From positions 3,206,554 to 3,270,553 of the forward strand of contig JAVDKL010000001.1 in assembly GCA_030849965.1 (NCBI GenBank): 64,000 bases of DNA, read 5' to 3'. A model generated the notes under the pieces. It was not told the origin of the DNA. It saw nothing but the letters and a program-made list of their open reading frames with translations, and made no database searches. The translations under genes were made by a program, and so were the position numbers. Shown piece by piece: positions 1 to 64,000 of the stretch (positions are counted from its first letter, which is position 1; each line of letters opens with the position of its first letter). This DNA is from Schauerella fraxinea. Lineage in GTDB: Bacteria > Pseudomonadota > Gammaproteobacteria > Burkholderiales > Burkholderiaceae_B.

Positions 1-442
1 GCTTGGGCGCTTCGGTCTCGAGGTACGCCAGCGTGGCGTCGAGCTTGACCTGAAATCCGGCCAGCCATTCGGGGGTTTGACGTTCGGTGGGCTTGTTGCG
101 CTCCTGGCGAAACAGCAAGAGCATGTCCAGCAGGCCGTCGCCCAAGGCCTGGCGGCGTAGTGCCAGCAGGCGGGCCGGATCGTGCGAGGGCACGATCTGG
201 CTTTCGGCAAAGGTGCTGAGGTAGTCCACGATGACGCGCGAGTCGAAGATCGGCGTGCCGTCGTCCAGCACGAGGGTGGGCAATTTGCTGAGCGGGTTAT
301 CGGCGAGCAGGTCCAGGTTGACGCGGCTCATGGCGACCGGCGTGCGCACCAGCCGCACGTTGTCGGTCAGGCCGGTCTCCGCCAGCACGATCATGACTTT
401 GCGTACGAACGGCGATTTGGGGGACCAGTGCAGGGTCATCAT
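1..442 (-). CDS. Glutathione S-transferase family protein, C-terminus cut off by window edge
   Basis: The visible 147 codons form the N-terminal thioredoxin-like domain of a soluble glutathione S-transferase: an opening beta strand with LHWSPKSPFVRKV, a cis-proline segment SKLPTLVLDDG (about residues 50-60) and the glutathione-contacting DSR/ID turn just after it. The start of the helical second domain follows (ALGDGLLDMLLLFRQER). The usual Cys or Ser near residue 10-12 is represented by SPKSP, as in many bacterial GSTs of unknown substrate. Two adjacent ATG codons open the gene; the outer one is used here. It is divergent from the ECF sigma gene. The family assignment is firm; the substrate is unknown. 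Confidence 0.85.
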   Translation of the reverse strand, partial: MMTLHWSPKSPFVRKVMIVLAETGLTDNVRLVRTPVAMSRVNLDLLADNPLSKLPTLVLDDGTPIFDSRVIVDYLSTFAESQIVPSHDPARLLALRRQALGDGLLDMLLLFRQERNKPTERQTPEWLAGFQVKLDATLAYLETEAPK

Positions 443-669
443 GGCGGCGTATCTCGTGGTGAAAAGTGGCTGAAAAAGCCACTGACAATGCCGCCGGTGC
501 GCCGTGGCCTGATGGAACGTTGTCTCGTGTCTTTTTCGTTTGATTTGCGACCGATCTTACCGAGCACCCGCGGGCGCGGGTATGTGCAGGGCAACAAAGC
601 AGCTATGCCGCTTCCCCTGCTGCACGCCGCCGGGTAATCTAGGCGCTGTCACAGACCTGCTTCCTCCTC

Positions 670-1215
670 ATGGCCGATCCCGCACATCTTGAATCCCTGC
701 TCGCCGACTGTGCGCGCCAGCGCCAGCCGGCGCTCGCCGAACTTTATCGTTTGACGGCGCCGCATCTATTTCCGTTAGCCAAACGTATGTTGAGGAGTAA
801 AGAAGGGGCCGAAGAGGTCCTACAGGAGTGTTTTGTGACGATCTGGCAGCGCGCTGCCCAATATTCGGCTGAGCAAAGCCAGGTCATGACGTGGATGACG
901 CGCATTGTGCGCAACCGCTGCATCGACCGTTTGCGCCGTCCCGATCTCGAAGTGGCCGATCCGGACGGCGAGATCGCGGCCGCCTGGGCGGACGATGCGC
1001 CCGGGCCGATGTCGCAATTGCAGTCGGCGCAGGAGAGCAAGCGCCTGGCCGATTGCATGCAAACCCTCGAGGGTCAGCAACGGGCGGCCATCGCCATGGC
1101 GTTTTTCGACGATCTCAGCCATCCCGAGGTGGCCGAACGCATGGCAGCGCCGTTGGGCACCGTCAAAAGCTGGGTGCGGCGTGGCTTGGCCCGTCTTAAG
1201 GAGTGCTTGGGATGA
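670..1215 (+). CDS. ECF-type RNA polymerase sigma-70 factor (SigK-like)
   Basis: This 181-residue protein has the two-domain plan of an extracytoplasmic-function sigma factor. Region 2 lies at about residues 20-95, with the helix EEVLQECFVTIWQRA and the -10 recognition segment TWMTRIVRNRCIDRLRR. Region 4 lies at about 125-178, with the helix-turn-helix DLSHPEVAERMAAPLGTVKSW. The stop overlaps the start of the anti-sigma gene (ATGA), so the two are translationally coupled. The third gene downstream encodes a fasciclin-domain protein, the same trio as mycobacterial sigK-rskA-mpt70/83. It should redirect RNA polymerase to a small stress or envelope regulon once released by its partner. Confidence 0.93.
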   Translation: MADPAHLESLLADCARQRQPALAELYRLTAPHLFPLAKRMLRSKEGAEEVLQECFVTIWQRAAQYSAEQSQVMTWMTRIVRNRCIDRLRRPDLEVADPDGEIAAAWADDAPGPMSQLQSAQESKRLADCMQTLEGQQRAAIAMAFFDDLSHPEVAERMAAPLGTVKSWVRRGLARLKECLG

Positions 1216-1889
1216 ACTACCGGCACCCCGATCTTCAAGAACATCTGGCAGCCGCCTATGTGGCCGGCACCTTGCGGGGCGGCGCGCGCCGCCGTTTCGA
1301 AACGCTGATGCGCGACGACGCCCTGCTGCGTCGCGTGGTGGCGGCCTGGGAAACGCGGCTCCTGCCGCTGATCCATGCGCTGCCGCCTGAGATGCCGCCC
1401 GCTCGCGTGTGGCAAGCGATCGAACGCCGTACGGCCGTCAAGCCCGCTGCTCGACCGGCATGGGGCTGGAGCGGACTGGCGCTGTGGCGTACGGTGAGCG
1501 CCGGGTTGGCCATTGCCGTGGCCGCATTGGCATTCATCGTGATCGAGCCGTACTTCGCCAATACCCGCACCCAAACGCTGGCCGTGCTGGGCAGCGAGAA
1601 GGCGCCGTCGTCGCTGGTCGTCAACCGCTTGCCGGATAGCCGACTGTCGATTCAGGCCATGCAGGATCTGAACGCACTGGCCGACGGCCGAACGTTGGAA
1701 CTCTGGGCGATCTCACCCGGCGGCAAACCGCGTTCGCTGGGCCTGGTCGCCGCACGCGGCGATACGGTGATCGTGCCGAAGGCGCCGTTTACGCGTGGCG
1801 ACACGCTGGCCATCAGTCTGGAACCGGACGGTGGATCGCCGACCGGCCAGCCGACGGGTCCGGTCGTGTTTACCGGGACGGTGATCTAA
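1212..1889 (+). CDS. Anti-sigma factor with RskA domain
   Basis: The ATG at 1212 overlaps the sigma-factor stop and has an AAGGAG ribosome site 7 nt upstream, so it is preferred to the in-frame GTG at 1203. The 225-residue product has a cytoplasmic N-terminal sigma-binding helical region (about residues 1-85), one membrane-spanning segment at about 97-118 (SAGLAIAVAALAFIVIEPYF) and a periplasmic RskA-type C-terminal domain (ALADGRTLELWAISPGGKP onward). It lacks the HxxxCxxC zinc motif of ZAS anti-sigma factors. It should hold the ECF sigma factor inactive at the membrane until a periplasmic signal triggers proteolysis or release. Confidence 0.9.
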   Translation: MNYRHPDLQEHLAAAYVAGTLRGGARRRFETLMRDDALLRRVVAAWETRLLPLIHALPPEMPPARVWQAIERRTAVKPAARPAWGWSGLALWRTVSAGLAIAVAALAFIVIEPYFANTRTQTLAVLGSEKAPSSLVVNRLPDSRLSIQAMQDLNALADGRTLELWAISPGGKPRSLGLVAARGDTVIVPKAPFTRGDTLAISLEPDGGSPTGQPTGPVVFTGTVI

Positions 1890-1946
1890 AGGATCGCGCT
1901 GCGCTGGCAACGGCGCCGGCAGCGTTGGATGACGTGATGATGGTTG

Positions 1947-1982
1947 AAAGCGAAAGGACCCTCCGGGGTCCTTTTCGCTTTT
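1947..1982 (+). terminator. Rho-independent terminator after the sigma/anti-sigma pair
   Basis: A long hairpin with arms around GCGAAAGGACC and GGTCCTTTTCGC, closed by a short CTCCG loop region, runs into a short T-run. It lies 58 bases after the anti-sigma stop and separates that operon from the fasciclin gene, which therefore needs its own promoter. Confidence 0.8.
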
Positions 1983-1988
1983 CAGCGC

Positions 1989-2005
1989 CTAGGGTTTGTC
2001 CCTAG
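1989..2005. promoter_or_regulatory. Perfect 6-bp dyad upstream of the fasciclin gene
   Basis: CTAGGG and CCCTAG are separated by TTTGT, about 70 bases before the fasciclin start. It sits where a promoter or operator is needed, since the preceding terminator isolates this gene. No function is shown; it may be an operator or chance. Confidence 0.3.
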
Positions 2006-2075
2006 CCGATTTGCTGCATCCAAACGCTGCGCTCACGCGTATCTCCAGGTGTAGGCCCACCAAAAGGAGATCGTC

Positions 2076-2630
2076 ATGAAAATTCTGGCATCCATTGCCC
2101 TCGTATCCGCAGCTCTGGTTTTTCCCGCGGCCCACGCCGCCGATGCGGTCATGGTGGGCGGTCAATCGATGCTGCCCAGCAAGACGATCGTTGATAACGC
2201 CGTCAATTCGGCCGATCACACGACCTTGGTGGCTGCCGTCAAGGCCGCCGGTTTGGTGGAAACCTTGCAAGGCAAGGGCCCATTCACCGTATTTGCGCCG
2301 ACCAACGCCGCGTTCAACAAACTGCCGGCCGGTACGGTCGACACCCTCGTCAAGCCTGAAAGCAAGGCCACGCTGACCAAGATCCTGACGTACCACGTGG
2401 TGCCAGGGAAGCTGGATTTCGACACGCTGGCGGCGCGCATCAAGAAGGGCGGCAAGAACATGACCGAATTGAAGACTGTCAGCGGCGGCAAGCTGGTGGT
2501 GATGATGAACGGCAAGCACAACCTGACCGTCAAGGACGAGAAGGGCGGCGTGGCGACGATCAGCACGTATGACGTGTATCAGTCCAACGGCGTGATCAAC
2601 GTGATCGACAGCGTGTTGATGCCGAACTGA
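2076..2630 (+). CDS. Secreted fasciclin (FAS1) domain protein
   Basis: A 184-residue protein with a Sec signal peptide (MKILASIALVSAALVFPAAHA, cleavage near residue 21) followed by a single FAS1 domain. The FAS1 H1 box is clear (GPFTVFAPTNAAFNKLP, about 67-83), as is the H2 end (GVINVIDSVLMP, about 170-182). FAS1 domains mediate adhesion or surface interaction. The AAAAGGAGA ribosome site lies a few bases before the ATG. Standing directly after an ECF sigma/RskA pair, it is the likely regulon target, as MPT70/MPT83 are for mycobacterial SigK; that regulation is inferred, since I could not find a promoter motif shared with the sigma gene. Confidence 0.92.
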   Translation: MKILASIALVSAALVFPAAHAADAVMVGGQSMLPSKTIVDNAVNSADHTTLVAAVKAAGLVETLQGKGPFTVFAPTNAAFNKLPAGTVDTLVKPESKATLTKILTYHVVPGKLDFDTLAARIKKGGKNMTELKTVSGGKLVVMMNGKHNLTVKDEKGGVATISTYDVYQSNGVINVIDSVLMPN

Positions 2631-2657
2631 TCGGTTCGAAAGATGAAGGGAAGTGCT

Positions 2658-2677
2658 CGAACATCCTCGGATGTTCG
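2658..2677 (+). other. Stem-loop just after the fasciclin gene
   Basis: CGAACATCC and GGATGTTCG face each other with two bases between, 28 bases after the fasciclin stop. There is no T-run, so it is at best a 3'-end-stabilising hairpin or a weak terminator. Confidence 0.4.
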
Positions 2678-2679
2678 GG

Positions 2680-3030
2680 CGGAAGTGGCAGTGCCGCAGG
2701 CCATGGCAGTGAGTCGTTTGCAGTGCCGGAAGTGCTGAAGTGAAGCGTTTGATGTGCCGCAGGGTTGTACCGCAGTGTGCAGGTAGACGTACCGCAGTTT
2801 CCAGGTGGCAGTACCGCAGTGAAGCAGTCAGTGCTGCAAGGTCGTGAGCTGCAACGCATGAGTAGCAATGCAGTCAGTAGCAATGCAGTAAGCAGCAACG
2901 CAGTGAGTACCTATGCAGAGCAATGAGCAGTACGCAATGCAAGGCAGTCAGTGCAGCACCAAGCAGTATGAAGTGCAAGGTAGGCGTCGGTGTACCGCAG
3001 TCTTCGATGCCTTGCAGATTCGCAGTCGAA
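2680..3030. repeat. GCAGT-rich degenerate repeat region with a 15-bp tandem core
   Basis: In this gap the pentamer GCAGT occurs about 16 times in some 340 bases, where well under one would be expected. At 2861-2920 it resolves into four 15-bp tandem units of the type AGTAGCAATGCAGTC, each increasingly diverged, with a related unit before them at 2846-2860. The rest of the 2631-3097 gap shows no gene-like reading frame with a plausible start. It looks like a decayed minisatellite rather than a protein gene. Confidence 0.75.
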
Positions 3031-3097
3031 GGATGGACTGCAGATAAAGATGTGTGTTCGTTTGATGATTCGTCGTGCTTTTGATGCTTCGTAGATC

Positions 3098-3246
3098 AAA
3101 ACGAACCGTTCACCGTGGCGAGCTTTGAGCTTCTTGTTCTAGCGACGCGCTGTGAACGAACCGTTTTGCTTTTCGGCCTGCAATGGATCTCCCTCCATTG
3201 TGGAGTCATAGGCCGACAGGCCCCCGCGCATGGGGGCCTTTTTTTT
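3098..3246 (+). ncRNA. Candidate structured small RNA with CU-rich loop and strong terminator
   Basis: Several nested dyads lie in 150 bases. A paired element is built from two AACGAACCGTT copies at 3100-3110 and 3155-3165. An outer stem CGGCCT/AGGCCG (3174-3179 with 3210-3215) encloses a perfect 7-bp hairpin CAATGGA/TCCATTG (3181-3187 with 3194-3200), whose loop reads TCTCCC. An intrinsic terminator follows immediately. A C/U-rich apical loop of this type can pair with Shine-Dalgarno sequences. No upstream gene on this strand explains the terminator, since the nearest is 500 bases away. The 5' end and promoter are not defined. Confidence 0.45.
3218..3246 (+). terminator. Strong intrinsic terminator
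   Basis: AGGCCCCC and GGGGGCCT form a perfect 8-bp stem with a six-base loop followed by eight T residues. The T-run is on the plus strand, so it ends a plus-strand transcript, which is the main argument for the small-RNA candidate just upstream. Confidence 0.9.
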
Positions 3247-3273
3247 GCGCACGCAGCCCAGCGCGAGCGGATA

Positions 3274-4302
3274 TCAAGGCTCGGTGACGATCTGCAGCGC
3301 ACGCTCGAGCGAAGCGCGGATCATCTCGCCATGCCCGTATTGCGGAAAGGTTTCATAGCTCACGCTGGCGCCACCAGCCCGCAAGCCTTCGGCCATTTCA
3401 GCCACGGCGGCGCGTTGATCGGCAGGCGTTGCGTGCGGCGTGGTGTTGCCGGTTGCCTGAGCATTGCGCGCCGTGCCATCGGGCGTGGCCGCTACGGCAG
3501 GGGGCGACACCGGCCGTGGCGTGTCGCGCGGCTTGGTGCCCACGAAGATGCCGATGCGTTTGCCCGCAGCGCGATCGGCTTGAAATGCCTGCCATTCGTT
3601 CACCAGTGCGCCGTCGTTCCACCATGCCGATGGGTCGCCCACGATGTAGCGCGCGAAGGCGTCGGGTTGGGTAAAGAGCGTGTGCAAGGTGAAGAGGCCG
3701 CCGTACGAATGGCCCCAAAGGTAGGCCTGCTTGGGGTTCACGTTGGCGCGTGCCTGCACCAGCGGCATGATCCGGGACTGGATGAGGGCCAGGAAGACGT
3801 CGGCTCCGCCGCCCACCCGGCCGCGCACCACGGGCGGCGCTGCAAGCTTGCCGTTGTCTTTGTCGTATTCAGGCGGGGTGTAGTCGTACGCGCGCGAGAC
3901 GACGTCGTTGCGGGTGTCGACGTCATAGCCGATCGCCACGAGCACGGCCGGGCGCGTACGCGCAAGCATGGCGAGATCGTCATCCGTGAGCGTTGCCATC
4001 GCCGAATTGCCATCGAGCATGTAAAGAACTGGAAAGCCCGATTCGGGGGCGGGCGCCGCCGGGATCGCGATCTCGACGCGGTAATGCCGCTTGCCGTCGG
4101 CCGAGTCGAGTATGTGCCTCTCGAATCGGTACACGCTGGAGGGATGATCGGCCACGGTGTCACCGATCGCCCGTTGACCGCGTGCCCCCGTATTCGTAGG
4201 CGCCTGCGCAGACGCGGTGTGCGTGATGACGCTTGCGCCAAACAGCAGCGCCAGCGCCACGGTAAAGCGGGACAGTCGTCTCGCGTTGAGGGTGCTGCCC
4301 AT
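3274..4302 (-). CDS. Secreted alpha/beta-hydrolase, siderophore-esterase-like (IroE/Fes family)
   Basis: From the ATG at 4302 the 342-residue product opens with a good signal peptide (MGSTLNARRLSRF, hydrophobic TVALALLFGASVI, cleavage after TASA). The mature part is a putative esterase of the PF00756 type: FPVLYMLDGN strand, nucleophile elbow GHSYGG with the catalytic Ser, and a GDPSAWW segment typical of enterobactin/ferric-siderophore esterases. A C-terminal YGHGE supplies the probable catalytic His. It probably hydrolyses a ferric siderophore or similar ester in the periplasm. In-frame starts at 4356 (ATG) and 4368 (GTG) also exist, but these give a less convincing export signal. A Fur-box-like site lies just upstream, supporting iron control. 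Confidence 0.82.
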   Translation of the reverse strand: MGSTLNARRLSRFTVALALLFGASVITHTASAQAPTNTGARGQRAIGDTVADHPSSVYRFERHILDSADGKRHYRVEIAIPAAPAPESGFPVLYMLDGNSAMATLTDDDLAMLARTRPAVLVAIGYDVDTRNDVVSRAYDYTPPEYDKDNGKLAAPPVVRGRVGGGADVFLALIQSRIMPLVQARANVNPKQAYLWGHSYGGLFTLHTLFTQPDAFARYIVGDPSAWWNDGALVNEWQAFQADRAAGKRIGIFVGTKPRDTPRPVSPPAVAATPDGTARNAQATGNTTPHATPADQRAAVAEMAEGLRAGGASVSYETFPQYGHGEMIRASLERALQIVTEP

Positions 4303-4378
4303 CACACGGGCCGATAGGTGAGCGGATCCCGCCCGATGCAACGCGTTGAAGACCATATGCCGAACCACTGCCTTAAAT

Positions 4379-4397
4379 AGAAGTGATTCTTATTATA
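4379..4397 (-). promoter_or_regulatory. Probable Fur box
   Basis: Read on the minus strand, TATAATAAGAATCACTTCT matches the 19-base Fur consensus at 12 positions, with the AATAAGAATCA core intact. It stands in an AT-rich island just upstream of the esterase gene, where the promoter must be. The match is by eye. Confidence 0.6.
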
Positions 4398-4538
4398 TTC
4401 GGTCAAGATGGTGGCGTTCATTGGGCGCCACGTGCGGTTGCGGGTGGCGTCGCACCCGGACATGTCGTTCTCGTACGATGCTCAACGCGGTCGCACGGCA
4501 GTCGCCCGTCAGTGCGACGCCGATGACCGAAGAATCCC

Positions 4539-5246
4539 TCAGCCGTGCCGCGCCACGCCGTTCATGTAGATCTGCGCGTAGCCTTCCTTGATCGCCGACG
4601 TGATCTGATCCACGCGGCGGTCGATATGCTTTTCAAGCAAGGCGGCACAGGTGGCTTCATCGCGCCGCTGCAGCGCCTGCACGATTTCGCGGTGTTCGAG
4701 TTGGGTGTGGCGGCGGTCGCCACGATCCATATCGATCCAGCGCACGAAGCGGATGCGGGCATTGACGTTGCGCAGCACGCGCACCATCTCGGCGTTATCC
4801 GAGAGGTGCATCAGGCCTTCGTGAAACGCTTCGTCGAGCTCCACCAACTCGACCGGGGTACGCTCGCCGGGATCGGGGCCGGTGGCATCCAGGAACGCCA
4901 GCAGCGCGGCGATCTCGGCATCTTGCGCCCGTGCAATCGACAGCCGCACGGCGGCCACTTCGATGGCCTTGCGCAATTCGTAGAGCGCGAAAATCTCCTG
5001 CACATCCAGGTCGCGGCAAAAGAACCCTTTGCCGGGCAGATAGCGCAGCAGACCTTCGCTGTTCAAGCGGTTGAGCGCTTCGCGCAACGGTGTGCGGCTC
5101 ACGCCCAACTGCTTGGCCAACGCGACTTCGTTGAGCCGCTCGCCGGGTTTGAACGCAAAGCCGATGGCCATGGCGCTCAATTGACCGTGAACGCGATCGA
5201 CAATGCTGTCGACAGTAGTTTCGGCGGGCGGCGTGGCGATCATCAT
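4539..5246 (-). CDS. GntR-family regulator with FCD ligand domain
   Basis: This 235-residue protein has an N-terminal winged helix (residues about 15-80, with LNEVALAKQLGVSRTPLREA as the recognition region) and an all-helical FCD domain (about 95-225) with the metal/ligand residues D, H and H in the usual spacing (LDEAFHEGL, HREIVQAL). It is the last gene of a four-gene operon, its ATG overlapping the stop of the TPP-enzyme gene (ATGA). The 18-bp palindrome upstream of the operon contains TGTATACA, a typical FCD-type site. It therefore probably autoregulates the operon and senses a pathway acid. Confidence 0.92.
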   Translation of the reverse strand: MMIATPPAETTVDSIVDRVHGQLSAMAIGFAFKPGERLNEVALAKQLGVSRTPLREALNRLNSEGLLRYLPGKGFFCRDLDVQEIFALYELRKAIEVAAVRLSIARAQDAEIAALLAFLDATGPDPGERTPVELVELDEAFHEGLMHLSDNAEMVRVLRNVNARIRFVRWIDMDRGDRRHTQLEHREIVQALQRRDEATCAALLEKHIDRRVDQITSAIKEGYAQIYMNGVARHG

Positions 5247-6943
5247 TGCGCAGCCTTGCTGTTGTCTACACCCGTGAAATCACGGGCATGCGATTGCGCG
5301 CGCGGATCGAGAATGCAGTGCAGAATCGCCGGCTTGCCCGACGCCACGGCGCGCTCGAAAGCGGGCGCGAAGTCGGCCGTCTTCTCGACGCGTTCGCCAT
5401 GGCCGCCGAAGGCCTGGGCGTAGGCGGCGAAGTCGGGATTGTGCAACTGCGTGCCCACCACCCGGCCAGGATAGTCACGCTCCTGGTGCATGCGGATCGT
5501 GCCGTACTGGCTGTTATCCACCACGATCACGATCAGCGCTGCACCGTATTGCACGGCGGTCGCGAATTCCTGACCATTCATCAGGAAGCAGCCGTCGCCG
5601 GCGAACGCGATCACCATGCGCTCGGGATATTGACGCTTGGCCAGCACCGCGGCCGGCACACCGTAGCCCATCGAGCCGCTGGTGGGCGCGAGTTGTGTGG
5701 CGAAGGCGTTGAAGCGGTAGTGACGATGCAGCCAGCCGGCGTAGTTGCCCGCGCCGTTGCAGACAATCGTGTCGTCGGGTGCGCGGTCGCGCAGCCAGGC
5801 CATCACTTTGCCGTACTGGAAGTCGCCCGGCAGATCGCGCGGGGTTTCGGTCCAGTCGATGTAATCGGTGTGCGCCTGTTTGGCTTGCGCGGCGCGATCG
5901 GCCGTGCCGGTGGCGGGCAGGGCTTCGAGCGCGTCGCAGAACGCTACGGGCGACGCCTGGATGCCCAGCGTGGGCTGATAGACGCGGCCCAGTTCCTCGG
6001 CGCCCGGGTGCACGTGCACGAAGGGCTGCTGCGGCTGCGGAATTGTGATCAGGCCGTACGATTGCGATGGCATTTCCGATAACCGACCGCCGATCAGCAG
6101 GATCAGATCGGATTCGTCGATACGCTTTTTCAGGCGCGGATCGGGGCCAATGCCCAGTTCGCCGGCGTAGTTGGGATGCTTGGCCGGAAAGAGGGCCGCC
6201 CGGCGGAATGAGGTGGTCACCGGCAGATTGTGCTGTTCGGCGATGCGTTGGAAGGCCTCAACGCCTTCGGGCGTCCAGGCCGAGCCGCCGAGGATGGCGA
6301 TGGGGCGCTTGGCCTGACCCAGCAGCTTGCCGAGTTCGGTCATGGCGGCCGGTTCGGGCGCGGCACGTACGGGTTCGACGTACGGGGCGTCGAGCACGCT
6401 GCACGTTTCGACCAGCATGTCTTCCGGCAACGAGATCACGACCGGACCGGGACGGCCCTGCATGGCCACACGGAACGCGCGGGCAATGAGTTCGGGCACG
6501 CGGTCGGCGCGATCGATTTCGACGACCCATTTAGCCATCGAACCGAAGAACGCTTTGTAGTCGACTTCCTGGAACGCCTCGCGTTCCTTCATGCTGCGAT
6601 CCACCTGACCGATGAAGAGCAACATCGGCGTGGAGTCTTGCATGGCGATGTGCACGCCATGACTGGCGTTGGTGGCGCCGGGACCGCGTGTGACGAAGCA
6701 CACGCCTGGGCGGCCGGTGAGCTTGCCGTACGCTTCGGCCATCATCGCCGCGCCACCTTCGGCGCGGCAGATCACCACGTCGATGGGGCTGTCGTGCAGC
6801 GCGTCCAGCGCGGCCAGGTAGCTTTCGCCCGGCACGCAACTGACGCGATCCACGCCTTGACGCACCAGCTGGTCGATCAACACTTGCCCGCCGGTACGCG
6901 GGGCCAGTGTCGTTGTCTCGTTCGTTTTTATTGTGGAGGTCAT
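5243..6943 (-). CDS. TPP-dependent enzyme, acetolactate-synthase-like
   Basis: A 566-residue enzyme with the three domains of the acetolactate synthase/oxoacid decarboxylase superfamily. The N-terminal pyrimidine-binding domain carries the activating Glu (CRAEGGAAMMAEAYGK). The central Rossmann domain follows, and the C-terminal pyrophosphate-binding domain has GDGCFLMNGQE followed by the VVDNSQYG Mg-binding Asn. The ATG at 6943 overlaps the aminotransferase stop and is preferred to an upstream in-frame start. The partners suggest decarboxylation or carboligation of a 2-oxoacid formed by the aminotransferase, with the linked hydroxyacid dehydrogenase as an alternative outlet. It is not the housekeeping acetolactate synthase, which is at 43245. 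Substrate unknown. Confidence 0.88.
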   Translation of the reverse strand: MTSTIKTNETTTLAPRTGGQVLIDQLVRQGVDRVSCVPGESYLAALDALHDSPIDVVICRAEGGAAMMAEAYGKLTGRPGVCFVTRGPGATNASHGVHIAMQDSTPMLLFIGQVDRSMKEREAFQEVDYKAFFGSMAKWVVEIDRADRVPELIARAFRVAMQGRPGPVVISLPEDMLVETCSVLDAPYVEPVRAAPEPAAMTELGKLLGQAKRPIAILGGSAWTPEGVEAFQRIAEQHNLPVTTSFRRAALFPAKHPNYAGELGIGPDPRLKKRIDESDLILLIGGRLSEMPSQSYGLITIPQPQQPFVHVHPGAEELGRVYQPTLGIQASPVAFCDALEALPATGTADRAAQAKQAHTDYIDWTETPRDLPGDFQYGKVMAWLRDRAPDDTIVCNGAGNYAGWLHRHYRFNAFATQLAPTSGSMGYGVPAAVLAKRQYPERMVIAFAGDGCFLMNGQEFATAVQYGAALIVIVVDNSQYGTIRMHQERDYPGRVVGTQLHNPDFAAYAQAFGGHGERVEKTADFAPAFERAVASGKPAILHCILDPRAQSHARDFTGVDNSKAAQ

Positions 6944-8172
6944 GTCAACGCCTTGCAGGCGCGTGCGATACGGTCGCACGCTTCGATGAGGTCCGCTTCC
7001 GACGCGGCATAGGAAATTCGGAAATAGGGCGCCAGATCGAAGCAGCTCCCCGGCACCACGGCCAGGTCGACCGTATCGAGCAGGTACTTGCAGAAGGCGC
7101 TGTCGCTATCGATCGTGACGCCATCGGGCGTTTTGCGGCCGATGATGCCGGCGCAACTGGCGAACGTGTAGAACGCGCCTTCAGGCTTGCGGCAGGTGAT
7201 GCCGTCGATGGCGTTCAGGCGTTCGACGACGATGTCGCGGCGGCGCTGGAAGGCGGCGCGGCGTTCGGCCAGCACTTCTTGCGGGCCGTTCAACGCTTCG
7301 ATCGCGGCGGCCTGGCTCACCGAGCACGGATTGGACGTGCTCTGGCTTTGCACCACGGCCATTGCGCCGATCAGCGACTTGGGGCCGGCGCCGTAGCCCA
7401 GGCGCCAGCCGGTCATGGCATACGCCTTGGACACGCCGTTGATCGTGAGCGTGCGATTCTTCAGGCGCGGCTCGAGCTGCGCGCCGGTGACGAATTCGGC
7501 ACCGTCATACAGCAGGTGTTCGTAGATGTCGTCGCACATCAGCCAGACGTGCGGATGACGCAGCAACACGTCGAGGATCGGGCGCATTTGCGCGGCCGAA
7601 TAGGCGGCGCCGCTGGGGTTGGACGGCGAGTTCAGCAGCAACCAGCGCGTCTTGGGCGTGATGGCGGCTTCGAGGTCGGCGGCATCCAGGCGGAAGCCGT
7701 TTTCTTCCTTGCACTTCACGGTCACGGGCGTGCCGCCGGCGATGCCGACGATGTCCACATACGACGTCCAATACGGTGCTGCGAGGATGACCTCGTCGCC
7801 TTCGTTCAGCGTGGCCAGAAACGCGTTGTGCAGAATTTGCTTGGCGCCCGCGCCGGTGATGATTTCGTTGGGGGCGTAGTCCAGGCCGTTGTCGCGCTTG
7901 AACTTGGCGGCGATCGCGGCCTTGAGCTCGGCGGTACCGTCCAGGGCCGTGTACTTGGTCTGACCGCCGTGAATGGCGGCGATGGCGGCAGCCTTGACGT
8001 TATCGGGCGTATCGAAATCGGGCTCGCCCGCACCCAGCACGATGACCGGACGGCCGGCCTTCTTAGCAGCAGCGGCCTTTTGACCGATGCGCAGAATTTC
8101 GGAAACTTCGATTGCGGCGATGCGCGAGGCAATCGTAAACGGTGCTTCTTCGGTGACAGTGGCTTGCGTCAT
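6940..8172 (-). CDS. Class I/II PLP-dependent aminotransferase (aspartate aminotransferase-like)
   Basis: A 410-residue fold-type-I aminotransferase: GEPDFDTPDNV near residue 50, TGAGAKQ phosphate loop, NSPSNPSG loop, the PLP lysine in SKAYAMTGWRLGY (about residue 238) and a C-terminal carboxylate-binding Arg in YFRISYA. It should convert an amino acid to a 2-oxoacid. The ATG at 8172 is preferred; a TTG lies four codons earlier. It is followed with ATGA overlap by the TPP enzyme and preceded by the 2-hydroxyacid dehydrogenase 29 bases away, so the three probably work on one oxoacid pool. Confidence 0.9.
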   Translation of the reverse strand: MTQATVTEEAPFTIASRIAAIEVSEILRIGQKAAAAKKAGRPVIVLGAGEPDFDTPDNVKAAAIAAIHGGQTKYTALDGTAELKAAIAAKFKRDNGLDYAPNEIITGAGAKQILHNAFLATLNEGDEVILAAPYWTSYVDIVGIAGGTPVTVKCKEENGFRLDAADLEAAITPKTRWLLLNSPSNPSGAAYSAAQMRPILDVLLRHPHVWLMCDDIYEHLLYDGAEFVTGAQLEPRLKNRTLTINGVSKAYAMTGWRLGYGAGPKSLIGAMAVVQSQSTSNPCSVSQAAAIEALNGPQEVLAERRAAFQRRRDIVVERLNAIDGITCRKPEGAFYTFASCAGIIGRKTPDGVTIDSDSAFCKYLLDTVDLAVVPGSCFDLAPYFRISYAASEADLIEACDRIARACKALT

Positions 8173-8201
8173 GGTGATGTCCAACGGGTGGGATACGGAA
8201 T

Positions 8202-9146
8202 TCAGGCGCCGGTCGCGGCGATACGTTGGCAGTGCGCAATGGCAGCGCCGACGAGATTATCGTTCGCTTCGGGCGTGCGGAACGCCGAATGCGCCGAGAG
8301 GGTGACGTTGTCCAGCGTGGTGAGCACGTGGCCGGCGGGCATCGGCTCGACCGTGAATACGTCCAGGCCGGCGTGGCCCAGGTGCCCCGATTTGAGTGCC
8401 TCGACCATGGCGTCCTCGTCCACCACCGCGCCGCGCGCGGTATTGATCAGGATGCTGCCGGGTTGCATGGCGGCAATACGCTCGCGCGAAATCATGCCGC
8501 GCGTGTCGTCGTTGAGCGTGAGATGGATCGACACCACCTGGCTTTGCGCCAGCAGGGCGTCGAGCTCGACGAATTCCACGCCCGGGTGTTGCTTCGGCGT
8601 ACGGTTCCAGGCCAGCACTTTCATGCCCACGCCATTGGCCAGGCGGGCCATTTCAGCCGCGATGCCGCCAAAGCCGATCAGGCCGATGGTCTTGCCGGTG
8701 AGTTGCACGGCTTCGGTGCGCAGCCAGTTGCCGGCGCGCATGCCACGGTCCATCTTGGCGAAGCCTTTCGCCGACGCCCACATCAGCGAGAAGGCGCACT
8801 CGGCCACGGCGGTGTCGCCATAGCCTTTGATGATGTGCACGGTGATGCCGATCTCGGCGAGTTCTTCGGGATTCATGTAGCTGCGCGGGCCGGTGCCCAG
8901 AAACACGACATGCTTCAAGCCCTTGCATTGGCGCGCGATATCGGTGGGCAGGTGCGTATGATCGATGATGGCCACTTGGGCATCGCCCAGCACGCCGGGG
9001 ATGTCTGCCGACGTGATATCGGGCTGGCCGTTCACGACCAGCTTGAAGTCGCTGCTGGTGTGCAGCCGTTCGGCGACGGCGCCGAGGGTGGGGTTGGCGT
9101 CGATGAAAACGGCGCGCAAGGCGCCCGTGGCCGAAGTGGCGGACAT
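8202..9146 (-). CDS. D-isomer-specific 2-hydroxyacid dehydrogenase
   Basis: The start at 9146 (MSATSATG) gives a 314-residue protein of normal length; an upstream in-frame start at 9254 would begin inside the operator palindrome and is rejected. The NAD-binding Rossmann motif is GLIGFGGIA. Catalytic Arg is in LINTARGAVVDE, Glu in FTVEPM, and the general-base His in LSAHSAF. It interconverts a 2-oxoacid and a D-2-hydroxyacid with NAD(H). First gene of the four-gene operon ending with the GntR regulator. Confidence 0.9.
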   Translation of the reverse strand: MSATSATGALRAVFIDANPTLGAVAERLHTSSDFKLVVNGQPDITSADIPGVLGDAQVAIIDHTHLPTDIARQCKGLKHVVFLGTGPRSYMNPEELAEIGITVHIIKGYGDTAVAECAFSLMWASAKGFAKMDRGMRAGNWLRTEAVQLTGKTIGLIGFGGIAAEMARLANGVGMKVLAWNRTPKQHPGVEFVELDALLAQSQVVSIHLTLNDDTRGMISRERIAAMQPGSILINTARGAVVDEDAMVEALKSGHLGHAGLDVFTVEPMPAGHVLTTLDNVTLSAHSAFRTPEANDNLVGAAIAHCQRIAATGA

Positions 9147-9228
9147 ATGGCAGATCTCCGTGATGCAGCAGTGGAAACGCAAAAGTGGCGTCAAGCGTAA
9201 CACTGTGCTGCATTCCGGACAATAATAA

Positions 9229-9246
9229 AGTCCTGTATACAGGACT
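9229..9246. promoter_or_regulatory. Perfect 18-bp palindrome, probable GntR/FCD operator
   Basis: AGTCCTGTATACAGGACT reads the same on both strands and lies 83 bases before the first gene of the operon. Its TGTATACA centre is the half-site arrangement seen for FCD-type GntR regulators, and such a regulator is the last gene of this operon. Autoregulation is the simple reading. Confidence 0.7.
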
Positions 9247-9379
9247 AAAAACACGACAGGGCCGCTGTTGATCGTGCGGGTTCAGCCCGGTGCGCTTGGC
9301 GATAACGCGCCAGGTCGAACCGTCGCACCGTCGATCCGCGTTTTCACGCGCCTGCGGCCCCACCATCGCGCCGCGCCTG

Positions 9380-10477
9380 TTACCAGGTCACGCCAAGCCC
9401 GGTCGTCCACGTGGTTTCGTTCACGCCGCCGCGTGCCCCGCTCACCTGATTCTTGGCGTATCTCACATACAGCGACGCCCAGTCGGTGACCTTGTACCGC
9501 AAGCCGGCGCCCGCATCCAGGCTGTAGTTGGCTTCGTTGCCGAGCGGCCGGCCCAATTCGCCTTGCGTAAACATTTCGAGCTGCTTGCCGTATACGAAGC
9601 GGCGGTAGTCCCACTTGATACTGGCTTGCGGAAAGCGATCGGAAGCCCCATCCGAGTAGTGATATTCCACGCGCGAAAGCAGTCCCGTCAGCGAGAAGGC
9701 GCCTTGCTCGTCGTCCCAGAACTGATAACCGGGGCCGGTGCCGATCGAGGTTTCGCGGCTCAGGTCCTCCACCCAGTCGCGCTTATAGAGCACGCGTCCC
9801 TGCCAGAACGCTTTCTCGGTAAGAAAGCGATCCAGCGCGTAGGCGGCGTTCAGATTGTGCGTGGTGAGGTTGCCGTCTTCCTTGTCGCGGTCGTAGCCGC
9901 CGTCCAGGTTGTGGCGCCACATGCCATGCCGCATCTTCGTGCTGGCCGCCACGGTGTAGTCCTCGTTGCGCGACGACGCCGTCTTGTAGGCCAGGCCCAC
10001 ATCGGCGTTGCCTTTCCACATGAAGTCACGCAGAAAGGGCTTGGGCCGGATGACCTGATCGACGTCGGTCAACGCCACCTGGCGCGAGGGCGCAGCGGTG
10101 GGCGTGCCGATCTCGGTCGATGCGTCCACCGGCGTGGGATTGGCCACGACCACCTTGCCCTCGTCGGAGCGGCGCAACCGCGCACTCACTTCACGGTTGA
10201 GCTTTTGATTCTTCAGAATCAGCGGCTCGTCGCTTTCGAGCGTTTCGACGCTGGCCCATTTGAGGGTCATGCTGCCGCCGTAGTCGGTGTTCAAAATGAG
10301 CTTGCCGTCGTCCAGCAGCGTGATCTTGCCGGTCAGGCGGTCGCCGTTTTTCATGTAGACCACATCGGCATGCGCCAACGGGGCGCCGGCCAGCACAAGC
10401 GCCACGGCGCCGGCCGCACGGCACAGCACGAAAGGCGTGCGGCGTCGCATGGCGGTTTTGGGGAAGTGCGAAATCAC
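9380..10477 (-). CDS. DUF481 outer-membrane-type protein
   Basis: A 365-residue exported protein: basic start, hydrophobic AAGAVALVLAGAPLAHA signal and mature start DVVYMKNGDRLTG, the hallmark of DUF481/YdiY-like proteins. The C-terminal two-thirds is rich in alternating aromatic/charged beta strands (for example WRHNLDGGYDRDKE, GLRYKVTDWASLYVRYA) and ends in GLGVTW with a terminal aromatic, as expected of an outer-membrane beta barrel. The GTG at 10477 has an AGGA site six bases upstream; an ATG at 10450 is the alternative start. It follows the phospholipase-D gene by 28 bases, so the two are probably co-transcribed. Confidence 0.82.
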   Translation of the reverse strand: MISHFPKTAMRRRTPFVLCRAAGAVALVLAGAPLAHADVVYMKNGDRLTGKITLLDDGKLILNTDYGGSMTLKWASVETLESDEPLILKNQKLNREVSARLRRSDEGKVVVANPTPVDASTEIGTPTAAPSRQVALTDVDQVIRPKPFLRDFMWKGNADVGLAYKTASSRNEDYTVAASTKMRHGMWRHNLDGGYDRDKEDGNLTTHNLNAAYALDRFLTEKAFWQGRVLYKRDWVEDLSRETSIGTGPGYQFWDDEQGAFSLTGLLSRVEYHYSDGASDRFPQASIKWDYRRFVYGKQLEMFTQGELGRPLGNEANYSLDAGAGLRYKVTDWASLYVRYAKNQVSGARGGVNETTWTTGLGVTW

Positions 10478-10505
10478 AAGATGTCCTGAGAGAAGAGGAG
10501 AGACG

Positions 10506-11939
10506 TCAGAGTTGCGACGTAATCGGGAGATAGCGTAAACAGGCGGCGAGGAGCCGGCGTCCGATGCTGGCTTCGGGTTCCCGGCGCCAGACCCGGCCGC
10601 CGGCCGAGGCATCGCTTTGCCATCGCAGACGGCCTTGATCCAAGGTGACGCGGAAACTGTTTCCCGGCCCGGTTTGCGCCATGCCGCGGGCGCGCAAGCT
10701 GGCGAGCAAGGCGGGTTGATCGAAGAACAAACCCATCTCGCTATTGAGCGACACGGAGCGCGGATCGAAGTTGAACGAGCCGACGAACGCGATGCGGTCG
10801 TCGACCGTAAACGCTTTCGTGTGCAGGCTGGCGGTGCTCGACCCGAACAGACGCAATCGCGTTTTGGCATCGGGCCGGAGCTCGAAAAGTGCGATGCCCG
10901 CGCGCAACAAGGCTTCGCGGTATCGGGCGTAGCCGCTATGCACGGCGGCCACGTCGGTGGCCGCTAGCGAATTGGTCAAGACGGTCACCTTTACGCCGCG
11001 GGCAGCGAGTGCGGCCAGTTGCGCCACCCCGCGGTCGCCCGGCACAAAGTAGGGCGAGATGATGAACACGTCGCGCGTGGCGCTTTCGATGGCACGCGCC
11101 ACGTCGTGCACGATCCAGGCATCGGTCAGCGCGCGATCGCGCTTGTCCGGCGGATCGACGGCCAGGCGGGCGTGTGGGGTCCAGTGCAGCGGCCGTTCGC
11201 CCGTGACCATGGTGCGCACGCTCTCGTCGGCTTCGACACGCTTCAAATAGGGATGCGCGTCGGGCAGATCGGCCAGGGCGTCGAACACATCGTCGGGCGC
11301 GTCGGGTTCGGTGTGCTGCCCGGGGTGCAGATCGGCGATGCGCACGGCCAACGGCGAATGCCAGTAGCGCTCGAAGGCGAGCCGGCATTCGGCGATCACC
11401 GCGCCCACGACCAATACGTCGGCGTCGTGAAAGTTGGCGACCTCGCTGGCATCGAAGTACTCGTCGCCGATGTTGCGTCCCCCCAGGATGGCGACCGTAT
11501 CGTCGGCAAGCCACAGCTTGTTGTGCATGCGGCAATTCATGCGCACCGCGCGCAGCAGCATCTCGATCGCGCGGCCGATCGCATGCTTGCGCACGCGTCC
11601 GGGATTGAAGATACGCACTTCGATTCCCGGGTGCCGATCCAGCGCCAGCATGGTGTCGTCCAGGCCATGCAGCTTGATGTCGTCGATCAACAGGCGCACG
11701 CGCACGCCGCGGGCGGCAGCCTTGAGCATTTCGCGCCCTAGCAGCCGGCCGGTCATGTCGGGATGCCACATGTAGTACTGCAGATCGAGCGTGCGCGTGG
11801 CTGCACGCGTGCTGAGTGCACGCGCGGCGAAGGCGTCCAGATTGTCGTCCAGCAGCATGGCCCCGGTTTCGCCGGGATGGTCGGCGATCAGGGCGTGCAA
11901 GGTGGTGTCGAGCGAGTGCAGCGCGAAGGGCGGCGCCAA
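10506..11939 (-). CDS. Phospholipase D family protein, cardiolipin synthase C-like
   Basis: The protein contains two HxK(x)4D motifs diagnostic of the phospholipase D superfamily: HNKLWLADD (with GGRNIGDEYF) in the first half and HTKAFTVDD (with GSFNFDPRS) in the second. This order and the DLQYYMWHPD opening match the ClsC/YmdC branch of cardiolipin synthases, which transfer phosphatidyl groups between phospholipids. The TTG at 11939 has an AAAAGGGA ribosome site at good spacing; an upstream ATG at 12002 would add 21 residues encoded across a perfect palindrome. The shorter start (477 residues) is preferred but not certain. Confidence 0.85.
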   Translation of the reverse strand: MAPPFALHSLDTTLHALIADHPGETGAMLLDDNLDAFAARALSTRAATRTLDLQYYMWHPDMTGRLLGREMLKAAARGVRVRLLIDDIKLHGLDDTMLALDRHPGIEVRIFNPGRVRKHAIGRAIEMLLRAVRMNCRMHNKLWLADDTVAILGGRNIGDEYFDASEVANFHDADVLVVGAVIAECRLAFERYWHSPLAVRIADLHPGQHTEPDAPDDVFDALADLPDAHPYLKRVEADESVRTMVTGERPLHWTPHARLAVDPPDKRDRALTDAWIVHDVARAIESATRDVFIISPYFVPGDRGVAQLAALAARGVKVTVLTNSLAATDVAAVHSGYARYREALLRAGIALFELRPDAKTRLRLFGSSTASLHTKAFTVDDRIAFVGSFNFDPRSVSLNSEMGLFFDQPALLASLRARGMAQTGPGNSFRVTLDQGRLRWQSDASAGGRVWRREPEASIGRRLLAACLRYLPITSQL

Positions 11940-11965
11940 ACGAATTTCCCTTTTGGATGAGCAGC

Positions 11966-11981
11966 TTTGGAACGTTCCAAA
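11966..11981. promoter_or_regulatory. 16-bp perfect palindrome before the phospholipase D gene
   Basis: TTTGGAACGTTCCAAA is fully symmetric and lies 27 bases upstream of the preferred TTG start. It is a plausible operator for an unidentified repressor; no regulator gene adjoins it. Confidence 0.4.
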
Positions 11982-12060
11982 AGCGGTGCCGCATGGTGCC
12001 ATGCACCAAAGGGAGCGGTGTAACGGGATATGTGCCCGCTACACCGTCAATCCGCGCGAT

Positions 12061-12966
12061 TTACGACAGCGGCTGGGGCTTGGGCGGATCGACCGAATCG
12101 CCCGGCAAGGGTATCCATTCATCATGATCGTGCGGCGGCAGCGCAATGCGGCCGGCGACCCAATCGGCCTTGGCGGCTTCGATGCGTTCCTTGCGGGATG
12201 ACACAAAATTCCACCAGATATGCCGTTCTCCCAACGGTTCGCCGCCCAAAAGCATCAGCGTGGCCCCCGTTTGCGAGGCGATCGTGGGAAATTCGCCCGC
12301 GCCGAACACGGCCATGCTGCCGGCCGGCACGGTTGCCCCGTCGGCCTCGATGCTGCCGTGCGCCACATAAACCCCGCGCTCGGCGTGGCCCGTAGGCAGG
12401 CTCATGCGGCTGCCGGGCTTCATCACGGCATGCACGTAGAACAGGGGCGAGCGTGTGGCGACCTGACTCTGCAGCCCGTAGGCACTGCCTGCCACCACCC
12501 GCATCCACACCCCGTCAGCCTCGGCTTCGACCAAGGCGCTGGCATCGTAGTGCTCGAAAGCGGGGGCGCATTCTTCATCTTCGGCCGGCAGCGCCACCCA
12601 GGATTGCAGCAGTTCGAGACCGGGTTCGGTGAAGGCCGAGGGATCCTCAAACCGCTCGGAGTGGCTGATGCCGCGGCCCGCCGTCATCCAGTTCACTTCG
12701 CCGGGCCGGATGATCTGTTCGACGCCCAGGCTGTCGCGATGGGTGATGCGACCGCTGAACAGGTAGCTCACGGTCGCCAGGCCGATGTGCGGATGCGGGC
12801 GCACGTCGGCTTCGCGCGCGATGCCCGCAGGCAAGGCGACGGGACCCGCGTGATCCAGAAAGATGAAGGGGCCCACCATGCGCCGCTTGCGATACGGCAG
12901 GATGCGTTGGACGGTCAGGCCGTGGCCCAGGTCGCCCTGGCGGGCGGCGATGATCAATTCAGCCAT
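12061..12966 (-). CDS. Pirin family protein
   Basis: A 301-residue bicupin of the pirin/YhhW type. The N-terminal cupin contains the metal-binding set RPHPHIGLATVSYLF and a later GRGISHSER with the third His and Glu. The C-terminal cupin is the degenerate pirin half (PAGSMAVFGAGE). Bacterial pirins include quercetin 2,3-dioxygenases and redox regulators, and the substrate here is unknown. Its start overlaps the end of the molybdoenzyme gene by eight bases, indicating one transcript. Confidence 0.93.
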   Translation of the reverse strand: MAELIIAARQGDLGHGLTVQRILPYRKRRMVGPFIFLDHAGPVALPAGIAREADVRPHPHIGLATVSYLFSGRITHRDSLGVEQIIRPGEVNWMTAGRGISHSERFEDPSAFTEPGLELLQSWVALPAEDEECAPAFEHYDASALVEAEADGVWMRVVAGSAYGLQSQVATRSPLFYVHAVMKPGSRMSLPTGHAERGVYVAHGSIEADGATVPAGSMAVFGAGEFPTIASQTGATLMLLGGEPLGERHIWWNFVSSRKERIEAAKADWVAGRIALPPHDHDEWIPLPGDSVDPPKPQPLS

Positions 12967-15268
12967 GGACGGCCTCCGAGGCGGTAATGCGAACGGGTAT
13001 GGATTTATAGGCGGGGGTGCCGCTTTGCGGATCGTGCCGCGCCAGTGCGACCAGCCCGTTGCCCTCGGGGTAATACACGGCGGTCGAGCCGCGCGCGATG
13101 TCGTACGCCACGGCGGTGAGCCCGGTCATGCGGCGCGGTTCGGTGTCGTGCGCGTCGAATGCAAACGCTTCGACATCCACCCGATCGCCATGCTTCAGGC
13201 CCAAGGCCGTCAGGTCGTCGACGTTCATGAACACCACATCGCGGCGATTGGTGATGCCGCGATAGCGATCGTCGGCGCTGTAGATCGTGGTGTTGTACTG
13301 ATCGTGGCTGCGCAACGTGGTGAGCTGCAGCGTGTCGGGCGCGGCGACAGGATCTTCGTTCAAGCCCGGATACGAGATGAAGTTGGCGCGCCCGCTGGGC
13401 GTGCGCCAAACGCGGTCGCTCGCGGCCACCGTCAGGCGGAAACCGCCCGGTTCCTTGACGCGCGCGTTGAAGTCGCGGAAGTCGGGGAACACGGCTTCGA
13501 TGGCATCGCGGATGGTGGCGTAGTCGGCGATGAAGCCGGCCCAGTCGACCTTCGTCTGCGGCAGTGTGGCTTGCGCCATGCCGGCGACAATGGCGGGTTC
13601 GGACAGCAGATGCTCCGAAGCCGGTTTGAGCGTGCCGCGCGAGGCATGCACCATCGACATCGAATCTTCCACCGTGATCGACTGGGCGACACCGCCCTGC
13701 ACGTCGAGCTCGGTACGGCCGAGGCATGGCAGCAGGTACGAGGCGCGCGCGGCAATCAAATGCGAGCGGTTGAGCTTGGTGGCAATGTGCACGACCAGAT
13801 CCAGGCGCCGCATCGCTTCGAAGGTTTTCTGCGGATCGGGCATGGCCACGGCGAGGTTGCCGCCCAGGCACACCAGCGCCTTGGAGCGGCCATCGTGGAT
13901 GGCACGAATGCTCTCGACAGCCGCATGACCGTGCGCGGTGGGCGGTTTGAAGCCGAAGCGGCGTTCGATGCCGTCGAGCAAGGCGGCGTTGGGAATCTCG
14001 GTGATGCCCACCGTGCGATCGCCCTGCACATTCGAGTGGCCGCGCAGCGGGCAGATGCCGGCGCCTTCCCGCCCGATGTTGCCGCGCATGAGCAGCAGGT
14101 CGGCGATGTACTGCACGTTGCGCGTGCCGTGCACGTGCTGCGTGATGCCCATGCCGTAGCAGATGATGACGCGTTTGGCCTTGGCATACACGGCCGCTGC
14201 GCTTTCGATCTCGGCGCGCGAAAGCCCCGAGATACGCTCGATGTCGTCCCAGGCCGTGGCGTCCAGATCGGCACGCAAGGCCTCGAAGCCGGCGGTGTGG
14301 GCGGCCACGAAATCCCAGTCGACGACTTCGCCGTCGCCCCGGGCTTGCGACGCGGCGTCGGCCACCAGCAAGGCTTTCATCATGCCTTTCAGCACGGCCG
14401 CGTCGCCACCGATCTTCACCTTGTAATACGTGGTGGCGATGGGCGTGGACTGGCGCCCGATCATTTCCTTCGCATGCTGCGGCGAGGTGAAGCGTTGCAG
14501 CCCGCGCTCGGACAAGGGATTGAAGACGATGATGGGGGCGCCGCGCAGCGATGCTTCACGCAGCGTGGCGAGCATGCGCGGATGATTGGTGCCGGGGTTG
14601 TGCCCGATACAGAAGATCGCGTCGCAATGGTCGAAATCGTCGATCGTGACCGTGCCTTTGCCCACGCCGATGGAAACCGGCAAGCCCACGCTCGTGGCCT
14701 CGTGGCACATGTTCGAACAGTCGGGGAAGTTGTTGGTGCCGTACTCGCGCACGAAGAGCTGATAGAGAAACGCCGCTTCGTTGGAGGTGCGGCCTGAGGC
14801 GTAGAACTCGGCCATATTGGGGTCGGGCAGGGCGCGTAGTGCCGCACCGATCCCGTCGAAGGCTTCGGCCCACGACACCGGCACATATTTATCGCTGGCG
14901 GCGTCGTACGCCATCGGATGCGTGAGACGGCCGTGGTCTTCGAGCGCGTGATCCGACCATTGCCACAAGTCGGCCACCGTATGCGCGGCAAAGAAATCGG
15001 GCGTGGTGCGCTTGCCCGTGGCTTCCCACGAAACGGCCTTGGCACCGTTCTCGCAAAACTCGAACGACGAGGTGTGCTTGGGATCGGGCCAGGCACAGCC
15101 CGGGCAATCGAAGCCATCGGGCTGATTGACCTTCAGCAGCATGCGCGTATCTTTGCCGACCGCCATTTGACGCCGCAGCGCTTTCGCGACCGCGCCCAAT
15201 GCGCCCCATCCACCGGCAGGACCCGCGTAGTCTTCTACGCCGGGGACATCATCTCGGTCTTGGCTCAT
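12959..15268 (-). CDS. FdhF/YdeP-family molybdopterin oxidoreductase
   Basis: A 769-residue protein of the formate-dehydrogenase-alpha-like YdeP family. The N-terminus carries the family signature FDCPGCAWPD in place of a full Fe4S4 CxxCxxxC set. Then come molybdopterin-binding segments (GRTSNEAAFLYQLFVREYG, CSNMCHEATS, IGHNPGTNHPRM) and a C-terminal MPT-binding beta domain (LTTLRSHDQYNTTIYS). These enzymes are cytoplasmic; E. coli YdeP is linked to acid resistance but its substrate is unknown. The pirin gene overlaps its 3' end. Confidence 0.93.
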   Translation of the reverse strand: MSQDRDDVPGVEDYAGPAGGWGALGAVAKALRRQMAVGKDTRMLLKVNQPDGFDCPGCAWPDPKHTSSFEFCENGAKAVSWEATGKRTTPDFFAAHTVADLWQWSDHALEDHGRLTHPMAYDAASDKYVPVSWAEAFDGIGAALRALPDPNMAEFYASGRTSNEAAFLYQLFVREYGTNNFPDCSNMCHEATSVGLPVSIGVGKGTVTIDDFDHCDAIFCIGHNPGTNHPRMLATLREASLRGAPIIVFNPLSERGLQRFTSPQHAKEMIGRQSTPIATTYYKVKIGGDAAVLKGMMKALLVADAASQARGDGEVVDWDFVAAHTAGFEALRADLDATAWDDIERISGLSRAEIESAAAVYAKAKRVIICYGMGITQHVHGTRNVQYIADLLLMRGNIGREGAGICPLRGHSNVQGDRTVGITEIPNAALLDGIERRFGFKPPTAHGHAAVESIRAIHDGRSKALVCLGGNLAVAMPDPQKTFEAMRRLDLVVHIATKLNRSHLIAARASYLLPCLGRTELDVQGGVAQSITVEDSMSMVHASRGTLKPASEHLLSEPAIVAGMAQATLPQTKVDWAGFIADYATIRDAIEAVFPDFRDFNARVKEPGGFRLTVAASDRVWRTPSGRANFISYPGLNEDPVAAPDTLQLTTLRSHDQYNTTIYSADDRYRGITNRRDVVFMNVDDLTALGLKHGDRVDVEAFAFDAHDTEPRRMTGLTAVAYDIARGSTAVYYPEGNGLVALARHDPQSGTPAYKSIPVRITASEAVHG

Positions 15269-15301
15269 ACGTGTGCTCTCTTTAGCTCAATGCCTGGAAT
15301 T

Positions 15302-15856
15302 CTACGCGTTGAGGTCGCCGGGCAGCAGCGCGTACACGTGGGCGTCGATGGCTTGGCCGTGCAGCATCAAGCGGTGGCGAGCCACGCATTCGTACTGGGC
15401 GCCGAGCTTTTCGGCCACGCGGCAACTGGCGCGGTTGCCGGTGGCCGCGACGATCTCGATGCGGTTCAGACACAGCTCGAAAAAGCCGAAGCTCGCCACG
15501 CGGCGGGCAACGCGGGTGGCCAGACCATGACCGGCCACGGTAGACCGTACCCAGTAACCCAGATTGCCCACGCGATGTTCGTCATCGATGCCGTTGATCG
15601 ACACCACGCCCAGGATGGCGCCGGTCGTGCGTTCGACGATGCCGAAGTCGAACGCGCGGCGCCGGGTGCGCTCCTGCACACTGCTTTGCAGAAAGGCCCG
15701 TGCTTCGCGCGCCGCAAAATCGGGCGTGCACCAGCTTTGCCACGGTGCAATTTCGGCCGAAGAGGCCACGACGGCCTCGCACAAGGCATCGGCCTCGTCC
15801 ATATGCAGCGGGCGAACGACGATGTCTTCATCGTCGAGCAGCGTGAGCGGCGTCAT
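15302..15856 (-). CDS. GNAT-family N-acetyltransferase, RimJ/RimL type
   Basis: From the ATG at 15856 the product has 184 residues: the opening IVVRPLHMDEADAL, the WVRSTVAGHGLATRVARR acetyl-CoA pyrophosphate loop (degenerate Q/RxxGxG/A), ELCLNRIEIVAATGN and NRASCRVAEKLGA near the C-terminus. This is the RimJ/RimL/SpeG pattern of enzymes that acetylate protein N-termini or small amines. An upstream in-frame start at 15922 adds 22 poorly conserved residues and is not used here. It stands alone after the molybdoenzyme gene. Confidence 0.9.
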   Translation of the reverse strand: MTPLTLLDDEDIVVRPLHMDEADALCEAVVASSAEIAPWQSWCTPDFAAREARAFLQSSVQERTRRRAFDFGIVERTTGAILGVVSINGIDDEHRVGNLGYWVRSTVAGHGLATRVARRVASFGFFELCLNRIEIVAATGNRASCRVAEKLGAQYECVARHRLMLHGQAIDAHVYALLPGDLNA

Positions 15857-16041
15857 GGCATCTCGGATCGGGTGTGGGCGAGCATTTGGGTGCAGGGCGG
15901 CGTACATGGCCGTGGCGCTCAAAACATGGGTGGGCGTCTGCCGCCATCGTACCCGCTAACCGGACGCCTGTTCGTGACCGTTGGCCGTCCTGGTGACTCG
16001 CCGCGATTGGATCGGCCGGCCGATTCGTATTTTCGTTTGCC

Positions 16042-16806
16042 TCAGCCCGGTTTGCCGGTCATCGCGCCCGGTTCCTGGCCCAGATAATCGTAGCGCGCCG
16101 TATTCACACGCGAGACGCGCCACTCTACCGGCTGCCCGTGATACGAAAACGCCACGCGCCGAATCTCAAGCAGCGGCTCGCCTTCCGGCACCTCGAGCAA
16201 CTCGGTAAAAGGCGCTTCGGCGCGGCAGGTGCGCACGCGTTCATCGGTGGCGATCACATTCACGCCAAACCGTTCCTGATAGAAGCGGTACAGCGTGCTC
16301 GATCGGTCGCGCAGATCGGCATCCGTCATCCCGGTAAAAAGGGCTTCCGGCAAGGCGATCGTATCGGCCAGCACCACATCGCCATTGAGCGCGAGCACGT
16401 TCAAAAACTCGAATACATGGCTGCCGGCGGGCAGGGCGAGCACCTCGCGCACTGCGGCGGTGGCGCGCACGCGTTTGAAGCGCACCAGACGCGTGGTCGG
16501 GTAGGCCTTGTGGCCGTCGTTGCGCTGGATCCGGAAGAACTTGAAGAAGTGCGGATTGCGCGTGTGCTCCGACACATACGTACCGCGGCCCTGATGGCGC
16601 GTGAGGATGTTTTCGGCGGCGAGCTCGTCGATGGCCTTGCGCAGCGTGCCGATCGAGACGCCGAAGCGTTCGGACAGCATTTTTTCGGACGGAATGGCAT
16701 CGCCTTGTTTCCACTCGCCCTGCGCCAGGGCCGCCAGCACGGCGTCCTTCACTTGCAGGTAAAGCGGTGTGCCCAGCGGCACGGCGGTAGAGGGCGATGA
16801 AGTCAT
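16042..16806 (-). CDS. GntR-family regulator with UTRA ligand domain (HutC subfamily)
   Basis: The 254-residue protein has an N-terminal winged helix (about residues 15-80; SEKMLSERFGVSIGTLRKAIDEL, then the wing QGRGTYV) and a UTRA chorismate-lyase-like effector domain (about 100-245) ending in EPLLEIRRVAFSYHGQPVE. It is divergent from the sulfolactate gene cluster with a 150-base shared control region holding a strong promoter and a palindrome. It is therefore the likely local regulator of suyAB and the following genes. Confidence 0.92.
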   Translation of the reverse strand: MTSSPSTAVPLGTPLYLQVKDAVLAALAQGEWKQGDAIPSEKMLSERFGVSIGTLRKAIDELAAENILTRHQGRGTYVSEHTRNPHFFKFFRIQRNDGHKAYPTTRLVRFKRVRATAAVREVLALPAGSHVFEFLNVLALNGDVVLADTIALPEALFTGMTDADLRDRSSTLYRFYQERFGVNVIATDERVRTCRAEAPFTELLEVPEGEPLLEIRRVAFSYHGQPVEWRVSRVNTARYDYLGQEPGAMTGKPG

Positions 16807-16873
16807 GACGAGGAAGAGTGTTGCAGAGCACGAATTGTAGCGGGGCCGGCGACATGCATGCAATTCATATCAA

Positions 16874-16885
16874 TCATATATATGA
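16874..16885. promoter_or_regulatory. Palindrome next to the suyA promoter, candidate UTRA-regulator operator
   Basis: TCATATATATGA is a perfect 12-bp palindrome ending five bases before the -35 element of the suyA promoter and 68 bases before the divergent regulator start. Its position suits control of both directions; the sequence is short and AT-only in its centre, so chance is possible. Confidence 0.45.
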
Positions 16886-16890
16886 GTTAG

Positions 16891-16919
16891 TTGACATGAG
16901 GTTTTTGTGGTCTTAAGAT
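16891..16919 (+). promoter_or_regulatory. Strong sigma-70 promoter for the sulfolactate operon
   Basis: TTGACA, 17 bases, then TAAGAT: a consensus -35 and a near-consensus -10 at ideal spacing, 37 bases before the suyA ATG, which has an AAGGAAGAG ribosome site. This is the best sigma-70 promoter seen in the window. Confidence 0.8.
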
Positions 16920-16956
16920 TTGCCACACGAATCGCAAACCAGAAAAAGGAAGAGAC

Positions 16957-17238
16957 ATGATTCATGCCGTTTTGCACGATGCGAAGGACACCGTTGCCGT
17001 GGCGGTGGTCGAAGGCGTCTCGGCAGGCACCGAGATGAATGCGTGGATCATGGATGACGACACCGTCATTCAGATCAAGGCGCTGCAGGACATCCCGATC
17101 GGGCACAAGGTGGCCACGCGCGATATGGCGCAGGGCGACACCGTCTTCAAGTATGGGGTGGATATCGGCAAGGTCGTGGCGCCCATCAGGGCCGGCCAGC
17201 ATGCCCACGTTCACAACATCAAGACCAAGCGCTGGTAA
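16957..17238 (+). CDS. suyA: Sulfolactate sulfo-lyase small subunit-like (UxaA SAF domain)
   Basis: A 93-residue SAF-domain protein ([17 protein letters not shown], then [20 protein letters not shown], then [22 protein letters not shown]). This is the N-terminal module of altronate/galactarate dehydratases. Here it is a separate small subunit, as in (2R)-3-sulfolactate sulfo-lyase SuyA, rather than fused as in UxaA. With SuyB it would cleave (R)-sulfolactate to pyruvate and sulfite in the cytoplasm. The downstream slcC- and comC-like dehydrogenase genes support sulfolactate rather than altronate as substrate. Confidence 0.82.
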
Positions 17239-17276
17239 GCCGCGCGGCCCCCCACCCTAAAGCTCAAAGGACACTC

Positions 17277-18452
17277 ATGCCTGTCATCACCGCTCAAACG
17301 ACTTTCCAGGGTTACCGCCGCGAGAATGGCCGCGTCGGCGTGCGCAATCACGTCATCGTGCTGCCCGTGGACGACATCTCCAATGCCGCTGCCGAAGCCG
17401 TGGCCAACAACATCAAAGGGACGATGGCATTGCCGCACCCTTATGGCCGACTGCAATTCGGCGAGGATCTCGAACTGCATTTCCGCACGTTGATCGGCAC
17501 GGGGTCCAACCCCAACGTGGCCGCCGTGATCGTGATCGGTATCGAGGAAGGCTGGACCAAGCGCGTGGTCGACGGCATCGCCAAAACAGGCAAGCCGGTA
17601 GCCGGCTTCAGCATCGAATTGCATGGCGACCACGACACCATCATGCGGGCCTCCAAGCAGGCCAAGGAATACGTGCACTTTGCCACCGCGTTGACGCGCG
17701 AAACCTGCCCGATCGAAGAACTGTGGGTCTCCACCAAATGCGGTGAGTCGGACACCACCTCGGGCTGCGGCGCCAATCCTACGGTGGGCAACGCATTCGA
17801 CAAGTTGTACGCCACCGGCAATACGCTGGTGTTCGGCGAAACCTCCGAACTCACTGGCGGCGAGAACATCGTGGCCGATCGTTGCGCCACCGATGCGGTG
17901 CGCGAGAAGTTCATGTTCATGTTCAACCGTTATCAGGACATGATCGATCGCTGGAAAACCAGCGATTTGTCGGAGTCGCAGCCTACCAAGGGGAACATTG
18001 CCGGCGGGTTGACCACCATCGAAGAAAAGGCGTTGGGCAACATCCAGAAGATCGGCAAGCAGTGCAAGGTCGACGGCGTGATCGACAAGGCCGAGATCCC
18101 GGATGGCAAGGGGCTCTGGTTCATGGATTCGTCATCGGCGGCCGCCGAGATGGTCACGCTCTGCGCGGCGTCAGGCTACGTGGTGCATTTCTTCCCGACG
18201 GGCCAGGGCAACGTGATCGGCAATCCCATCCTGCCCGTCATCAAGATCTGCGCCAATCCACGCACGGTGCGCACGATGTCGGAGCACGTGGATGTGGACA
18301 CCTCGGCCTTGCTGCAACGCGAGATCGATCTGGACCAGGCCGGCGACAAGCTCCTCGAATGCATGCTGGCCACGGCCAACGGGCGGTGGACGGCTGCGGA
18401 AGCCCTGGGGCATCGCGAGTTCGTGTTGACCCGATTGTTCGAAAGCGCCTAG
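17277..18452 (+). CDS. suyB: Sulfolactate sulfo-lyase large subunit-like (UxaA family)
   Basis: The 391-residue catalytic subunit of the UxaA/GarD C-terminal type: [19 protein letters not shown] at the start, [20 protein letters not shown] in the middle (Cys residues proposed to bind iron) and [20 protein letters not shown] near residue 310. Size and separation from the small subunit match SuyB of sulfolactate sulfo-lyase. It starts 38 bases after suyA. The reaction is elimination of sulfite from (R)-sulfolactate with release of pyruvate. The altronate dehydratase alternative is less likely because no uronate genes adjoin. Confidence 0.85.
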
Positions 18453-18671
18453 ACGCCTACCCGAACGGTTGGGCGCTACGGCGCTCGACCGCGATCCGCT
18501 ACTGGATCGATCCGACTTTTCGCAAGCGCGTTGGGCAGTGACGCAACCGCCATTCGCCTGACGTGCGCGCGCCGTGGCAGCAAAACAAAAACAAGGCCTT
18601 GAGGTCAGTCTCGCGGCAGCCGAGCGGGTAAGCCTCCTTCAACGGGCCACCATCCACCGGAGGAGCAGTTC

Positions 18672-19688
18672 ATGAGCCATTCGCATATCCCCATCGACGC
18701 CGATCGCAGGCGTGTTCTGGCCGCACTGGGTGCTGTCGGTTTGAGTGCCGCAGGAGTCAGTCGCAGCGCGTGGGCGGCCCAGGCCGGCGCCGCCTGGCCA
18801 GCCGACCGGCCGATCAACTATGTGGTGCCGTTTCCGGCGGGCGGCCTGACCGATGTGGCCGCGCGCCAAGTCGCCAAGGCCTTGAGCGACGCCGAAAAAT
18901 GGAATGTGGTGATCGAAAACAAGCCTGGTGGCAACGCCAACATCGGCGCGGCGTTTGTGAGCCGTGCGCCGGCCGATGGCTATACGTGGCTCGCGATGAC
19001 GCTGTCGCATGCCGCCAACGCCACCCTCTTCGAGGGCCGGGCGGGCTACGAACTGCTCAAGGATCTCACGCCGATCGCTGGGCTGGCCTCATCGCCGATC
19101 ATGGTGGTGGTGAGTTCGAAAAGTGCGATCAAATCCATGCAGGATCTGGCCGAGGCCGCTAAGACGAAGGCGCTGTCGACCGGGTCGAGCGGCAACGGCA
19201 CGCCGCCGCATCTGACGATGGCGCTTTATCAAAAGATCACAGGCGCCAAGCTCATGCACGTGCCCTACAAAGGCGGCACACCGTCGCTCACCGATCTGAT
19301 CGGCGGCCATGTGGACGTGGTGTTCTCGAACTATCCGGAGTCGTTGGCCTTTGTGAAGAGCGGCGAGCTGCGCGCGCTGGCCGTGACCACCAAGACGCGC
19401 ACCAAGGAGTTGCCCGACGTGCCCACGGTGGCCGAAGTGGGGTTGCCCGATCTGGTGGTGGAAAACTTTACCGGTGTGATGGGGCCGGCCGGCATGCCGC
19501 CGGAAATCGTGACGCGCGTGAGCCGGGCGATCGTGGCGCAACTGTCCAAACCCGCCATGGCCCAGTCGCTGACGCAATTGGGCTTCATGCCGCAGCCGCG
19601 CGATGCGCAAGCCTTCGGTGCCTATCTTTCGGGCGAGGTTACCCGCTGGCGCGGCATCATCAAGGAAGCCAACATCACGACGTCATGA
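18672..19688 (+). CDS. Tripartite tricarboxylate transporter receptor (Bug/TctC family)
   Basis: The 338-residue periplasmic binding protein has a signal with DRRRVLAALGAVGLSAAGV that resembles a twin-arginine leader, then the Bug fold: INYVVPFPAGGLTDVAARQVA, VVIENKPGGNANIGAAFV, STGSSGNGTPPHL and ALAVTTKTRTKELPDVPTVAEVG. In this context it presumably captures sulfolactate or a related C3-sulfonate. No tctA/tctB membrane genes follow, so it would have to borrow a permease encoded elsewhere. It lies 219 bases after suyB in the same direction. Confidence 0.9.
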   Translation: MSHSHIPIDADRRRVLAALGAVGLSAAGVSRSAWAAQAGAAWPADRPINYVVPFPAGGLTDVAARQVAKALSDAEKWNVVIENKPGGNANIGAAFVSRAPADGYTWLAMTLSHAANATLFEGRAGYELLKDLTPIAGLASSPIMVVVSSKSAIKSMQDLAEAAKTKALSTGSSGNGTPPHLTMALYQKITGAKLMHVPYKGGTPSLTDLIGGHVDVVFSNYPESLAFVKSGELRALAVTTKTRTKELPDVPTVAEVGLPDLVVENFTGVMGPAGMPPEIVTRVSRAIVAQLSKPAMAQSLTQLGFMPQPRDAQAFGAYLSGEVTRWRGIIKEANITTS

Positions 19689-19897
19689 GGGCGCGGTCGG
19701 GATGCCGCCTGCGCGTGTGCGGCCGGCCCGGCCTGCAGGGATGACTACGCAAACGCCGGATTGCGGAGTACTGTCATGACGCGGGTCTCGATACGCGGAT
19801 GCGGCGAATGTGCATCAGGCGATCGCGGTACCTACGACCAGGCGATCTGCCGGCGTGCCTCACGGCACCCGGCGCGCATAAAACAGAGGATGACAAA

Positions 19898-20842
19898 ATG
19901 ACCACCACCATTGTGATTTCCGAGTTCATGGACGAGGCCGCCGTGGCCCTGCTGCGCCACAAATTCCAGGTGCGTTATGTGCCTGAACTCGTGGACGATC
20001 GGGCCGCGCTGCTTGCCGCGGTCGCCGACGCAGAGGGCCTGATCGTGCGCAACCGCACGCAGGTCGACACCGAATTGCTCAAGCATGCAAAACGCTTGCG
20101 CGTGGTGGGCCGGCTGGGCGTGGGACTGGACAACATCGATATGCCCGCATGTGCCGCCGCGAACGTGGCGGTGCATCCCGCCACCGGCGCCAACGCGCGG
20201 GCCGTGGCTGAGTATGTGATCACCGCCACGCTGGTGTTGCTGCGCGGCGCGTTCGGTTCGTCGGCTGACGTGGCTGCGGGCAAATGGCCGCGCAATGAAC
20301 TCTCCAACGGATTGGAAGCCAGCGAGCGCACGATGGGTATCGTGGGGTTCGGTGGAATCGGGCGTCTGGTCGCGCAACTGGCGCATGGCTTGGGCATGCG
20401 TGTGATCGCCAGCGATGCAGCCATCAGCGCCGACGACGAACGCTGGCAGCAACGGCGCGTGCTGCGTGGCGAACTGGAAGACGTGCTCGCGCAGGCCGAC
20501 GTGGTGACGCTGCATGTGCCGTTGACCGATGGCACCCGCCACCTGCTCGATGCGACGCGCATCGCCAGCATGAAGCGCGGCGCGATTCTGATCAATACGG
20601 CGCGCGGTGGCGTGGTGGACGAGCATGCCCTGGCGCAGGCGCTGAAGTCGGGTGCGCTCGGCGGCGCGGCGCTGGATGTATTCGAAGACGAACCGCTGAA
20701 AGCCGGCAGCCCGCTCGTGGGCGTGCCGAATTTGATTTTGACGCCGCACATTGCGGGGCTCACGGCCGAGGCCAATGTGCGTGTGTCGGGCCTGGTGGCC
20801 GAGCGCGTGGCCGACGCGCTGAGCCTCGTGACGGCCAACTGA
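19898..20842 (+). CDS. slcC: D-isomer 2-hydroxyacid dehydrogenase, (S)-sulfolactate dehydrogenase-like
   Basis: The ATG at 19898 with an AGAGGA site gives 314 residues: NAD-binding GIVGFGGIGRLVAQ, catalytic Arg in INTARGGVVDEHAL, Glu in FEDEPL and His in TPHIAGLT (about residue 284). In characterised sulfolactate degraders an enzyme of this family (SlcC) oxidises (S)-sulfolactate to sulfopyruvate, while ComC reduces sulfopyruvate to (R)-sulfolactate, the SuyAB substrate. The neighbours fit that scheme exactly. The gene symbol rests on context plus family; another 2-hydroxyacid specificity is possible. Confidence 0.82.
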   Translation: MTTTIVISEFMDEAAVALLRHKFQVRYVPELVDDRAALLAAVADAEGLIVRNRTQVDTELLKHAKRLRVVGRLGVGLDNIDMPACAAANVAVHPATGANARAVAEYVITATLVLLRGAFGSSADVAAGKWPRNELSNGLEASERTMGIVGFGGIGRLVAQLAHGLGMRVIASDAAISADDERWQQRRVLRGELEDVLAQADVVTLHVPLTDGTRHLLDATRIASMKRGAILINTARGGVVDEHALAQALKSGALGGAALDVFEDEPLKAGSPLVGVPNLILTPHIAGLTAEANVRVSGLVAERVADALSLVTAN

Positions 20843-21020
20843 CCCGGCGCGTCGCGGGCTCGACGGTGGCCAGCGCCATCGTCTTGACCGTGACGCAGTC
20901 GTTGCATCCCGCGTGGCGACTGCCGCCACGCCACTCCCGCTTTCACCCGACGGTGGCGCCGAGACACGCCACTGCCTCTCGTCACGCCTGTTGCGTGGCA
21001 AACCTTCTTTAGGACGGACC

Positions 21021-22022
21021 ATGACGCAGATCGTGTTGCCTGAACTTCATGCCCTGGCGCAAGCCGCGCTGGCCAAAAGCGGTGCCCACCCCGCAATGGC
21101 GGCTGCCACTGCGCGGGCGCTGGTGTACGCCGAAGGCGATGGGCTGGCCTCGCACGGCGTATCGCGGGTGCCGTTTTATGCAGGGCACTTGAAGGCGGGC
21201 CGGGCGATCGGGTCGGCGCAACCGCGCATTGCCAATCAGCGCGGCGGTACGGTGCTGGTGGATGCGGGATCGGGACTGGCGTTTTCGGCCTGCGCCCTCG
21301 GCATTGCGGAATGCATCGCACGCGCGCCGCAGTACGGCATTGCGTGCGCGGGAATCGCCAATAGCCATCACTTCGGCGCGGCGGCCTACCATCTCGAGGC
21401 GCTGGCAGAGGCGGGCCTGGTCGGGCTGGCCATCAGCAACTCGCCGGCCGCCATGCCGGCCTGGGGCGGCAAGCGCGCGCTTTTCGGCACCAACCCGATT
21501 GCCGCGATTTTTCCGCGTGCCAACGGGGCGCCGTTGCTGATCGATCTATCGCTATCCGAAGTGGCGCGCGGCAAGATCATGATGGCGGCCCGCGACAATA
21601 AACCGATCCCGCAAGGGTGGGCCATCGATGCCGATGGCCGCCCCACTACCGATGCCAAGGCTGCGTTGGCGGGCAGCATGCTGCCGGCGGGCGGGGTGAA
21701 GGGCGCGATGCTGGCGCTGATCGTCGAGCTGCTGGTGGTGGCACTCACCGGCTCGCAATTCGGGTTCGAGACGGCGTCGTTTTTTGAAGACGAAGGCGGC
21801 CCCACGCGGATCGGCCAGGCGTTTATCGCGATCGATCCGGGTGCGTTGGCGGGGCGGGAGACGTATCTGGCGCGCGTTGAAACATTGCTTGCCGCGATGC
21901 TTGAAGACGACGGCGTGCGGCTGCCGGGCGAGCGGCGGCGCGCATTACGCAATCGCGCGCAGACCCACGGGGTGGATGTGCCGGAAGCGCTGCTGGCACA
22001 GTTGCGGGCGATGGCGGCTTAG
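21021..22022 (+). CDS. comC: Malate/L-lactate dehydrogenase family, (R)-sulfolactate dehydrogenase-like
   Basis: A 333-residue member of the Ldh_2/MDH family, which does not use a Rossmann fold. Family marks include SHGVSRVPFY (about residue 48), GIANSHHFGAAAYH with the catalytic His, NSPAAMPAWGG, LFGTNPIAA and the PAGGVKGAMLALIVELL substrate/cofactor helix. The start has AGGACGG seven bases upstream. ComC-type enzymes reduce sulfopyruvate to (R)-sulfolactate with NAD(P)H. As the last gene of the suyAB operon it would complete the inversion of (S)- to (R)-sulfolactate. Confidence 0.85.
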   Translation: MTQIVLPELHALAQAALAKSGAHPAMAAATARALVYAEGDGLASHGVSRVPFYAGHLKAGRAIGSAQPRIANQRGGTVLVDAGSGLAFSACALGIAECIARAPQYGIACAGIANSHHFGAAAYHLEALAEAGLVGLAISNSPAAMPAWGGKRALFGTNPIAAIFPRANGAPLLIDLSLSEVARGKIMMAARDNKPIPQGWAIDADGRPTTDAKAALAGSMLPAGGVKGAMLALIVELLVVALTGSQFGFETASFFEDEGGPTRIGQAFIAIDPGALAGRETYLARVETLLAAMLEDDGVRLPGERRRALRNRAQTHGVDVPEALLAQLRAMAA

Positions 22023-22041
22023 GCCAATCGTGGCCCCGGCA

Positions 22042-22464
22042 TCAACCGGGCGGCGTAGCGACCTCAGGTTCAGGTCGGCGCCATAGCCACGCCAGCACGC
22101 AAGCCATCACGGCGATCAGCGCGCCGGCAGCCCATACCGGGCGAATCGTCCAGCAGATCACTGCCGCGCCGCCGCTCATCGCGATCGTGGCCGCCCACTT
22201 GGCGCGCCGTGTCATGCGGCCGCCGTCTTCCCAATTGCGCAGGCTGGGTCCGAAGATGCGGTGCGCAAGCAGCCAGGCATGGAGCCGGGGCGAACTGCGG
22301 GTGGCGGCCCATGCTGCGCCGATCACGAACACGGTGGTCGGCATGCCGGGCAGAATCACGCCGATCACGGCCAAGACGATGCACAGCACCGCCAGCGCAC
22401 CATAAAGCCAGCGTAATGGGCCGGACGCGACCGGCGGCGGCGGCCGGTCGCCCGGCGTGTTCAT
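22042..22464 (-). CDS. YbaN family (DUF454) inner-membrane protein
   Basis: A 140-residue protein with two or three membrane segments: WLYGALAVLCIVLAVIGVILP, then PTTVFVIGAAWAATRSSPRLHAW, the conserved DUF454 core, and a C-terminal pair (AVICWTIRPVWAAGALIAVMAC). HRIFGPSLRNWEDGG between them is typical of YbaN. Its ATG overlaps the stop of the heme oxygenase gene (ATGA). DUF454 genes often neighbour heme or iron genes, but no biochemical role is known. Confidence 0.88.
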   Translation of the reverse strand: MNTPGDRPPPPVASGPLRWLYGALAVLCIVLAVIGVILPGMPTTVFVIGAAWAATRSSPRLHAWLLAHRIFGPSLRNWEDGGRMTRRAKWAATIAMSGGAAVICWTIRPVWAAGALIAVMACVLAWLWRRPEPEVATPPG

Positions 22465-23120
22465 AGGTCGAAATGATGGCGCAGCAGGGCGCCGAAACGG
22501 TCGTAGGCGGCATTGGCGCCGGCGATGGCGCCGTCGTGCAGATCGGGCGGGGCCGCGTCCAGCGCCGCCACGAATTGCTTCCACGCGCGCGCCCGGCCTT
22601 CCGGATAGGCCGCCAGGTTGCGCGCGCCGAAGTCGGCCGTCAGGCCCAAGGCGGATTGCGCTTCCTTGAACAAAAACGCCGCACCCAGCGTGGAGCCTTC
22701 CGACACGTACAGCCAGCCCAGCGCTTCGGGCATACCGATGTCGTGCGTGGCCAAGGGGGTATCCGGTACGGCCGCACCCAAGTCGGCCAGGTCGGCTTGC
22801 GAGGCGCTTTGGCGGCCGCGCATGTCGATATCCGGTACGGCGGCACGCAGGTCGGGCGCGGCGAAGAGATGCTCCACGTCGCGTTGAAACACGTATTGCG
22901 CCGCCACGAAGCGCGCATAGGCGTCGCGATCGGCAAACGGCTTGCCCTCGGCCATCAGCGTATGCATGCGCTCATGCTGCGCGGCGGTCTCCGTACGCAG
23001 GCGCTGCGAAAGCACGGGCCGCGCTGCGCCCGCCTCGCCGTCGGGCGCGGCGGATGGCGCGGCTGCAGTGTGCGAACCGGTCGGCAAGGCGGGCGCAGCG
23101 GAGATCGAAGATGCGGTCAT
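22461..23120 (-). CDS. Biliverdin-producing heme oxygenase (bacterial HemO/BphO type)
   Basis: The roughly 219-residue protein has a disordered Ala/Ser/Pro N-terminus, then an all-helical heme oxygenase fold. TAAQHERMHTLM holds the probable proximal His, FVAAQYVFQRDVEHLF follows, and the distal-helix segment is EALGWLYVSEGSTLGAAFLF, with the glycine-rich kink needed above the heme. It would open heme to biliverdin, CO and iron in the cytoplasm. The ATG at 23120 is chosen; an in-frame TTG at 23153 overlaps the acylphosphatase stop (TTGA) and is a real alternative given the tight packing. Confidence 0.88.
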   Translation of the reverse strand: MTASSISAAPALPTGSHTAAAPSAAPDGEAGAARPVLSQRLRTETAAQHERMHTLMAEGKPFADRDAYARFVAAQYVFQRDVEHLFAAPDLRAAVPDIDMRGRQSASQADLADLGAAVPDTPLATHDIGMPEALGWLYVSEGSTLGAAFLFKEAQSALGLTADFGARNLAAYPEGRARAWKQFVAALDAAPPDLHDGAIAGANAAYDRFGALLRHHFDL

Positions 23121-23149
23121 GTCGGCGGAAGCTGAGGGGGCAGGGGCAA

Positions 23150-23440
23150 TCAATGTTGCTCGAACCGCGCGAATCGGCGGTCGATGTATTCGGGGGTGCT
23201 CGTCAGCTCACGCACGACGGCGCCCGGCGGGCCGCGGCGCATGAATTCCAACATCCTGTCGACCTGATCTGGTGTGCCCTGCACCATGGCGCGTACCGTC
23301 CCGTCTTCATTGTTGAGCACCCAGCCGTACGCACCCACCAGGCGGGCATGGCGCACGGTAAACGCGCGATACCCCACGCCCTGCACGCGGCCGGTGACAT
23401 GGACGGAAACGGTTTCTACATTGGGATCGGGAAGCGCCAT
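23150..23440 (-). CDS. acyP: Acylphosphatase
   Basis: A 96-residue small alpha/beta protein with both acylphosphatase signatures: VHVTGRVQGVGYRAF (the catalytic Arg in the phosphate loop) and GWVLNNEDGTVRAMVQG (the catalytic Asn). It hydrolyses carboxyl-phosphate anhydrides. It is the first gene of the compact acyP, heme oxygenase, ybaN string. Confidence 0.95.
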   Translation of the reverse strand: MALPDPNVETVSVHVTGRVQGVGYRAFTVRHARLVGAYGWVLNNEDGTVRAMVQGTPDQVDRMLEFMRRGPPGAVVRELTSTPEYIDRRFARFEQH

Positions 23441-23759
23441 GGCATCGATGAAACGGAAGATTCAAGGGCCGATTCTAAAGCCATCGTCGTGCCCGGGGGA
23501 TGCGGCCCTTGCGATCGATCGCGGGTAAACGTGTTGTGGGCGCAACGCGCCAGCAGGCTGGAGAGGGCCGAATTGCCGTGGTGCAGCAGAGAAATGTCGT
23601 GTCTTCTGGTGCATATGCAGCTATTTTCACTGTTTACATCGCACAAATCTGTGCCGAAGGTATCAGAGCGATACGAAAAAGGTAATAATTGCGCACGCAC
23701 GCCGGGGAGCACCTGGTGGAGACAATAGAAATAGCCTGACCGAAAGGGTGGTATCAACC
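23441..23759. other. Divergent control region between acyP and the branched-chain transporter
   Basis: A 319-base gap without a supported gene. The half nearer the binding-protein gene is AT-richer than its surroundings and holds TTTACA near 23632 and a TAATAAT stretch near 23683, but no -35/-10 pair at 16-18 bases that I would defend. It presumably carries the transporter promoter. Confidence 0.5.
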
Positions 23760-24914
23760 ATGAATATGCTGTTCAAACGTTCGCTGATGGCCTTGGCCGT
23801 CGCTGGCATCTTGCCCGCTGCACACGCCGCCGATATCAAGATCGGTGTGGCTGAAGCCCTCTCCGGCGGCGCCGCCCAATATGGCGCGTCGATCCGCAAT
23901 GGCTTCCAATTGGCCGTGGAAGAAATCAATGCCGCCGGCGGCATCAATGGCGACAAGATCGTGCTGGTCGTCGAAGATGAGCAAGGCAAGAAAGAAGAAG
24001 CCATCAACGTATTCAAAAAGCTGATTTTCCAGGATCGCGTGCTGATGGTGTTTGGCCCCACGCTGTCGAACTCGGCTCAAGCCGCGCACCCCGTGGCCCA
24101 AGCGGCCAAGACGGTCGCCTTCGGCACCTCCAATACGGCTGACGGCATCACGTCGATCGGCAACTTCATTTTCCGCAACTCGGTCACCGAAGCCGACGTG
24201 CTGCCGGCCACGATCGAAACGGTCAAGCGCAAGACGGGTCTGAAGCAGGTCGCCGTGCTGTACGGCAACGACGACGTGTTCACCAAGAGCGGCTACGACA
24301 ACTTCAAGAAGGCCCTGGACGACCAGAAGATTCCGGTCACCACCACGGAAACCTTCGCCAAGGGCGACGTCGATTTCAAGGCGCAGCTCACCAAGATCAA
24401 GGGCACCAACCCGGATGCGCTCGTGCTGTCGGCCTTGCTGGCTGAAGGCGCGCCCATCATGGTGCAAGCGCGTCAGGTGGGTCTGAACGTGCCGGTCATC
24501 GGCGGCAACGGCATGAACTCGGTCAAGATTTTCGACCTCGCCACGGGCGGTGCATCGAACAATCTGTGGATCGGCAGCCCCTGGTCGATCGAGAACAAGG
24601 CGCCCGAGAACACCAAGTTCATCGAGGCGTTCAAGGGCAAGTACACCAACTCGCCCGACCAGTTTGCCGCGCAAGCCTATGATGCGATGTACATCGCGGC
24701 CCAGGCGCTCAAGGCGACCAAGCGCACCGGCGACCTGAACGCCGATCGTTTGGCCTTGCGCGATGCCTTGCCGGCCGTGAAGTGGTCGGGTGCTACCGGT
24801 GCGTTCGAGTTCCGCCAAGCCACCGACCGTGCCGGCAAACCCGCCGGTTACGACGCCCAGCAGAAGCCGATCGTCAGTGTGACGAAAGACGGCAAGTACG
24901 TGATCGAGCAATAA
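23760..24914 (+). CDS. Branched-chain amino-acid ABC transporter binding protein (LivK family)
   Basis: A 384-residue periplasmic binding protein. It opens with MNMLFKRSLMALAVAGILPAA, processed after HAA, followed by a type-I two-lobe ligand fold: IKIGVAEALSGGAAQYGASI, AVEEINAAGGING, FGPTLSNSAQAAHPVAQ and QFAAQAYDAMYIAAQAL. The ATG at 23760, with GGGTGG upstream, is preferred to 23748. It heads the permease and ATPase genes 25012-28251. A terminator-like hairpin follows and probably raises its level over the membrane subunits. The ligand could be a branched-chain amino acid or another amide/aromatic compound. Confidence 0.93.
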   Translation: MNMLFKRSLMALAVAGILPAAHAADIKIGVAEALSGGAAQYGASIRNGFQLAVEEINAAGGINGDKIVLVVEDEQGKKEEAINVFKKLIFQDRVLMVFGPTLSNSAQAAHPVAQAAKTVAFGTSNTADGITSIGNFIFRNSVTEADVLPATIETVKRKTGLKQVAVLYGNDDVFTKSGYDNFKKALDDQKIPVTTTETFAKGDVDFKAQLTKIKGTNPDALVLSALLAEGAPIMVQARQVGLNVPVIGGNGMNSVKIFDLATGGASNNLWIGSPWSIENKAPENTKFIEAFKGKYTNSPDQFAAQAYDAMYIAAQALKATKRTGDLNADRLALRDALPAVKWSGATGAFEFRQATDRAGKPAGYDAQQKPIVSVTKDGKYVIEQ

Positions 24915-24950
24915 GCACGCGCACGACAGCATTCCCGCGGCCGCGGGGGT

Positions 24951-25000
24951 GCGCCTTGCGGACGACGCCTCGAGCTCGCCCGCAGGGCGCTTTTGATTTT
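24951..25000 (+). terminator. Intercistronic terminator/attenuator between binding protein and permease
   Basis: GCGCCTTGCGG (24951-24961) pairs with CCGCAGGGCGC (24980-24990) with one G-U wobble, and TTTTGATTTT follows. A GC palindrome CCCGCGGCCGCGGG lies just before it at 24934. Partial termination or 3'-end protection here would favour binding-protein mRNA over the downstream genes. Confidence 0.65.
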
Positions 25001-25011
25001 GGAAGGCCATC

Positions 25012-25893
25012 ATGTTGCAACAACAATTCGTCAACGCGCTGTCGTTAGGCTGCGTGTATGCACTGTTTGCGCTGGGATTCACGCTGGTGTTCGGCGTGCT
25101 CGGCGTGATCAACCTGGCGCACGGCGCAGTGTTCATGCTGGGCGCCTACGCGGCGCTGAGCGTGATCAATCACTTCGCGCTTCCGCTGTGGGCGGCGATC
25201 GTCGTGGCCTGCGTGGTGGCCGGCGTGGTGGGCGTGATCATCGACGTGCTGGTGCTCAAGCCCCTGCGCCGTCGCAATGCACCCCACTTGATCCCCATGA
25301 TTGCCACCATCGGTGTCGGCATCATCATCAATAACGGCATCCAGGGCATTTTCGGCGCCAGCAACCTGCGTTTCCCGCACGGCACGGTGCCCGAAACGGC
25401 GCTCGAGATCGCGGGCATCCACGTCACCGTCATCGAGCTCGGCATCATTTTCGTGTCGTTTGCCCTGATGGCCGTGCTGATGTTCGTCATGCACCGCACG
25501 CAGTTCGGCCGCGCGTTGCGCGCCATTGCCGAATCGCCGCGCGCCGCGTCGCTTCTGGGGATCAACGTCGAACGGTTGTTCCTGGTGACCTCGTTTACCG
25601 CGTCGGCGCTCGGCGGCATCGCCGGTGTGCTGATCGGTTTGTATTCCAACGCGCTGTTCCCCCTGATGGGCCAACCGATGCTGCACAAAGGCATCGCGGT
25701 CATCATCCTGGGCGGCATGGGCGATATTCGTGGCGCCATGATCGGCGGCCTGTTCCTGGGTTTTGCGGAAGTGCTGTCGGTGGCCTATATCGGCTCGACG
25801 ATGCGCGACGCGGTGGCGTTCGGCCTGCTGTTCCTCATCCTGTTGATTCGTCCGCAGGGTTTGTTCGGCAAAATCGTTCAGCGCAAGGCATAA
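25012..25893 (+). CDS. Branched-chain amino-acid ABC transporter permease (LivH family)
   Basis: A 293-residue membrane protein with about eight hydrophobic segments and the LivH signatures GVLGVINLAHGAVFMLGAY near residue 30 and RALRAIAESPRAASLLGI (the cytoplasmic coupling loop with EAA-like helix). The C-terminus, LIRPQGLFGK, is also typical of the family. It starts 97 bases after the binding protein and is followed almost directly by the LivM gene. Confidence 0.95.
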   Translation: MLQQQFVNALSLGCVYALFALGFTLVFGVLGVINLAHGAVFMLGAYAALSVINHFALPLWAAIVVACVVAGVVGVIIDVLVLKPLRRRNAPHLIPMIATIGVGIIINNGIQGIFGASNLRFPHGTVPETALEIAGIHVTVIELGIIFVSFALMAVLMFVMHRTQFGRALRAIAESPRAASLLGINVERLFLVTSFTASALGGIAGVLIGLYSNALFPLMGQPMLHKGIAVIILGGMGDIRGAMIGGLFLGFAEVLSVAYIGSTMRDAVAFGLLFLILLIRPQGLFGKIVQRKA

Positions 25894-25896
25894 GTG

Positions 25897-26763
25897 ATGA
25901 GTGGATTCGATACTTTCTGGGCCATTTACGGCAACCTGGTTCTTACGCTGGGCACCAACGCCTTGCTGGCGCTGTCGATCTGGCTGACGCTGGCGTGCGG
26001 CATGCTGGCCCTGGCCAATGCCGCCTTCATGGGCATCGGGGCTTATGCGGCCGCCTTGCTCACCATGAACTACGACGCGCCCTTTACCGTGGCGCTGGCG
26101 GGCGGCATGATCGCCCCAGCCATTGTGGCGGCGCTCATCGGGCTGCCCACCATACGATTATCCGGCGTGTACCTCGCCATGGCCACGTTGGGCTTTGGCG
26201 AAGTCGTGCGCGTGACGATTCTGAATACCGAATCGGTCACCGGCGGCGCACTCGGCCTGAACGGCATTCCGCAGTCCACGCAGTGGTGGCATGTGCTGTT
26301 GGCCGTGGTGCTGGTATTGCTGGTGTTGTGGCGCCTGCGCCGCTCCAAGGTCGGCCGGGCGTTCGACGCCATTCGCGGTGACGAAACCGCCGCCAGCCTG
26401 ATGGGCATCGACGTGCGCGCCAACAAAATGGCGGCCTTCGTGCTGGGCGGCGCCATCGCCGGTCTGGCCGGCGCGCTCAACGCGCACCTCACGTTCTTCA
26501 TCGGCCCCAGCGAATACGGGTTCGATCGTGGCGTGGAGATTCTGACCATGGCGATTTTGGGCGGTATCGGCGGCCTCACCGGCCCCATTCTCGGCAGCGC
26601 CATCGTTACGGTGCTGCCCGAAATGCTGCGCGGTTTTGGCGACATCCGCCTGGTGGTCAACGGCGTGATTCTCGTTCTGATCGTGTTGTTCTTGCCGCAA
26701 GGCATCTGGGATCCGGTGCGCTTCAAGCGCTGGATGCGCAAGGGAGGCAAACGCCATGCTTGA
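25897..26763 (+). CDS. Branched-chain amino-acid ABC transporter permease (LivM family)
   Basis: The second permease, 288 residues, with the LivM marks GMLALANAAFMGIGAYAAALL, AFDAIRGDETAASLMGIDV (coupling loop) and GGIGGLTGPILGSAIVTVLPE near the end. Start is the ATG three bases after the livH stop and one spacer codon. Its 3' end overlaps livG by eight bases. Confidence 0.95.
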   Translation: MSGFDTFWAIYGNLVLTLGTNALLALSIWLTLACGMLALANAAFMGIGAYAAALLTMNYDAPFTVALAGGMIAPAIVAALIGLPTIRLSGVYLAMATLGFGEVVRVTILNTESVTGGALGLNGIPQSTQWWHVLLAVVLVLLVLWRLRRSKVGRAFDAIRGDETAASLMGIDVRANKMAAFVLGGAIAGLAGALNAHLTFFIGPSEYGFDRGVEILTMAILGGIGGLTGPILGSAIVTVLPEMLRGFGDIRLVVNGVILVLIVLFLPQGIWDPVRFKRWMRKGGKRHA

Positions 26764-27544
26764 GTTGAAAGGCGTCTCTAAGAGTTTTGGCGGGTTGCAT
26801 GTGCTGCGCGATGTGAACCTGTCGGTGCCGGAAGGCTCGATCTTCGGCCTCATCGGCCCCAACGGCGCGGGCAAGACCACGGTGTTCAACCTGATCACCG
26901 GCTTGCTGGCGCCCACTGCAGGATCGATCGAGTTTCAAGGCACGAGCTTGCTGGGCCAGCGTCCGCACCGCATCACGCGATCGGGCGTGGCGCGCACGTT
27001 CCAGAACATCCGCCTGTTCAAGGAAATGACACTGCTCGAAAACGTGGTCGTGGGCGCTTATCGCCACATGAATTACGGCATCGCCGGGCTCTTGTTGAGC
27101 CTGCCGGGCTACCGCGAGCAAGAGCATCGGGCGCGCGAGCGTGCGCTCGAGCTGCTGACGTGGATGCGTCTGGAACACAAGGCCAACGATCTGGCCGACA
27201 ACCTCTCGTACGGCGAACAGCGCCGCCTCGAAATCGCGCGTGCTTTGGCGACCGAGCCCAAGCTGCTGTTGCTCGACGAGCCGGTGGCTGGCATGAACAC
27301 CGGCGAACGCGCCGAGCTGATGCGTGAAATCATCGCGATCCGCGAACGGGGCTATACGATCTTGATGATCGAGCACGACATGCGTTTCGTGATGGGCCTG
27401 TGCGAGCAGATCGCCGTGCTCAATTTCGGCAAGATCATCGCGTGCGGCGGCCCCGACGCCATCCGCAGCAACGAGGAAGTCATCGAGGCCTACCTAGGCC
27501 GCGAAGACGAAGACGACATGGAAACGACGGGAGCCCAGGCATGA
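26756..27544 (+). CDS. Branched-chain amino-acid ABC transporter ATP-binding protein (LivG family)
   Basis: The 262-residue ATPase has Walker A GPNGAGKTT, the LivG-specific ARTFQNIRLFKEMTLLENV insertion, signature LSYGEQRRLEIARALAT, Walker B LLLLDEPVAGMN and the switch His in MIEHDM. The acidic C-terminal tail (REDEDDMET) is unusual but harmless. It overlaps livM upstream and livF downstream (ATGA). Confidence 0.96.
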   Translation: MLELKGVSKSFGGLHVLRDVNLSVPEGSIFGLIGPNGAGKTTVFNLITGLLAPTAGSIEFQGTSLLGQRPHRITRSGVARTFQNIRLFKEMTLLENVVVGAYRHMNYGIAGLLLSLPGYREQEHRARERALELLTWMRLEHKANDLADNLSYGEQRRLEIARALATEPKLLLLDEPVAGMNTGERAELMREIIAIRERGYTILMIEHDMRFVMGLCEQIAVLNFGKIIACGGPDAIRSNEEVIEAYLGREDEDDMETTGAQA

Positions 27545-28251
27545 GCGCGATGCTGGAAGTACGCGGGCTGGAAGTCAATTACGGCCACATCGAAGCGGTG
27601 CGCGGCATCGACCTGGATCTGAACGCCAATGCCATCACGGCGCTGGTGGGCGCCAATGGCGCCGGCAAATCGACAACGCTGCTGGCGCTGTCGGGCTTGC
27701 TGCCCAAGGCGCGCGGCAAGGTGCTGTTCGAAGGCGAGGACATCACCAAGCTGGCACCCCATCAGATCGTGGCGCGCGGCATCGTGCAGGTCGCCGAAGG
27801 CCGCGCCATTCTGACCACGATGACCGTGCGCGAGAATCTCGAACTCGGCGCCTATCGCCGCGGCTTGAAGAACGCCGGTACCGATCTCGAATACGTGTTT
27901 CATCTGTTTCCGCGCTTGAAAGAGCGGCTGGAAGGCGTCGCCGGCAATTTGTCGGGCGGTGAACAGCAGATGCTGGCCATCGGCCGCGCGCTCATGGCCA
28001 AGCCGCGCTTGCTGCTGCTCGACGAACCGTCGATGGGCCTGGCACCGATCGTGGTGCAGGACATCTTCCGCTCGCTGCGTGCCATCAATGGCGACGGGCT
28101 CACGCTCTTCCTGGTCGAACAAAACGTGCGTCAGGCGTTGAAGATCGCGCAGCAAGGCTACGTGCTCGAAAACGGCGAGATGGCGCTGTCCGGCGAAGGG
28201 CGCAGTTTGCTGGGCCATCCGCGTGTGCTCGAGGCCTATCTGGGCGGCTGA
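27541..28251 (+). CDS. Branched-chain amino-acid ABC transporter ATP-binding protein (LivF family)
   Basis: A 236-residue ATPase from the ATG at 27541, overlapping the livG stop: Walker A GANGAGKST, APHQIVARGIVQVAEGRAI (LivF-specific Q-loop region), signature LSGGEQQMLAIGRALMA, Walker B LLLLDEPSMGLAP and FLVEQNV switch. It completes the five-component transporter. Confidence 0.96.
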   Translation: MSAMLEVRGLEVNYGHIEAVRGIDLDLNANAITALVGANGAGKSTTLLALSGLLPKARGKVLFEGEDITKLAPHQIVARGIVQVAEGRAILTTMTVRENLELGAYRRGLKNAGTDLEYVFHLFPRLKERLEGVAGNLSGGEQQMLAIGRALMAKPRLLLLDEPSMGLAPIVVQDIFRSLRAINGDGLTLFLVEQNVRQALKIAQQGYVLENGEMALSGEGRSLLGHPRVLEAYLGG

Positions 28252-28271
28252 TCCCGGGTATCCTTGGCGCC

Positions 28272-29624
28272 ATGACGCCTCATTCTGCTGATCTTCCCGA
28301 ATCGCCTGCGGTGCCATCGCCCGCAGGCGATTTTTCATGGCCGGCGGCAAGCGCCGCAGGTCACGCCGCGGGCGGTGCCCCTGCCAGCGAGGCTGTCGCC
28401 GCACTTGCCCAAACTTCCGAGAACGCTGTAGTGAACACGCCTGCCATCGCGGTACATACTCCTGCTATTTATATCGGCCGCTTTCAGCCGCCCACCCAGG
28501 CAGACTTTGCCGCCCTGCGACGCATGGCGGCGCGGGGCGCGGGTGGCATCGTGGTGCTGGCCGGCAGCCATCAGGCCCCCTCGCCGCGCCAGCCATTCGA
28601 TTGGCCCACGGTAGCGGCCCTGCTGGCACAAGGGCTCACAACGGAAGAGCAGGCTGCCTTGAGCGTGTTGCCGCTACGCGATGAAGACACCGACAGCTTG
28701 TGGCGCGCGGCGTTGCAACGCACGTTGGCAGACCTTGACCTCTGGCATGACGATAGTCGCCCGGTGCTCACCACCGCTTCCGAAATCGCGACGCTGCACG
28801 ATATCGGCAAGCTGGCAGTGGCGTTGCATGCCGATCTGGGGCCGGTGGCGACGGATTCCGTTGCAACCGAGGGTGCATCGAACGCTACTGGCGTCGCGAT
28901 CGATGTGGCCAGTGAAGCGTCAACCCAGGCGGCTGCTGAGCCTCTGACCGAGACAGCCTTACGCGATCTGCTCTTCGACGCAGATCCTCAAGAGGGCACT
29001 GCACCGGCAACCTTGCCCGATGCCGTCGCGGCCGCGGTGCCCGCGCCGTTGCACGCGCAACTGACGCACTGGATGCAGACGCCGGCTTTCGCCGCGATCG
29101 CCGAAGAATGGCGCGTATTGCGCGGGTATCGCGAAGCGTGGTCGGTCGCGCCTTACCCGCCGATCTTCGTTACCGTGGATACGGTCGTGCATTGCGCGGG
29201 TCGCGTGTTGCTCGTCGAGCGCGGCCAGCACCCAGGCAAGGGGCTTTATGCCGTACCGGGCGGGTTTCTGGAGCCTTCGGAAACGGTGTTTGAAGCTGCC
29301 GTGCGCGAGCTTTGCGAAGAAACCGGCTTGACGCTCGACATGGATGCGGTCGACGCGATCTATCGTGGCGTGGCGGTATTCGATCGACCGGATCGCAGCC
29401 AGCGGGGGCGCACCGTCACGCACGCGCACTACTTCGATCTAGGCGATGGGCCCCTGCCGCAGGTGGAGGGGGCCGACGATGCACTGGCCGCGCATTGGAC
29501 GCCGATCGCAGACCTCGCGGGCCACGCCGATCAGTTTCTCGACGATCACTATCTGATCCTGGAGCACTTCCTGGCGTTGCCGCGCCCGGCGCCGGTGTGG
29601 GCGCCGCTGGCGGTATTTGGTTAG
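28272..29624 (+). CDS. NadM-Nudix fusion with a decayed adenylyltransferase motif
   Basis: The 450-residue protein has two domains. The N-terminal half resembles NMN adenylyltransferase NadM (TPAIYIGRFQPP, then VVLAGSHQAPSPRQPFDW), but the catalytic HxGH after GRFQPP is replaced by TQAD, and the region of the second motif is replaced by an Ala/Thr/Ser-rich stretch at about residues 195-255. The C-terminal half is an intact Nudix domain with GGFLEPSETVFEAAVRELCEETGL matching the Nudix box, and PDRSQRGRTVTHAHYFDLG downstream as in NadM-Nudix proteins. It also has a 65-residue low-complexity N-terminal extension. Probably it acts only as a Nudix hydrolase (ADP-ribose or NAD-related). It follows livF by 20 bases. 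Confidence 0.8.
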   Translation: MTPHSADLPESPAVPSPAGDFSWPAASAAGHAAGGAPASEAVAALAQTSENAVVNTPAIAVHTPAIYIGRFQPPTQADFAALRRMAARGAGGIVVLAGSHQAPSPRQPFDWPTVAALLAQGLTTEEQAALSVLPLRDEDTDSLWRAALQRTLADLDLWHDDSRPVLTTASEIATLHDIGKLAVALHADLGPVATDSVATEGASNATGVAIDVASEASTQAAAEPLTETALRDLLFDADPQEGTAPATLPDAVAAAVPAPLHAQLTHWMQTPAFAAIAEEWRVLRGYREAWSVAPYPPIFVTVDTVVHCAGRVLLVERGQHPGKGLYAVPGGFLEPSETVFEAAVRELCEETGLTLDMDAVDAIYRGVAVFDRPDRSQRGRTVTHAHYFDLGDGPLPQVEGADDALAAHWTPIADLAGHADQFLDDHYLILEHFLALPRPAPVWAPLAVFG

Positions 29625-29681
29625 CACGGCAATCTTGGCAGGGCGATCCTGGCGGGGCAATTGACCGCTGAACGCAATCGC

Positions 29682-30077
29682 TCAGGCTTGGTTGCGGCCC
29701 AGTGCCTTTTCCACTGCACCGCGCAGGCGATCGAGCGTAAACGGCTTGGTCAGCACGGCGGTGAAGGGCTCTTGCGCCAGGCCCGTATCGTTGAGTTCCG
29801 GGGCGTAGCCCGTCACAAATACGATTGGCAGGTCCGGACGCTTCTTGCGGGCCAGCCAGGCAATGTCGAGGCCGCTCATGCCCGGCATGCGCACATCGGT
29901 AACCAACAGATCGACACCGGCTTTGTCGCCCAGGTGGGTGATCGCTTCTTCGCCACTGGCGGCCTGAATCGACGCGTGGCCCAGTTCCTGAAGGAACTCA
30001 GCCAGCAGCTCGCGAACCGCATCTTCATCCTCGACAGCCAGGACGGTAATCGTTTTGGTGGGGGTGATTTGACTCAT
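29682..30077 (-). CDS. Single-domain response regulator (CheY-like receiver)
   Basis: A 131-residue protein consisting only of a receiver domain: acidic pair EDED at about 16-19, phospho-acceptor Asp in LLVTDVRMPGMSG, switch Thr in IVFVTGYAPE and the conserved Lys in AVLTKPFTLDRL. There is no output domain and no kinase gene nearby. It may work by protein contact, or serve in a phosphorelay with a kinase elsewhere. The ATG at 30077 was chosen; an open frame extends upstream but lacks family similarity. Confidence 0.92.
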   Translation of the reverse strand: MSQITPTKTITVLAVEDEDAVRELLAEFLQELGHASIQAASGEEAITHLGDKAGVDLLVTDVRMPGMSGLDIAWLARKKRPDLPIVFVTGYAPELNDTGLAQEPFTAVLTKPFTLDRLRGAVEKALGRNQA

Positions 30078-30166
30078 TGAGATGCCTATCGAATGCGGGG
30101 TGCAGATTGCAAGAGAACGACAGCATAGCAATCGGCGAGCCGGAACGAGAGGCTTGATGCGCCCGG

Positions 30167-31696
30167 TTACGTTGTTGCGTATTCGCTTGCGAGCGCAATA
30201 TCCTGCACCCAGGCAGCGTAGGCCTCGGGCTTGGATTCTTCCGGCGCGCGCAGTAATGCGGACGGATGAAAGGTGATCAACACCGGCACGCCATCGGGTC
30301 GCGTCATCCACGTGCCGCGCTCGCGCGTTACCGCCACGGCGTGGCCCACGACGGCGCGGGCGGCTGTGGCACCCAAGGCGATGATGGCGGCAGGTTTGAC
30401 CAAGGCAATCTCGCGCTCGAGCCAGTTATCGGCACACACAGCGGCTTCGTGCTGAGTGGGGGTCTTGTGAATGCGCCGCTTGCCGCGCGGCTCGAATTTG
30501 AAGTGCTTGACCGCGTTGGTGACGTACATCACGCTGCGGTCCCAGCCCAGTTCAGCCAGGGCGCGGTCGAAGAGCTTGCCGGCGGGTCCCACGAACGGGC
30601 GACCCTGCAGATCCTCCTGATCCCCCGGTTGTTCGCCCACGATCATCAGGCGGGCCTGATCCGGCCCCTCGCCGCAGACGGCCTGGGTCGCATGCTCGCC
30701 GATGGGACAGGCCCGGCAACGCGAGGCGGCATGGCGCAAGGCGTCCAACGATTCGATCACCACGTCGTCGCCGAGCGGCTGGGTATGCATCGGCGTCGCG
30801 TCGGCAACTGCCGGACCGTTGCGTGGCCGGCGTTTGGCAGGCACGGTGGCCTCGCGGTCGATCATGTCCTGCGTGCGGTAGGCGGCCTCGGCGGTGAGCG
30901 GTGCGATGAGCACCGCTTCAGGCAAGTTTGCCCAATACCGGCGCGGCATTTCCTTTTCCATCATCTTCACCTTCAAGCGCGCGGGATTGAAGATGTGCTT
31001 GTAGTAGGTGAGCCATAACTGCTCGCCGGCGTCGGCTTCCGGCGCCTGATCGCGCCGGGCACCACCGGTGAACGACAGCGTGTGCAGGTCCCACTGCACA
31101 CAGCGCTCGGGCGTCATGATGGCCCACCGCATGCTGGTGAAACGCTTCTGAAAAAATGGGGTCACTGCGTCGACGATGTGGTGCATGGGTTCGAACCACG
31201 CCACGTGTACCGGCTCGCCGCCATCCGGATCGGCAATCGGCCGAAAGCGCACGAAGGCTTTCATCTTGTGCAGATCGCGGCGCACTTCGCGGGCCATGTC
31301 TTCAAGGCGCAGCCGGTCGGGATCGAGCGTATCGTCGCGCAGCGACGGCTGGTGCACCAGCCGCCACAGCATGCGGTAGAGCAGCGCAAAACGATGCGGC
31401 TCGCGATGCAGGATCACGGTCTCGCACCATTGCAGAAAGAAGGCCGGCACGCGCGGCGCATTGGCCGGCACCGGGCTATCGGGCGACACGGCTGGAAGCG
31501 TATCGGGGCCGGAGGCAAACAAGTCGCCTGTGCGGCCCTCGGCCAGCATCCAAGTCACTTGCTGCGGCGGCACTTCGGCGATGAGCAGGGCGCGGGCTTG
31601 CGTACGAAAGCCTGCCAGATCGGTAGCACTTTCGAGCACGGCCGTGCGCATCGAGGGCGAAGGGGGCAGGTCGGGTAACGGTGCTTGGGACATCAT
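30167..31696 (-). CDS. DUF4130-UdgX fusion: uracil-DNA-binding repair protein
   Basis: A 509-residue two-domain protein. Residues about 20-270 are the DUF4130 domain (partner of a radical SAM protein): FFLQWCETVILHREPHRFALLYRML, MKAFVRFRPI and FTSMRWAIMTPERCVQWD. After a linker, residues about 310-505 are a UdgX-type uracil-DNA glycosylase superfamily domain: CRACPIGEHATQAVCGEGP (Fe-S cysteines), GEQPGDQEDLQGRPFVGPAGKL and the UdgX-specific loop KRRIHKTPTQHE, whose His in UdgX bonds covalently to the uracil site. A terminal HPSALLR follows. It lies 10 bases after the radical SAM gene and shares its LexA-controlled promoter. Confidence 0.9.
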   Translation of the reverse strand: MMSQAPLPDLPPSPSMRTAVLESATDLAGFRTQARALLIAEVPPQQVTWMLAEGRTGDLFASGPDTLPAVSPDSPVPANAPRVPAFFLQWCETVILHREPHRFALLYRMLWRLVHQPSLRDDTLDPDRLRLEDMAREVRRDLHKMKAFVRFRPIADPDGGEPVHVAWFEPMHHIVDAVTPFFQKRFTSMRWAIMTPERCVQWDLHTLSFTGGARRDQAPEADAGEQLWLTYYKHIFNPARLKVKMMEKEMPRRYWANLPEAVLIAPLTAEAAYRTQDMIDREATVPAKRRPRNGPAVADATPMHTQPLGDDVVIESLDALRHAASRCRACPIGEHATQAVCGEGPDQARLMIVGEQPGDQEDLQGRPFVGPAGKLFDRALAELGWDRSVMYVTNAVKHFKFEPRGKRRIHKTPTQHEAAVCADNWLEREIALVKPAAIIALGATAARAVVGHAVAVTRERGTWMTRPDGVPVLITFHPSALLRAPEESKPEAYAAWVQDIALASEYATT

Positions 31697-31706
31697 GAAT
31701 CACGCG

Positions 31707-33317
31707 TCAGGCGGCAACAGTCTCGCGGCGCGGGGGCGCGTCGTCGAACAGGCCGCGCTGCGCAGGCGCCGGCGCGACCGGGGCACGCTGGGCCGGTCGC
31801 GATTGAGATGATGGCGATTGAGAGGGCGCCGACTGAGCCGGTGCCGATCGCGCCTGCGCTGACCGCGCCTGCGCCGATTGAGACGGTGCCGTCGGAACTG
31901 GCACCCGATGGGCCGCTGCAAATGGCACGCTCCTCGCCTCAGGCAGGGCCGCCCACGTACTGGTCGTCGAGGCAGATTCTGAGCCGGAATGAGGCGATGC
32001 GCCCGCTAAGCCGGAGGTGGGTGCCCCATCAGCGCTTTGTGCGTCGAACAGCCCGCCCTGTGCCGGTGGCGGCCGCAGGCGTTGCGCCAGATCGGCCGCG
32101 TCGAGGGTGCGGCCGGGATGGTGATCGAGCACGCAGATGAAGGGCATGATCTTTTTCAACGACACATGAAGCCGGGACAAATCATCCAGGCGCAAGCGTC
32201 GCACCCGTCGGGTTTGCAGCAGCCGTTCGATCGTTTTGACCCCAAGACCCGGCACACGCAAGAGCAATTCCTTCGGCGCACGGTTGAGGTCGACCGGAAA
32301 TTTTTCGCGATGGGCCAATGCCCACGCCAGCTTGGGATCGATATCCAGATCGAGCATGCCGTCGCCGGCCGACACGATTTCGTGATGCTCGAAACCGTAA
32401 AACCGCATCAACCAATCGGCTTGATAGAGGCGGTGCTCGCGCATCATCGGGGGAGCCGCCAACGGCAAAGCGCGCGCGGCATCCGGAATCGGGCTGAAGG
32501 CCGAGTAGTACACCCGCCGCAAGCGGTACGACCCGTACAGCGTGGCGCTGGCCGTCAGGATCGTGCGATCGTCGGTAGCGTCGGCACCCACGATCATCTG
32601 CGTGCTTTGGCCGCCCGGTGCGAAGCGCGGCGCGGCGGCGCGCCGGGGCGGCGTTTGCGGACGCGATGTGGATGCGGTGGCCGGTTGGGCCGCACTGCGG
32701 GCATCATCGCGAGCATTGTCGATATGAACGCGCAACCGCGCCATGCTGCGCCGGATCCCGGCACTGTCCTTTTCGGGGGCCAATGCATGCAGGCTTTGCG
32801 TGGTGGGCAGCTCTACGTTGATGCTCAACCGATCCGCATACTTGCCGGCGCGCGCCAGCAGATCGTCGCTGGCATCAGGAATGGTTTTGAGGTGGATGTA
32901 GCCGCGAAAATCGTGATCCTCACGCAGGCTGCGCGCCACTTCCACCACCTGCTCCATGGTGTAGTCGGAATCGCGGATGATGCCGGAGCTGAGAAACAGC
33001 CCTTCGATGCAGTTGCGCCGGTAAAAATCCAGCGTGAGCTGCACGACCTCTTCGGCCGTGAAGCGTGCGCGCGGCACGTTGCTGCTCACGCGGTTCACGC
33101 AGTATTGGCAGTCGTACAGGCAATAGTTGGTGAGCAGGATCTTGAGCAGCGAAATGCATCGGCCATCGGGCGCATAGCTGTGGCAGATGCCCATTCCTTC
33201 AGTCGAGCCGATCCCCCGGCCGCCCACTGAATCCCGCTTGGACGTCCCGCTGGAGGCGCACGACGCATCGTATTTGGCGGCGTCGGCAAGAATGGCTAAC
33301 TTTCGATTTAAAGTCAC
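31707..33317 (-). CDS. Radical SAM DNA modification/repair protein with two clamp-type motifs
   Basis: From the GTG at 33317 the product has 536 residues. It begins KLAILADAAKYDASCASSG, the usual family start, and carries the radical SAM cluster motif NYCLYDCQYC (CxxxCxxC) at about residues 65-74. A helix-hairpin-helix DNA-binding segment VPGLGVKTIERLL lies near residue 370. The last 110 residues are low-complexity Ser/Ala/Gln/Pro and are bracketed by QGGLF (coding bases 32046-32060) and QRGLF (31746-31760), both matching the bacterial sliding-clamp QxxLF peptide. The chemistry is unknown; family members always pair with DUF4130. Upstream in-frame codons exist but lack similarity. Confidence 0.85.
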   Translation of the reverse strand: MTLNRKLAILADAAKYDASCASSGTSKRDSVGGRGIGSTEGMGICHSYAPDGRCISLLKILLTNYCLYDCQYCVNRVSSNVPRARFTAEEVVQLTLDFYRRNCIEGLFLSSGIIRDSDYTMEQVVEVARSLREDHDFRGYIHLKTIPDASDDLLARAGKYADRLSINVELPTTQSLHALAPEKDSAGIRRSMARLRVHIDNARDDARSAAQPATASTSRPQTPPRRAAAPRFAPGGQSTQMIVGADATDDRTILTASATLYGSYRLRRVYYSAFSPIPDAARALPLAAPPMMREHRLYQADWLMRFYGFEHHEIVSAGDGMLDLDIDPKLAWALAHREKFPVDLNRAPKELLLRVPGLGVKTIERLLQTRRVRRLRLDDLSRLHVSLKKIMPFICVLDHHPGRTLDAADLAQRLRPPPAQGGLFDAQSADGAPTSGLAGASPHSGSESASTTSTWAALPEARSVPFAAAHRVPVPTAPSQSAQARSAQARSAPAQSAPSQSPSSQSRPAQRAPVAPAPAQRGLFDDAPPRRETVAA

Positions 33318-33332
33318 TGTACAAATATACAG
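33317..33332. promoter_or_regulatory. LexA (SOS) box
   Basis: CTGTACAAATATACAG fits the LexA consensus CTGT-N8-ACAG with an AT-only spacer apart from its ends and differs little from the ideal CTGTATATATATACAG. It abuts the GTG start of the radical SAM gene, so LexA bound here would block transcription of the repair operon. Confidence 0.85.
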
Positions 33333-33580
33333 TAAATCGAAAAAGCAAGCAGGCGACTTCAACTCAACCCATGGCGCTACCGCACAGCGCGCTTGAAGGC
33401 CGATTGCAGGGTCGGATCGGTTGGGCGCCCAAGCAACCTTCGATGCCGAGCATGGACGGGCTGCTGTGGTGGGTTGCTCCGCGTGCCGCAGCGTCGCTTC
33501 TGTTCCGGCAATCCAAGGTTTCAAGGTGGCCGCAGTCTACGAACGCACGCTCAAAGCAAGAGTCAAACTGCCTTGTCGGT

Positions 33581-33973
33581 CTACGCCAATCCGTACCAGT
33601 TCAGCCCTGTCTCGTCGCCGTACCGCGCGCACATGTGTTCGCGGCCGTAGTGGACGACGAACGCGCCTTTGGTCGCCGGCGCCAGTGCTTCGACGAACGC
33701 GCGAATATCCTTCAAACCGGCTTCGAGCTCACCGGGCGCAAAGTGGAACACCATCTGCAAGGCCACCGGCCAAGCAGGCCGGTTGTCGATCATCGAAAGC
33801 TCGGGTCGCCAGATGACATCATTGACTGCAACGTACAGTTTGGAAGCAGCAAACTCGCCGAACAAGCCTTCATCATCTTCCGCAACGTGCTGCACGCCAG
33901 CCAGGCCCAACGCGGTTTTGACTTCACTGCGTACAACTTTGCTATTTGCTTCCAACACCATCATCGCTGTCAT
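33581..33973 (-). CDS. Hypothetical protein of 130 residues
   Basis: The ATG at 33973 is preceded by a very good AAAGGAGA ribosome site, so this is probably translated. The product is soluble, without signal or membrane segments: MTAMMVLEANSKVVRSEVKT, a region with LYVAVNDVIWRPELSM, and an ending in ARYGDETGLNWYGLA. I do not recognise a family. It lies 264 bases upstream of the LexA box, in the same direction as the repair genes but separated from them. The intervening 33333-33580 shows no gene I can support. Confidence 0.6.
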   Translation of the reverse strand: MTAMMVLEANSKVVRSEVKTALGLAGVQHVAEDDEGLFGEFAASKLYVAVNDVIWRPELSMIDNRPAWPVALQMVFHFAPGELEAGLKDIRAFVEALAPATKGAFVVHYGREHMCARYGDETGLNWYGLA

Positions 33974-34067
33974 GAGCGTCTCCTTTTTCAACGGAAAGAT
34001 TCAATCTAGCGACCGGGTTTAGTCGCCTTGCTAGGATTGTCCTTCTAATCCCCCGCACGGGCAGCAT

Positions 34068-35354
34068 TTAGACGGGTCGTTGTGGTGCCAACAGATCGAC
34101 GTTTGCCGGGCGTCCCGGTAGGTCCAATTTCGCGACCGGCGCCGGCGTGGACGCGATGCGTCGACCCGCGCGCCACACGCCCAGGCGCGTGGCGCGCAGG
34201 CGAATGGCTTCGATCGGATCGCGGGCGTGCAGCAACACAAAGTCGGCACGACGGCCCACTTCCAGGCCCGTTTCGGTGAGCCCCATGATGGCGGCAGGCG
34301 TCGTGGTGACCGCTTCGAAGCAACTGAGCATGGCGTCGCGGCTGGTCATCTGGCCGACGTGCAAGCCCATGTGCGCCACTTCGAGCATGTCGCCCGAACC
34401 CAGGCTGTACCAGGGATCCATGGCACAGTCCTGGCCGAAGGCCACCGGCACGCCGGCCGCCAGCAGTTCGGGCACGCGCGTCATGCCGCGGCGTTTGGGA
34501 TACGTGTCGTGGCGGCCTTGCAGCGTGATGTTGATGAGCGGATTGGCGATGGCGGCCACACCCGCTTCGCGGATCAGCGGAATCAGTTTGGACACGTAGT
34601 AGTTGTCCATCGAATGCATGGACGTCAGATGCGAGCCGACGACGCGGCCGTGCAATCCCAGGCGTTGCGTGTGATACGCGAGCGTTTCGATATGACGCGA
34701 CATCGGATCGTCGGACTCATCGCAATGCATGTCGATGCGCAGGCCGCGTTCGGCCGCCAGTTCGCACAGCAGGCGCACCGATTCGGCACCGTCGGCCATT
34801 GTGCGTTCGAAATGGGGAATGCCGCCCACTACGTCCACCCCCATGTCCAGCGCGCGCACCAGATTGGCCATGGCACCGGGCGCGCGCAAGATACCGTCTT
34901 GCGGAAATGCGACCAATTGCAGATCGAGATAGGGCTTCACTTTTTCGCGCACATGCAGCAACGCCTCGGTCGCGAGCAGGCGCGGATCGCAGACGTCCAC
35001 ATGTGAGCGCACGGCCAGCAGGCCGCGCGATACCGCCCAGTCGCAATAGGCCAGCGCCCGCTCGACCAAGGCTTCTTGCGTGAGCAGGGGCTTGAGTTCT
35101 CCCCACAACGCAATGCCTTCGAGCAGGGTGCCCGACTGGTTGACGCGCGGCAGGCCGTACGACAGCGTCGAATCCATGTGGAAATGTGCGTCGATGAACG
35201 GCGCGCTCAACAGGCAGCCGCCGGCGTCGACGATCTCGCCGGCGTGCGCGGCGATGTTGTGGTCGATGGCCACGATGCGGCCGTCGCGCACCGCGACATC
35301 GATATCGGCGCGGCCATCCGGCAGCACGCAGTGTTTCAGAAGCAGATCGAACAT
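34068..35354 (-). CDS. Amidohydrolase, cytosine deaminase-like
   Basis: A 428-residue metal-dependent hydrolase with the CodA pattern: metal site FIDAHFHMDSTLSYG (about residue 57), HCDESDDPMSRH (His, Glu and Asp of the active site, about 210), VVGSHLTSMHSM (metal His) and AFGQDCAMDPWYSLG (metal Asp, about 305). It would deaminate cytosine or a related N-heterocycle in the cytoplasm. It is the last gene of the BMP-type ABC transporter operon, 63 bases after the permease, linking nucleobase uptake to salvage or catabolism. Confidence 0.88.
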   Translation of the reverse strand: MFDLLLKHCVLPDGRADIDVAVRDGRIVAIDHNIAAHAGEIVDAGGCLLSAPFIDAHFHMDSTLSYGLPRVNQSGTLLEGIALWGELKPLLTQEALVERALAYCDWAVSRGLLAVRSHVDVCDPRLLATEALLHVREKVKPYLDLQLVAFPQDGILRAPGAMANLVRALDMGVDVVGGIPHFERTMADGAESVRLLCELAAERGLRIDMHCDESDDPMSRHIETLAYHTQRLGLHGRVVGSHLTSMHSMDNYYVSKLIPLIREAGVAAIANPLINITLQGRHDTYPKRRGMTRVPELLAAGVPVAFGQDCAMDPWYSLGSGDMLEVAHMGLHVGQMTSRDAMLSCFEAVTTTPAAIMGLTETGLEVGRRADFVLLHARDPIEAIRLRATRLGVWRAGRRIASTPAPVAKLDLPGRPANVDLLAPQRPV

Positions 35355-35417
35355 CGTTTCATTACCTTGAACGGGAAGCCAGCAGCGCGTAAAGGGCGCG
35401 GCCGGCCGGACGGCGCA

Positions 35418-36368
35418 TCAGCGCTCGCCTTTGCGATAGGGTTTCATCAGCGCCTGCGGGTAGGCGGCGCGGCGCGCCATTACCACCAGGGCCAGAATGG
35501 ACAGCACGTACGGCAGCATCAGGTACACCTGATAAGGCAGCTCGGGAATGCCGGGCAGGCTGCCCGCGCCTTGTTGCACGCGCAACTGCAAGGCATCGAA
35601 GAACGCGAAAATCACGGCACCCAGCAACGCTTTGCCTGGCCGCCACGAGGCAAATACCACCAGCGCCACGCATACCCAGCCGCGGCCATTGACCATGTTG
35701 AAGAAGAACGCATTGAACGCGGCCAGCGTGAGAAAGCTGCCGGCAATGCCCATCAGGCTCGAGCCCGCGACGATCGCGCCCATGCGCAGGCGCGTGACCG
35801 ACAAACCCTGACCTTCAGCAGCGGCTGGGTTTTCACCCACCATGCGCAGCGCCAGGCCCACCGGCGTGCGATTGAGGATCCAGGCGATGAGCGGTACCGC
35901 GAGCAACGCCAGCAAGGTCAACGGGGTCTGGGCACCCAGGATCGGGCCGATCACCGGGATGACATCGAAAAAGTGCATTTCGCCGAACGGCGTGATCGTG
36001 GGCGGCGTGGTGACGCTGGGCAGGCTGACGCGATAGGCAAATGCCGAGAGGCTGGTGGCCAGCAATGTGATGCCGAGCCCCGACACGTGCTGCGACAATC
36101 CCAGAGGCACCGTAAGAATGGCGTGCAACAGTCCGAAGAGGGCGCCCGTGAATGCGGCGGCCAGCACGCCCAACCAGAGCGGCGCGCCCAGATACACGGC
36201 GAGCCAGCCCGTGAAGGCGCCCGCCACCATGATGCCTTCGATCCCCAGGTTGAGCACCCCCGCGCGCTCGCACAGGAGCACACCCAAGGTGCCCAAAATC
36301 AACGGGGTGGCCAGGCGCAGCACGGCAATCCAGAATGCGCTCGAGCCCAGCAAATCCATCCATTCCAT
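35418..36368 (-). CDS. Nucleoside/nucleobase ABC transporter permease, second subunit
   Basis: A 316-residue BPD_transp_2 permease with about eight to nine membrane segments. Signature pieces include TPLILGTLGVLLCERAGVLNLGIEGIMV near residue 20 and a cytoplasmic coupling loop GLALRMVGENPAAAEGQGLSV. This is the YufQ/NupQ-type partner in BMP-family nucleoside importers. It starts 18 bases after the first permease. Confidence 0.93.
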   Translation of the reverse strand: MEWMDLLGSSAFWIAVLRLATPLILGTLGVLLCERAGVLNLGIEGIMVAGAFTGWLAVYLGAPLWLGVLAAAFTGALFGLLHAILTVPLGLSQHVSGLGITLLATSLSAFAYRVSLPSVTTPPTITPFGEMHFFDVIPVIGPILGAQTPLTLLALLAVPLIAWILNRTPVGLALRMVGENPAAAEGQGLSVTRLRMGAIVAGSSLMGIAGSFLTLAAFNAFFFNMVNGRGWVCVALVVFASWRPGKALLGAVIFAFFDALQLRVQQGAGSLPGIPELPYQVYLMLPYVLSILALVVMARRAAYPQALMKPYRKGER

Positions 36369-36386
36369 CGTGTTCGTCCTTGGCCG

Positions 36387-37454
36387 TTAGCCGCGCCGCA
36401 CGCGATATTGCGCGAACAGGGTGGCGACCAGCATCGTGAGCAGCGACACCGCCACGATCACGTCGGCAATGTAATTGGGCACCGCGATCGCGCGGCTCAT
36501 GCTGTCGGCGCCGACGAGCATGCCGGCCACGAACACACTCGCGGCGATGACGCCCAGCGGATGCAGGCCAGCAAGCATGGCCACCACCACGCCGGTGTAG
36601 CCGTAACCCGGCGACATATCGAGCGTGACATAGCTGGTGCGGCCCGCGACCTCGATGGCGCCCGCCAGGCCGGCCAGCGCGCCCGACAGCATGGCGGTGC
36701 CGAGCATCACGCGCGTGACGGGCAATCCCAGAAACCGCGCGGCATGCGCATTGGCGCCTACCGAGCGCATCTTGAAGCCGAACACCGTGTAGCGATTGAT
36801 GAGCCACAGCGCGATGGCCAAGCCCACAGCCCACAGCAGCCCGGTATGGGCGCGCGTGCGCGCGATGAGCTTGCTGAATTCCAGATCGGGATTGAGTGCG
36901 ACCGACTGGGGCCAGCCCATCGCCATCGGATCCTTCATGGCGCCGTCCAGCAGCATCGACACGAACAGCAGCACGATGAAGTTGCCCAGGAGCGTGGTGA
37001 CGACTTCGTCCACGCCCAGGCGCGTTTTCAATAACGCCGGGATCAACAGCAATAGCGCGCCGGCGAGCGCGGCCGCCAGCATCATGCCCACGGCCAATAC
37101 GGGCAGAGGCAGATCGAGCCCTACGCCGCCATGCATGCCGCCCACGGCCACGGCCGCCAGCGCACCCAGATAGAGTTGGCCTTCGGCGCCGATGTTGTAG
37201 AACCGGGCGCGAAACGCCACGGCGCAGGCGAGCCCGGTGAGCATGATGGGCGTGGCGCGCGTGAGCGTCTCGGCCCAGGCAAAGCGTGAGCCGAACGCCC
37301 CCTCGAATAGCAGCACATACGTGCGGCCCACGGGGGCGCCGGCCCAGGCCACGAGCAGGGCGCAGATGATGAGGGTGCAGGCGACGGCAGCCAGCGGGGC
37401 GACGGCCATGGCGACGCGGCTGGGTTCGGGGCGGCGCTCGAGCGAGTACTTCAT
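36387..37454 (-). CDS. Nucleoside/nucleobase ABC transporter permease, first subunit
   Basis: A 355-residue permease of the YufP/NupP type: AFRARFYNIGAEGQLYLGALAA (typical of this family), GVDEVVTTLLGNFIVLLFVS and the coupling segment MRSVGANAHAARFLGLPV. Its start overlaps the ATPase stop (ATGA). Confidence 0.93.
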   Translation of the reverse strand: MKYSLERRPEPSRVAMAVAPLAAVACTLIICALLVAWAGAPVGRTYVLLFEGAFGSRFAWAETLTRATPIMLTGLACAVAFRARFYNIGAEGQLYLGALAAVAVGGMHGGVGLDLPLPVLAVGMMLAAALAGALLLLIPALLKTRLGVDEVVTTLLGNFIVLLFVSMLLDGAMKDPMAMGWPQSVALNPDLEFSKLIARTRAHTGLLWAVGLAIALWLINRYTVFGFKMRSVGANAHAARFLGLPVTRVMLGTAMLSGALAGLAGAIEVAGRTSYVTLDMSPGYGYTGVVVAMLAGLHPLGVIAASVFVAGMLVGADSMSRAIAVPNYIADVIVAVSLLTMLVATLFAQYRVRRG

Positions 37455-39037
37455 ACGGCGGCAGTCAGGTCGGAATGAGGGGCGGCGGCGAAGTCGGGCA
37501 AGGCGCCCGTCATGGCCAGGCCGACGGTAGCGGGGGTCCAGTCGCCCACCGGGCGATCGGCCACCAGGCGGCCGGCGCAGAGCACGGCAATCCGGTCCGC
37601 CAGGGCAAAGATTTCGTCCAGGTCTTCGGAGACGAGCAAGATGCCGGCGCCGCGTTCGCGCGCGGCCAGCAAGCGCTCGCGCACATAGGCGACCGCGCCC
37701 ACATCCAGGCCCCAGGTGGGCTGGTCGGCGACGATCAAACGTGGCTCGCGCGACAACGCCCGGCCCAGAATCAGCTTTTGCATATTGCCGCCGGACAGGC
37801 TGCGCGAGCGCACGTCCAACGAGGCGGCGCGCACATCGAACTGGTCGACCAGCGATTGCGCGAAGGCGCGGCCGGCGCCGGCGCGCACCAGCCCGAAGCG
37901 GGCGAAGCGCGATTCATGCAGATCTTCGACGATGGCGTTTTCCCACAACGGGTTATCGCCGATCAGCCCTTCGTGATGACGATCTTCCGGAATGCGGCCC
38001 ACGCCTGCGGCCGTCCATTGCGCTGGTGTTTGCGGCGCCGGCGCATGCTCGGGGCCAAGTCGGATCGTGCCGTCATGCGGGCGCGCCATGCCGGTCAGCA
38101 CCGACACCAACGCGTGCTGGCCATTTCCCGCCACGCCGGCGATGGCCACGATTTCATGCCGATGCACGGTGAGATCCAAGGCATCGAGCTTCGGCGCGGC
38201 GCCGCGACTGCCGCGCACGGTCACTTGCGACAGCGTGACGACGGGGCTGGCTTGCTCGGCGCGCACTGTGGCCTGCGCCCGCGGCAGGACGACTTTACGG
38301 CCCACCATCAGCTCGGCCAGTTCGGCGGGCGAGGTGGCATGCGTATCGCGTTCGGCCACCAGCTTGCCCCGGCGCAGCACCGCCACGCGGTGCGACACCG
38401 CCATCACTTCATCGAGCTTGTGCGAGATGAACACCACGGCCAGCCCCTCGGCGATAAAGCCGCGCAAGGTGGCAAACAGACCATCCACTTCCTGCGGCGT
38501 AAGCACGGCCGTGGGTTCGTCCAGAATCAGAATACGGGCGCCGCGATACAGCGCCTTCAAAATTTCGACCCGCTGCTTTTCGCCGACCGACAGATCGGCG
38601 ACGCGCGCTTGCGGGTTCACGGCCAAACCGAACCGTGCGCCGAGTGCCACGAGTTTCTCGCTCGCCTGGCGGCGGCGCGAGGCCGGCCGCCACAGCGATT
38701 CGGTGCCCACCATCACGTTGTCCAGTACCGTGAGGTTGTCGGCCAACGTGAAGTGCTGATGCACCATGCCCACCCCGGCGGCCAGGGCCGCTTCGGGTTT
38801 GCCGGGCGCAAGCGGTTGACCGAACACCTCGATGTCGCCGGCATCGGCCATGTAATGGCCAAACAGGATCGACACGAGCGTGGACTTGCCCGCGCCGTTT
38901 TCGCCCAGCAGCGCCAGCACTTCGCCGGGCGCGACGGTCAACGACACATCGTCGTTGGCCGTCAGGGTGCCGAAGCGTTTGGTGATGCCGCGCAGGGCGA
39001 GTGCCGGTGCGACGGCGGCGGGCGACACGGTGTTCAT
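37451..39037 (-). CDS. Nucleoside/nucleobase ABC transporter ATPase with two ABC domains
   Basis: A 528-residue double ATPase. Domain 1 has Walker A GENGAGKSTL, signature LSVGEKQRVEILKAL and Walker B ILILDEPTAVLTP. Domain 2 has the degenerate Walker A GVAGNGQHAL, signature LSGGNMQKLILGRAL and Walker B LIVADQPTWGLDV, the usual asymmetric arrangement of BMP/ribose-type importers in which only one site is fully active. It overlaps both neighbours by four bases. Confidence 0.95.
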   Translation of the reverse strand: MNTVSPAAVAPALALRGITKRFGTLTANDDVSLTVAPGEVLALLGENGAGKSTLVSILFGHYMADAGDIEVFGQPLAPGKPEAALAAGVGMVHQHFTLADNLTVLDNVMVGTESLWRPASRRRQASEKLVALGARFGLAVNPQARVADLSVGEKQRVEILKALYRGARILILDEPTAVLTPQEVDGLFATLRGFIAEGLAVVFISHKLDEVMAVSHRVAVLRRGKLVAERDTHATSPAELAELMVGRKVVLPRAQATVRAEQASPVVTLSQVTVRGSRGAAPKLDALDLTVHRHEIVAIAGVAGNGQHALVSVLTGMARPHDGTIRLGPEHAPAPQTPAQWTAAGVGRIPEDRHHEGLIGDNPLWENAIVEDLHESRFARFGLVRAGAGRAFAQSLVDQFDVRAASLDVRSRSLSGGNMQKLILGRALSREPRLIVADQPTWGLDVGAVAYVRERLLAARERGAGILLVSEDLDEIFALADRIAVLCAGRLVADRPVGDWTPATVGLAMTGALPDFAAAPHSDLTAAV

Positions 39038-40059
39038 TTGGCGGGCTTGGGCTCGCTGTCCACAACCTTGACTTCGAACGAGCCATCCAGAATGGCTTTC
39101 TGCTTGGCCTCGACACGCGCCTTCAATTCAGCCGGGATCTTGGATTCGAACGTGCCGAGCGGCGCGAGCGACGAGCCCTTGTGCTTCATCATCGAGTACT
39201 CGCCGAATTCGGCCGGCTTGAACGTGCCTTCGCGCACCTGCTTGAGCGCCAGGTCGATCGTGGGCTGCATATCCCACAAGGCCGAGGCCACGACCGTGTC
39301 CGGATACTGGCTTTGCGTATTGACCACGTTGCCGATGGCCAGCTTGCCGCGTTCCTTGGCCGCGTCCGACACGCCGAAGCGCTCGGCGTACAACACGTCC
39401 GCGCCCTGATCGATCATGGCGAAAGCGGCTTCCTTGGCCTTCGGGGGATCGAACCACGAGCCGATGAAGCTCACGGTAAACGTGGCGTCGGGACGTGTTT
39501 CACGCGCGCCGGCGATGAATGCATTCATCAAGCGGTTGACTTCGGGGATGGGGTAGCCGCCCACCAAGCCGATCTTGCCGGTCTTGGTCATGCCGCCGGC
39601 AATCATGCCGGTCAGATACGCGGGTTCCTGGATGTAGTTGTCGAAAACCGAGAAGTTGGGCTTCTGCGGCTTGCCCGACGACCCCATCAAAAAGCCGGTA
39701 TCGGGATAATCGCGCGCCACCTTGCGGGCGGCCGCTTCGACGGCGAACGCTTCGCCCACGATCAGCTTGTTGCCCTGCTCGGCGTACTGGCGCACCACGC
39801 GCTCGTAGTCCGCGTTGGTCACGTTTTCGGAATACACATAGTCGATCTCGCCGCGCGCCTTGGCGGCGTTCAAGGCCGTATGAATCCGCGACACCCACTG
39901 CTGCTCGACCGGCACGGTATAGACGGCGGCAACGCGTGTCTTGGCCGTTTGCGCATGGACCGGACCGCCCATGACGATGGCGGCAATCACGCCCACGCCG
40001 AGCTTGAGGGCATGGCGTCGCGCGGCGGACGTGGCCGGAAAACGGGAGACGAATGACAT
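39034..40059 (-). CDS. BMP-family ABC transporter substrate-binding protein
   Basis: A 341-residue binding protein from the ATG at 40059: a twin-arginine-like SAARRHALKLGVGVIAAIVMG leader ending in HAQ, then a Med/BmpA fold (TRVAAVYTVPVEQQWVSRI, NADYERVVRQYAEQGNKLIV, GTFKPAEFGEYSMMKHKGS). Family members bind purine nucleosides or related bases. It is the promoter-proximal gene of a five-gene operon that ends with the cytosine-deaminase-like enzyme. The 350-base gap upstream holds several dyads. Confidence 0.92.
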   Translation of the reverse strand: MSFVSRFPATSAARRHALKLGVGVIAAIVMGGPVHAQTAKTRVAAVYTVPVEQQWVSRIHTALNAAKARGEIDYVYSENVTNADYERVVRQYAEQGNKLIVGEAFAVEAAARKVARDYPDTGFLMGSSGKPQKPNFSVFDNYIQEPAYLTGMIAGGMTKTGKIGLVGGYPIPEVNRLMNAFIAGARETRPDATFTVSFIGSWFDPPKAKEAAFAMIDQGADVLYAERFGVSDAAKERGKLAIGNVVNTQSQYPDTVVASALWDMQPTIDLALKQVREGTFKPAEFGEYSMMKHKGSSLAPLGTFESKIPAELKARVEAKQKAILDGSFEVKVVDSEPKPAK

Positions 40060-40262
40060 GGTGACAAGGTCCTTTTCGGATCGAAAGCTAGGAATGAGCA
40101 AGCAGCGCCAATGACGGCATGCCGCGGATGTCTTCGGCACGCCAAGGATGGCGTGCGCAGGGCTTACGATCATGCAAAATGTATGCCATTACAACGTCTA
40201 TTCGCAGTCTGAGACGGAACGCGATGGACGTTGCACTCTTTTGATGCAAGGTTGCGTAACGT

Positions 40263-40277
40263 GCCCCAAATTGGGGC
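40263..40277. promoter_or_regulatory. 15-bp dyad, candidate operator
   Basis: GCCCCAA and TTGGGGC flank a single A. It is fully symmetric and lies in the BMP/panE control region; a binding protein is not identifiable here. Confidence 0.4.
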
Positions 40278-40293
40278 GTGAGTGTTGCAAAGC

Positions 40294-40343
40294 GCGCCAT
40301 TATAGGGCGTTCGGCTGGTCGGCCGACGCGCGCATAATGGCGC
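40294..40343. promoter_or_regulatory. Inverted repeat overlapping divergent -10-like elements
   Basis: Perfect 10-bp arms GCGCCATTAT and ATAATGGCGC are 30 bases apart. Each arm contains a -10-like hexamer on the outward-facing strand, so one dimeric regulator could control both the transporter operon and panE. The regulator is not encoded in the neighbourhood. Confidence 0.45.
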
Positions 40344-40411
40344 TTCATATAAGACCGCCGCCGACGCTTGCAACAGGTGTGCGTCCGGCGGTCACTCCTG
40401 GAGATTGAGCG

Positions 40412-41362
40412 ATGCGTATGTTGTTCTTGGGTGCCGGCGGCACGGGCGGCTATTTTGGCGGACGGGCGGCACAGGCCGGTGCGGACGTCACATTCCTTGT
40501 GCGCGAAAAGCGTGCACAGGCGTTGCGCGCGGATGGCCTGCGCATCGAGAGCCCGCTGGGCGACGCCGTGGTGCATCCCAAAATCGTGACGCAAGACGAA
40601 CTCAAGGATGACTACGATCTGGTGGTGCTGAGCTGCAAGGCGTACGACCTGGATGCGGCCATCGAGGCGATCGCTCCCGCCGTCGGCGAGCACACCACCA
40701 TTCTGCCCATCATGAACGGCGTGGCGCATTACGAGGTGCTCGACACCCGTTTTGGCGCGCATCGCGTGCTGGGCGGCCTGTGCCAGATCAGCGCTACGTT
40801 GGGCGAGGGCGGCGTGGTGCGCCATCTGAACAAGGGCGCCGCCATGACCTTCGGTGAACGCACGGGCGATCACAACAGTGCGCGCAGCCAGGCCATCGTG
40901 GCCGCATTGGGCCAGGCGGGCTTCGACCTTACCAATAGCGCGAATATCTATCAGGCGATCTGGGAGAAGTTCACGTTCCTGACCTCGTTGGCGGCCGCGA
41001 CCTGCTTGATGCGCGGCGCGGTGGGCGAGATCGCCTCCACGCAAGACGGCCTGGACATCCTGCGCGGCCTGATCGCCGAAACGCAAGCCGTGGCCAGCGC
41101 GATGACGCATCCGGTAAGCGCGGAAGCCGACGCGCGCACCAGCAAGATGATGCTCGATCCGGCATCGCCGATGACGGCGTCGATGTTTCGCGATCTGCAA
41201 GGTGGCCAACAAGTCGAAGCCGACCACATCGTGGGCGACATGGCCGCGCGCGCCCGCACGCTGGGCATCGAGACGCCGTATCTGCGCACGGCGTATTGCC
41301 ATCTGCAGGTGTATCAGAATCGACGCGCCAAGCAAGCCAAGACGGCTGAGAAAGCAAGTTGA
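40412..41362 (+). CDS. 2-dehydropantoate 2-reductase (ketopantoate reductase) family
   Basis: A 316-residue protein with an N-terminal NADP Rossmann motif FLGAGGTGGYFGG, the catalytic-domain segment LSCKAYDLDAAIEAIAP (catalytic Lys), PIMNGVAHYEVLD and a helical C-terminal domain with ANIYQAIWEKFTFLTSLAA and the conserved Asn/Ser-Glu region. PanE reduces ketopantoate for CoA synthesis. Bacteria of this group carry several paralogues, so the exact substrate is open. It is followed after 24 bases by the deoxyribosyltransferase gene. Confidence 0.9.
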   Translation: MRMLFLGAGGTGGYFGGRAAQAGADVTFLVREKRAQALRADGLRIESPLGDAVVHPKIVTQDELKDDYDLVVLSCKAYDLDAAIEAIAPAVGEHTTILPIMNGVAHYEVLDTRFGAHRVLGGLCQISATLGEGGVVRHLNKGAAMTFGERTGDHNSARSQAIVAALGQAGFDLTNSANIYQAIWEKFTFLTSLAAATCLMRGAVGEIASTQDGLDILRGLIAETQAVASAMTHPVSAEADARTSKMMLDPASPMTASMFRDLQGGQQVEADHIVGDMAARARTLGIETPYLRTAYCHLQVYQNRRAKQAKTAEKAS

Positions 41363-41386
41363 TCCTCGCGCGATAACGGTACATCA

Positions 41387-41962
41387 ATGAACGATTCCGC
41401 AATCCCCACCGTCAATGCCGTCGGCGCGTCGGCACGTGCAGCGCCGGCGCGCCCAACCTTGTACCTCGCGGGGTTCGATGTGTTTCGCGCCGATGCCGTG
41501 GCGTGGGGCGAGCGGCTGAAGGCAGCGTGCGCCGAGCATGGTTTTGAAGGCTTGTATCCGCTGGACAATGCCGCGCCGGCTGACATAAGCGGGCCGGCAT
41601 TGGCCGAATGGATCTACGAAGGCAATGTGGCCCTGATCCGCCAGGCCGACGCCGTGCTGGCCAACGTGAATGCCTTTCGCGGTTACGAACCGGACTCGGG
41701 CACCGCATTCGAGATCGGCTATGCGGCGGCTTTAGGCAAACCGGTGTGGATGTATATGGAGAGCGACGCAGCCATCGTGGATCAGGTGCCGGGCCGCCCG
41801 GATCCGCGTGATGCGCATCGCACGGTGGATGCCGAGGGCTACACAATCGAAGACTTCGGCTTGCCGCGCAATCTGATGCTGGCGTGCGCTGGGCGCATCG
41901 TGCCCGGCGATGTGTTCGATTGCCTGGCCGCAATGGCGCGCAGCGGCACATTGGGACGCTGA
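41387..41962 (+). CDS. Nucleoside 2-deoxyribosyltransferase
   Basis: A 191-residue enzyme of the NDT family: TLYLAGFDVF opening, LYPLDNAAP, WIYEGNVALIRQADAVLANVNAFRG (the Asp of the ribose site) and EPDSGTAFEIGYAAALGKPVW with the nucleophilic Glu in GTAFEIG. It exchanges bases between deoxyribonucleosides. Its closeness to the nucleobase importer and cytosine-deaminase-like gene suggests a nucleobase-salvage neighbourhood. Confidence 0.93.
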   Translation: MNDSAIPTVNAVGASARAAPARPTLYLAGFDVFRADAVAWGERLKAACAEHGFEGLYPLDNAAPADISGPALAEWIYEGNVALIRQADAVLANVNAFRGYEPDSGTAFEIGYAAALGKPVWMYMESDAAIVDQVPGRPDPRDAHRTVDAEGYTIEDFGLPRNLMLACAGRIVPGDVFDCLAAMARSGTLGR

Positions 41963-41994
41963 TGGGTTAGCGGACGGCGTTGCCTATCTCCCGA

Positions 41995-42495
41995 TCAAGC
42001 CTCGGCCGTCTTCGCCTTCTTCTTTTTCTTCTCGGGCAACGCCAGCATGGTGCCGCGGCACGTGGGCGCGCCGCACAGGCATTGGTAGTCGCGCTTCATC
42101 TGCTTGGTGATCTTGTCTTCCATCACCAGACCGTAGTCGTAAAACAATTCTTCGCCACGCGGGATATCGCGCAGGGCCACCACATACACGCGCTTGCCGT
42201 GCCGGCCTTCCTCGGTCTGGCAATTGGGCGCGCACGCGTGATTGATCCAGCGGGCATCGTTGCCCTGGTCGCCGCCGTCGATCACCTGACCGCTGCTCAA
42301 GGCAAAGAAGAAGGTGTGAAAAGGATCGTCCGGATTGGTTGGATGCCGACGATCCGCTTCTTCGGGTGAAATGCGTGCGCCACCGTATTCGATGATGCGA
42401 GTGCCTTCGGGAATCTTGCGGGCGGCGAAGACGCCGTTGCCGTGCAGCTTGGAGCGGCGCACGGTGTACCAGGGCTTTTCGGTGACGAGGGTCAT
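41995..42495 (-). CDS. SET-domain protein-lysine methyltransferase
   Basis: A 166-residue single SET domain with all hallmarks of the eukaryote-type fold: SKLHGNGVFAARKIPEGT, the pseudoknot pair ARWINHACAPNC (NHxCxPNC) and EELFYDYG. A cysteine-containing post-SET CLCGAPTC follows. A lysine-rich tail ends the protein (EKKKKKAKTAE). It should transfer methyl groups from S-adenosylmethionine to lysine on a protein target that is not identifiable here. An in-frame upstream codon at 42516 is ignored. Confidence 0.92.
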   Translation of the reverse strand: MTLVTEKPWYTVRRSKLHGNGVFAARKIPEGTRIIEYGGARISPEEADRRHPTNPDDPFHTFFFALSSGQVIDGGDQGNDARWINHACAPNCQTEEGRHGKRVYVVALRDIPRGEELFYDYGLVMEDKITKQMKRDYQCLCGAPTCRGTMLALPEKKKKKAKTAEA

Positions 42496-42673
42496 TGCGT
42501 GTGGGCGGTGTTGCAACAGTGGGCGCGATGCGCCGCAGAGACCGAATTATATCGGCGCGCAACGAAAGCGCATGTGCGGCCTGCGCTTCGCGCATGTGCG
42601 CAGCAACCTGAGTCAGCCATGACATCCAGTCGCTCAGGTTCGCCGCTCTCACGGCCAAGCGCTTAGCGGCACG

Positions 42674-43141
42674 CTAACCGCTGTGCGCGATCGGCAGCAA
42701 GGTTTCCTTCAGCCGCCGCAATACGAAGCAGGATTTGCTGTGCCGGATGCCCGGAATGCGATAAAGCTGCTCGCGCAGCATGCGTTCGTAGTCGCGCGTA
42801 TCGCGCACGGCAATCCGAATGTAGTAGTCGTAATCGCCAGAGACCAGAAACGCTTCCAGCACTTCGGGGATGGCCGACAACGCCTTGCCGAATTCATACA
42901 GCGTTTCGTCGCTGTGACTCTCGAGCGTCACGTGCACGATCACCGTGTCCATGAAGCCCAAACTCGCGGGATCGATGTCGACGGTATAGCCGCGAATGAC
43001 GCCTGCGCCTTCCATGCGCTTGATACGGTTCCAACAGGGCGTGGACGACAGTCCCACGGCGGCCCCGATCTCGGCCAGACTCGCGCGCGCGTTGCGTTGC
43101 AGCACCTGCAAAATGGCCAAGTCGAATTTGTCGAGATTCAT
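42674..43141 (-). CDS. Lrp/AsnC-family transcriptional regulator
   Basis: A 155-residue regulator from the ATG at 43141 (MNLDKFDLAILQVLQRNAR). The N-terminal helix-turn-helix SLAEIGAAVGLSSTPCWNRIKR is followed by the hinge GVIRGYTVDIDPASLGF and an alpha/beta RAM ligand-binding domain (VSGDYDYYIRIAVRD). It is divergent from an acetolactate synthase gene with a 103-base shared region, and Lrp-type control of branched-chain amino-acid synthesis is the obvious inference. Confidence 0.94.
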   Translation of the reverse strand: MNLDKFDLAILQVLQRNARASLAEIGAAVGLSSTPCWNRIKRMEGAGVIRGYTVDIDPASLGFMDTVIVHVTLESHSDETLYEFGKALSAIPEVLEAFLVSGDYDYYIRIAVRDTRDYERMLREQLYRIPGIRHSKSCFVLRRLKETLLPIAHSG

Positions 43142-43187
43142 TTTCTTCACCTTAGCGGATATGAAGATAAATTTACTCCAAACGTGT

Positions 43188-43206
43188 CTATTTTCCAGAG
43201 AAATAG
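43188..43206. promoter_or_regulatory. Dyad between the Lrp gene and acetolactate synthase
   Basis: CTATTT and AAATAG flank TCCAGAG in the AT-rich divergent region 43142-43244. Its place and AT-rich arms suit an Lrp-type site, but the match is to shape rather than to a strict consensus. Confidence 0.4.
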
Positions 43207-43244
43207 GACAAATATTCTCGACAAATCCCCTTAATATGGTCAGC

Positions 43245-45098
43245 ATGAATGACCGACTCCACGCCCATGCCGTTACCGAGCTCGACGCTCGCCCCGATAC
43301 GCAGCCCGATCGTGCGCCCCGTAATGGCGCGTCGTTGCTGCTCGATACCTTGATTGCGCAAGGGGTAGACACCGTCTTCGGCTATCCCGGCGGCGCCGTC
43401 CTTCCGCTATACGACGCCCTGCATGCCGAGCCGCGCCTGCGCCATGTGCTGGTGCGTCACGAGCAGGCCGCCGTGCATGCCGCTGAAGGGTACGCGCGCT
43501 CCACAGGCCGTACTGGCGTCGTGATCGTGACCTCCGGTCCCGGCGTGGCCAATACGACCTCGGGCCTGCTGGACGCCATGTGCGATTCGATCCCGGTGCT
43601 GTGCATCAGCGGGCAGGTGGCCACCTCGGCGATCGGCACCGATGCCTTCCAGGAATGCGATGCCATCGGCATCTCGCGCCCGGTCACCAAATGGAACGCG
43701 CAAATCCACAATATCGGCGATGTGGGCGATATCGTGCACCGTGCGTTGGCGCTTACGCGCTCCGGTCGTCCGGGTCCCGTGCTGATCGATTTCCCCAAAG
43801 ACGTGCAGCTCGCGCCGCTGCCGTCGGTCGACCCCGAATCCGAAGAAGCGGCCGCCGCCGTCACCAGCCGCGCCGCGTTGCGCGCACGCCGTCAGGCCGA
43901 TCGCAGCCCGTCACGCTTGCCGGCCGGTGCGCTGCGCAATGCGGCCGCGCTGATCGCTCAGGCCAAGCGGCCCGTGTTCTACGGTGGGGGCGGGTTGATC
44001 AACGCCGGCGCTGAAGCCTGCGCGGTGTTTACGCAACTGGTGCGCGACACCGGCGCGCCGTGCACCCTCACATTGATGGGCTTGGGCGCGTTTCCGGCGT
44101 CCGACCGCCAGTTCGTGGGCATGCTGGGCATGCACGGTACGCTCGAAGCCAATTTGGCCATGCACAACGCCGATCTGGTGGTGTGCGTGGGTGCGCGCTT
44201 CGACGACCGCATCACCGGCCGCATCGCCGACTTCTGTCCGCATGCCAAAAAGATCCATATCGACATCGACCCCTCGTCCATCAACAAGGTGATTCGCGTG
44301 GATGTGGCGTTGGTTGGCGACTGCCTGCCGATGGTTACTGCGCTGCGCGAAGCGGTGCACGAGCAGGTGGGCCCGGAAGGTTTCGACCCGGCGCGTTTGG
44401 ATGCGTGGTGGACACGCGTGGCGCGCTGGCGCGAACGTGATTGCCTGAGCGTGACGCCCGATGCCGACCGTATCCTGCCGCAGGATCTGATGAAGCGATT
44501 GAACGCGTTGTTGCAGGACCGCGACGCGGTGGTGTCCACCGACGTAGGCCAGCATCAGATGTGGGCCGCGCAGCACCTTCGTTTCGATAAGCCCGGCCGG
44601 TGGCTCACTTCGGGCGGCGCCGGCACGATGGGCTATGGCGTACCCGCCGCCATCGGCGCGCAGATCGCCCATCCCGAGCGCACGGTGGTGTGCGTGAGCG
44701 GCGACGCATCTGTACTGATGAATATCCAGGAGCTGTCCACTGCCATGCAGCACCGCGTGCCCGTCAAGGTCGTGCTGTGCAACAACGGCTACATGGGCAT
44801 GGTGCGGCAGTGGCAGGAGCTGATCCACGGCGGTCGCTACAGTCACAGCTACAACGAATCGCTGCCCGATTTCGTGGCGTTGGCGAAAGCGTTCGGATGG
44901 GGTGCCGCGCGCGTGGAGCACCCCGATCAACTCGACGCCGCCTTGCAAGCGTGCCTCGATTACGACGGGCCATTCTTCCTGGACGTGTCGGTGGCCGAGC
45001 AGGAGAATTGCTTTCCGATGATGCCGGCAGGCGTGGGCCACCACCGCATCATGTTGGCGGCAGGCGAGTGGTATGAGGACGTGACCACGTCGGATTGA
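43245..45098 (+). CDS. Acetolactate synthase, large (catalytic) subunit
   Basis: A 617-residue TPP enzyme close to biosynthetic IlvB/IlvI: activating Glu in VLVRHEQAAVHAAEGYAR, FAD-region GMLGMHGTLEANLAMHNAD, ARFDDRITGRI, and the TPP-Mg site VSGDASVLMNIQELSTA with CNNGYMGMVRQWQEL. It condenses two pyruvates to acetolactate, the first step of valine/leucine synthesis. The start MNDRLHAH is chosen by similarity; no Shine-Dalgarno is evident. No small regulatory subunit gene (ilvH/ilvN) or ilvC follows, which is unusual for the housekeeping enzyme, so this may be a paralogue with a special role. Confidence 0.93.
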   Translation: MNDRLHAHAVTELDARPDTQPDRAPRNGASLLLDTLIAQGVDTVFGYPGGAVLPLYDALHAEPRLRHVLVRHEQAAVHAAEGYARSTGRTGVVIVTSGPGVANTTSGLLDAMCDSIPVLCISGQVATSAIGTDAFQECDAIGISRPVTKWNAQIHNIGDVGDIVHRALALTRSGRPGPVLIDFPKDVQLAPLPSVDPESEEAAAAVTSRAALRARRQADRSPSRLPAGALRNAAALIAQAKRPVFYGGGGLINAGAEACAVFTQLVRDTGAPCTLTLMGLGAFPASDRQFVGMLGMHGTLEANLAMHNADLVVCVGARFDDRITGRIADFCPHAKKIHIDIDPSSINKVIRVDVALVGDCLPMVTALREAVHEQVGPEGFDPARLDAWWTRVARWRERDCLSVTPDADRILPQDLMKRLNALLQDRDAVVSTDVGQHQMWAAQHLRFDKPGRWLTSGGAGTMGYGVPAAIGAQIAHPERTVVCVSGDASVLMNIQELSTAMQHRVPVKVVLCNNGYMGMVRQWQELIHGGRYSHSYNESLPDFVALAKAFGWGAARVEHPDQLDAALQACLDYDGPFFLDVSVAEQENCFPMMPAGVGHHRIMLAAGEWYEDVTTSD

Positions 45099-45331
45099 TG
45101 GGGAGGTAAAGGTTTCAACGAGGTATAGGTTTCAAGTATGGGGGCTTCCAAATAAGAGGAAACCCTCGGCTTGAAAATGAGTAATGTCGCCTATGCCCCA
45201 TCCATTGCTTTGCCCTATGCCTGCATTGTTATCTCGTATTTGTGATCATGCACGGCGGTTTCTAAGATCTCCCCTCACCTCGATTTCTGGGTGATTCAAG
45301 GCGCACCAGCGCCGATCAGGGGGATCACATC

Positions 45332-45907
45332 ATGGCAATACCATCCGGCATCGACCCGGCGCATCCCATAGCGCCGTCCGATACGCTTTCGCCGTCGGGC
45401 GCCGATTGCGCCATGGCGGCCTTGCACGTCTTCTCGGCAGCCGTTGGCGACGCTACGCGTTCGCACGAGGTCTGGCCACACCTTATGACGGCGTGCCGCG
45501 AAATGATGCGCGTGCGCTTCTTGAGCGTGCTGCTGTTTGCGCCCGAAGCGGGGACGCTCACGCGGCTGTACAGCAGCGATCCCGAAACGTATCCGATCGG
45601 CGGGGAAAAGCGCGTTGACCAAACGCCCGCGTCGCAACGCGCGCTCACCTCGCGCACGCCATTTTTGGCGAACGATTTGTTCGAGGTCGAGCGCTTTTAT
45701 GGCGATGCACAGCAGATCGCGGCGATGGGATGCGGCAGCGTGCTCAACGTGCCCGTACACCTTTTCGGTACCGCCTACGGATCGATCAACGTGCTGGGTG
45801 CCGCCGGTGCATTCAGTTCGGCCCATGTTGCCTATCTCACCATCATCGCTCAAATGTGCACGCTGCCAATGCGGCAAGCGTTGACTGAGCAAGGAACACG
45901 ATCATGA
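45332..45907 (+). CDS. GAF-domain protein
   Basis: A 191-residue protein with one GAF domain covering about residues 45-185 (HVFSAAVGDATRSHEVWPHL, MMRVRFLSVLLFAPEAGTL, GCGSVLNVPVHLFGTAYGSI). There is no output, kinase or DNA-binding domain, no signal peptide and no membrane segment, so it should be a cytoplasmic small-molecule sensor. It has a GGGGA ribosome site and its stop overlaps the next gene's ATG (ATGA), tying it to a periplasmic receptor. Confidence 0.88.
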   Translation: MAIPSGIDPAHPIAPSDTLSPSGADCAMAALHVFSAAVGDATRSHEVWPHLMTACREMMRVRFLSVLLFAPEAGTLTRLYSSDPETYPIGGEKRVDQTPASQRALTSRTPFLANDLFEVERFYGDAQQIAAMGCGSVLNVPVHLFGTAYGSINVLGAAGAFSSAHVAYLTIIAQMCTLPMRQALTEQGTRS

Positions 45908-46896
45908 AGCGCTTCAATGTCCGCTGGACGTTCGGTCTGGCCGCTGCTGCCCTTGGATGTGCTGCGATTTTTCCGGGAAGTGCGCGCGCTGCAGATAAAT
46001 GGCCCACGAAACCCATTCGTCTCATCGTGCCGTTCGCGGCCGGCGGCTCCACCGACATCGTCGCCCGCAAGATCGGGCAGCGCTTAGCCGAACGTGTCGG
46101 CCAGCCAGTAGTGGTGGAGAACAAGCCCGGCGCCGGCGGCACGATCGGCGCGGCCTATGCGCGCGGACAGCCGGCGGATGGCTACACGCTGTTTCTGGGG
46201 ACGGTGAGTACGCAATCGGTGGCGCCATTCCTGTACAAAAAACTATCGTACGATCCGGTTGCCGATTTCACCGCTCTGGCGATGATTGCGACCGTTCCGA
46301 ACGTTGTCGTGGTGAACAAGGCATTGGGCGTAAATACACTGGCGGAATTCGTGGCATTGGCGAAGTCGTCCAGCGGCGGACTGACCTACGGCTCCAGCGG
46401 CCAGGGGTCATCCAACCACCTTGCTACAGAGGGTTTGCGCTCGCGTTTGGGTGTGCCGTTCACGCATGTGCCCTACAAAGGCTCCGGGCCTGCGCTCACC
46501 GATACCATGGCCGGGCACGTCAATTTCATGCTTGATGTGGTGATGACCTCATTGCCGTATGTGCAGCGCGGTGATCTGAAAGCGTTGGCTGTGACGTCCA
46601 AGGCTCGCGTTGCGGTGTTGCCCGATGTGCCTACCGTAGCTGAGCAAGGCTATCCTGGCTTTGAGGCGATCGGTTGGTTCAGCCTTTTCGCGCCGCGCGG
46701 GCTGCCCGAGCCGCTAGCGGAGCAGATAAGCGAGTCGGTCAAGGCGGTAATTCTGCAGGACGACATGCAGCAGTTCTTCTCAGCTCAGGGGGCAATGGCC
46801 AGCGGCGTGACGCGGCAGGCGTTCGAGCAGATCATCGTCGACGACAAGGCGCAGTGGGGGCAGGTCGCCCAAACCGCGGGCATCGTGCCCGAGTAG
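45904..46896 (+). CDS. Tripartite tricarboxylate transporter receptor (Bug/TctC family), GAF-coupled
   Basis: A 330-residue binding protein: signal peptide RWTFGLAAAALGCAAIFPG with cleavage after ARA, then the Bug motifs WPTKPIRLIVPFAAGGSTDIVA, VVVENKPGAGGTIGAAYA, LTYGSSGQGSSNHLA and PDVPTVAEQGYPGFEA. Ligand unknown. No permease genes adjoin; translational coupling with a GAF protein is the notable feature. Confidence 0.92.
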   Translation: MKRFNVRWTFGLAAAALGCAAIFPGSARAADKWPTKPIRLIVPFAAGGSTDIVARKIGQRLAERVGQPVVVENKPGAGGTIGAAYARGQPADGYTLFLGTVSTQSVAPFLYKKLSYDPVADFTALAMIATVPNVVVVNKALGVNTLAEFVALAKSSSGGLTYGSSGQGSSNHLATEGLRSRLGVPFTHVPYKGSGPALTDTMAGHVNFMLDVVMTSLPYVQRGDLKALAVTSKARVAVLPDVPTVAEQGYPGFEAIGWFSLFAPRGLPEPLAEQISESVKAVILQDDMQQFFSAQGAMASGVTRQAFEQIIVDDKAQWGQVAQTAGIVPE

Positions 46897-46914
46897 AGGC
46901 GCCTGCCACACCGA

Positions 46915-48348
46915 TCAATCGTGCTTGATCGAGATCGTCTTCAGCACCGTAAAGCCGTACAGCGCTTCAAAGCCTTTTTCACGACCGTGGCCGCTGGCTT
47001 TCACGCCGCCGAACGGCAGTTCGATGCCGCCGCCCGCACCGTAGTTGTTGATGAACACCTGGCCGCTGCGTACCTTGCGCGCCAGGCGAAGCTGGCGGCT
47101 GCCGTCGCGCGTCCAGATGCTGGCTGCCAATCCGTATTCGGTGGCGTTGGCGATGCGCACGGCATCGGCTTCGTCATCGAACGGCATAGCGGCCAGTACC
47201 GGGCCAAACACTTCTTCCTGGGCCAGGCGGTGATCGACCGGCACGTCGCGCAGCAGCGTCGGCACTTGATAGAACCCTGACGCCGGTGAGCCGTCAGCCA
47301 GCTTGCCTTGCGCTACGGTGCCGATGTTGGCCTTCTTGGCGTCTTCCAAGAAGCCCGCCACGCGCGTTTGCTGCGTTTGACGGATGAGCGGACCGCAGTC
47401 CAGATCCATCGTCGCCGGGCCGGTGCGCAAGGCGGCGAACGCGGCACCCAGGCGCTCGAGCACGTGGTCGTACGCGCTGCGTTCGATGAGCAGGCGGCTG
47501 CCGGCCGAACATGTTTGGCCCGCGTTCTGGATGATCGCGTTCACGGCCACCGGCAGGAGTGCGTCGATGTCGGCGTCGGCAAACACGATCTGCGGCGACT
47601 TGCCACCCAACTCCAGCGTGACGGGGGTGTGGTTTTCGGCCGCGGCTTGCGTGACGAGCACGCCCACACGCGGCGAACCGGTAAACGAGATGTGATCGAT
47701 GCCGCGATGGCGCACCAGATCGTCGCCCGCTTCGTGGCCGTAGCCGGTAACGATGTTGATCGCGCCAGCGGGAAAGCCCACCTCGGCGGCGATCTCGGCG
47801 ATGCGCAAGAGCGACAGGCAGGCGTCTTCCGCGGGTTTGACCACGCAGGCATTACCGGCGGCCAATGCGCCGCCCACGCTACGCCCGAAGATCTGCAGCG
47901 GATAGTTCCAGGGCACGATGTGGCCGGTGACGCCATGGGGCTCGCGGATCGTGAGCACGGTGTAGCCGTTTTGATACGGGATCGTGGTGCCGTGCAGCTT
48001 GTCGGCAGCGCCGCCGTAGAACTCGAAATAGCGGGCGATGGCGATCACGTCCGCGCGCGCCTGGCGTGTGGGCTTGCCGCAATCGCGCGATTCGATCGCG
48101 GTGAGTTCGTCCACGTTATCCAACACCGCCAGCGACAGCTTCAGCAGCAAACGGCCACGCTCAGCGGCGGTCAGGCGGCCCCAGTCGCCTTCGAAGGCAG
48201 TGCGGGCAGCGCGTACGGCACGATCGATGTCCTGGGCGTTGCCGCGGGCAATGTGCTCGAACGTCTGGCCGTCGGAAGGATCGACGACGGCAATCGATTC
48301 GCCGCTTGCAGGCGACACGGGCTGGTTGGCGATGAAATGCGTTTTCAT
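46915..48348 (-). CDS. NAD(P)-dependent aldehyde dehydrogenase
   Basis: A 477-residue enzyme of the aldehyde dehydrogenase superfamily: oxyanion Asn in GHIVPWNYPLQIF, NAD-binding FTGSPRVGVLV, general-base Glu in TLELGGKSPQIVFADAD and the catalytic Cys in NAGQTCSAGSRLL. It oxidises an aldehyde to a carboxylate. The start at 48348 agrees with family length; an upstream frame extension is spurious. It lies 150 bases after the SDR gene, so an alcohol-to-aldehyde-to-acid sequence is possible. Aromatic or amino-aldehyde substrates cannot be told apart. Confidence 0.92.
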   Translation of the reverse strand: MKTHFIANQPVSPASGESIAVVDPSDGQTFEHIARGNAQDIDRAVRAARTAFEGDWGRLTAAERGRLLLKLSLAVLDNVDELTAIESRDCGKPTRQARADVIAIARYFEFYGGAADKLHGTTIPYQNGYTVLTIREPHGVTGHIVPWNYPLQIFGRSVGGALAAGNACVVKPAEDACLSLLRIAEIAAEVGFPAGAINIVTGYGHEAGDDLVRHRGIDHISFTGSPRVGVLVTQAAAENHTPVTLELGGKSPQIVFADADIDALLPVAVNAIIQNAGQTCSAGSRLLIERSAYDHVLERLGAAFAALRTGPATMDLDCGPLIRQTQQTRVAGFLEDAKKANIGTVAQGKLADGSPASGFYQVPTLLRDVPVDHRLAQEEVFGPVLAAMPFDDEADAVRIANATEYGLAASIWTRDGSRQLRLARKVRSGQVFINNYGAGGGIELPFGGVKASGHGREKGFEALYGFTVLKTISIKHD

Positions 48349-48498
48349 GACGAAGCAACGCTCCTCAAAATCGGACGGGGTTCGGAAGGAAGAGAGATTC
48401 AAACGAAAAACGGATGTGGACGAAGGTGCGCGAAAGGATGCCCACCAACGAGCGCGAACGATGCTCGGCAAGTGCCAGGCGCTGACGGCTGCGCGCCA

Positions 48499-49284
48499 TC
48501 AAAACTGCACCGAGAGGCCGCCGTCGACCACCAGCACGTGGCCGTTGACGTAAGAGGCCGCGGGCGACGCCAGAAATACGGCAGCTGCCGCGATCTCGTG
48601 CGGCTCGCCCCAGCGCTTCAGCGGATTGCGCGCGGCGATCTGAGGGCCGATGGCGGGGTCGGCCACCATTTGCGCATTGGCCTCGGTGGCGAAGGTGCCC
48701 GGCGCGATGGCGTTGCTGGTGATGCCGAAAGTGGCGTACTCGGTGGCGAGCGCCCGCATCAAGCCGGTCAGTCCTTGCTTGGCCGCGGGATAGACGGCAT
48801 CGCCGTCACGGGTGAGTTCGCCCACGATGGAAGTGACCGCGATCAGGCGGCCCCAGCCATGCTTGCGCATGCGTTCGGCGGCCAGTTTCGAGAGCGCGAT
48901 GCCGGCAATGAGGTCGGTGTCGATCAATGCGCGGATGGCACCCAGATCGATATCGCGCAGGCGCGCCCGGTGGCGGGCGCCAACGTTGTTGACCAGAATA
49001 TCCAGGCGACCGACATCGGTGTCGATGGCGCAAAACGCGGCATCGCGCGCGGCATCGTCGGCCACGTCGAATACCAGGGGATCGGCCGCCAGACCTTCTT
49101 CACGGAGTTGTGCGACCGTGGCCTGCACAACATCTTCGCGACGGCCGTTGATCAGGACGCGTGCACCGCATTGCGCCAGCGCGCGCGCCATGCACAGTCC
49201 CAAACCGCGGGTCGAGCCGGTAATGAGCGCCACGCGTCCTTGCAACGCGAAGCCATCGAGAATGTGCGGGGGGCCGCCGGCCAT
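48499..49284 (-). CDS. Short-chain dehydrogenase/reductase
   Basis: A 261-residue classical SDR: cofactor motif [15 protein letters not shown] (TGxxxGxG), LVNNVGAR in place of NNAG, catalytic Ser in AVTSIVGE, the Tyr-Lys pair in VYPAAKQGL, and C-terminal [17 protein letters not shown]. The Arg after the first Gly motif suggests NADP use. The overall pattern resembles gluconate 5-dehydrogenase-like enzymes; the substrate is not known. An AGGAG site lies nine bases before the ATG. Confidence 0.92.
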
Positions 49285-49420
49285 GCTGCGATCTCCTGTG
49301 CCGTGCGCGTCGGAATGCGCGCGTGCTTGTTAGCCTGACAGGATAGCGCAGCACGCCGCCCGGAGGGTGGGGCGGCTCGCGATCCGGCATGCAGGGCACG
49401 CGGATCGCGATGGATGCCAA

Positions 49421-52078
49421 TCATTCGGCCGTGCTGGTCGCCGCTTTCTTGGCCGCAGCTTTCTTGGCAGGCGCCTTTTTGGCTGCAGCCTTCTTCACGG
49501 CCGGGGTTTTGGTCGCGGCTTTCTTAGCAGCTGCCTTCTTCGCCGGGGCTTTTTTCGCCGCCGTCTTGGTGGCGGCCTTGGCCGGTGCGCCTGCCGGCTT
49601 GCCCGCCGTTTTGCGGCCGGGCTTCTCGGGACGCGGTTCGAACTCGAATCCAACCTTGCCGTTTTCCTGACGCGACAAGAACGCCTTGAACTTGCGGTTG
49701 GTGCGGCTGGAGACGAAACCGTCCAGCAGATCGGTACGGCCTTCGTTCAGCAGCTTTGACATCTGCTCGCGCGAAATTTCCTGCTGCAGGATGACCTTGC
49801 CCGAACGGAAGTCGCAGGTTTTTTCAGGACCCACGGACTTCTCGCACACAAAGCTCATGCCATGCTCGAACACGCGCGACTGGCACTTCGGGCAGGGTCC
49901 CAATGTGGTCTGGGCGGAAAAATCGACCGGCTCATTGTCGTCCTCGTCGTTCTGACCGAAGTCGAATTCGAGCTTGTCTTCCGCCGTGATGCGCAGGATG
50001 GCGGCAAACGGCCGGCCCATCTTGCTGATGAAGCCTTGCAGCGGACCGATCTCACGCTTGGCCAGCAGCTCTTCCACTTCCGGCAGTTCGAACGTACGGC
50101 CACCCGGGTGCTTGCCGATCGAGAAGTCGCAGTTGGTGCAGGCGTAGCGACGGTAGTTTTCCTTCACGACGCCTTTGCATTTGGGGCAAGGCGTGGTCAG
50201 GGTGGCGTAGTCGCCGGGCACGGTGTCGCGTTCATATTCCTTGGCGCGCTTGACGATGATCTGGGTCATCTGCGCGATCTCGCGCATGAAGGCCGCGCGA
50301 TCCAGGCCGCCCTGTTCGATCTGCTTGAGTTTGTGCTCCCAGCCGCCGGTGAGTTCGGGCGAGGTAAGTTCCTTCACGTCCAGTCCCGACAGCAACGTCA
50401 TCAATTGACGCGCCTTGGCCGTGGGCACCAGATCGCGGCCTTCGCGACGCAGGTAGGTTTCGTTGATCAGGCCTTCGATGATGGACGCCCGCGTGGCCGG
50501 CGTGCCCAGGCCGCGCTCGGACATCGCTTCGCGCAGCTCTTCGTCTTCGACCAGCTTGCCGGCGCTTTCCATGGCGGACAGCAACGTGCCTTCGTTAAAG
50601 CGCGCCGGCGGCTTGGTGGCCAAACCGACCGCTTCGACGTTCTCCGTGCGCACCGTTTCGCCATCGGCCACGGCCACCAGATTGGCGTCGTCGTCCTGAG
50701 CATCCTTGCCGTAGACGGCCAGCCAGCCCGGTACCACCAGCACTTTGCCGTCGGTACGGAAGCGGTGCCCCGATACGGCGGTCATGCGGGTCGTGATGCG
50801 GTATTCGGCCGACGGGAAAAACACGGCCAGAAAGCGCTTGAGCACCAGGTCATACAGCTTGGCTTCGGCCTCGCTGAGGTTTTCGGGCACTTGCAGCGTG
50901 GGGATGATGGCAAAGTGATCCGAGACCTTTTTGTTGTCGAAGATCCGGCGGTTGGGTTTGACCCAGCCTTGTTCGACGACTTTGGCGGCATGACGCGCCA
51001 GCGCACCGGCAGGGCCTGTGCGGCTGCCGGACAGCACTTTCATCGTGTCGCCCACCGTGGCGACGTAATCTTCGGGCAGGTAGCGCGAGTCGGTTCGCGG
51101 ATACGTCAGCGCCTTGTGACGCTCGTAAAGCGTTTGCGCCAGCGACAGTGTGGTCTTGGCCGAGAAGCCGAAGCGGCCGTTGGCCTCGCGCTGCAGCGAC
51201 GTCAAGTCGTAGAGCGCCGGCGCGGCCTGGGTGGACGGCTTGGACTCTTCGGTCACGGTGCCGGGCTGAGCGCGGCATGCGGCCACGACGCTCAATGCGG
51301 CGGCCTGCGACCACAAGCGGGTTTCACGTTTTTCGGGATCGCGCTCGTCTTTCTTGTGTTCGGGGTCGATCCAGCGGCCTTCGTAGAGGCCTTGGGCGGC
51401 GACGAAGGTGCCGCGCACTTCCCAATAGTCGCGCGACACGAAGCGGCGGATGCGTTCTTCGCGTTCGGCCACGATCGCCAGCGTCGGCGTTTGCACGCGG
51501 CCCACGGGCGTCTTGAAGAACCCGCCGTCCTTGCTGTTGAACGCCGTCATGGCGCGCGTGCCGTTGATACCCACCAGCCAGTCGGCTTCGGCGCGCGAGC
51601 GGGCAGCCGCTTCGAGCGGCTTGAGCACGCTGTCGTCGCGCAGGTTATCGAACGCGTCGCGAATGGCTTGCTGCGTCATCGACTGCAGCCACAGGCGCTG
51701 GATCGGCTTCTTCACACCGGAGTACTGCACGATGTAGCGGAAGATCAGTTCGCCTTCGCGGCCCGCGTCACAGGCGTTGATGATGGCGTCCACATCCTTG
51801 CGCTTGGCCAGCCGGACCAGGAGTTTCAGCCGCTCGGCCGACTTCTTGTCGGTGGGGCCAAGTTCGAATTCGGGCGGGATCACCGGCAGATGGGTAAAGC
51901 TCCATTTGCCTTTGACCGGATCATTGGGGGCGACAAGGCTGAGCAAATGACCGATACTCGAGGCCAGGACGTAACGTTCGCTTTCAAAATAGTCGCCTTC
52001 GCGCGCGAATCCCCCCAAAGCACGGGAGATATCGAGAGCGACCGAGGGCTTCTCGGCAATAATCAGCGTTTTATTCAT
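49421..52078 (-). CDS. topB: DNA topoisomerase III with a lysine/alanine-rich C-terminal tail
   Basis: An 885-residue type IA topoisomerase: N-terminal TOPRIM (MNKTLIIAEKPSVA, then NACDAGREGELIFRY), the active-site Tyr in ALTYPRTDSRYLP, central TVGDTMKVL arch and two or more zinc-type C-terminal cysteine modules (PCPKCKGVVKENYRRYAC, PCPKCQSRVF). The last 65 residues are repeats of AKKAPAKKAAAKKA type, like histone H1 or bacterial H1-like tails, likely to bind nucleic acid. The start at 52078 is set by MNKTLIIAEKPSVA. It is divergent from a membrane-protein gene 61 bases away. Confidence 0.96.
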   Translation of the reverse strand: MNKTLIIAEKPSVALDISRALGGFAREGDYFESERYVLASSIGHLLSLVAPNDPVKGKWSFTHLPVIPPEFELGPTDKKSAERLKLLVRLAKRKDVDAIINACDAGREGELIFRYIVQYSGVKKPIQRLWLQSMTQQAIRDAFDNLRDDSVLKPLEAAARSRAEADWLVGINGTRAMTAFNSKDGGFFKTPVGRVQTPTLAIVAEREERIRRFVSRDYWEVRGTFVAAQGLYEGRWIDPEHKKDERDPEKRETRLWSQAAALSVVAACRAQPGTVTEESKPSTQAAPALYDLTSLQREANGRFGFSAKTTLSLAQTLYERHKALTYPRTDSRYLPEDYVATVGDTMKVLSGSRTGPAGALARHAAKVVEQGWVKPNRRIFDNKKVSDHFAIIPTLQVPENLSEAEAKLYDLVLKRFLAVFFPSAEYRITTRMTAVSGHRFRTDGKVLVVPGWLAVYGKDAQDDDANLVAVADGETVRTENVEAVGLATKPPARFNEGTLLSAMESAGKLVEDEELREAMSERGLGTPATRASIIEGLINETYLRREGRDLVPTAKARQLMTLLSGLDVKELTSPELTGGWEHKLKQIEQGGLDRAAFMREIAQMTQIIVKRAKEYERDTVPGDYATLTTPCPKCKGVVKENYRRYACTNCDFSIGKHPGGRTFELPEVEELLAKREIGPLQGFISKMGRPFAAILRITAEDKLEFDFGQNDEDDNEPVDFSAQTTLGPCPKCQSRVFEHGMSFVCEKSVGPEKTCDFRSGKVILQQEISREQMSKLLNEGRTDLLDGFVSSRTNRKFKAFLSRQENGKVGFEFEPRPEKPGRKTAGKPAGAPAKAATKTAAKKAPAKKAAAKKAATKTPAVKKAAAKKAPAKKAAAKKAATSTAE

Positions 52079-52139
52079 CGGAATCCAGTGGCGGCGGTCA
52101 GCCGCAATAGCGCGGATGATACGAGCGGAGTTTCGTGAG

Positions 52140-54851
52140 ATGCAAGTCCAAGTCGCTATTAAGGGCGGATCGGAACAACACAGATGGGTGACGTTTCTGG
52201 CGCGATTCGCGCTGACGCTGGGCGCTGTGTTGCTCGCAAGCGGCCTGATTTGCTTCATCGCGGCCAATTGGGCCCAGATGACGAAAACCATGCGGTTGGG
52301 GGGCGTGCAAGTCGTTTTGCTCTTGTTGGTGGGGGCGGCGCTGGCGGCTTATCCGCGTTGCGCGAGGGCCGCTGGGGTACGCCAGGCTGTGCCGGCAATA
52401 TTGCTCGGTTTGGGCGGTGTGGCGATCGGGGGTTTGCTGGCTGTCATCGGACAAGCGTATCAGACCGGCGCCGATTCCTGGATGTTGTTCGCCGGCTGGG
52501 CCGTCCTGCTGCTGCCTTGGGCGGCCGCCGCCCGAGCGCCAGGTGTGTGGCTTTTGTGGTGCGCGATCGTCAACGTGGCCGCGATCATGTGGTGGGGCAC
52601 GCGCGACAACGGGCCGCTCAGCCTGCTCGATTCCAGCGTGCCGGGGATTTTCCTGGCCGGCGTCAATCTGGTGCTGGTGGCCGGCTGGGAGTTCGCGCTG
52701 CGCAGCAAAATGGCGCGGCCCACCCCAGCCACCCACGCCATGATCGCGATCGTGGCGGCCGTATGCATCGTGAGCGCATCCTCCGGCGCGCTCACCAGCA
52801 GTCATCTCTATAGCGGCGAAGGCCGATTCTCGATCACACTCTGGGTCTTCGTTACCCTGGGCGCCGGTGCTTACTACCGTTATCAGCGTCTCGATCGTTC
52901 GATTCTGGCCCTCCTGGCACTGGGCGCCATGGCCATGTCGCTGCGCATTCTGTTCGATCTGCTGGGGCCGCGGATGGACGAGGTGCTCATGCTGCTCGTG
53001 CTGGCCGTGATGGTGATCGGTCAGTCGGTGCTCATTGCGCGGTGGTTGAAAGCGCTGCCCGTGTCACGGCCTGCGCCATCCGCGCCGGCAGCGATGCCAA
53101 CGGCATCCGCTGCGCCGACGTCTTCTTCCTCACCGCCAACGCCGCCCGCCGCACCCAACGCTGCGGCGGTGTCTGCGGGAACGCCATGGCCGGCCAACGG
53201 GCTATCGGCCGACGTTGCCGAGGATGCGAGTGCCTCGCCCACAGCAGGCACGGACGGATCGGCGCCTGCGTCGGCAATGCATGCCGGCACGGCCTCCGAA
53301 GCGGCAAACCACGACGCCGAAACCAATGGGATCGTGCAGGCCGTGCTCGGCGTGAGTGCCTGGTTGTCGATGGGGCTGATTGCCGCCGTACTGGTATTCA
53401 GCGGGTTGGTGGATAGCGAGGCAACGGCGATCACGGTGGGTGCCATTGCCGCCCTGTTGGGCCTGCTGGTGCTGAAGGGCAATCCTGGCGCGTTCATGCG
53501 GCAGGCGGCCATTTCTCTCGGGGTGGCAGGGCAGGCGTTATTGACCACGGGTTTGGTGATGACCCAGGGTCCTGTCGCGACAGGGCTGATCATGACGGTG
53601 GTGGCGGTCGTCATGATCGTGCTGGCTGACGATCCGGTGTGGCGATTCGTGAGCGGGCTGGTATTGGCCGCAGGCCTGACGGTTTTCGTCGTGTTCGACA
53701 ACGGCGTGCCGGTATTGGCCGTGCTTGCGCTCGGCGTGAGTGCCGGACTGTTGTTGATCGCTGCCTTGCGATTCGGCTATGCAAAAGTCCTGCCGGTGGC
53801 ATGGGCCCTGGCGATCGGGGCGCACGTGGTGGTGGCGTTCGGCGACTACAGCCAAGGGTTTGTCTACTTGGAAAACGATCGCGCCATGGCGATGGTCAAG
53901 TGGATGATGGGCGCGTATTACGCCATTTCGCTATTGCCGACGCTGATGGCGCTGGTGATCGTGACGCAACCTGGACGGGCGTTCGACCGGCGGCTTGCCA
54001 TCGCCTTGCCGGCGATCATGCTGGCGTTTGCGTGGCCGTTGTCGTTCGTACCGGGCGCGGCATTGGCCGTGACGTGGATTCTGGCCGGGTTCGCCTGGGG
54101 ACGCCCGATATGGCAGGCGTTCGGCGCTGCGATGATGGCGACATTCCTTTGGATGTTCTATTACGATCTGGGCATGCCGCTGCTCGCCAAGTCGTACCTG
54201 CTGCTCGCAACGGGGGCCGCATTATGGCTGGTGGGCGCCGCGCCCACGCTGTGGCGGCGGATGCGAGCACGGCGGGCAGCGCGCGGCACGGCAGCCGCGC
54301 CTGCCGATATCGTCGACCGCTACTGGCGTGTGGCGGTGTTGGGCGGTCTGGGCGTCATCCTGGCGCTGGCCAACGCCAGCATCTATCGCTACGAAACCAT
54401 CCTGGCCACGGGCCGCACGGTGATGCTCCAGTTGGCGCCCGTGGATCCGCGGGCGTTGCTGCAAGGCGATTACATGGCGCTGCGGTTTGACGTCGCGCGT
54501 CAGGTCGAGCGCGCGCGCTACAAGGCGCGCGCCGAGGCGGCGTCAGCCAATCCCGTCACCTCGCCGGGCGAACGGCCTGCCCTGGATGGATATCTGGTGC
54601 TTGAACTCGATCGCGATGGCATTGCGCAATTGGCGCGCATCCAGCCCGCACGTACCCCGCTCAACTCGGGTGAGACGTTGCTGCGCTATCGGATCCGCAA
54701 CGACCAAACCTATATCGTCACGAATGCATTCTTCTTCCCGGAGGGCGAGGCCAAGCATTTCGAGGCAGCGCGCTTTGGCGAGTTGCGCGTCAGCGCCGAA
54801 GGTACCGGCTTGCTGGTCAGGCTGCGAGACGGCGATTTGAACCCGCTTTAG
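52140..54851 (+). CDS. DUF2157/DUF4401 membrane protein fused to GDYXXLXY domain
   Basis: A 903-residue polytopic protein with more than twenty hydrophobic segments. Residues about 10-310 are DUF2157-like (FALTLGAVLLASGLICFIAANW). A cytoplasmic Ala/Pro/Ser-rich linker follows (about 315-400), then a second membrane half of DUF4401 type. The soluble C-terminal domain contains LQGDYMALRF, the GDYxxLxY signature with Phe for the last Tyr. In other bacteria the latter is usually a separate gene. The function of all three modules is unknown. Start ATG at 52140 has GGAG nine bases upstream; an ATG at 52116 is possible. Confidence 0.85.
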   Translation: MQVQVAIKGGSEQHRWVTFLARFALTLGAVLLASGLICFIAANWAQMTKTMRLGGVQVVLLLLVGAALAAYPRCARAAGVRQAVPAILLGLGGVAIGGLLAVIGQAYQTGADSWMLFAGWAVLLLPWAAAARAPGVWLLWCAIVNVAAIMWWGTRDNGPLSLLDSSVPGIFLAGVNLVLVAGWEFALRSKMARPTPATHAMIAIVAAVCIVSASSGALTSSHLYSGEGRFSITLWVFVTLGAGAYYRYQRLDRSILALLALGAMAMSLRILFDLLGPRMDEVLMLLVLAVMVIGQSVLIARWLKALPVSRPAPSAPAAMPTASAAPTSSSSPPTPPAAPNAAAVSAGTPWPANGLSADVAEDASASPTAGTDGSAPASAMHAGTASEAANHDAETNGIVQAVLGVSAWLSMGLIAAVLVFSGLVDSEATAITVGAIAALLGLLVLKGNPGAFMRQAAISLGVAGQALLTTGLVMTQGPVATGLIMTVVAVVMIVLADDPVWRFVSGLVLAAGLTVFVVFDNGVPVLAVLALGVSAGLLLIAALRFGYAKVLPVAWALAIGAHVVVAFGDYSQGFVYLENDRAMAMVKWMMGAYYAISLLPTLMALVIVTQPGRAFDRRLAIALPAIMLAFAWPLSFVPGAALAVTWILAGFAWGRPIWQAFGAAMMATFLWMFYYDLGMPLLAKSYLLLATGAALWLVGAAPTLWRRMRARRAARGTAAAPADIVDRYWRVAVLGGLGVILALANASIYRYETILATGRTVMLQLAPVDPRALLQGDYMALRFDVARQVERARYKARAEAASANPVTSPGERPALDGYLVLELDRDGIAQLARIQPARTPLNSGETLLRYRIRNDQTYIVTNAFFFPEGEAKHFEAARFGELRVSAEGTGLLVRLRDGDLNPL

Positions 54852-54910
54852 TCGCAGATGATCCTGGTTGGCCGACGTTGCAGGCTGGAAGTTGTACGAT
54901 GCCGGCGACG

Positions 54911-55954
54911 TCAGACCTTCGGCGCTGGCCGATTTGCCGCGAAACGTGCCGACCATATCGGCACCGCGCGCACCCAGAAATCCGCCGCGTCGCGCGCGGG
55001 CAACGCGGCGAAGCCCAATGCCTGCCAGGCGGCATTGAGCGTGGCTACCGGTGCGGACACATCCAGCGCCGGCGCGTTGTTTTGTTTCGATAGCTTGAAC
55101 CCGGTCGCGGCGTCCACGATCAGCGGCACATGCATCATCCGCGGGTTGGGCACGTCCAGCAGCCGCTGCAGGGCGCGCTGACGGGACGTGGACGTGAGCA
55201 GGTCCGCGCCGCGCACGATATCCGTTACACCTTGATCGGCATCGTCCACCACGACGGCAAACTGGTATGCCCAGAGCCCGTCGGCCCGCTTGATCACGAA
55301 ATCGCCCACCTCATGGGCCACATCCTGCGACTGCGGGCCGAGCCACCGGTCGTCGTACCGGTCGACGCCCGGCGGCACGCGAACGCGCCAGGCGCGGGCG
55401 GTGCGCCCCGGCGCCAGGCCGTGACTACAGGTGCCGGTGTAGGGCCGTTCGGTGCTGTCGGTAGCGTTGGCTGCCGGAGGGGCGTTGAACTCGCTGGTCG
55501 CATTGCCGCGACCGTCGACAGTGCCACTACCGTCGGCAGTGCCGTTACCGTCGACAGCGTCGCTGCCGTTCACGTTGGTTGTAGCGATTCGCTTGGCCGC
55601 CGCCTCGGTGATTTCGCGGCGGGTGCAGCCACAGCCGTAGATCAATCCACGTTCGGCAAGTCCGGCCATCACCGCCTCGTAGCGCGCATCGCGCTGCGAT
55701 TGCCGCATCACCTGGCCGTCCCAGTGCATGTTCAAGGCGATCAATTGGCGTTGGATGACCGCATCCGCGCCCGGCACGGTGCGAGGGCGGTCTACGTCTT
55801 CGATGCGCAGCAGCCAATGACCCGCATGGGCACGGGCATCAAGAAAGCTGGCCATGGCCGCCACCAGCGATCCCGCGTGCAGCGGGCCGCTGGGGCTGGG
55901 CGCGAATCGGCCGACGTAGGCGGGGGGCGAGCCCCCGACGATAAGCGACACCAC
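54911..55954 (-). CDS. gluQ: Glutamyl-Q tRNA(Asp) synthetase with an inserted low-complexity loop
   Basis: A 347-residue class I aminoacyl-tRNA synthetase paralogue lacking an anticodon-binding domain: [19 protein letters not shown] (HIGH region), [16 protein letters not shown], zinc ligands [10 protein letters not shown] and [28 protein letters not shown] and FKLSKQN (KMSKS region). It attaches glutamate to queuosine in tRNA(Asp). Between the two zinc-ligand pairs sits an insertion of about 45 residues with [14 protein letters not shown] repeats, encoded by an 18-bp tandem repeat. It is normally about 300 residues. It starts seven bases after the smg stop. Confidence 0.92.
55511..55564. repeat. 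18-bp tandem repeat inside the gluQ coding sequence
   Basis: Three units beginning ACCGTCGACAGTGCC, ACCGTCGGCAGTGCC and ACCGTCGACAGCGTC run head to tail. Because 18 is divisible by three they add hexapeptides to the reading frame rather than breaking it. Confidence 0.8.
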
Positions 55955-55960
55955 GACGCC

Positions 55961-56419
55961 TTAGTGCAGGCGGCGCACGCCCTCGTCGTCCAGCAGCTCT
56001 TCGAGAACGAGGTTGTCGATCTCGGCTTCCTGGCTCCAGAGCACCATCAACGCGATGATCTTGATCTTGGCCAACGGCACCGGGGATTCCGGCGACGCGT
56101 AGGCACGTTCAAGCACGATCTCACGCAGGGGAGCGGGCAGGATGCCGGCGGACTCGAGGAAAGCGACGAAGCCGATGGCTTCGGTGCCCACTTGCTGGTA
56201 CTCGCTATCGGTGTAGATGCGGGTGCCCGAGCTGGGGACGTGCGCCAGATCGACGCAGCGCTCAGTGGTTTCCGCCAGGCCGTAGAGCCAGCCCAAGGCG
56301 TCGTCGATGTCCTCGTGCTCGAAGCCGGCCGCAGCCAGACGCTTTGCGAGGACATCTGCCGCGGGACATGCTTGCGGCGTGTAGTAATTCTCGAACAGGT
56401 AAACCAGGATATCGAACAT
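55961..56419 (-). CDS. smg: Smg family protein (DUF494)
   Basis: A 152-residue soluble helical protein that starts MFDILVYLFENYY, the invariant family opening, and continues with LAKRLAAAGFEHEDIDDALGWL and IVLERAYAS. Smg homologues lie near dprA and topoisomerase genes throughout betaproteobacteria, and topB is nearby here. The molecular role is unknown. Confidence 0.95.
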   Translation of the reverse strand: MFDILVYLFENYYTPQACPAADVLAKRLAAAGFEHEDIDDALGWLYGLAETTERCVDLAHVPSSGTRIYTDSEYQQVGTEAIGFVAFLESAGILPAPLREIVLERAYASPESPVPLAKIKIIALMVLWSQEAEIDNLVLEELLDDEGVRRLH

Positions 56420-56665
56420 AAGTCGCAGTAAGTGAGCCTGCCTGCACAGTTGGCCCGCGTATCGGCAAACCAGCAGACACGAAATTCAAGTTACGCTCAT
56501 CTGAAGCGAGCGGCAACTGCGTAACAAACAGACGGTGGCGATATTCAGGTTAACGGTTAAACGAACTGAGACCCTATTGTGCGGCAGAAGCGCCAGCGAA
56601 TCAAACGACCTTGATGGCTTCGTTCAGTCAGAGGGCTTGTGGTGCGATGGCATCATCCCCTCGTC

Positions 56666-58696
56666 CTATACCGCCAGCGCCGTCTGCTTGCGCATCCGCG
56701 CCATTTGGCTGAAGACGGCGGGCAGGGCGATCAGCACACCGATCACGCCGCTGGTGATGCCGGGCTTGATGATTAGCAGCGCGCCCACGACGCACAGCAC
56801 CCGCTCCCAGGTGGTCATCGTGATGAACAGATACTTGGAGAGCGCAGCCGACAGCAACACCAGCCCGATCGCGCAGCCGATGAAGGTCACGAAAAAGTCC
56901 GGCCACGTGAAGCCTTGCACCGAGATCAGCAGCGCGGGCGAAAACACGAAAACGAACGGCACGATGAGCTTGGTGATGCCCAGCCTGAACGCGGTGTTGG
57001 CCGTGGCCATGGGATCGCTCCCCGCCAGCCCCGCCGCGGCATAGGCAGCTAGCGCGACCGGTGGCGTGATATCGGCCAGCAGGCCGAAATAGAACACAAA
57101 GAAATGCGCGGCGATCGGTTGCACCCCCAACTGCACCAACGTGGGCGCGGCCACCGTGACCATGATGATGTAGTTGGCCGTGGTGGGAACGCCGCAGCCC
57201 ATCAGAATGCAGACGAAGCCCGTCATGATGAGCGCCATCGTCAGCGTAATGGCTTGCGTATCGGTAAAGGCCGCCAGGAAGTCTGGCGTGATGGCCTGAA
57301 AGCCCATGGCCAGGGCTTGGGACGCGCTGATCACGATGTAGGAGATCTTGAACCCCACACCGGTAAGCGTGACCACACCGATCACGATGCCCACGCAGCC
57401 GGCGGCGGCGCCCACGGCCAGGGCGTATTTGGCGCCCGTCTCGAAGGCGTCGTACAGATCGCGCCACTTCAGCCGCTGCGCCGGGTTGAGCATGCCGACG
57501 ATGATGCAGCCGGTGATGCCGGCGAAGGCCGCGAGATAAGGCGTGCGGCCGCTGGCGAGTACGCCGACCAGCATGATGAGCGGAATCAGCGTGGGCCAGC
57601 GCTGCTTGAACGACTGCACCAGATGCGGCATTTCTTCGGCCGTCATGCCGCGCAGGCCCTGGCGCTTGGCTTCGAAGTGCACCTGCATGAACATGCCGAA
57701 GAAGTACAGCGCGGCTGGGCAGATCGCGGCGATGGCGATCTGCTGGTAAGGAATGCCCAGAAATTCGATCATCAGAAAGGCCGCCGCGCCCATGATGGGC
57801 GGCGTGATCTGCCCACCGGTGCTCGAGGCGGCTTCGACCGCCGCCGCGAAGTGGCGCGGATAACCAGTGCGGATCATGGCGGGAATGGTGAGCGAGCCCA
57901 CCGTGACGGCATTGGCGACCGACGATCCCGACAGCATGCCGAACATGGCCGAGCCGAACACCGATACCTTGGCCGGGCCGCCGGCATACCGCCCGGCGAC
58001 GGTGGAAGCCACATCCAGAAAGAGCTGGCCGAGGCCGATGCGTGTGGCGAGCACGCCAAACAGCACGAAGTGGAAGACGTAGGTGGCCACCACGCCCACG
58101 GCAATGCCGTAGACGCCCTGACTGGTGAGATACAGGTGGTTGACCAGCTGCGACCACGTGTTGCCTGCATGTTGGAACAGGCCGGGAAAGATCTGGCCGA
58201 ACATGGCGTAGGCCATGAATACCAACGCGATGATGGTGAGCGGCCAGCCCATCGCGCGGCGCGTGGCTTCCAGCAGGCCCACGATCAGGATCGTGCCCAT
58301 GACCACGTCCAGCGTATCGGGATTGCCGATGCGGAAGGCCAGGTCATCGAAGATGTAGGGGATGTAGAGCACCGTCAACGCAAGTGCGATGGCGATCGCC
58401 CAGTCGTAGAGCGGCACACCACCCGGCGTCCACCAGGTATGGCGCGGCTCGCGTTCGTAGTGAGCCTTGCTGAATCCGAACACCAGAAAAATCAGGCTCA
58501 AGACGAAGGCGAGGTGAACCCCTCGATGCGTGGCCTCCCGCAAGAGACCGAAGCCTGCCGTGTAGTAATGGAAGATCGACAGCGTCACGAGCAGAAAAGA
58601 AACCAGCATGGCAGCCGATCGGTGCAGCGGACGAAAGCGGATCTCAGGATCGAACTTTTCTGCGAGCTGCTGGGTTTTTTCGAGATCGATTTGCAT
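56666..58696 (-). CDS. TRAP transporter, fused small and large permease subunits
   Basis: A 676-residue membrane protein fusing the four-helix DctQ-type part (about residues 40-160) with the DctM-type large permease: VNHLYLTSQGVYGIAVGVVATYVF, the DctM core GSSVANAVTVGSLTIPAMIRTGY (about 240) and ILMGCGVPTTANYIIMVTVAAP (about 490). It works with a TAXI-type binding protein encoded upstream, using a sodium or proton gradient. The substrate of TAXI-TRAP systems is usually unknown; glutamate or other acids are reported. Confidence 0.93.
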   Translation of the reverse strand: MQIDLEKTQQLAEKFDPEIRFRPLHRSAAMLVSFLLVTLSIFHYYTAGFGLLREATHRGVHLAFVLSLIFLVFGFSKAHYEREPRHTWWTPGGVPLYDWAIAIALALTVLYIPYIFDDLAFRIGNPDTLDVVMGTILIVGLLEATRRAMGWPLTIIALVFMAYAMFGQIFPGLFQHAGNTWSQLVNHLYLTSQGVYGIAVGVVATYVFHFVLFGVLATRIGLGQLFLDVASTVAGRYAGGPAKVSVFGSAMFGMLSGSSVANAVTVGSLTIPAMIRTGYPRHFAAAVEAASSTGGQITPPIMGAAAFLMIEFLGIPYQQIAIAAICPAALYFFGMFMQVHFEAKRQGLRGMTAEEMPHLVQSFKQRWPTLIPLIMLVGVLASGRTPYLAAFAGITGCIIVGMLNPAQRLKWRDLYDAFETGAKYALAVGAAAGCVGIVIGVVTLTGVGFKISYIVISASQALAMGFQAITPDFLAAFTDTQAITLTMALIMTGFVCILMGCGVPTTANYIIMVTVAAPTLVQLGVQPIAAHFFVFYFGLLADITPPVALAAYAAAGLAGSDPMATANTAFRLGITKLIVPFVFVFSPALLISVQGFTWPDFFVTFIGCAIGLVLLSAALSKYLFITMTTWERVLCVVGALLIIKPGITSGVIGVLIALPAVFSQMARMRKQTALAV

Positions 58697-58711
58697 GAGA
58701 GGTACCGTCGC

Positions 58712-58751
58712 AAAAAAGCGTCGCGGCGGCCTCGATATGCCCGAGACCGCC
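58712..58751 (-). terminator. Intercistronic hairpin between TAXI receptor and TRAP permease
   Basis: On the minus strand GGCGGTCTCG pairs with CGAGGCCGCC (one G-U pair) around a seven-base loop, and TTTTTT follows eight bases later. It occupies most of the 84-base gap and should act as a partial terminator or mRNA stabiliser favouring the receptor. Confidence 0.6.
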
Positions 58752-58780
58752 GGTAAAGGAAAGGCCGCGTGGCGCCTGTC

Positions 58781-59743
58781 TTACTTCAACAGGCCGACTT
58801 CCTTGTAGTACTTCTCGGCGCCGGGATGAAACGGAATGCCAGCGCCCTTGACGGCGTTTTCACGCGTGATCATCTTGCCCTTGGCATGACCGCTATCGAG
58901 CGTTTTGCGCGTGGTGTCGTTGTAGAGCGTCTTGGTCATCTCGTAGATGACATCGGTAGGAATCTTGGCCGACGTGACCATCTGCGCATTCACCGAAATG
59001 GTCTTCGTCTCGCCCACGCCTTGGTAGGTATTGGCCGCGATGACGTCGGGCGTGAAGAACTCCTGCTTCTGGCGCAGGCTGTCGATCTCGGGGCCCACCA
59101 GCGATACGAGTTCGATGCCGCCGCCGCTCGAGGCGAGCTCGGCGATCGCGCCGGCCGGTGCACCGCCCACGAAGAAGAACGCATCCAGCCCGCCATCCTT
59201 GAGCTTGTCGCCCGCCTGGTTGGGCTTGAGGTATTCGGCCTTGATGTCCTTTTCTGTAATGCCGTAGGCGCCCAGGATCAACCGTACGTCGACGAGCGTG
59301 CCCGAACCGGGCTCATCCATCGACACACGTTTGCCCTTCAGGTCGGCCACCGATTTGATGCCCGCGCCTTTGCGCGTGACGAGATGAATGCTCTCCGGAA
59401 ATAGCGTGGCGACCAGACGCAAGCCGTCCGCTTTGGGCCGGCCCTCGAAGGTGCCCGTGCCGCTATAGGCCCAATAGGCCACATCGGATTGCGTGAAACC
59501 GGCTTCGAGCGAACCGCCCTGGATGCCGTTGATGTTGGCCACCGAACCGTTGGATGCCACGGCGGTGGCGATGAGTTTGCCCGGTACCGAGACCGAGTTT
59601 GCGATCATGCCGCCCACAGGGTAGTAGGTGCCGGCCGTGCCTCCCGTTCCGATGCGGAAGAATTGTTGCGCCTGTGCGCCGGTGGCGGCAGTGGCGAGAA
59701 CGGCGGCAAGCGACAGCGTTTTAACCCAGGTATTCAACGACAT
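58781..59743 (-). CDS. TAXI-family TRAP transporter solute receptor
   Basis: A 320-residue periplasmic protein: signal WVKTLSLAAVLATAATGAQAQ, then FFRIGTGGTAGTYYPVGG, the defining TAXI motif, EAGFTQSDVAYWAYSG, GKRVSMDEPGSGT and DAFFFVGGAPAGAI. It delivers solute to the fused permease downstream. It is divergent from the D-threonine-aldolase-like gene, whose substrate may be what is imported. Confidence 0.95.
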   Translation of the reverse strand: MSLNTWVKTLSLAAVLATAATGAQAQQFFRIGTGGTAGTYYPVGGMIANSVSVPGKLIATAVASNGSVANINGIQGGSLEAGFTQSDVAYWAYSGTGTFEGRPKADGLRLVATLFPESIHLVTRKGAGIKSVADLKGKRVSMDEPGSGTLVDVRLILGAYGITEKDIKAEYLKPNQAGDKLKDGGLDAFFFVGGAPAGAIAELASSGGGIELVSLVGPEIDSLRQKQEFFTPDVIAANTYQGVGETKTISVNAQMVTSAKIPTDVIYEMTKTLYNDTTRKTLDSGHAKGKMITRENAVKGAGIPFHPGAEKYYKEVGLLK

Positions 59744-59940
59744 GAAGGCTTCTCCAAAGGACTGCTCGATGACGTGACTTGGGCGCCCATCCCCTCAGAC
59801 AGGCGCGCGATGCGGCACAAGCCATCAACCGTCTGTGCATGCGGTGTGATAATGGCTCGCTTGTGTCAGTTTGGCACGCGATGTATCTCAAGCCAACGCC
59901 TACGGCATCATGGTTTGCCCCAACTAGGAGAGATCGATTT

Positions 59941-61101
59941 ATGACGTTCGACGCTACCGATGATGCTGCCATCACCGCGTTTATCGACATCGAGGTACCG
60001 CCGCCCGCACGCGTGGGCGACGCAGCCTCGGAGATCGACACGCCGTCGCTCGTGCTCGATCTGGAGGTGTTCGACGCCAATCTGGCGCGCATGCAGGCGT
60101 GGGCTACCCAGCATGGCGTGGGCTTGCGCGCGCACGCCAAGGCACATAAATGCCCCGAGGTCGCCTTGCGGCAGATCGCCTTGGGGGCCGTGGGCATCTG
60201 CTGTCAGAAAGTGAGCGAAGCCGTGCCTTTCGTGCAAGCCGGCGTGGACGATATTCTGATCAGCAATCAGGTGGTGGGCGCGCCCAAGTTGGCGTTACTC
60301 GCGCGGCTCGCGCGCCGAGCACGCATGGCGGTGTGTGTGGACGATGCCACCAATCTTGCCGATATTGCGGCAGCCATGCAGCACGCCGGCACCACCATCG
60401 ATATCCTGGTGGAGATCGATGTGGGGCAGGGGCGCTGCGGCGTACCGGACGCGGCTGGCGCCTGGACCTTGGCGCAGTACGCGGCTACGACGCCGGGCCT
60501 GCGGTTTCGCGGCCTGCAGGCCTATCACGGGTCGGTGCAGCATGTGCGCGATCCAGCGGCGCGCGCGGCCATTTGCGCGGAGGTCGCCGCGCGTATCCAG
60601 GCCGTGGTCGCGCACTTGAGCGAACGCGGTATTGCGTGCGCCGACATCAGCGGCGCCGGCACAGGCTCGGCGCAATTCGATGCGGGCAATGGCCTCTATA
60701 CCGAATTGCAGGCCGGCAGCTACGCCTTCATGGATGTGGATTACGGCAGCAACGCGTGGGACGACGTGCTGGCGTTCGATGTGAGCCTCACGCTGTTGAG
60801 CACGGTGATGAGTGTGGCCACGCCGGGCCGCGCGGTGCTGGATGCCGGACTGAAATCGATGACGATCGAGTCGGGCCTACCCCGCGTGCTGGGCCGCGAG
60901 GGCTTGCGCGTGGCGCAGGTCAACGACGAGCATGCCGTGGTGGCGGTCGAGTCGGGTGACGCGCCCGCGTTGGGCGACAAGCTAGCGCTCGTGGTGCCGC
61001 ACGTTGATCCGGCTTTCAATCTGCACGACACGGTCGTGGCCGTGCGCGGCGGCCGGGTCGAAGGCTTGTGGGCGATCGCGGCTCGGGGATTGAGCCGCTA
61101 G
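59941..61101 (+). CDS. DSD1-family PLP enzyme (D-threonine aldolase / D-serine dehydratase-like)
   Basis: The ATG at 59941 with AGGAGA upstream gives 386 residues: an alanine-racemase-like barrel with the PLP Lys in LRAHAKAHKCPEVA (about residue 63), IDVGQGRCGVPD, FRGLQAYHGSVQH, and GTGSAQFDAGNGLYTELQAGSY as phosphate loop. A C-terminal beta domain follows, with VPHVDPAFNLHD providing the metal-binding His and Asp. It cleaves or dehydrates a D-3-hydroxyamino acid. Location opposite the TAXI-TRAP genes suggests uptake and use of the same compound. Confidence 0.9.
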   Translation: MTFDATDDAAITAFIDIEVPPPARVGDAASEIDTPSLVLDLEVFDANLARMQAWATQHGVGLRAHAKAHKCPEVALRQIALGAVGICCQKVSEAVPFVQAGVDDILISNQVVGAPKLALLARLARRARMAVCVDDATNLADIAAAMQHAGTTIDILVEIDVGQGRCGVPDAAGAWTLAQYAATTPGLRFRGLQAYHGSVQHVRDPAARAAICAEVAARIQAVVAHLSERGIACADISGAGTGSAQFDAGNGLYTELQAGSYAFMDVDYGSNAWDDVLAFDVSLTLLSTVMSVATPGRAVLDAGLKSMTIESGLPRVLGREGLRVAQVNDEHAVVAVESGDAPALGDKLALVVPHVDPAFNLHDTVVAVRGGRVEGLWAIAARGLSR

Positions 61102-61183
61102 TTGCGCCCGTTTGGGGCTCGCCGAGGCCGTGGCTCGCGGCGGGTAGGGTCAGCAACCAACTGGGTCAGTAAACAACAAGGCC

Positions 61184-61274
61184 GGCAACTGAAAGGCCAG
61201 CAACTGAAAAGAGCAACTGAAAAGAGCAACTGAAAAGAGCAACTGAAAGGAGCAACTGAAAGGAGCAACTGATG
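61184..61274. repeat. 13-bp tandem repeat between convergent genes
   Basis: Units of GCAACTGAAAAGA or GCAACTGAAAGGA repeat head to tail from 61200 to 61274 (five full units and a partial one), preceded by two less regular GGCAACTGAAAGG-like copies. It lies between the DSD1-family gene and the 3' end of the Bug receptor gene; no gene is supported across it. Confidence 0.85.
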
Positions 61275-61311
61275 GCGAGCGGCGCTGCGGCCGCCGCCTC
61301 GATGACCTGCA

Positions 61312-62265
61312 TCAGTCGAGCTGCGCGCCGGAGCGCTTGACGGCATCGCCCCATTTGACGATTTCGCTGTCGATATACGCGCCGGTTTCGGCCGGCGTCT
61401 TGATCATCGGCTCGGCGCCGCGATCGCGCAGGAACTGCGCCATGTCCGGTTGCTGAAGCACGCGGCCGATCGCCTCGTTCATATAGGTCACGGCTTCGGG
61501 TGGCGTGCCGGCCGGCGCGAGCACCACGGCCCAGCCGATCGCCTCGAAGCCGGGATAGCCGGATTCAGCCACGGTGGGTACGTCGGGCAATTGCGAAATG
61601 CGCTGAGCGGACGTCACCGCCAGAGCGATAGCGCGTTTGGACTGCAAGCTGGTCATCGCTGCCGTCACCGAATCCACCATCAAGGGCACCTGGTGACCCA
61701 GGAAATCCGCTTGCGCCGGGCCACTGCCGCGATAGGGAATGTGGCGGATCTGAATCTGCGCGGCCGCCTTGAACATCTCGGCCGACAGATGTTGCGTGCC
61801 GCCTACGCCAGCGCTGGCGTAGGCCAGTTCGTCGGGATGGGCGCGAGCGTCCTTGACCAGATCGGCGATCGAATTGATGCCCGACTGCGGATTGGCCAGG
61901 AACACGAGCGGCACGGAAAACACGCTGGCGACCGGCGTGAAATCTTTCTTCAGGTCGTAGCGCAGCGACGTGTACAGCGTGCGGTTGACCGCGGCGGCGC
62001 TGGCCGGCATCACGAAGGTGTAGCCGTCGGCATCGGCACGTGCGGCTTGTTCCAGGCCGATATTGCTGCCGGCGCCGGCCTTGTTTTCGATGATGATCGG
62101 CTGCTTGATGATCGGGCCCAGACGCTCGGCCATGGCACGCGCGAAAATGTCGGTCGCCTGTCCCGGCGGGAACGGCACGATCAGGCGGATGGGGCGGTCG
62201 GGGTATTGTGCCAACGCAGCATTGCTGGCCACGGCCAAGCACAGGCCGAGAAGAAGACGTTTCAT
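61312..62265 (-). CDS. Tripartite tricarboxylate transporter receptor (Bug/TctC family)
   Basis: A 317-residue binding protein from the ATG at 62265: short signal MKRLLLGLCLAVASNAALA, then YPDRPIRLIVPFPPGQATDIFA, IIIENKAGAGSNIGLEQA, LAYASAGVGGTQHLSAEMF and PDVPTVAESGYPGFEAIGW. Gln replaces the usual Gly in the PFPPGGxxD loop, which may alter ligand choice. No permease genes adjoin. It is divergent from the class-III aminotransferase. Confidence 0.93.
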   Translation of the reverse strand: MKRLLLGLCLAVASNAALAQYPDRPIRLIVPFPPGQATDIFARAMAERLGPIIKQPIIIENKAGAGSNIGLEQAARADADGYTFVMPASAAAVNRTLYTSLRYDLKKDFTPVASVFSVPLVFLANPQSGINSIADLVKDARAHPDELAYASAGVGGTQHLSAEMFKAAAQIQIRHIPYRGSGPAQADFLGHQVPLMVDSVTAAMTSLQSKRAIALAVTSAQRISQLPDVPTVAESGYPGFEAIGWAVVLAPAGTPPEAVTYMNEAIGRVLQQPDMAQFLRDRGAEPMIKTPAETGAYIDSEIVKWGDAVKRSGAQLD

Positions 62266-62336
62266 AGCAAGGTCTCGAAAATATAAGCGCGGGCGATGCC
62301 GGCGGAAAGCGATACAAGTGAGCGAAGACGGCATTG

Positions 62337-62360
62337 CAGGGGCCGCGAGTCAGGCCCCTG
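62337..62360. promoter_or_regulatory. Perfect 8-bp stem-loop in the divergent Bug/aminotransferase region
   Basis: CAGGGGCC and GGCCCCTG flank an eight-base loop, midway in the 233-base gap between divergent genes. There is no T-run on either side, so an operator or leader hairpin is more likely than a terminator. Confidence 0.4.
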
Positions 62361-62498
62361 TCGACTCGTCTGACGCACCTTGTGGGCATGCCGCGAGCAT
62401 TTTTGACGACGGGCGTCACGATAGCATCCCCGTGCGGTGCTAAATTGTGCGGTTACGCCACATCGGTGGTCTTACTCTTGCCGTTTCAGGAACTGCAC

Positions 62499-63692
62499 AT
62501 GGCCTTGAATGATTACGATGTCTCGTCTTTGATGGACATCACCTCGCGTCCCGACCTCGTTTTCGTCAAGGGTCAGGGCTCCTGGCTCGAAGACAACAGC
62601 GGCAAGCGATATCTGGATTTCATTCAGGGCTGGGCCGTGAACTGCCTGGGCCATAGCGCGCCCGAGATGAAGCAGGCCCTCGTCGCGCAAGCCGATAAGC
62701 TCATGAACCCGTCGCCGGCGTTCTACAACGAGCCGTCCATCGCGCTGTCACTGCGTCTCACGCAGGCATCCTGCTTCGATCGTGTGTTCTTCGCCAACAG
62801 CGGCGCCGAAGCCAACGAAGGCGCGATCAAGCTCGCGCGCAAATGGGGCCGGGTCAAGCGCAATGGCGCCTACAAGATCATCACGATGGATCACGGCTTT
62901 CACGGCCGTACGCTCGCCACGATGTCGGCGTCGGGCAAACCGGGTTGGGGCACGATGTTCGCGCCGCAGGTGGACGGTTTCCCCAAGGCCAATCTGAACG
63001 ATCTGGCGTCCGTCGAGGCGTTGATCGACGATCAGACGGTCGCCATCATGCTCGAACCGGTGCAGGGCGAGGGCGGCGTCATTCCCGCCACCAAGGAATT
63101 CATGCAAGGCCTGCGCCGTCTGGCCGACACACACAAGCTGCTGTTGATTGTGGATGAAGTGCAGACGGGCATGGGCCGCTGCGGCACGATGTTCGCCTAT
63201 CAATTGTCGGACGTGGTGCCGGACATCATGACGCTGGGCAAGGGCATCGGCGGCGGTGTGCCGCTGGCTGCACTCTTGGCGCGCCAGGACGTGTGCGTGT
63301 TCTCGCATGGCGACCAGGGTGGCACGTACAACGGCAATCCGCTGTCCACGGCCGTGGGCGTAGCGGTGTTCGATGCGCTTGCGGCGCCGGGCTTCCTGGA
63401 CGGCGTCAAGGCACGTGCCCAGCAGTTGCAGAGGGGCCTGATGACCATTTCCGACAAACACGGCATGGGCGGCGAACGCGGTCATGGTCTCTTGCGTGCG
63501 TTGATCCTCGACCGCGACGACGGTCCCGCGATTGTGGAAGCGGCGCGCACCCGGGCGCCCGAAGGTCTGCTGCTGAATGCACCGCGTCCCAATCTGCTGC
63601 GCTTCATGCCGGCCCTGAACGTGACCGAGCAAGAAATGGCCACGATGCTCAGGCAGCTCGACGAGCTGATCGTGGCGGTTCGCAAGGGTTGA
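62499..63692 (+). CDS. Class-III aminotransferase, acetylornithine transaminase-like
   Basis: The ATG at 62499 with CAGGAA upstream gives 397 residues: [20 protein letters not shown] (phosphate cup), [48 protein letters not shown], the PLP Lys in [13 protein letters not shown] and [13 protein letters not shown]. This is the ArgD/acetylornithine aminotransferase group (arginine synthesis, also succinyldiaminopimelate). Several aspartate-aminotransferase-family paralogues share the pattern, so argD itself is not assured. Its last codons and stop form the first unit of a tandem array. Confidence 0.9.
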
Positions 63693-63865
63693 TGGTTGCG
63701 GTTCGCAAAGGCTAATGGTTGCGGGCCGCAACGGTTGATCGTAGCGGCCCGCAACGGCGCATGGTGGCAGCCCGCAACATCTAATCGTAGCGGCGAAACG
63801 GATAATCGTAGCGGCCAAACGGCTGATCGTAGCGGCGAAACGGCTGATCTCAGCGGTCCGCATGG
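63667..63865. repeat. Tandem array that begins inside the aminotransferase 3' end
   Basis: Five 23-bp units (63667, 63690, 63713, 63736, 63759) followed by four 21-bp units (63782, 63803, 63824, 63845), of the type TGATCGTAGCGGCCCGCAAC. Unit 1 encodes the last residues LIVAVRKG, and unit 2 starts with the stop codon TGA. Divergence grows with distance. Confidence 0.85.
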
Positions 63866-64000
63866 GCGGATCGGAGAGCACCGAATTTGCTTCATATCGT
63901 CAGTTAGCTAAGTGACGATGTGAGGCGGGCGCAGGCGCACGCACACGTCCTCGGCAAGGTCGGCGTCATTCGACACGACATGTCAGACGCAGATGCCGCC
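63866..64000. other. Unassigned end of the window
   Basis: Together with the preceding array this makes 308 bases after the aminotransferase without a supported gene. I see no start, motif or RNA structure that allows a call; a gene could begin beyond the edge. Confidence 0.4.

Follow-up and report, generated by a model that had tools for sequence, protein, structure and literature searches.

A Schauerella NadM-Nudix protein with an intact Nudix domain and a degenerate, probably non-catalytic NMN adenylyltransferase domain

The gene and its start codon

The window, i.e., the whole 64,000-nucleotide stretch of the 5.37 Mb Schauerella fraxinea genome analysed here, holds a forward-strand reading frame of 450 residues that runs from the ATG at 28272 to 29624. 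It encodes a NadM-Nudix protein; its features are listed in Table 1, and residue numbers refer to this frame throughout. The original prediction had located the protein at 28440-29000, a span that does include the altered adenylyltransferase motif but is the middle of the gene only. Upstream, the liv operon ends at 28251. Downstream, a response-regulator gene lies between the NadM-Nudix gene and a convergent pair, i.e., a DUF4130/uracil-DNA-glycosylase (UDG) fusion and the adjoining radical-SAM gene (30167-31696 and 31707-33524, both on the reverse strand). Operon context was rejected as a functional clue: the liv operon probably has its own terminator, the downstream gene is convergent, and a functional link is seen on neither side.

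Table 1. Features of the NadM-Nudix locus (window positions; residues of the 450-residue frame).
Feature	Position	Strand	Basis or remark
Probable liv (branched-chain amino acid ABC transporter) operon terminator	28299..28335	+	15-pair predicted stem, conserved in sibling species
NadM-Nudix gene, NadM domain predicted to be inactive	28431..29624	+	likelier start GTG 28431, 397 aa; nominal ATG frame 28272-29624, 450 aa
NadM (NMN adenylyltransferase) domain, predicted to be catalytically degenerate	28458..28835	+	residues 63-188; conserved-column losses and alignment to 1ej2
TQAD replacing HxGH	28494..28505	+	sequence and alignment with relatives
Low-complexity linker, indel between species	28836..28949	+	site of the last NMNAT strand in the intact model; pLDDT < 50 at 197-220
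Nudix domain, ADP-ribose pyrophosphatase type of NadM	29166..29579	+	residues 299-436; profile and sequence searches, conserved columns
Nudix box GFLEPSETVFEAAVRELCEETGL, intact	29262..29330	+	residues 331-353

The terminator-like stem is situated inside codons 10-22 of the nominal frame. Its outer three pairs draw on part of the U run, and its folding z-score is -3.3 in the window (4/200 shuffles equal or better) and -5.5 in the sibling species S. aestuarii (L032; 0/200), where the alignment shows the stem kept with one G-C to G-U change. The stem scan lists just a shorter stem (28316-28331), with 0.5 expected by chance. Most simply, the stem is the terminator of the liv operon, such that a protein annotated from ATG 28272 may carry 53 surplus residues. 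The GC content at the three codon positions is 0.75, 0.70 and 0.53 before 28431, compared to 0.72, 0.52 and 0.74 in the NadM part and 0.75, 0.47 and 0.76 in the Nudix part; the linker is intermediate (0.75, 0.60, 0.63). Given both the terminator and the odd codon-position GC before 28431, GTG 28431 is the likelier start, although a mild synonymous excess in residues 2-63 (dN/dS 0.40, p 0.004) counts against it. Residues 1-55 have AlphaFold2 pLDDT values below 50, and codons 1-53 of the nominal frame look mostly untranslated.

Conservation, predicted structure and selection

The Nudix box, which the original prediction had described as intact, indeed agrees with the consensus Gx5Ex7REUxEExGU. 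PF00293 is matched with 65.2 bits (cut-off 21.1), and the sequence comparison of 2qjo with the Nudix part yields an i-Evalue of 5.8e-44. Downstream of the box, the VFDxPxRSQRGR block is present: in the 46 alignment rows, V369-D371, P373 and R375-R380 are invariant, and positions 372 and 374 are near-invariant, with 372 being Arg in Schauerella and His in most rows. The conserved columns of the NadM-type ADP-ribose pyrophosphatases are kept at 54/56 positions. The winged-helix domain PF21906 (NrtR-like) is absent, and the Pfam scan of the window protein shows NUDIX alone above its cut-off, with no CTP_transf_like match for the N part. With regard to the substrate, one review has the Nudix domain of NadM cleaving NAD itself (PMC9503650), which makes the substrate uncertain even for intact members.

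The NadM part differs. Residues 66-79 read IYIGRFQPPTQADF, including GRFQPPTQADF at window positions 28476-28508 (residues 69-79). That is, HxGH is replaced by TQAD in both Schauerella species and both histidines are gone (T75, D78), exactly as had been proposed from the window. Section 7 of one article gives the NMNAT motif as H/TXGH, i.e., natural enzymes tolerate Thr at the first position, and the same source describes a cyanobacterial NMNAT in which mutating either His to Ala caused a substantial drop in activity and mutating both abolished nearly all of it (PMC13036487). Since a first-position Thr also occurs in the superfamily, the replacement of the second His by Asp is the telling loss. 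To our knowledge, there is no active NMNAT with Asp for the second His of HxGH. Based on the motif losses and the mutant data (PMC13036487), NMN adenylyltransferase activity is predicted to be absent, and the protein should not be filed as a working NMNAT given its lack of HxGH.

The comparison of conserved columns used 121 aligned proteins, i.e., 2 from Schauerella and 119 others, which were left of 126 collected proteins after removal of five duplicates (L017, L018, L159, L173, L156). A column was considered conserved if it reached at least 90% in the 119 relatives. Protein starts in this set were scripted, in most cases as the Met closest upstream of the motif, and L079, L102 and L111 were cut back to a start of this kind. 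The NadM domain keeps 15/37 conserved columns and has changed 22/37, compared to the 54/56 kept in the Nudix domain (Fisher p 1.4e-9; 119 relatives), where some of the 22 losses may be one-residue alignment offsets since the GS in the loop that follows the second strand seems displaced by one position (AGSHQ vs. GSCHQ). The retained columns are I68, G69, R70, F71, V94, P105, P108, F109, P134, R136, D137, W144, L175, R231 and F235. The losses include, in the numbering of the intact Pigmentiphaga protein L078, the catalytic H18 as well as R46, E56-R57, G109, D113, Y118 and W125. H21 (D78 in Schauerella) is lost as well; its column is just under the 90% line because of a group of relatives with HxxQ.

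The NadM score is 0.41 in Schauerella vs. 0.76 for the next lowest relative, and the Schauerella Nudix score is 0.96. Mean identity to six intact references is 29% for the N domain and 62% for the Nudix domain; the difference of the two identities is -0.33 in Schauerella, compared to 112 others that average -0.08 and go no lower than -0.17. The NadM part is recognised weakly by the NCBIfam archaeal-type model NF002243 (E 0.004) and by 2qjo (i-Evalue 0.00086). The top NCBIfam match, NF003786 (E 3.4e-67), reaches 227 bits and stays under its cut-off of 397, but so do the intact proteins of Pigmentiphaga (L078, 316 bits) and Bordetella (L053, 318 bits). We therefore rejected the low NCBIfam score as proof of non-membership: L078, L053 and the HxxQ protein L111 are also under cut-offs. 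The order of NadM followed by Nudix in one chain is recovered by NF003786 as well as by 2qjo, the latter both by sequence and by fold.

The AlphaFold2 model of the window protein was computed from an alignment of 46 rows, mostly intact relatives, and thus leans towards the intact fold. Block-mean pLDDT is 85-96 for residues 61-160 and 90-98 for residues 251-450 (except 77 at 371-380), while it drops to 50, 32 and 38 across residues 191-220; the overall mean is 78.8, compared to 93 for the intact Pigmentiphaga protein modelled by the same procedure. The model aligns to the NadM-Nudix crystal structure 2qjo_B (336 residues long) over 334 residues with Z 35.4 and rmsd 2.3, and its residues 63-280 align to 165 of the 167 residues of 1ej2, an archaeal NMNAT with NAD, with Z 15.0 and rmsd 2.6 (both VIA-align). 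Target-normalised Foldseek TM-scores to 2qjo_B are 0.89 for the Schauerella and 0.94 for the Pigmentiphaga model. The NadM-derived domain is thus predicted to keep its fold. The Schauerella model lacks the strand found at 126-130 in the intact model and retains the one before it (E165-168). The low-complexity stretch that had been said to replace the rest of the nucleotide site is real (residues about 189-226); the segment preceding it, however, is still predicted as NMNAT core.

Selection was assessed by Nei-Gojobori dN/dS between the window species and S. aestuarii, i.e., on a single pair, since these two genomes make up the Schauerella sample. The ratio is 0.043 for residues 64-113, 0.163 for residues 114-188 and 0.118 for residues 64-188 as a whole (bootstrap 0.056-0.214), compared to 0.065 for Nudix residues 299-436 and 0.50 for linker residues 189-255; 14 linker residues of the window protein are missing from the sibling protein. 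Residues 64-188 show 33.5 synonymous vs. 14.5 non-synonymous differences, a synonymous excess with p 3e-12 against neutrality. The NadM-domain ratio is below that of residues 256-436 in 15% of the bootstraps. That is, constraint on the degenerate domain is somewhat weaker than on the Nudix domain but comparable in magnitude, and over the 50 residues around TQAD it is just as strong. Given this purifying selection and the predicted retention of the fold, the domain probably still has a job. The term 'vestigial' used in the original prediction is thus misleading for the domain.

Relatives and genome context

S. aestuarii (deposited as Achromobacter aestuarii; L010/L032, G001) carries the same TQAD and has the whole frame in common at 86-87% identity. 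Since it was sequenced separately, a sequencing error is excluded. Outside Schauerella, TQAD was found in 0/119 relatives and in 0/29 proteins of the order sample, two sets that may overlap. The family search covered 268 genomes, 16 of them with a match of E 1e-30 or better; TQAD occurs in the 2 Schauerella genomes, and in the other 14, all 15 loci that match are HxxH, with at most six candidates scored per genome, such that weak relatives could be missed. The order sample comprised 399 genomes, of which 33 have a match at E 1e-40; 29 of the 44 matches (excluding the window's own) were read and all are HxxH. A scan of named genomes covered the best 80 of 313 relatives, one being S. aestuarii. 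We found no report of a NadM-Nudix protein with a dead NadM domain in the open-licence literature searched.

With regard to the HxGH motif, the 119 relatives split into 106 HxxH, 12 HxxQ and 1 LxxH. The HxxQ proteins (L079, L089, L102, L111, L160-L167) stem from two Variovorax, a Polaromonas MAG, a Comamonadaceae MAG and eight genomes from the search around V. beijingensis. They read FHNAQ or similar at the motif. As in Schauerella, the second catalytic His is lost; unlike in Schauerella, the first is kept, and none of these proteins is among the 30 lowest NadM scores. Six of the twelve were placed in a tree, where they form one clade (99 SH-aLRT), and a second NAPRTase is present in 3/3 of the HxxQ genomes checked. 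Judged by their motif, the HxxQ proteins may be impaired or altered NMNATs. The LxxH protein (L172, from the genus search around V. beijingensis) has Leu for the first His, and the Arg of the E-R pair is lost in 5/119 relatives, all from the Variovorax searches (L105, L182, L183, L184, L186). The HxxQ and E-R changes suggest that the NadM half erodes repeatedly in the order.

The known NadM-Nudix proteins of Synechocystis (2qjo) and Francisella (2qjt, 2r5w) have the same two domains in the same order and an intact Nudix domain as in Schauerella; the Schauerella protein departs from them by TQAD instead of HxGH, by the 22/37 lost NadM columns and by its extra linker. One table lists both as ADP-ribose pyrophosphatases (PMC5389931). 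Among closer relatives, Pigmentiphaga litoralis (L078/L017, G095) and a genome of the same genus (L019, G115) show 54-55% identity over query residues 229-437; unlike Schauerella, Pigmentiphaga has HLGH and, at each of the 14 key NadM positions, the residue that is most frequent there. The Bordetella ansorpii protein (L018 = L070) belongs to the same family (44% identity), and HxGH is intact in the proteins of both B. ansorpii and B. genomosp. 13 (L070, L053), again unlike Schauerella. In B. genomosp. 13, NadM-Nudix follows a frame without Pfam hit, which we take to be a nicotinamidase, a NAPRTase and a NAD synthase, and a divergently oriented NrtR gene lies upstream; this stretch (L053:209-6077) looks like a complete, regulated NAD salvage cluster. 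NrtR is an ADP-ribose-binding Nudix regulator, i.e., a Nudix-fold protein turned sensor in NAD metabolism. Its Nudix domain aligns with that of Schauerella (3gz8, Z 19.1). In NrtR, it is the Nudix domain that lost catalysis, whereas in the Schauerella protein the adenylyltransferase domain did, as far as its motif tells. The NrtR gene of L053 carries PF21906, the winged-helix domain that the Schauerella protein lacks.

The Schauerella genome has three CTP_transf_like loci, namely CoaD, NadD and an HldE-type domain. NadD passes TIGR00482 (145.6 vs. cut-off 112.45), such that a separate nadD, the presence of which was to be checked, exists. The window protein's other matches in its own genome are just Nudix parts with the preceding helices (query residues 250-363). 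There are also one NAPRTase of the PncB type and one CinA-family locus. CinA is the family of the NMN deamidase PncC, and the Schauerella locus is a putative NMN deamidase.

A second NAPRTase is found at most 2.2 kb (match to match) from NadM-Nudix in 9/11 intact genomes (G002, G011, G067, G076, G099, G102, G119, G134, G138); the second NadM-Nudix copy of G002 has no NAPRTase nearby. The remaining two are G095 with a single NAPRTase and G115, whose second NAPRTase lies elsewhere with none near NadM-Nudix. Five of the nine partner NAPRTases were typed: three are PncB-like (L112, L113, L114) and two of the NF006629 type (L135, L139), presumably NadV-like. For phages, a review reports NadM always together with NadV (PMC9503650). 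Each of six searched genomes without NadM-Nudix match has one NAPRTase. With its single NAPRTase, Schauerella thus resembles at this step the genomes that lack NadM-Nudix.

The neighbourhood bears on the origin of the locus. G095 and G115 carry a DUF4130/UDG gene, 62% identical to the window's, that is convergent with the intact NadM-Nudix gene at a match-to-match distance of about 2.3 kb. L078 (G095) also has a radical-SAM gene beside NadM-Nudix (76% over 235 residues), with two other predicted genes between. In G011, G067, G076, G134 and G206, NadM-Nudix and the UDG gene are far apart or on different contigs, where in 4/5 the UDG match is just 40-43% identical and may be a paralogue. The shared gene order points to a common ancestral locus with Pigmentiphaga and is the one sign of this link. 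In the Nudix-part tree (64 rows, quick method, no bootstrap), a long branch (1.11) leads to the Schauerella pair, and the fork that it shares with Bordetella, Pigmentiphaga, Sphaerotilaceae and others is not resolved; Pigmentiphaga does not come out as sister of the pair.

Interpretation

We consider it probable that the protein is an ADP-ribose-type Nudix hydrolase whose non-catalytic NMN-adenylyltransferase domain is kept for a structural or binding role. The intact Bordetella and Pigmentiphaga relatives, the separate nadD and the conserved Nudix domain support, on the level of sequence, the earlier view of a once bifunctional enzyme that is now a Nudix hydrolase. Under this explanation, the phosphoribosyltransferase that is the partner in the salvage operon would have been lost from the Schauerella lineage, or absent from the outset, and NMN would be handled by NMN deamidase and NadD. 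The adenylyltransferase site would thereby have been free to degenerate, presumably in this order of events, while the NadM domain would still be needed for folding, assembly or ligand binding. The C-terminal Nudix domain would be the working enzyme, most likely converting ADP-ribose to AMP and ribose 5-phosphate. Partner loss alone does not account for the decay, since the intact G095 has one NAPRTase and G115 none nearby. The retention of several conserved NMNAT columns (G69, R70, R136, D137, W144, R231) counts against the reading of lost catalysis.

Such retained columns (G69-R70, R136-D137, W144 and R231) would also fit a domain that binds NMN, NaMN or NAD unreacted and thereby sets Nudix activity; the retained Asp and Trp presumably correspond to nicotinamide-side residues of archaeal NMNAT, and dN/dS in residues 64-113 is no higher than in the Nudix domain. 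The same residues may serve folding instead, Schauerella positions 103, 113 and 114 no longer hold the Arg, Glu and Arg that relatives conserve, most conserved columns near the last strand are lost as well, and no hint of sensing is found among the neighbouring genes. We regard such a sensor as unlikely, and slightly more so its specific form in which binding of the nicotinamide end of NMN or NAD to the domain would switch the ADP-ribose hydrolase to which it is fused. If true, a salvage enzyme would have turned into a self-contained NAD-status valve. The strong conservation around TQAD could alternatively reflect other nucleotidyltransferase chemistry, kept or gained with an altered active site, and the motif given for active NMNATs does allow a first-position Thr (PMC13036487). 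Yet the second His, the E-R pair and the conserved Arg at reference position 46 are lost together with most of the relatives' GxxKD and YLxxFPxW columns (Lys kept), such that this option is very improbable.

That the N-terminal domain is merely decaying and has no role would agree with the loss of most catalytic columns, with the low-complexity stretch within the domain and with a domain dN/dS somewhat above that of Nudix. The synonymous excess in residues 64-188, the open frame and the identical TQAD in both species argue otherwise; simple decay is largely refuted by the dN/dS of the one species pair, and we give it a slim chance. An artefact, i.e., misassembly, a frameshift or a wrong frame, has in its favour the first 53 codons only. 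For the NadM domain itself, it is refuted by the sibling genome with its separately sequenced, identical motif, and we deem it scarcely credible. Sequencing error and recent pseudogene formation were likewise rejected given the sibling's frame and motif and the purifying selection on the domain.

With regard to annotation, a best-hit procedure would assign the protein the name NMN adenylyltransferase/Nudix enzyme, and metabolic models built on this would include a step that the organism probably lacks. With regard to the family, the putatively non-catalytic domain provides a natural experiment, in which one domain of a fused enzyme is without catalysis, its partner is intact and the dead domain is nevertheless selected. 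The non-catalytic contribution of NadM to the Nudix enzyme would thus be directly measurable.
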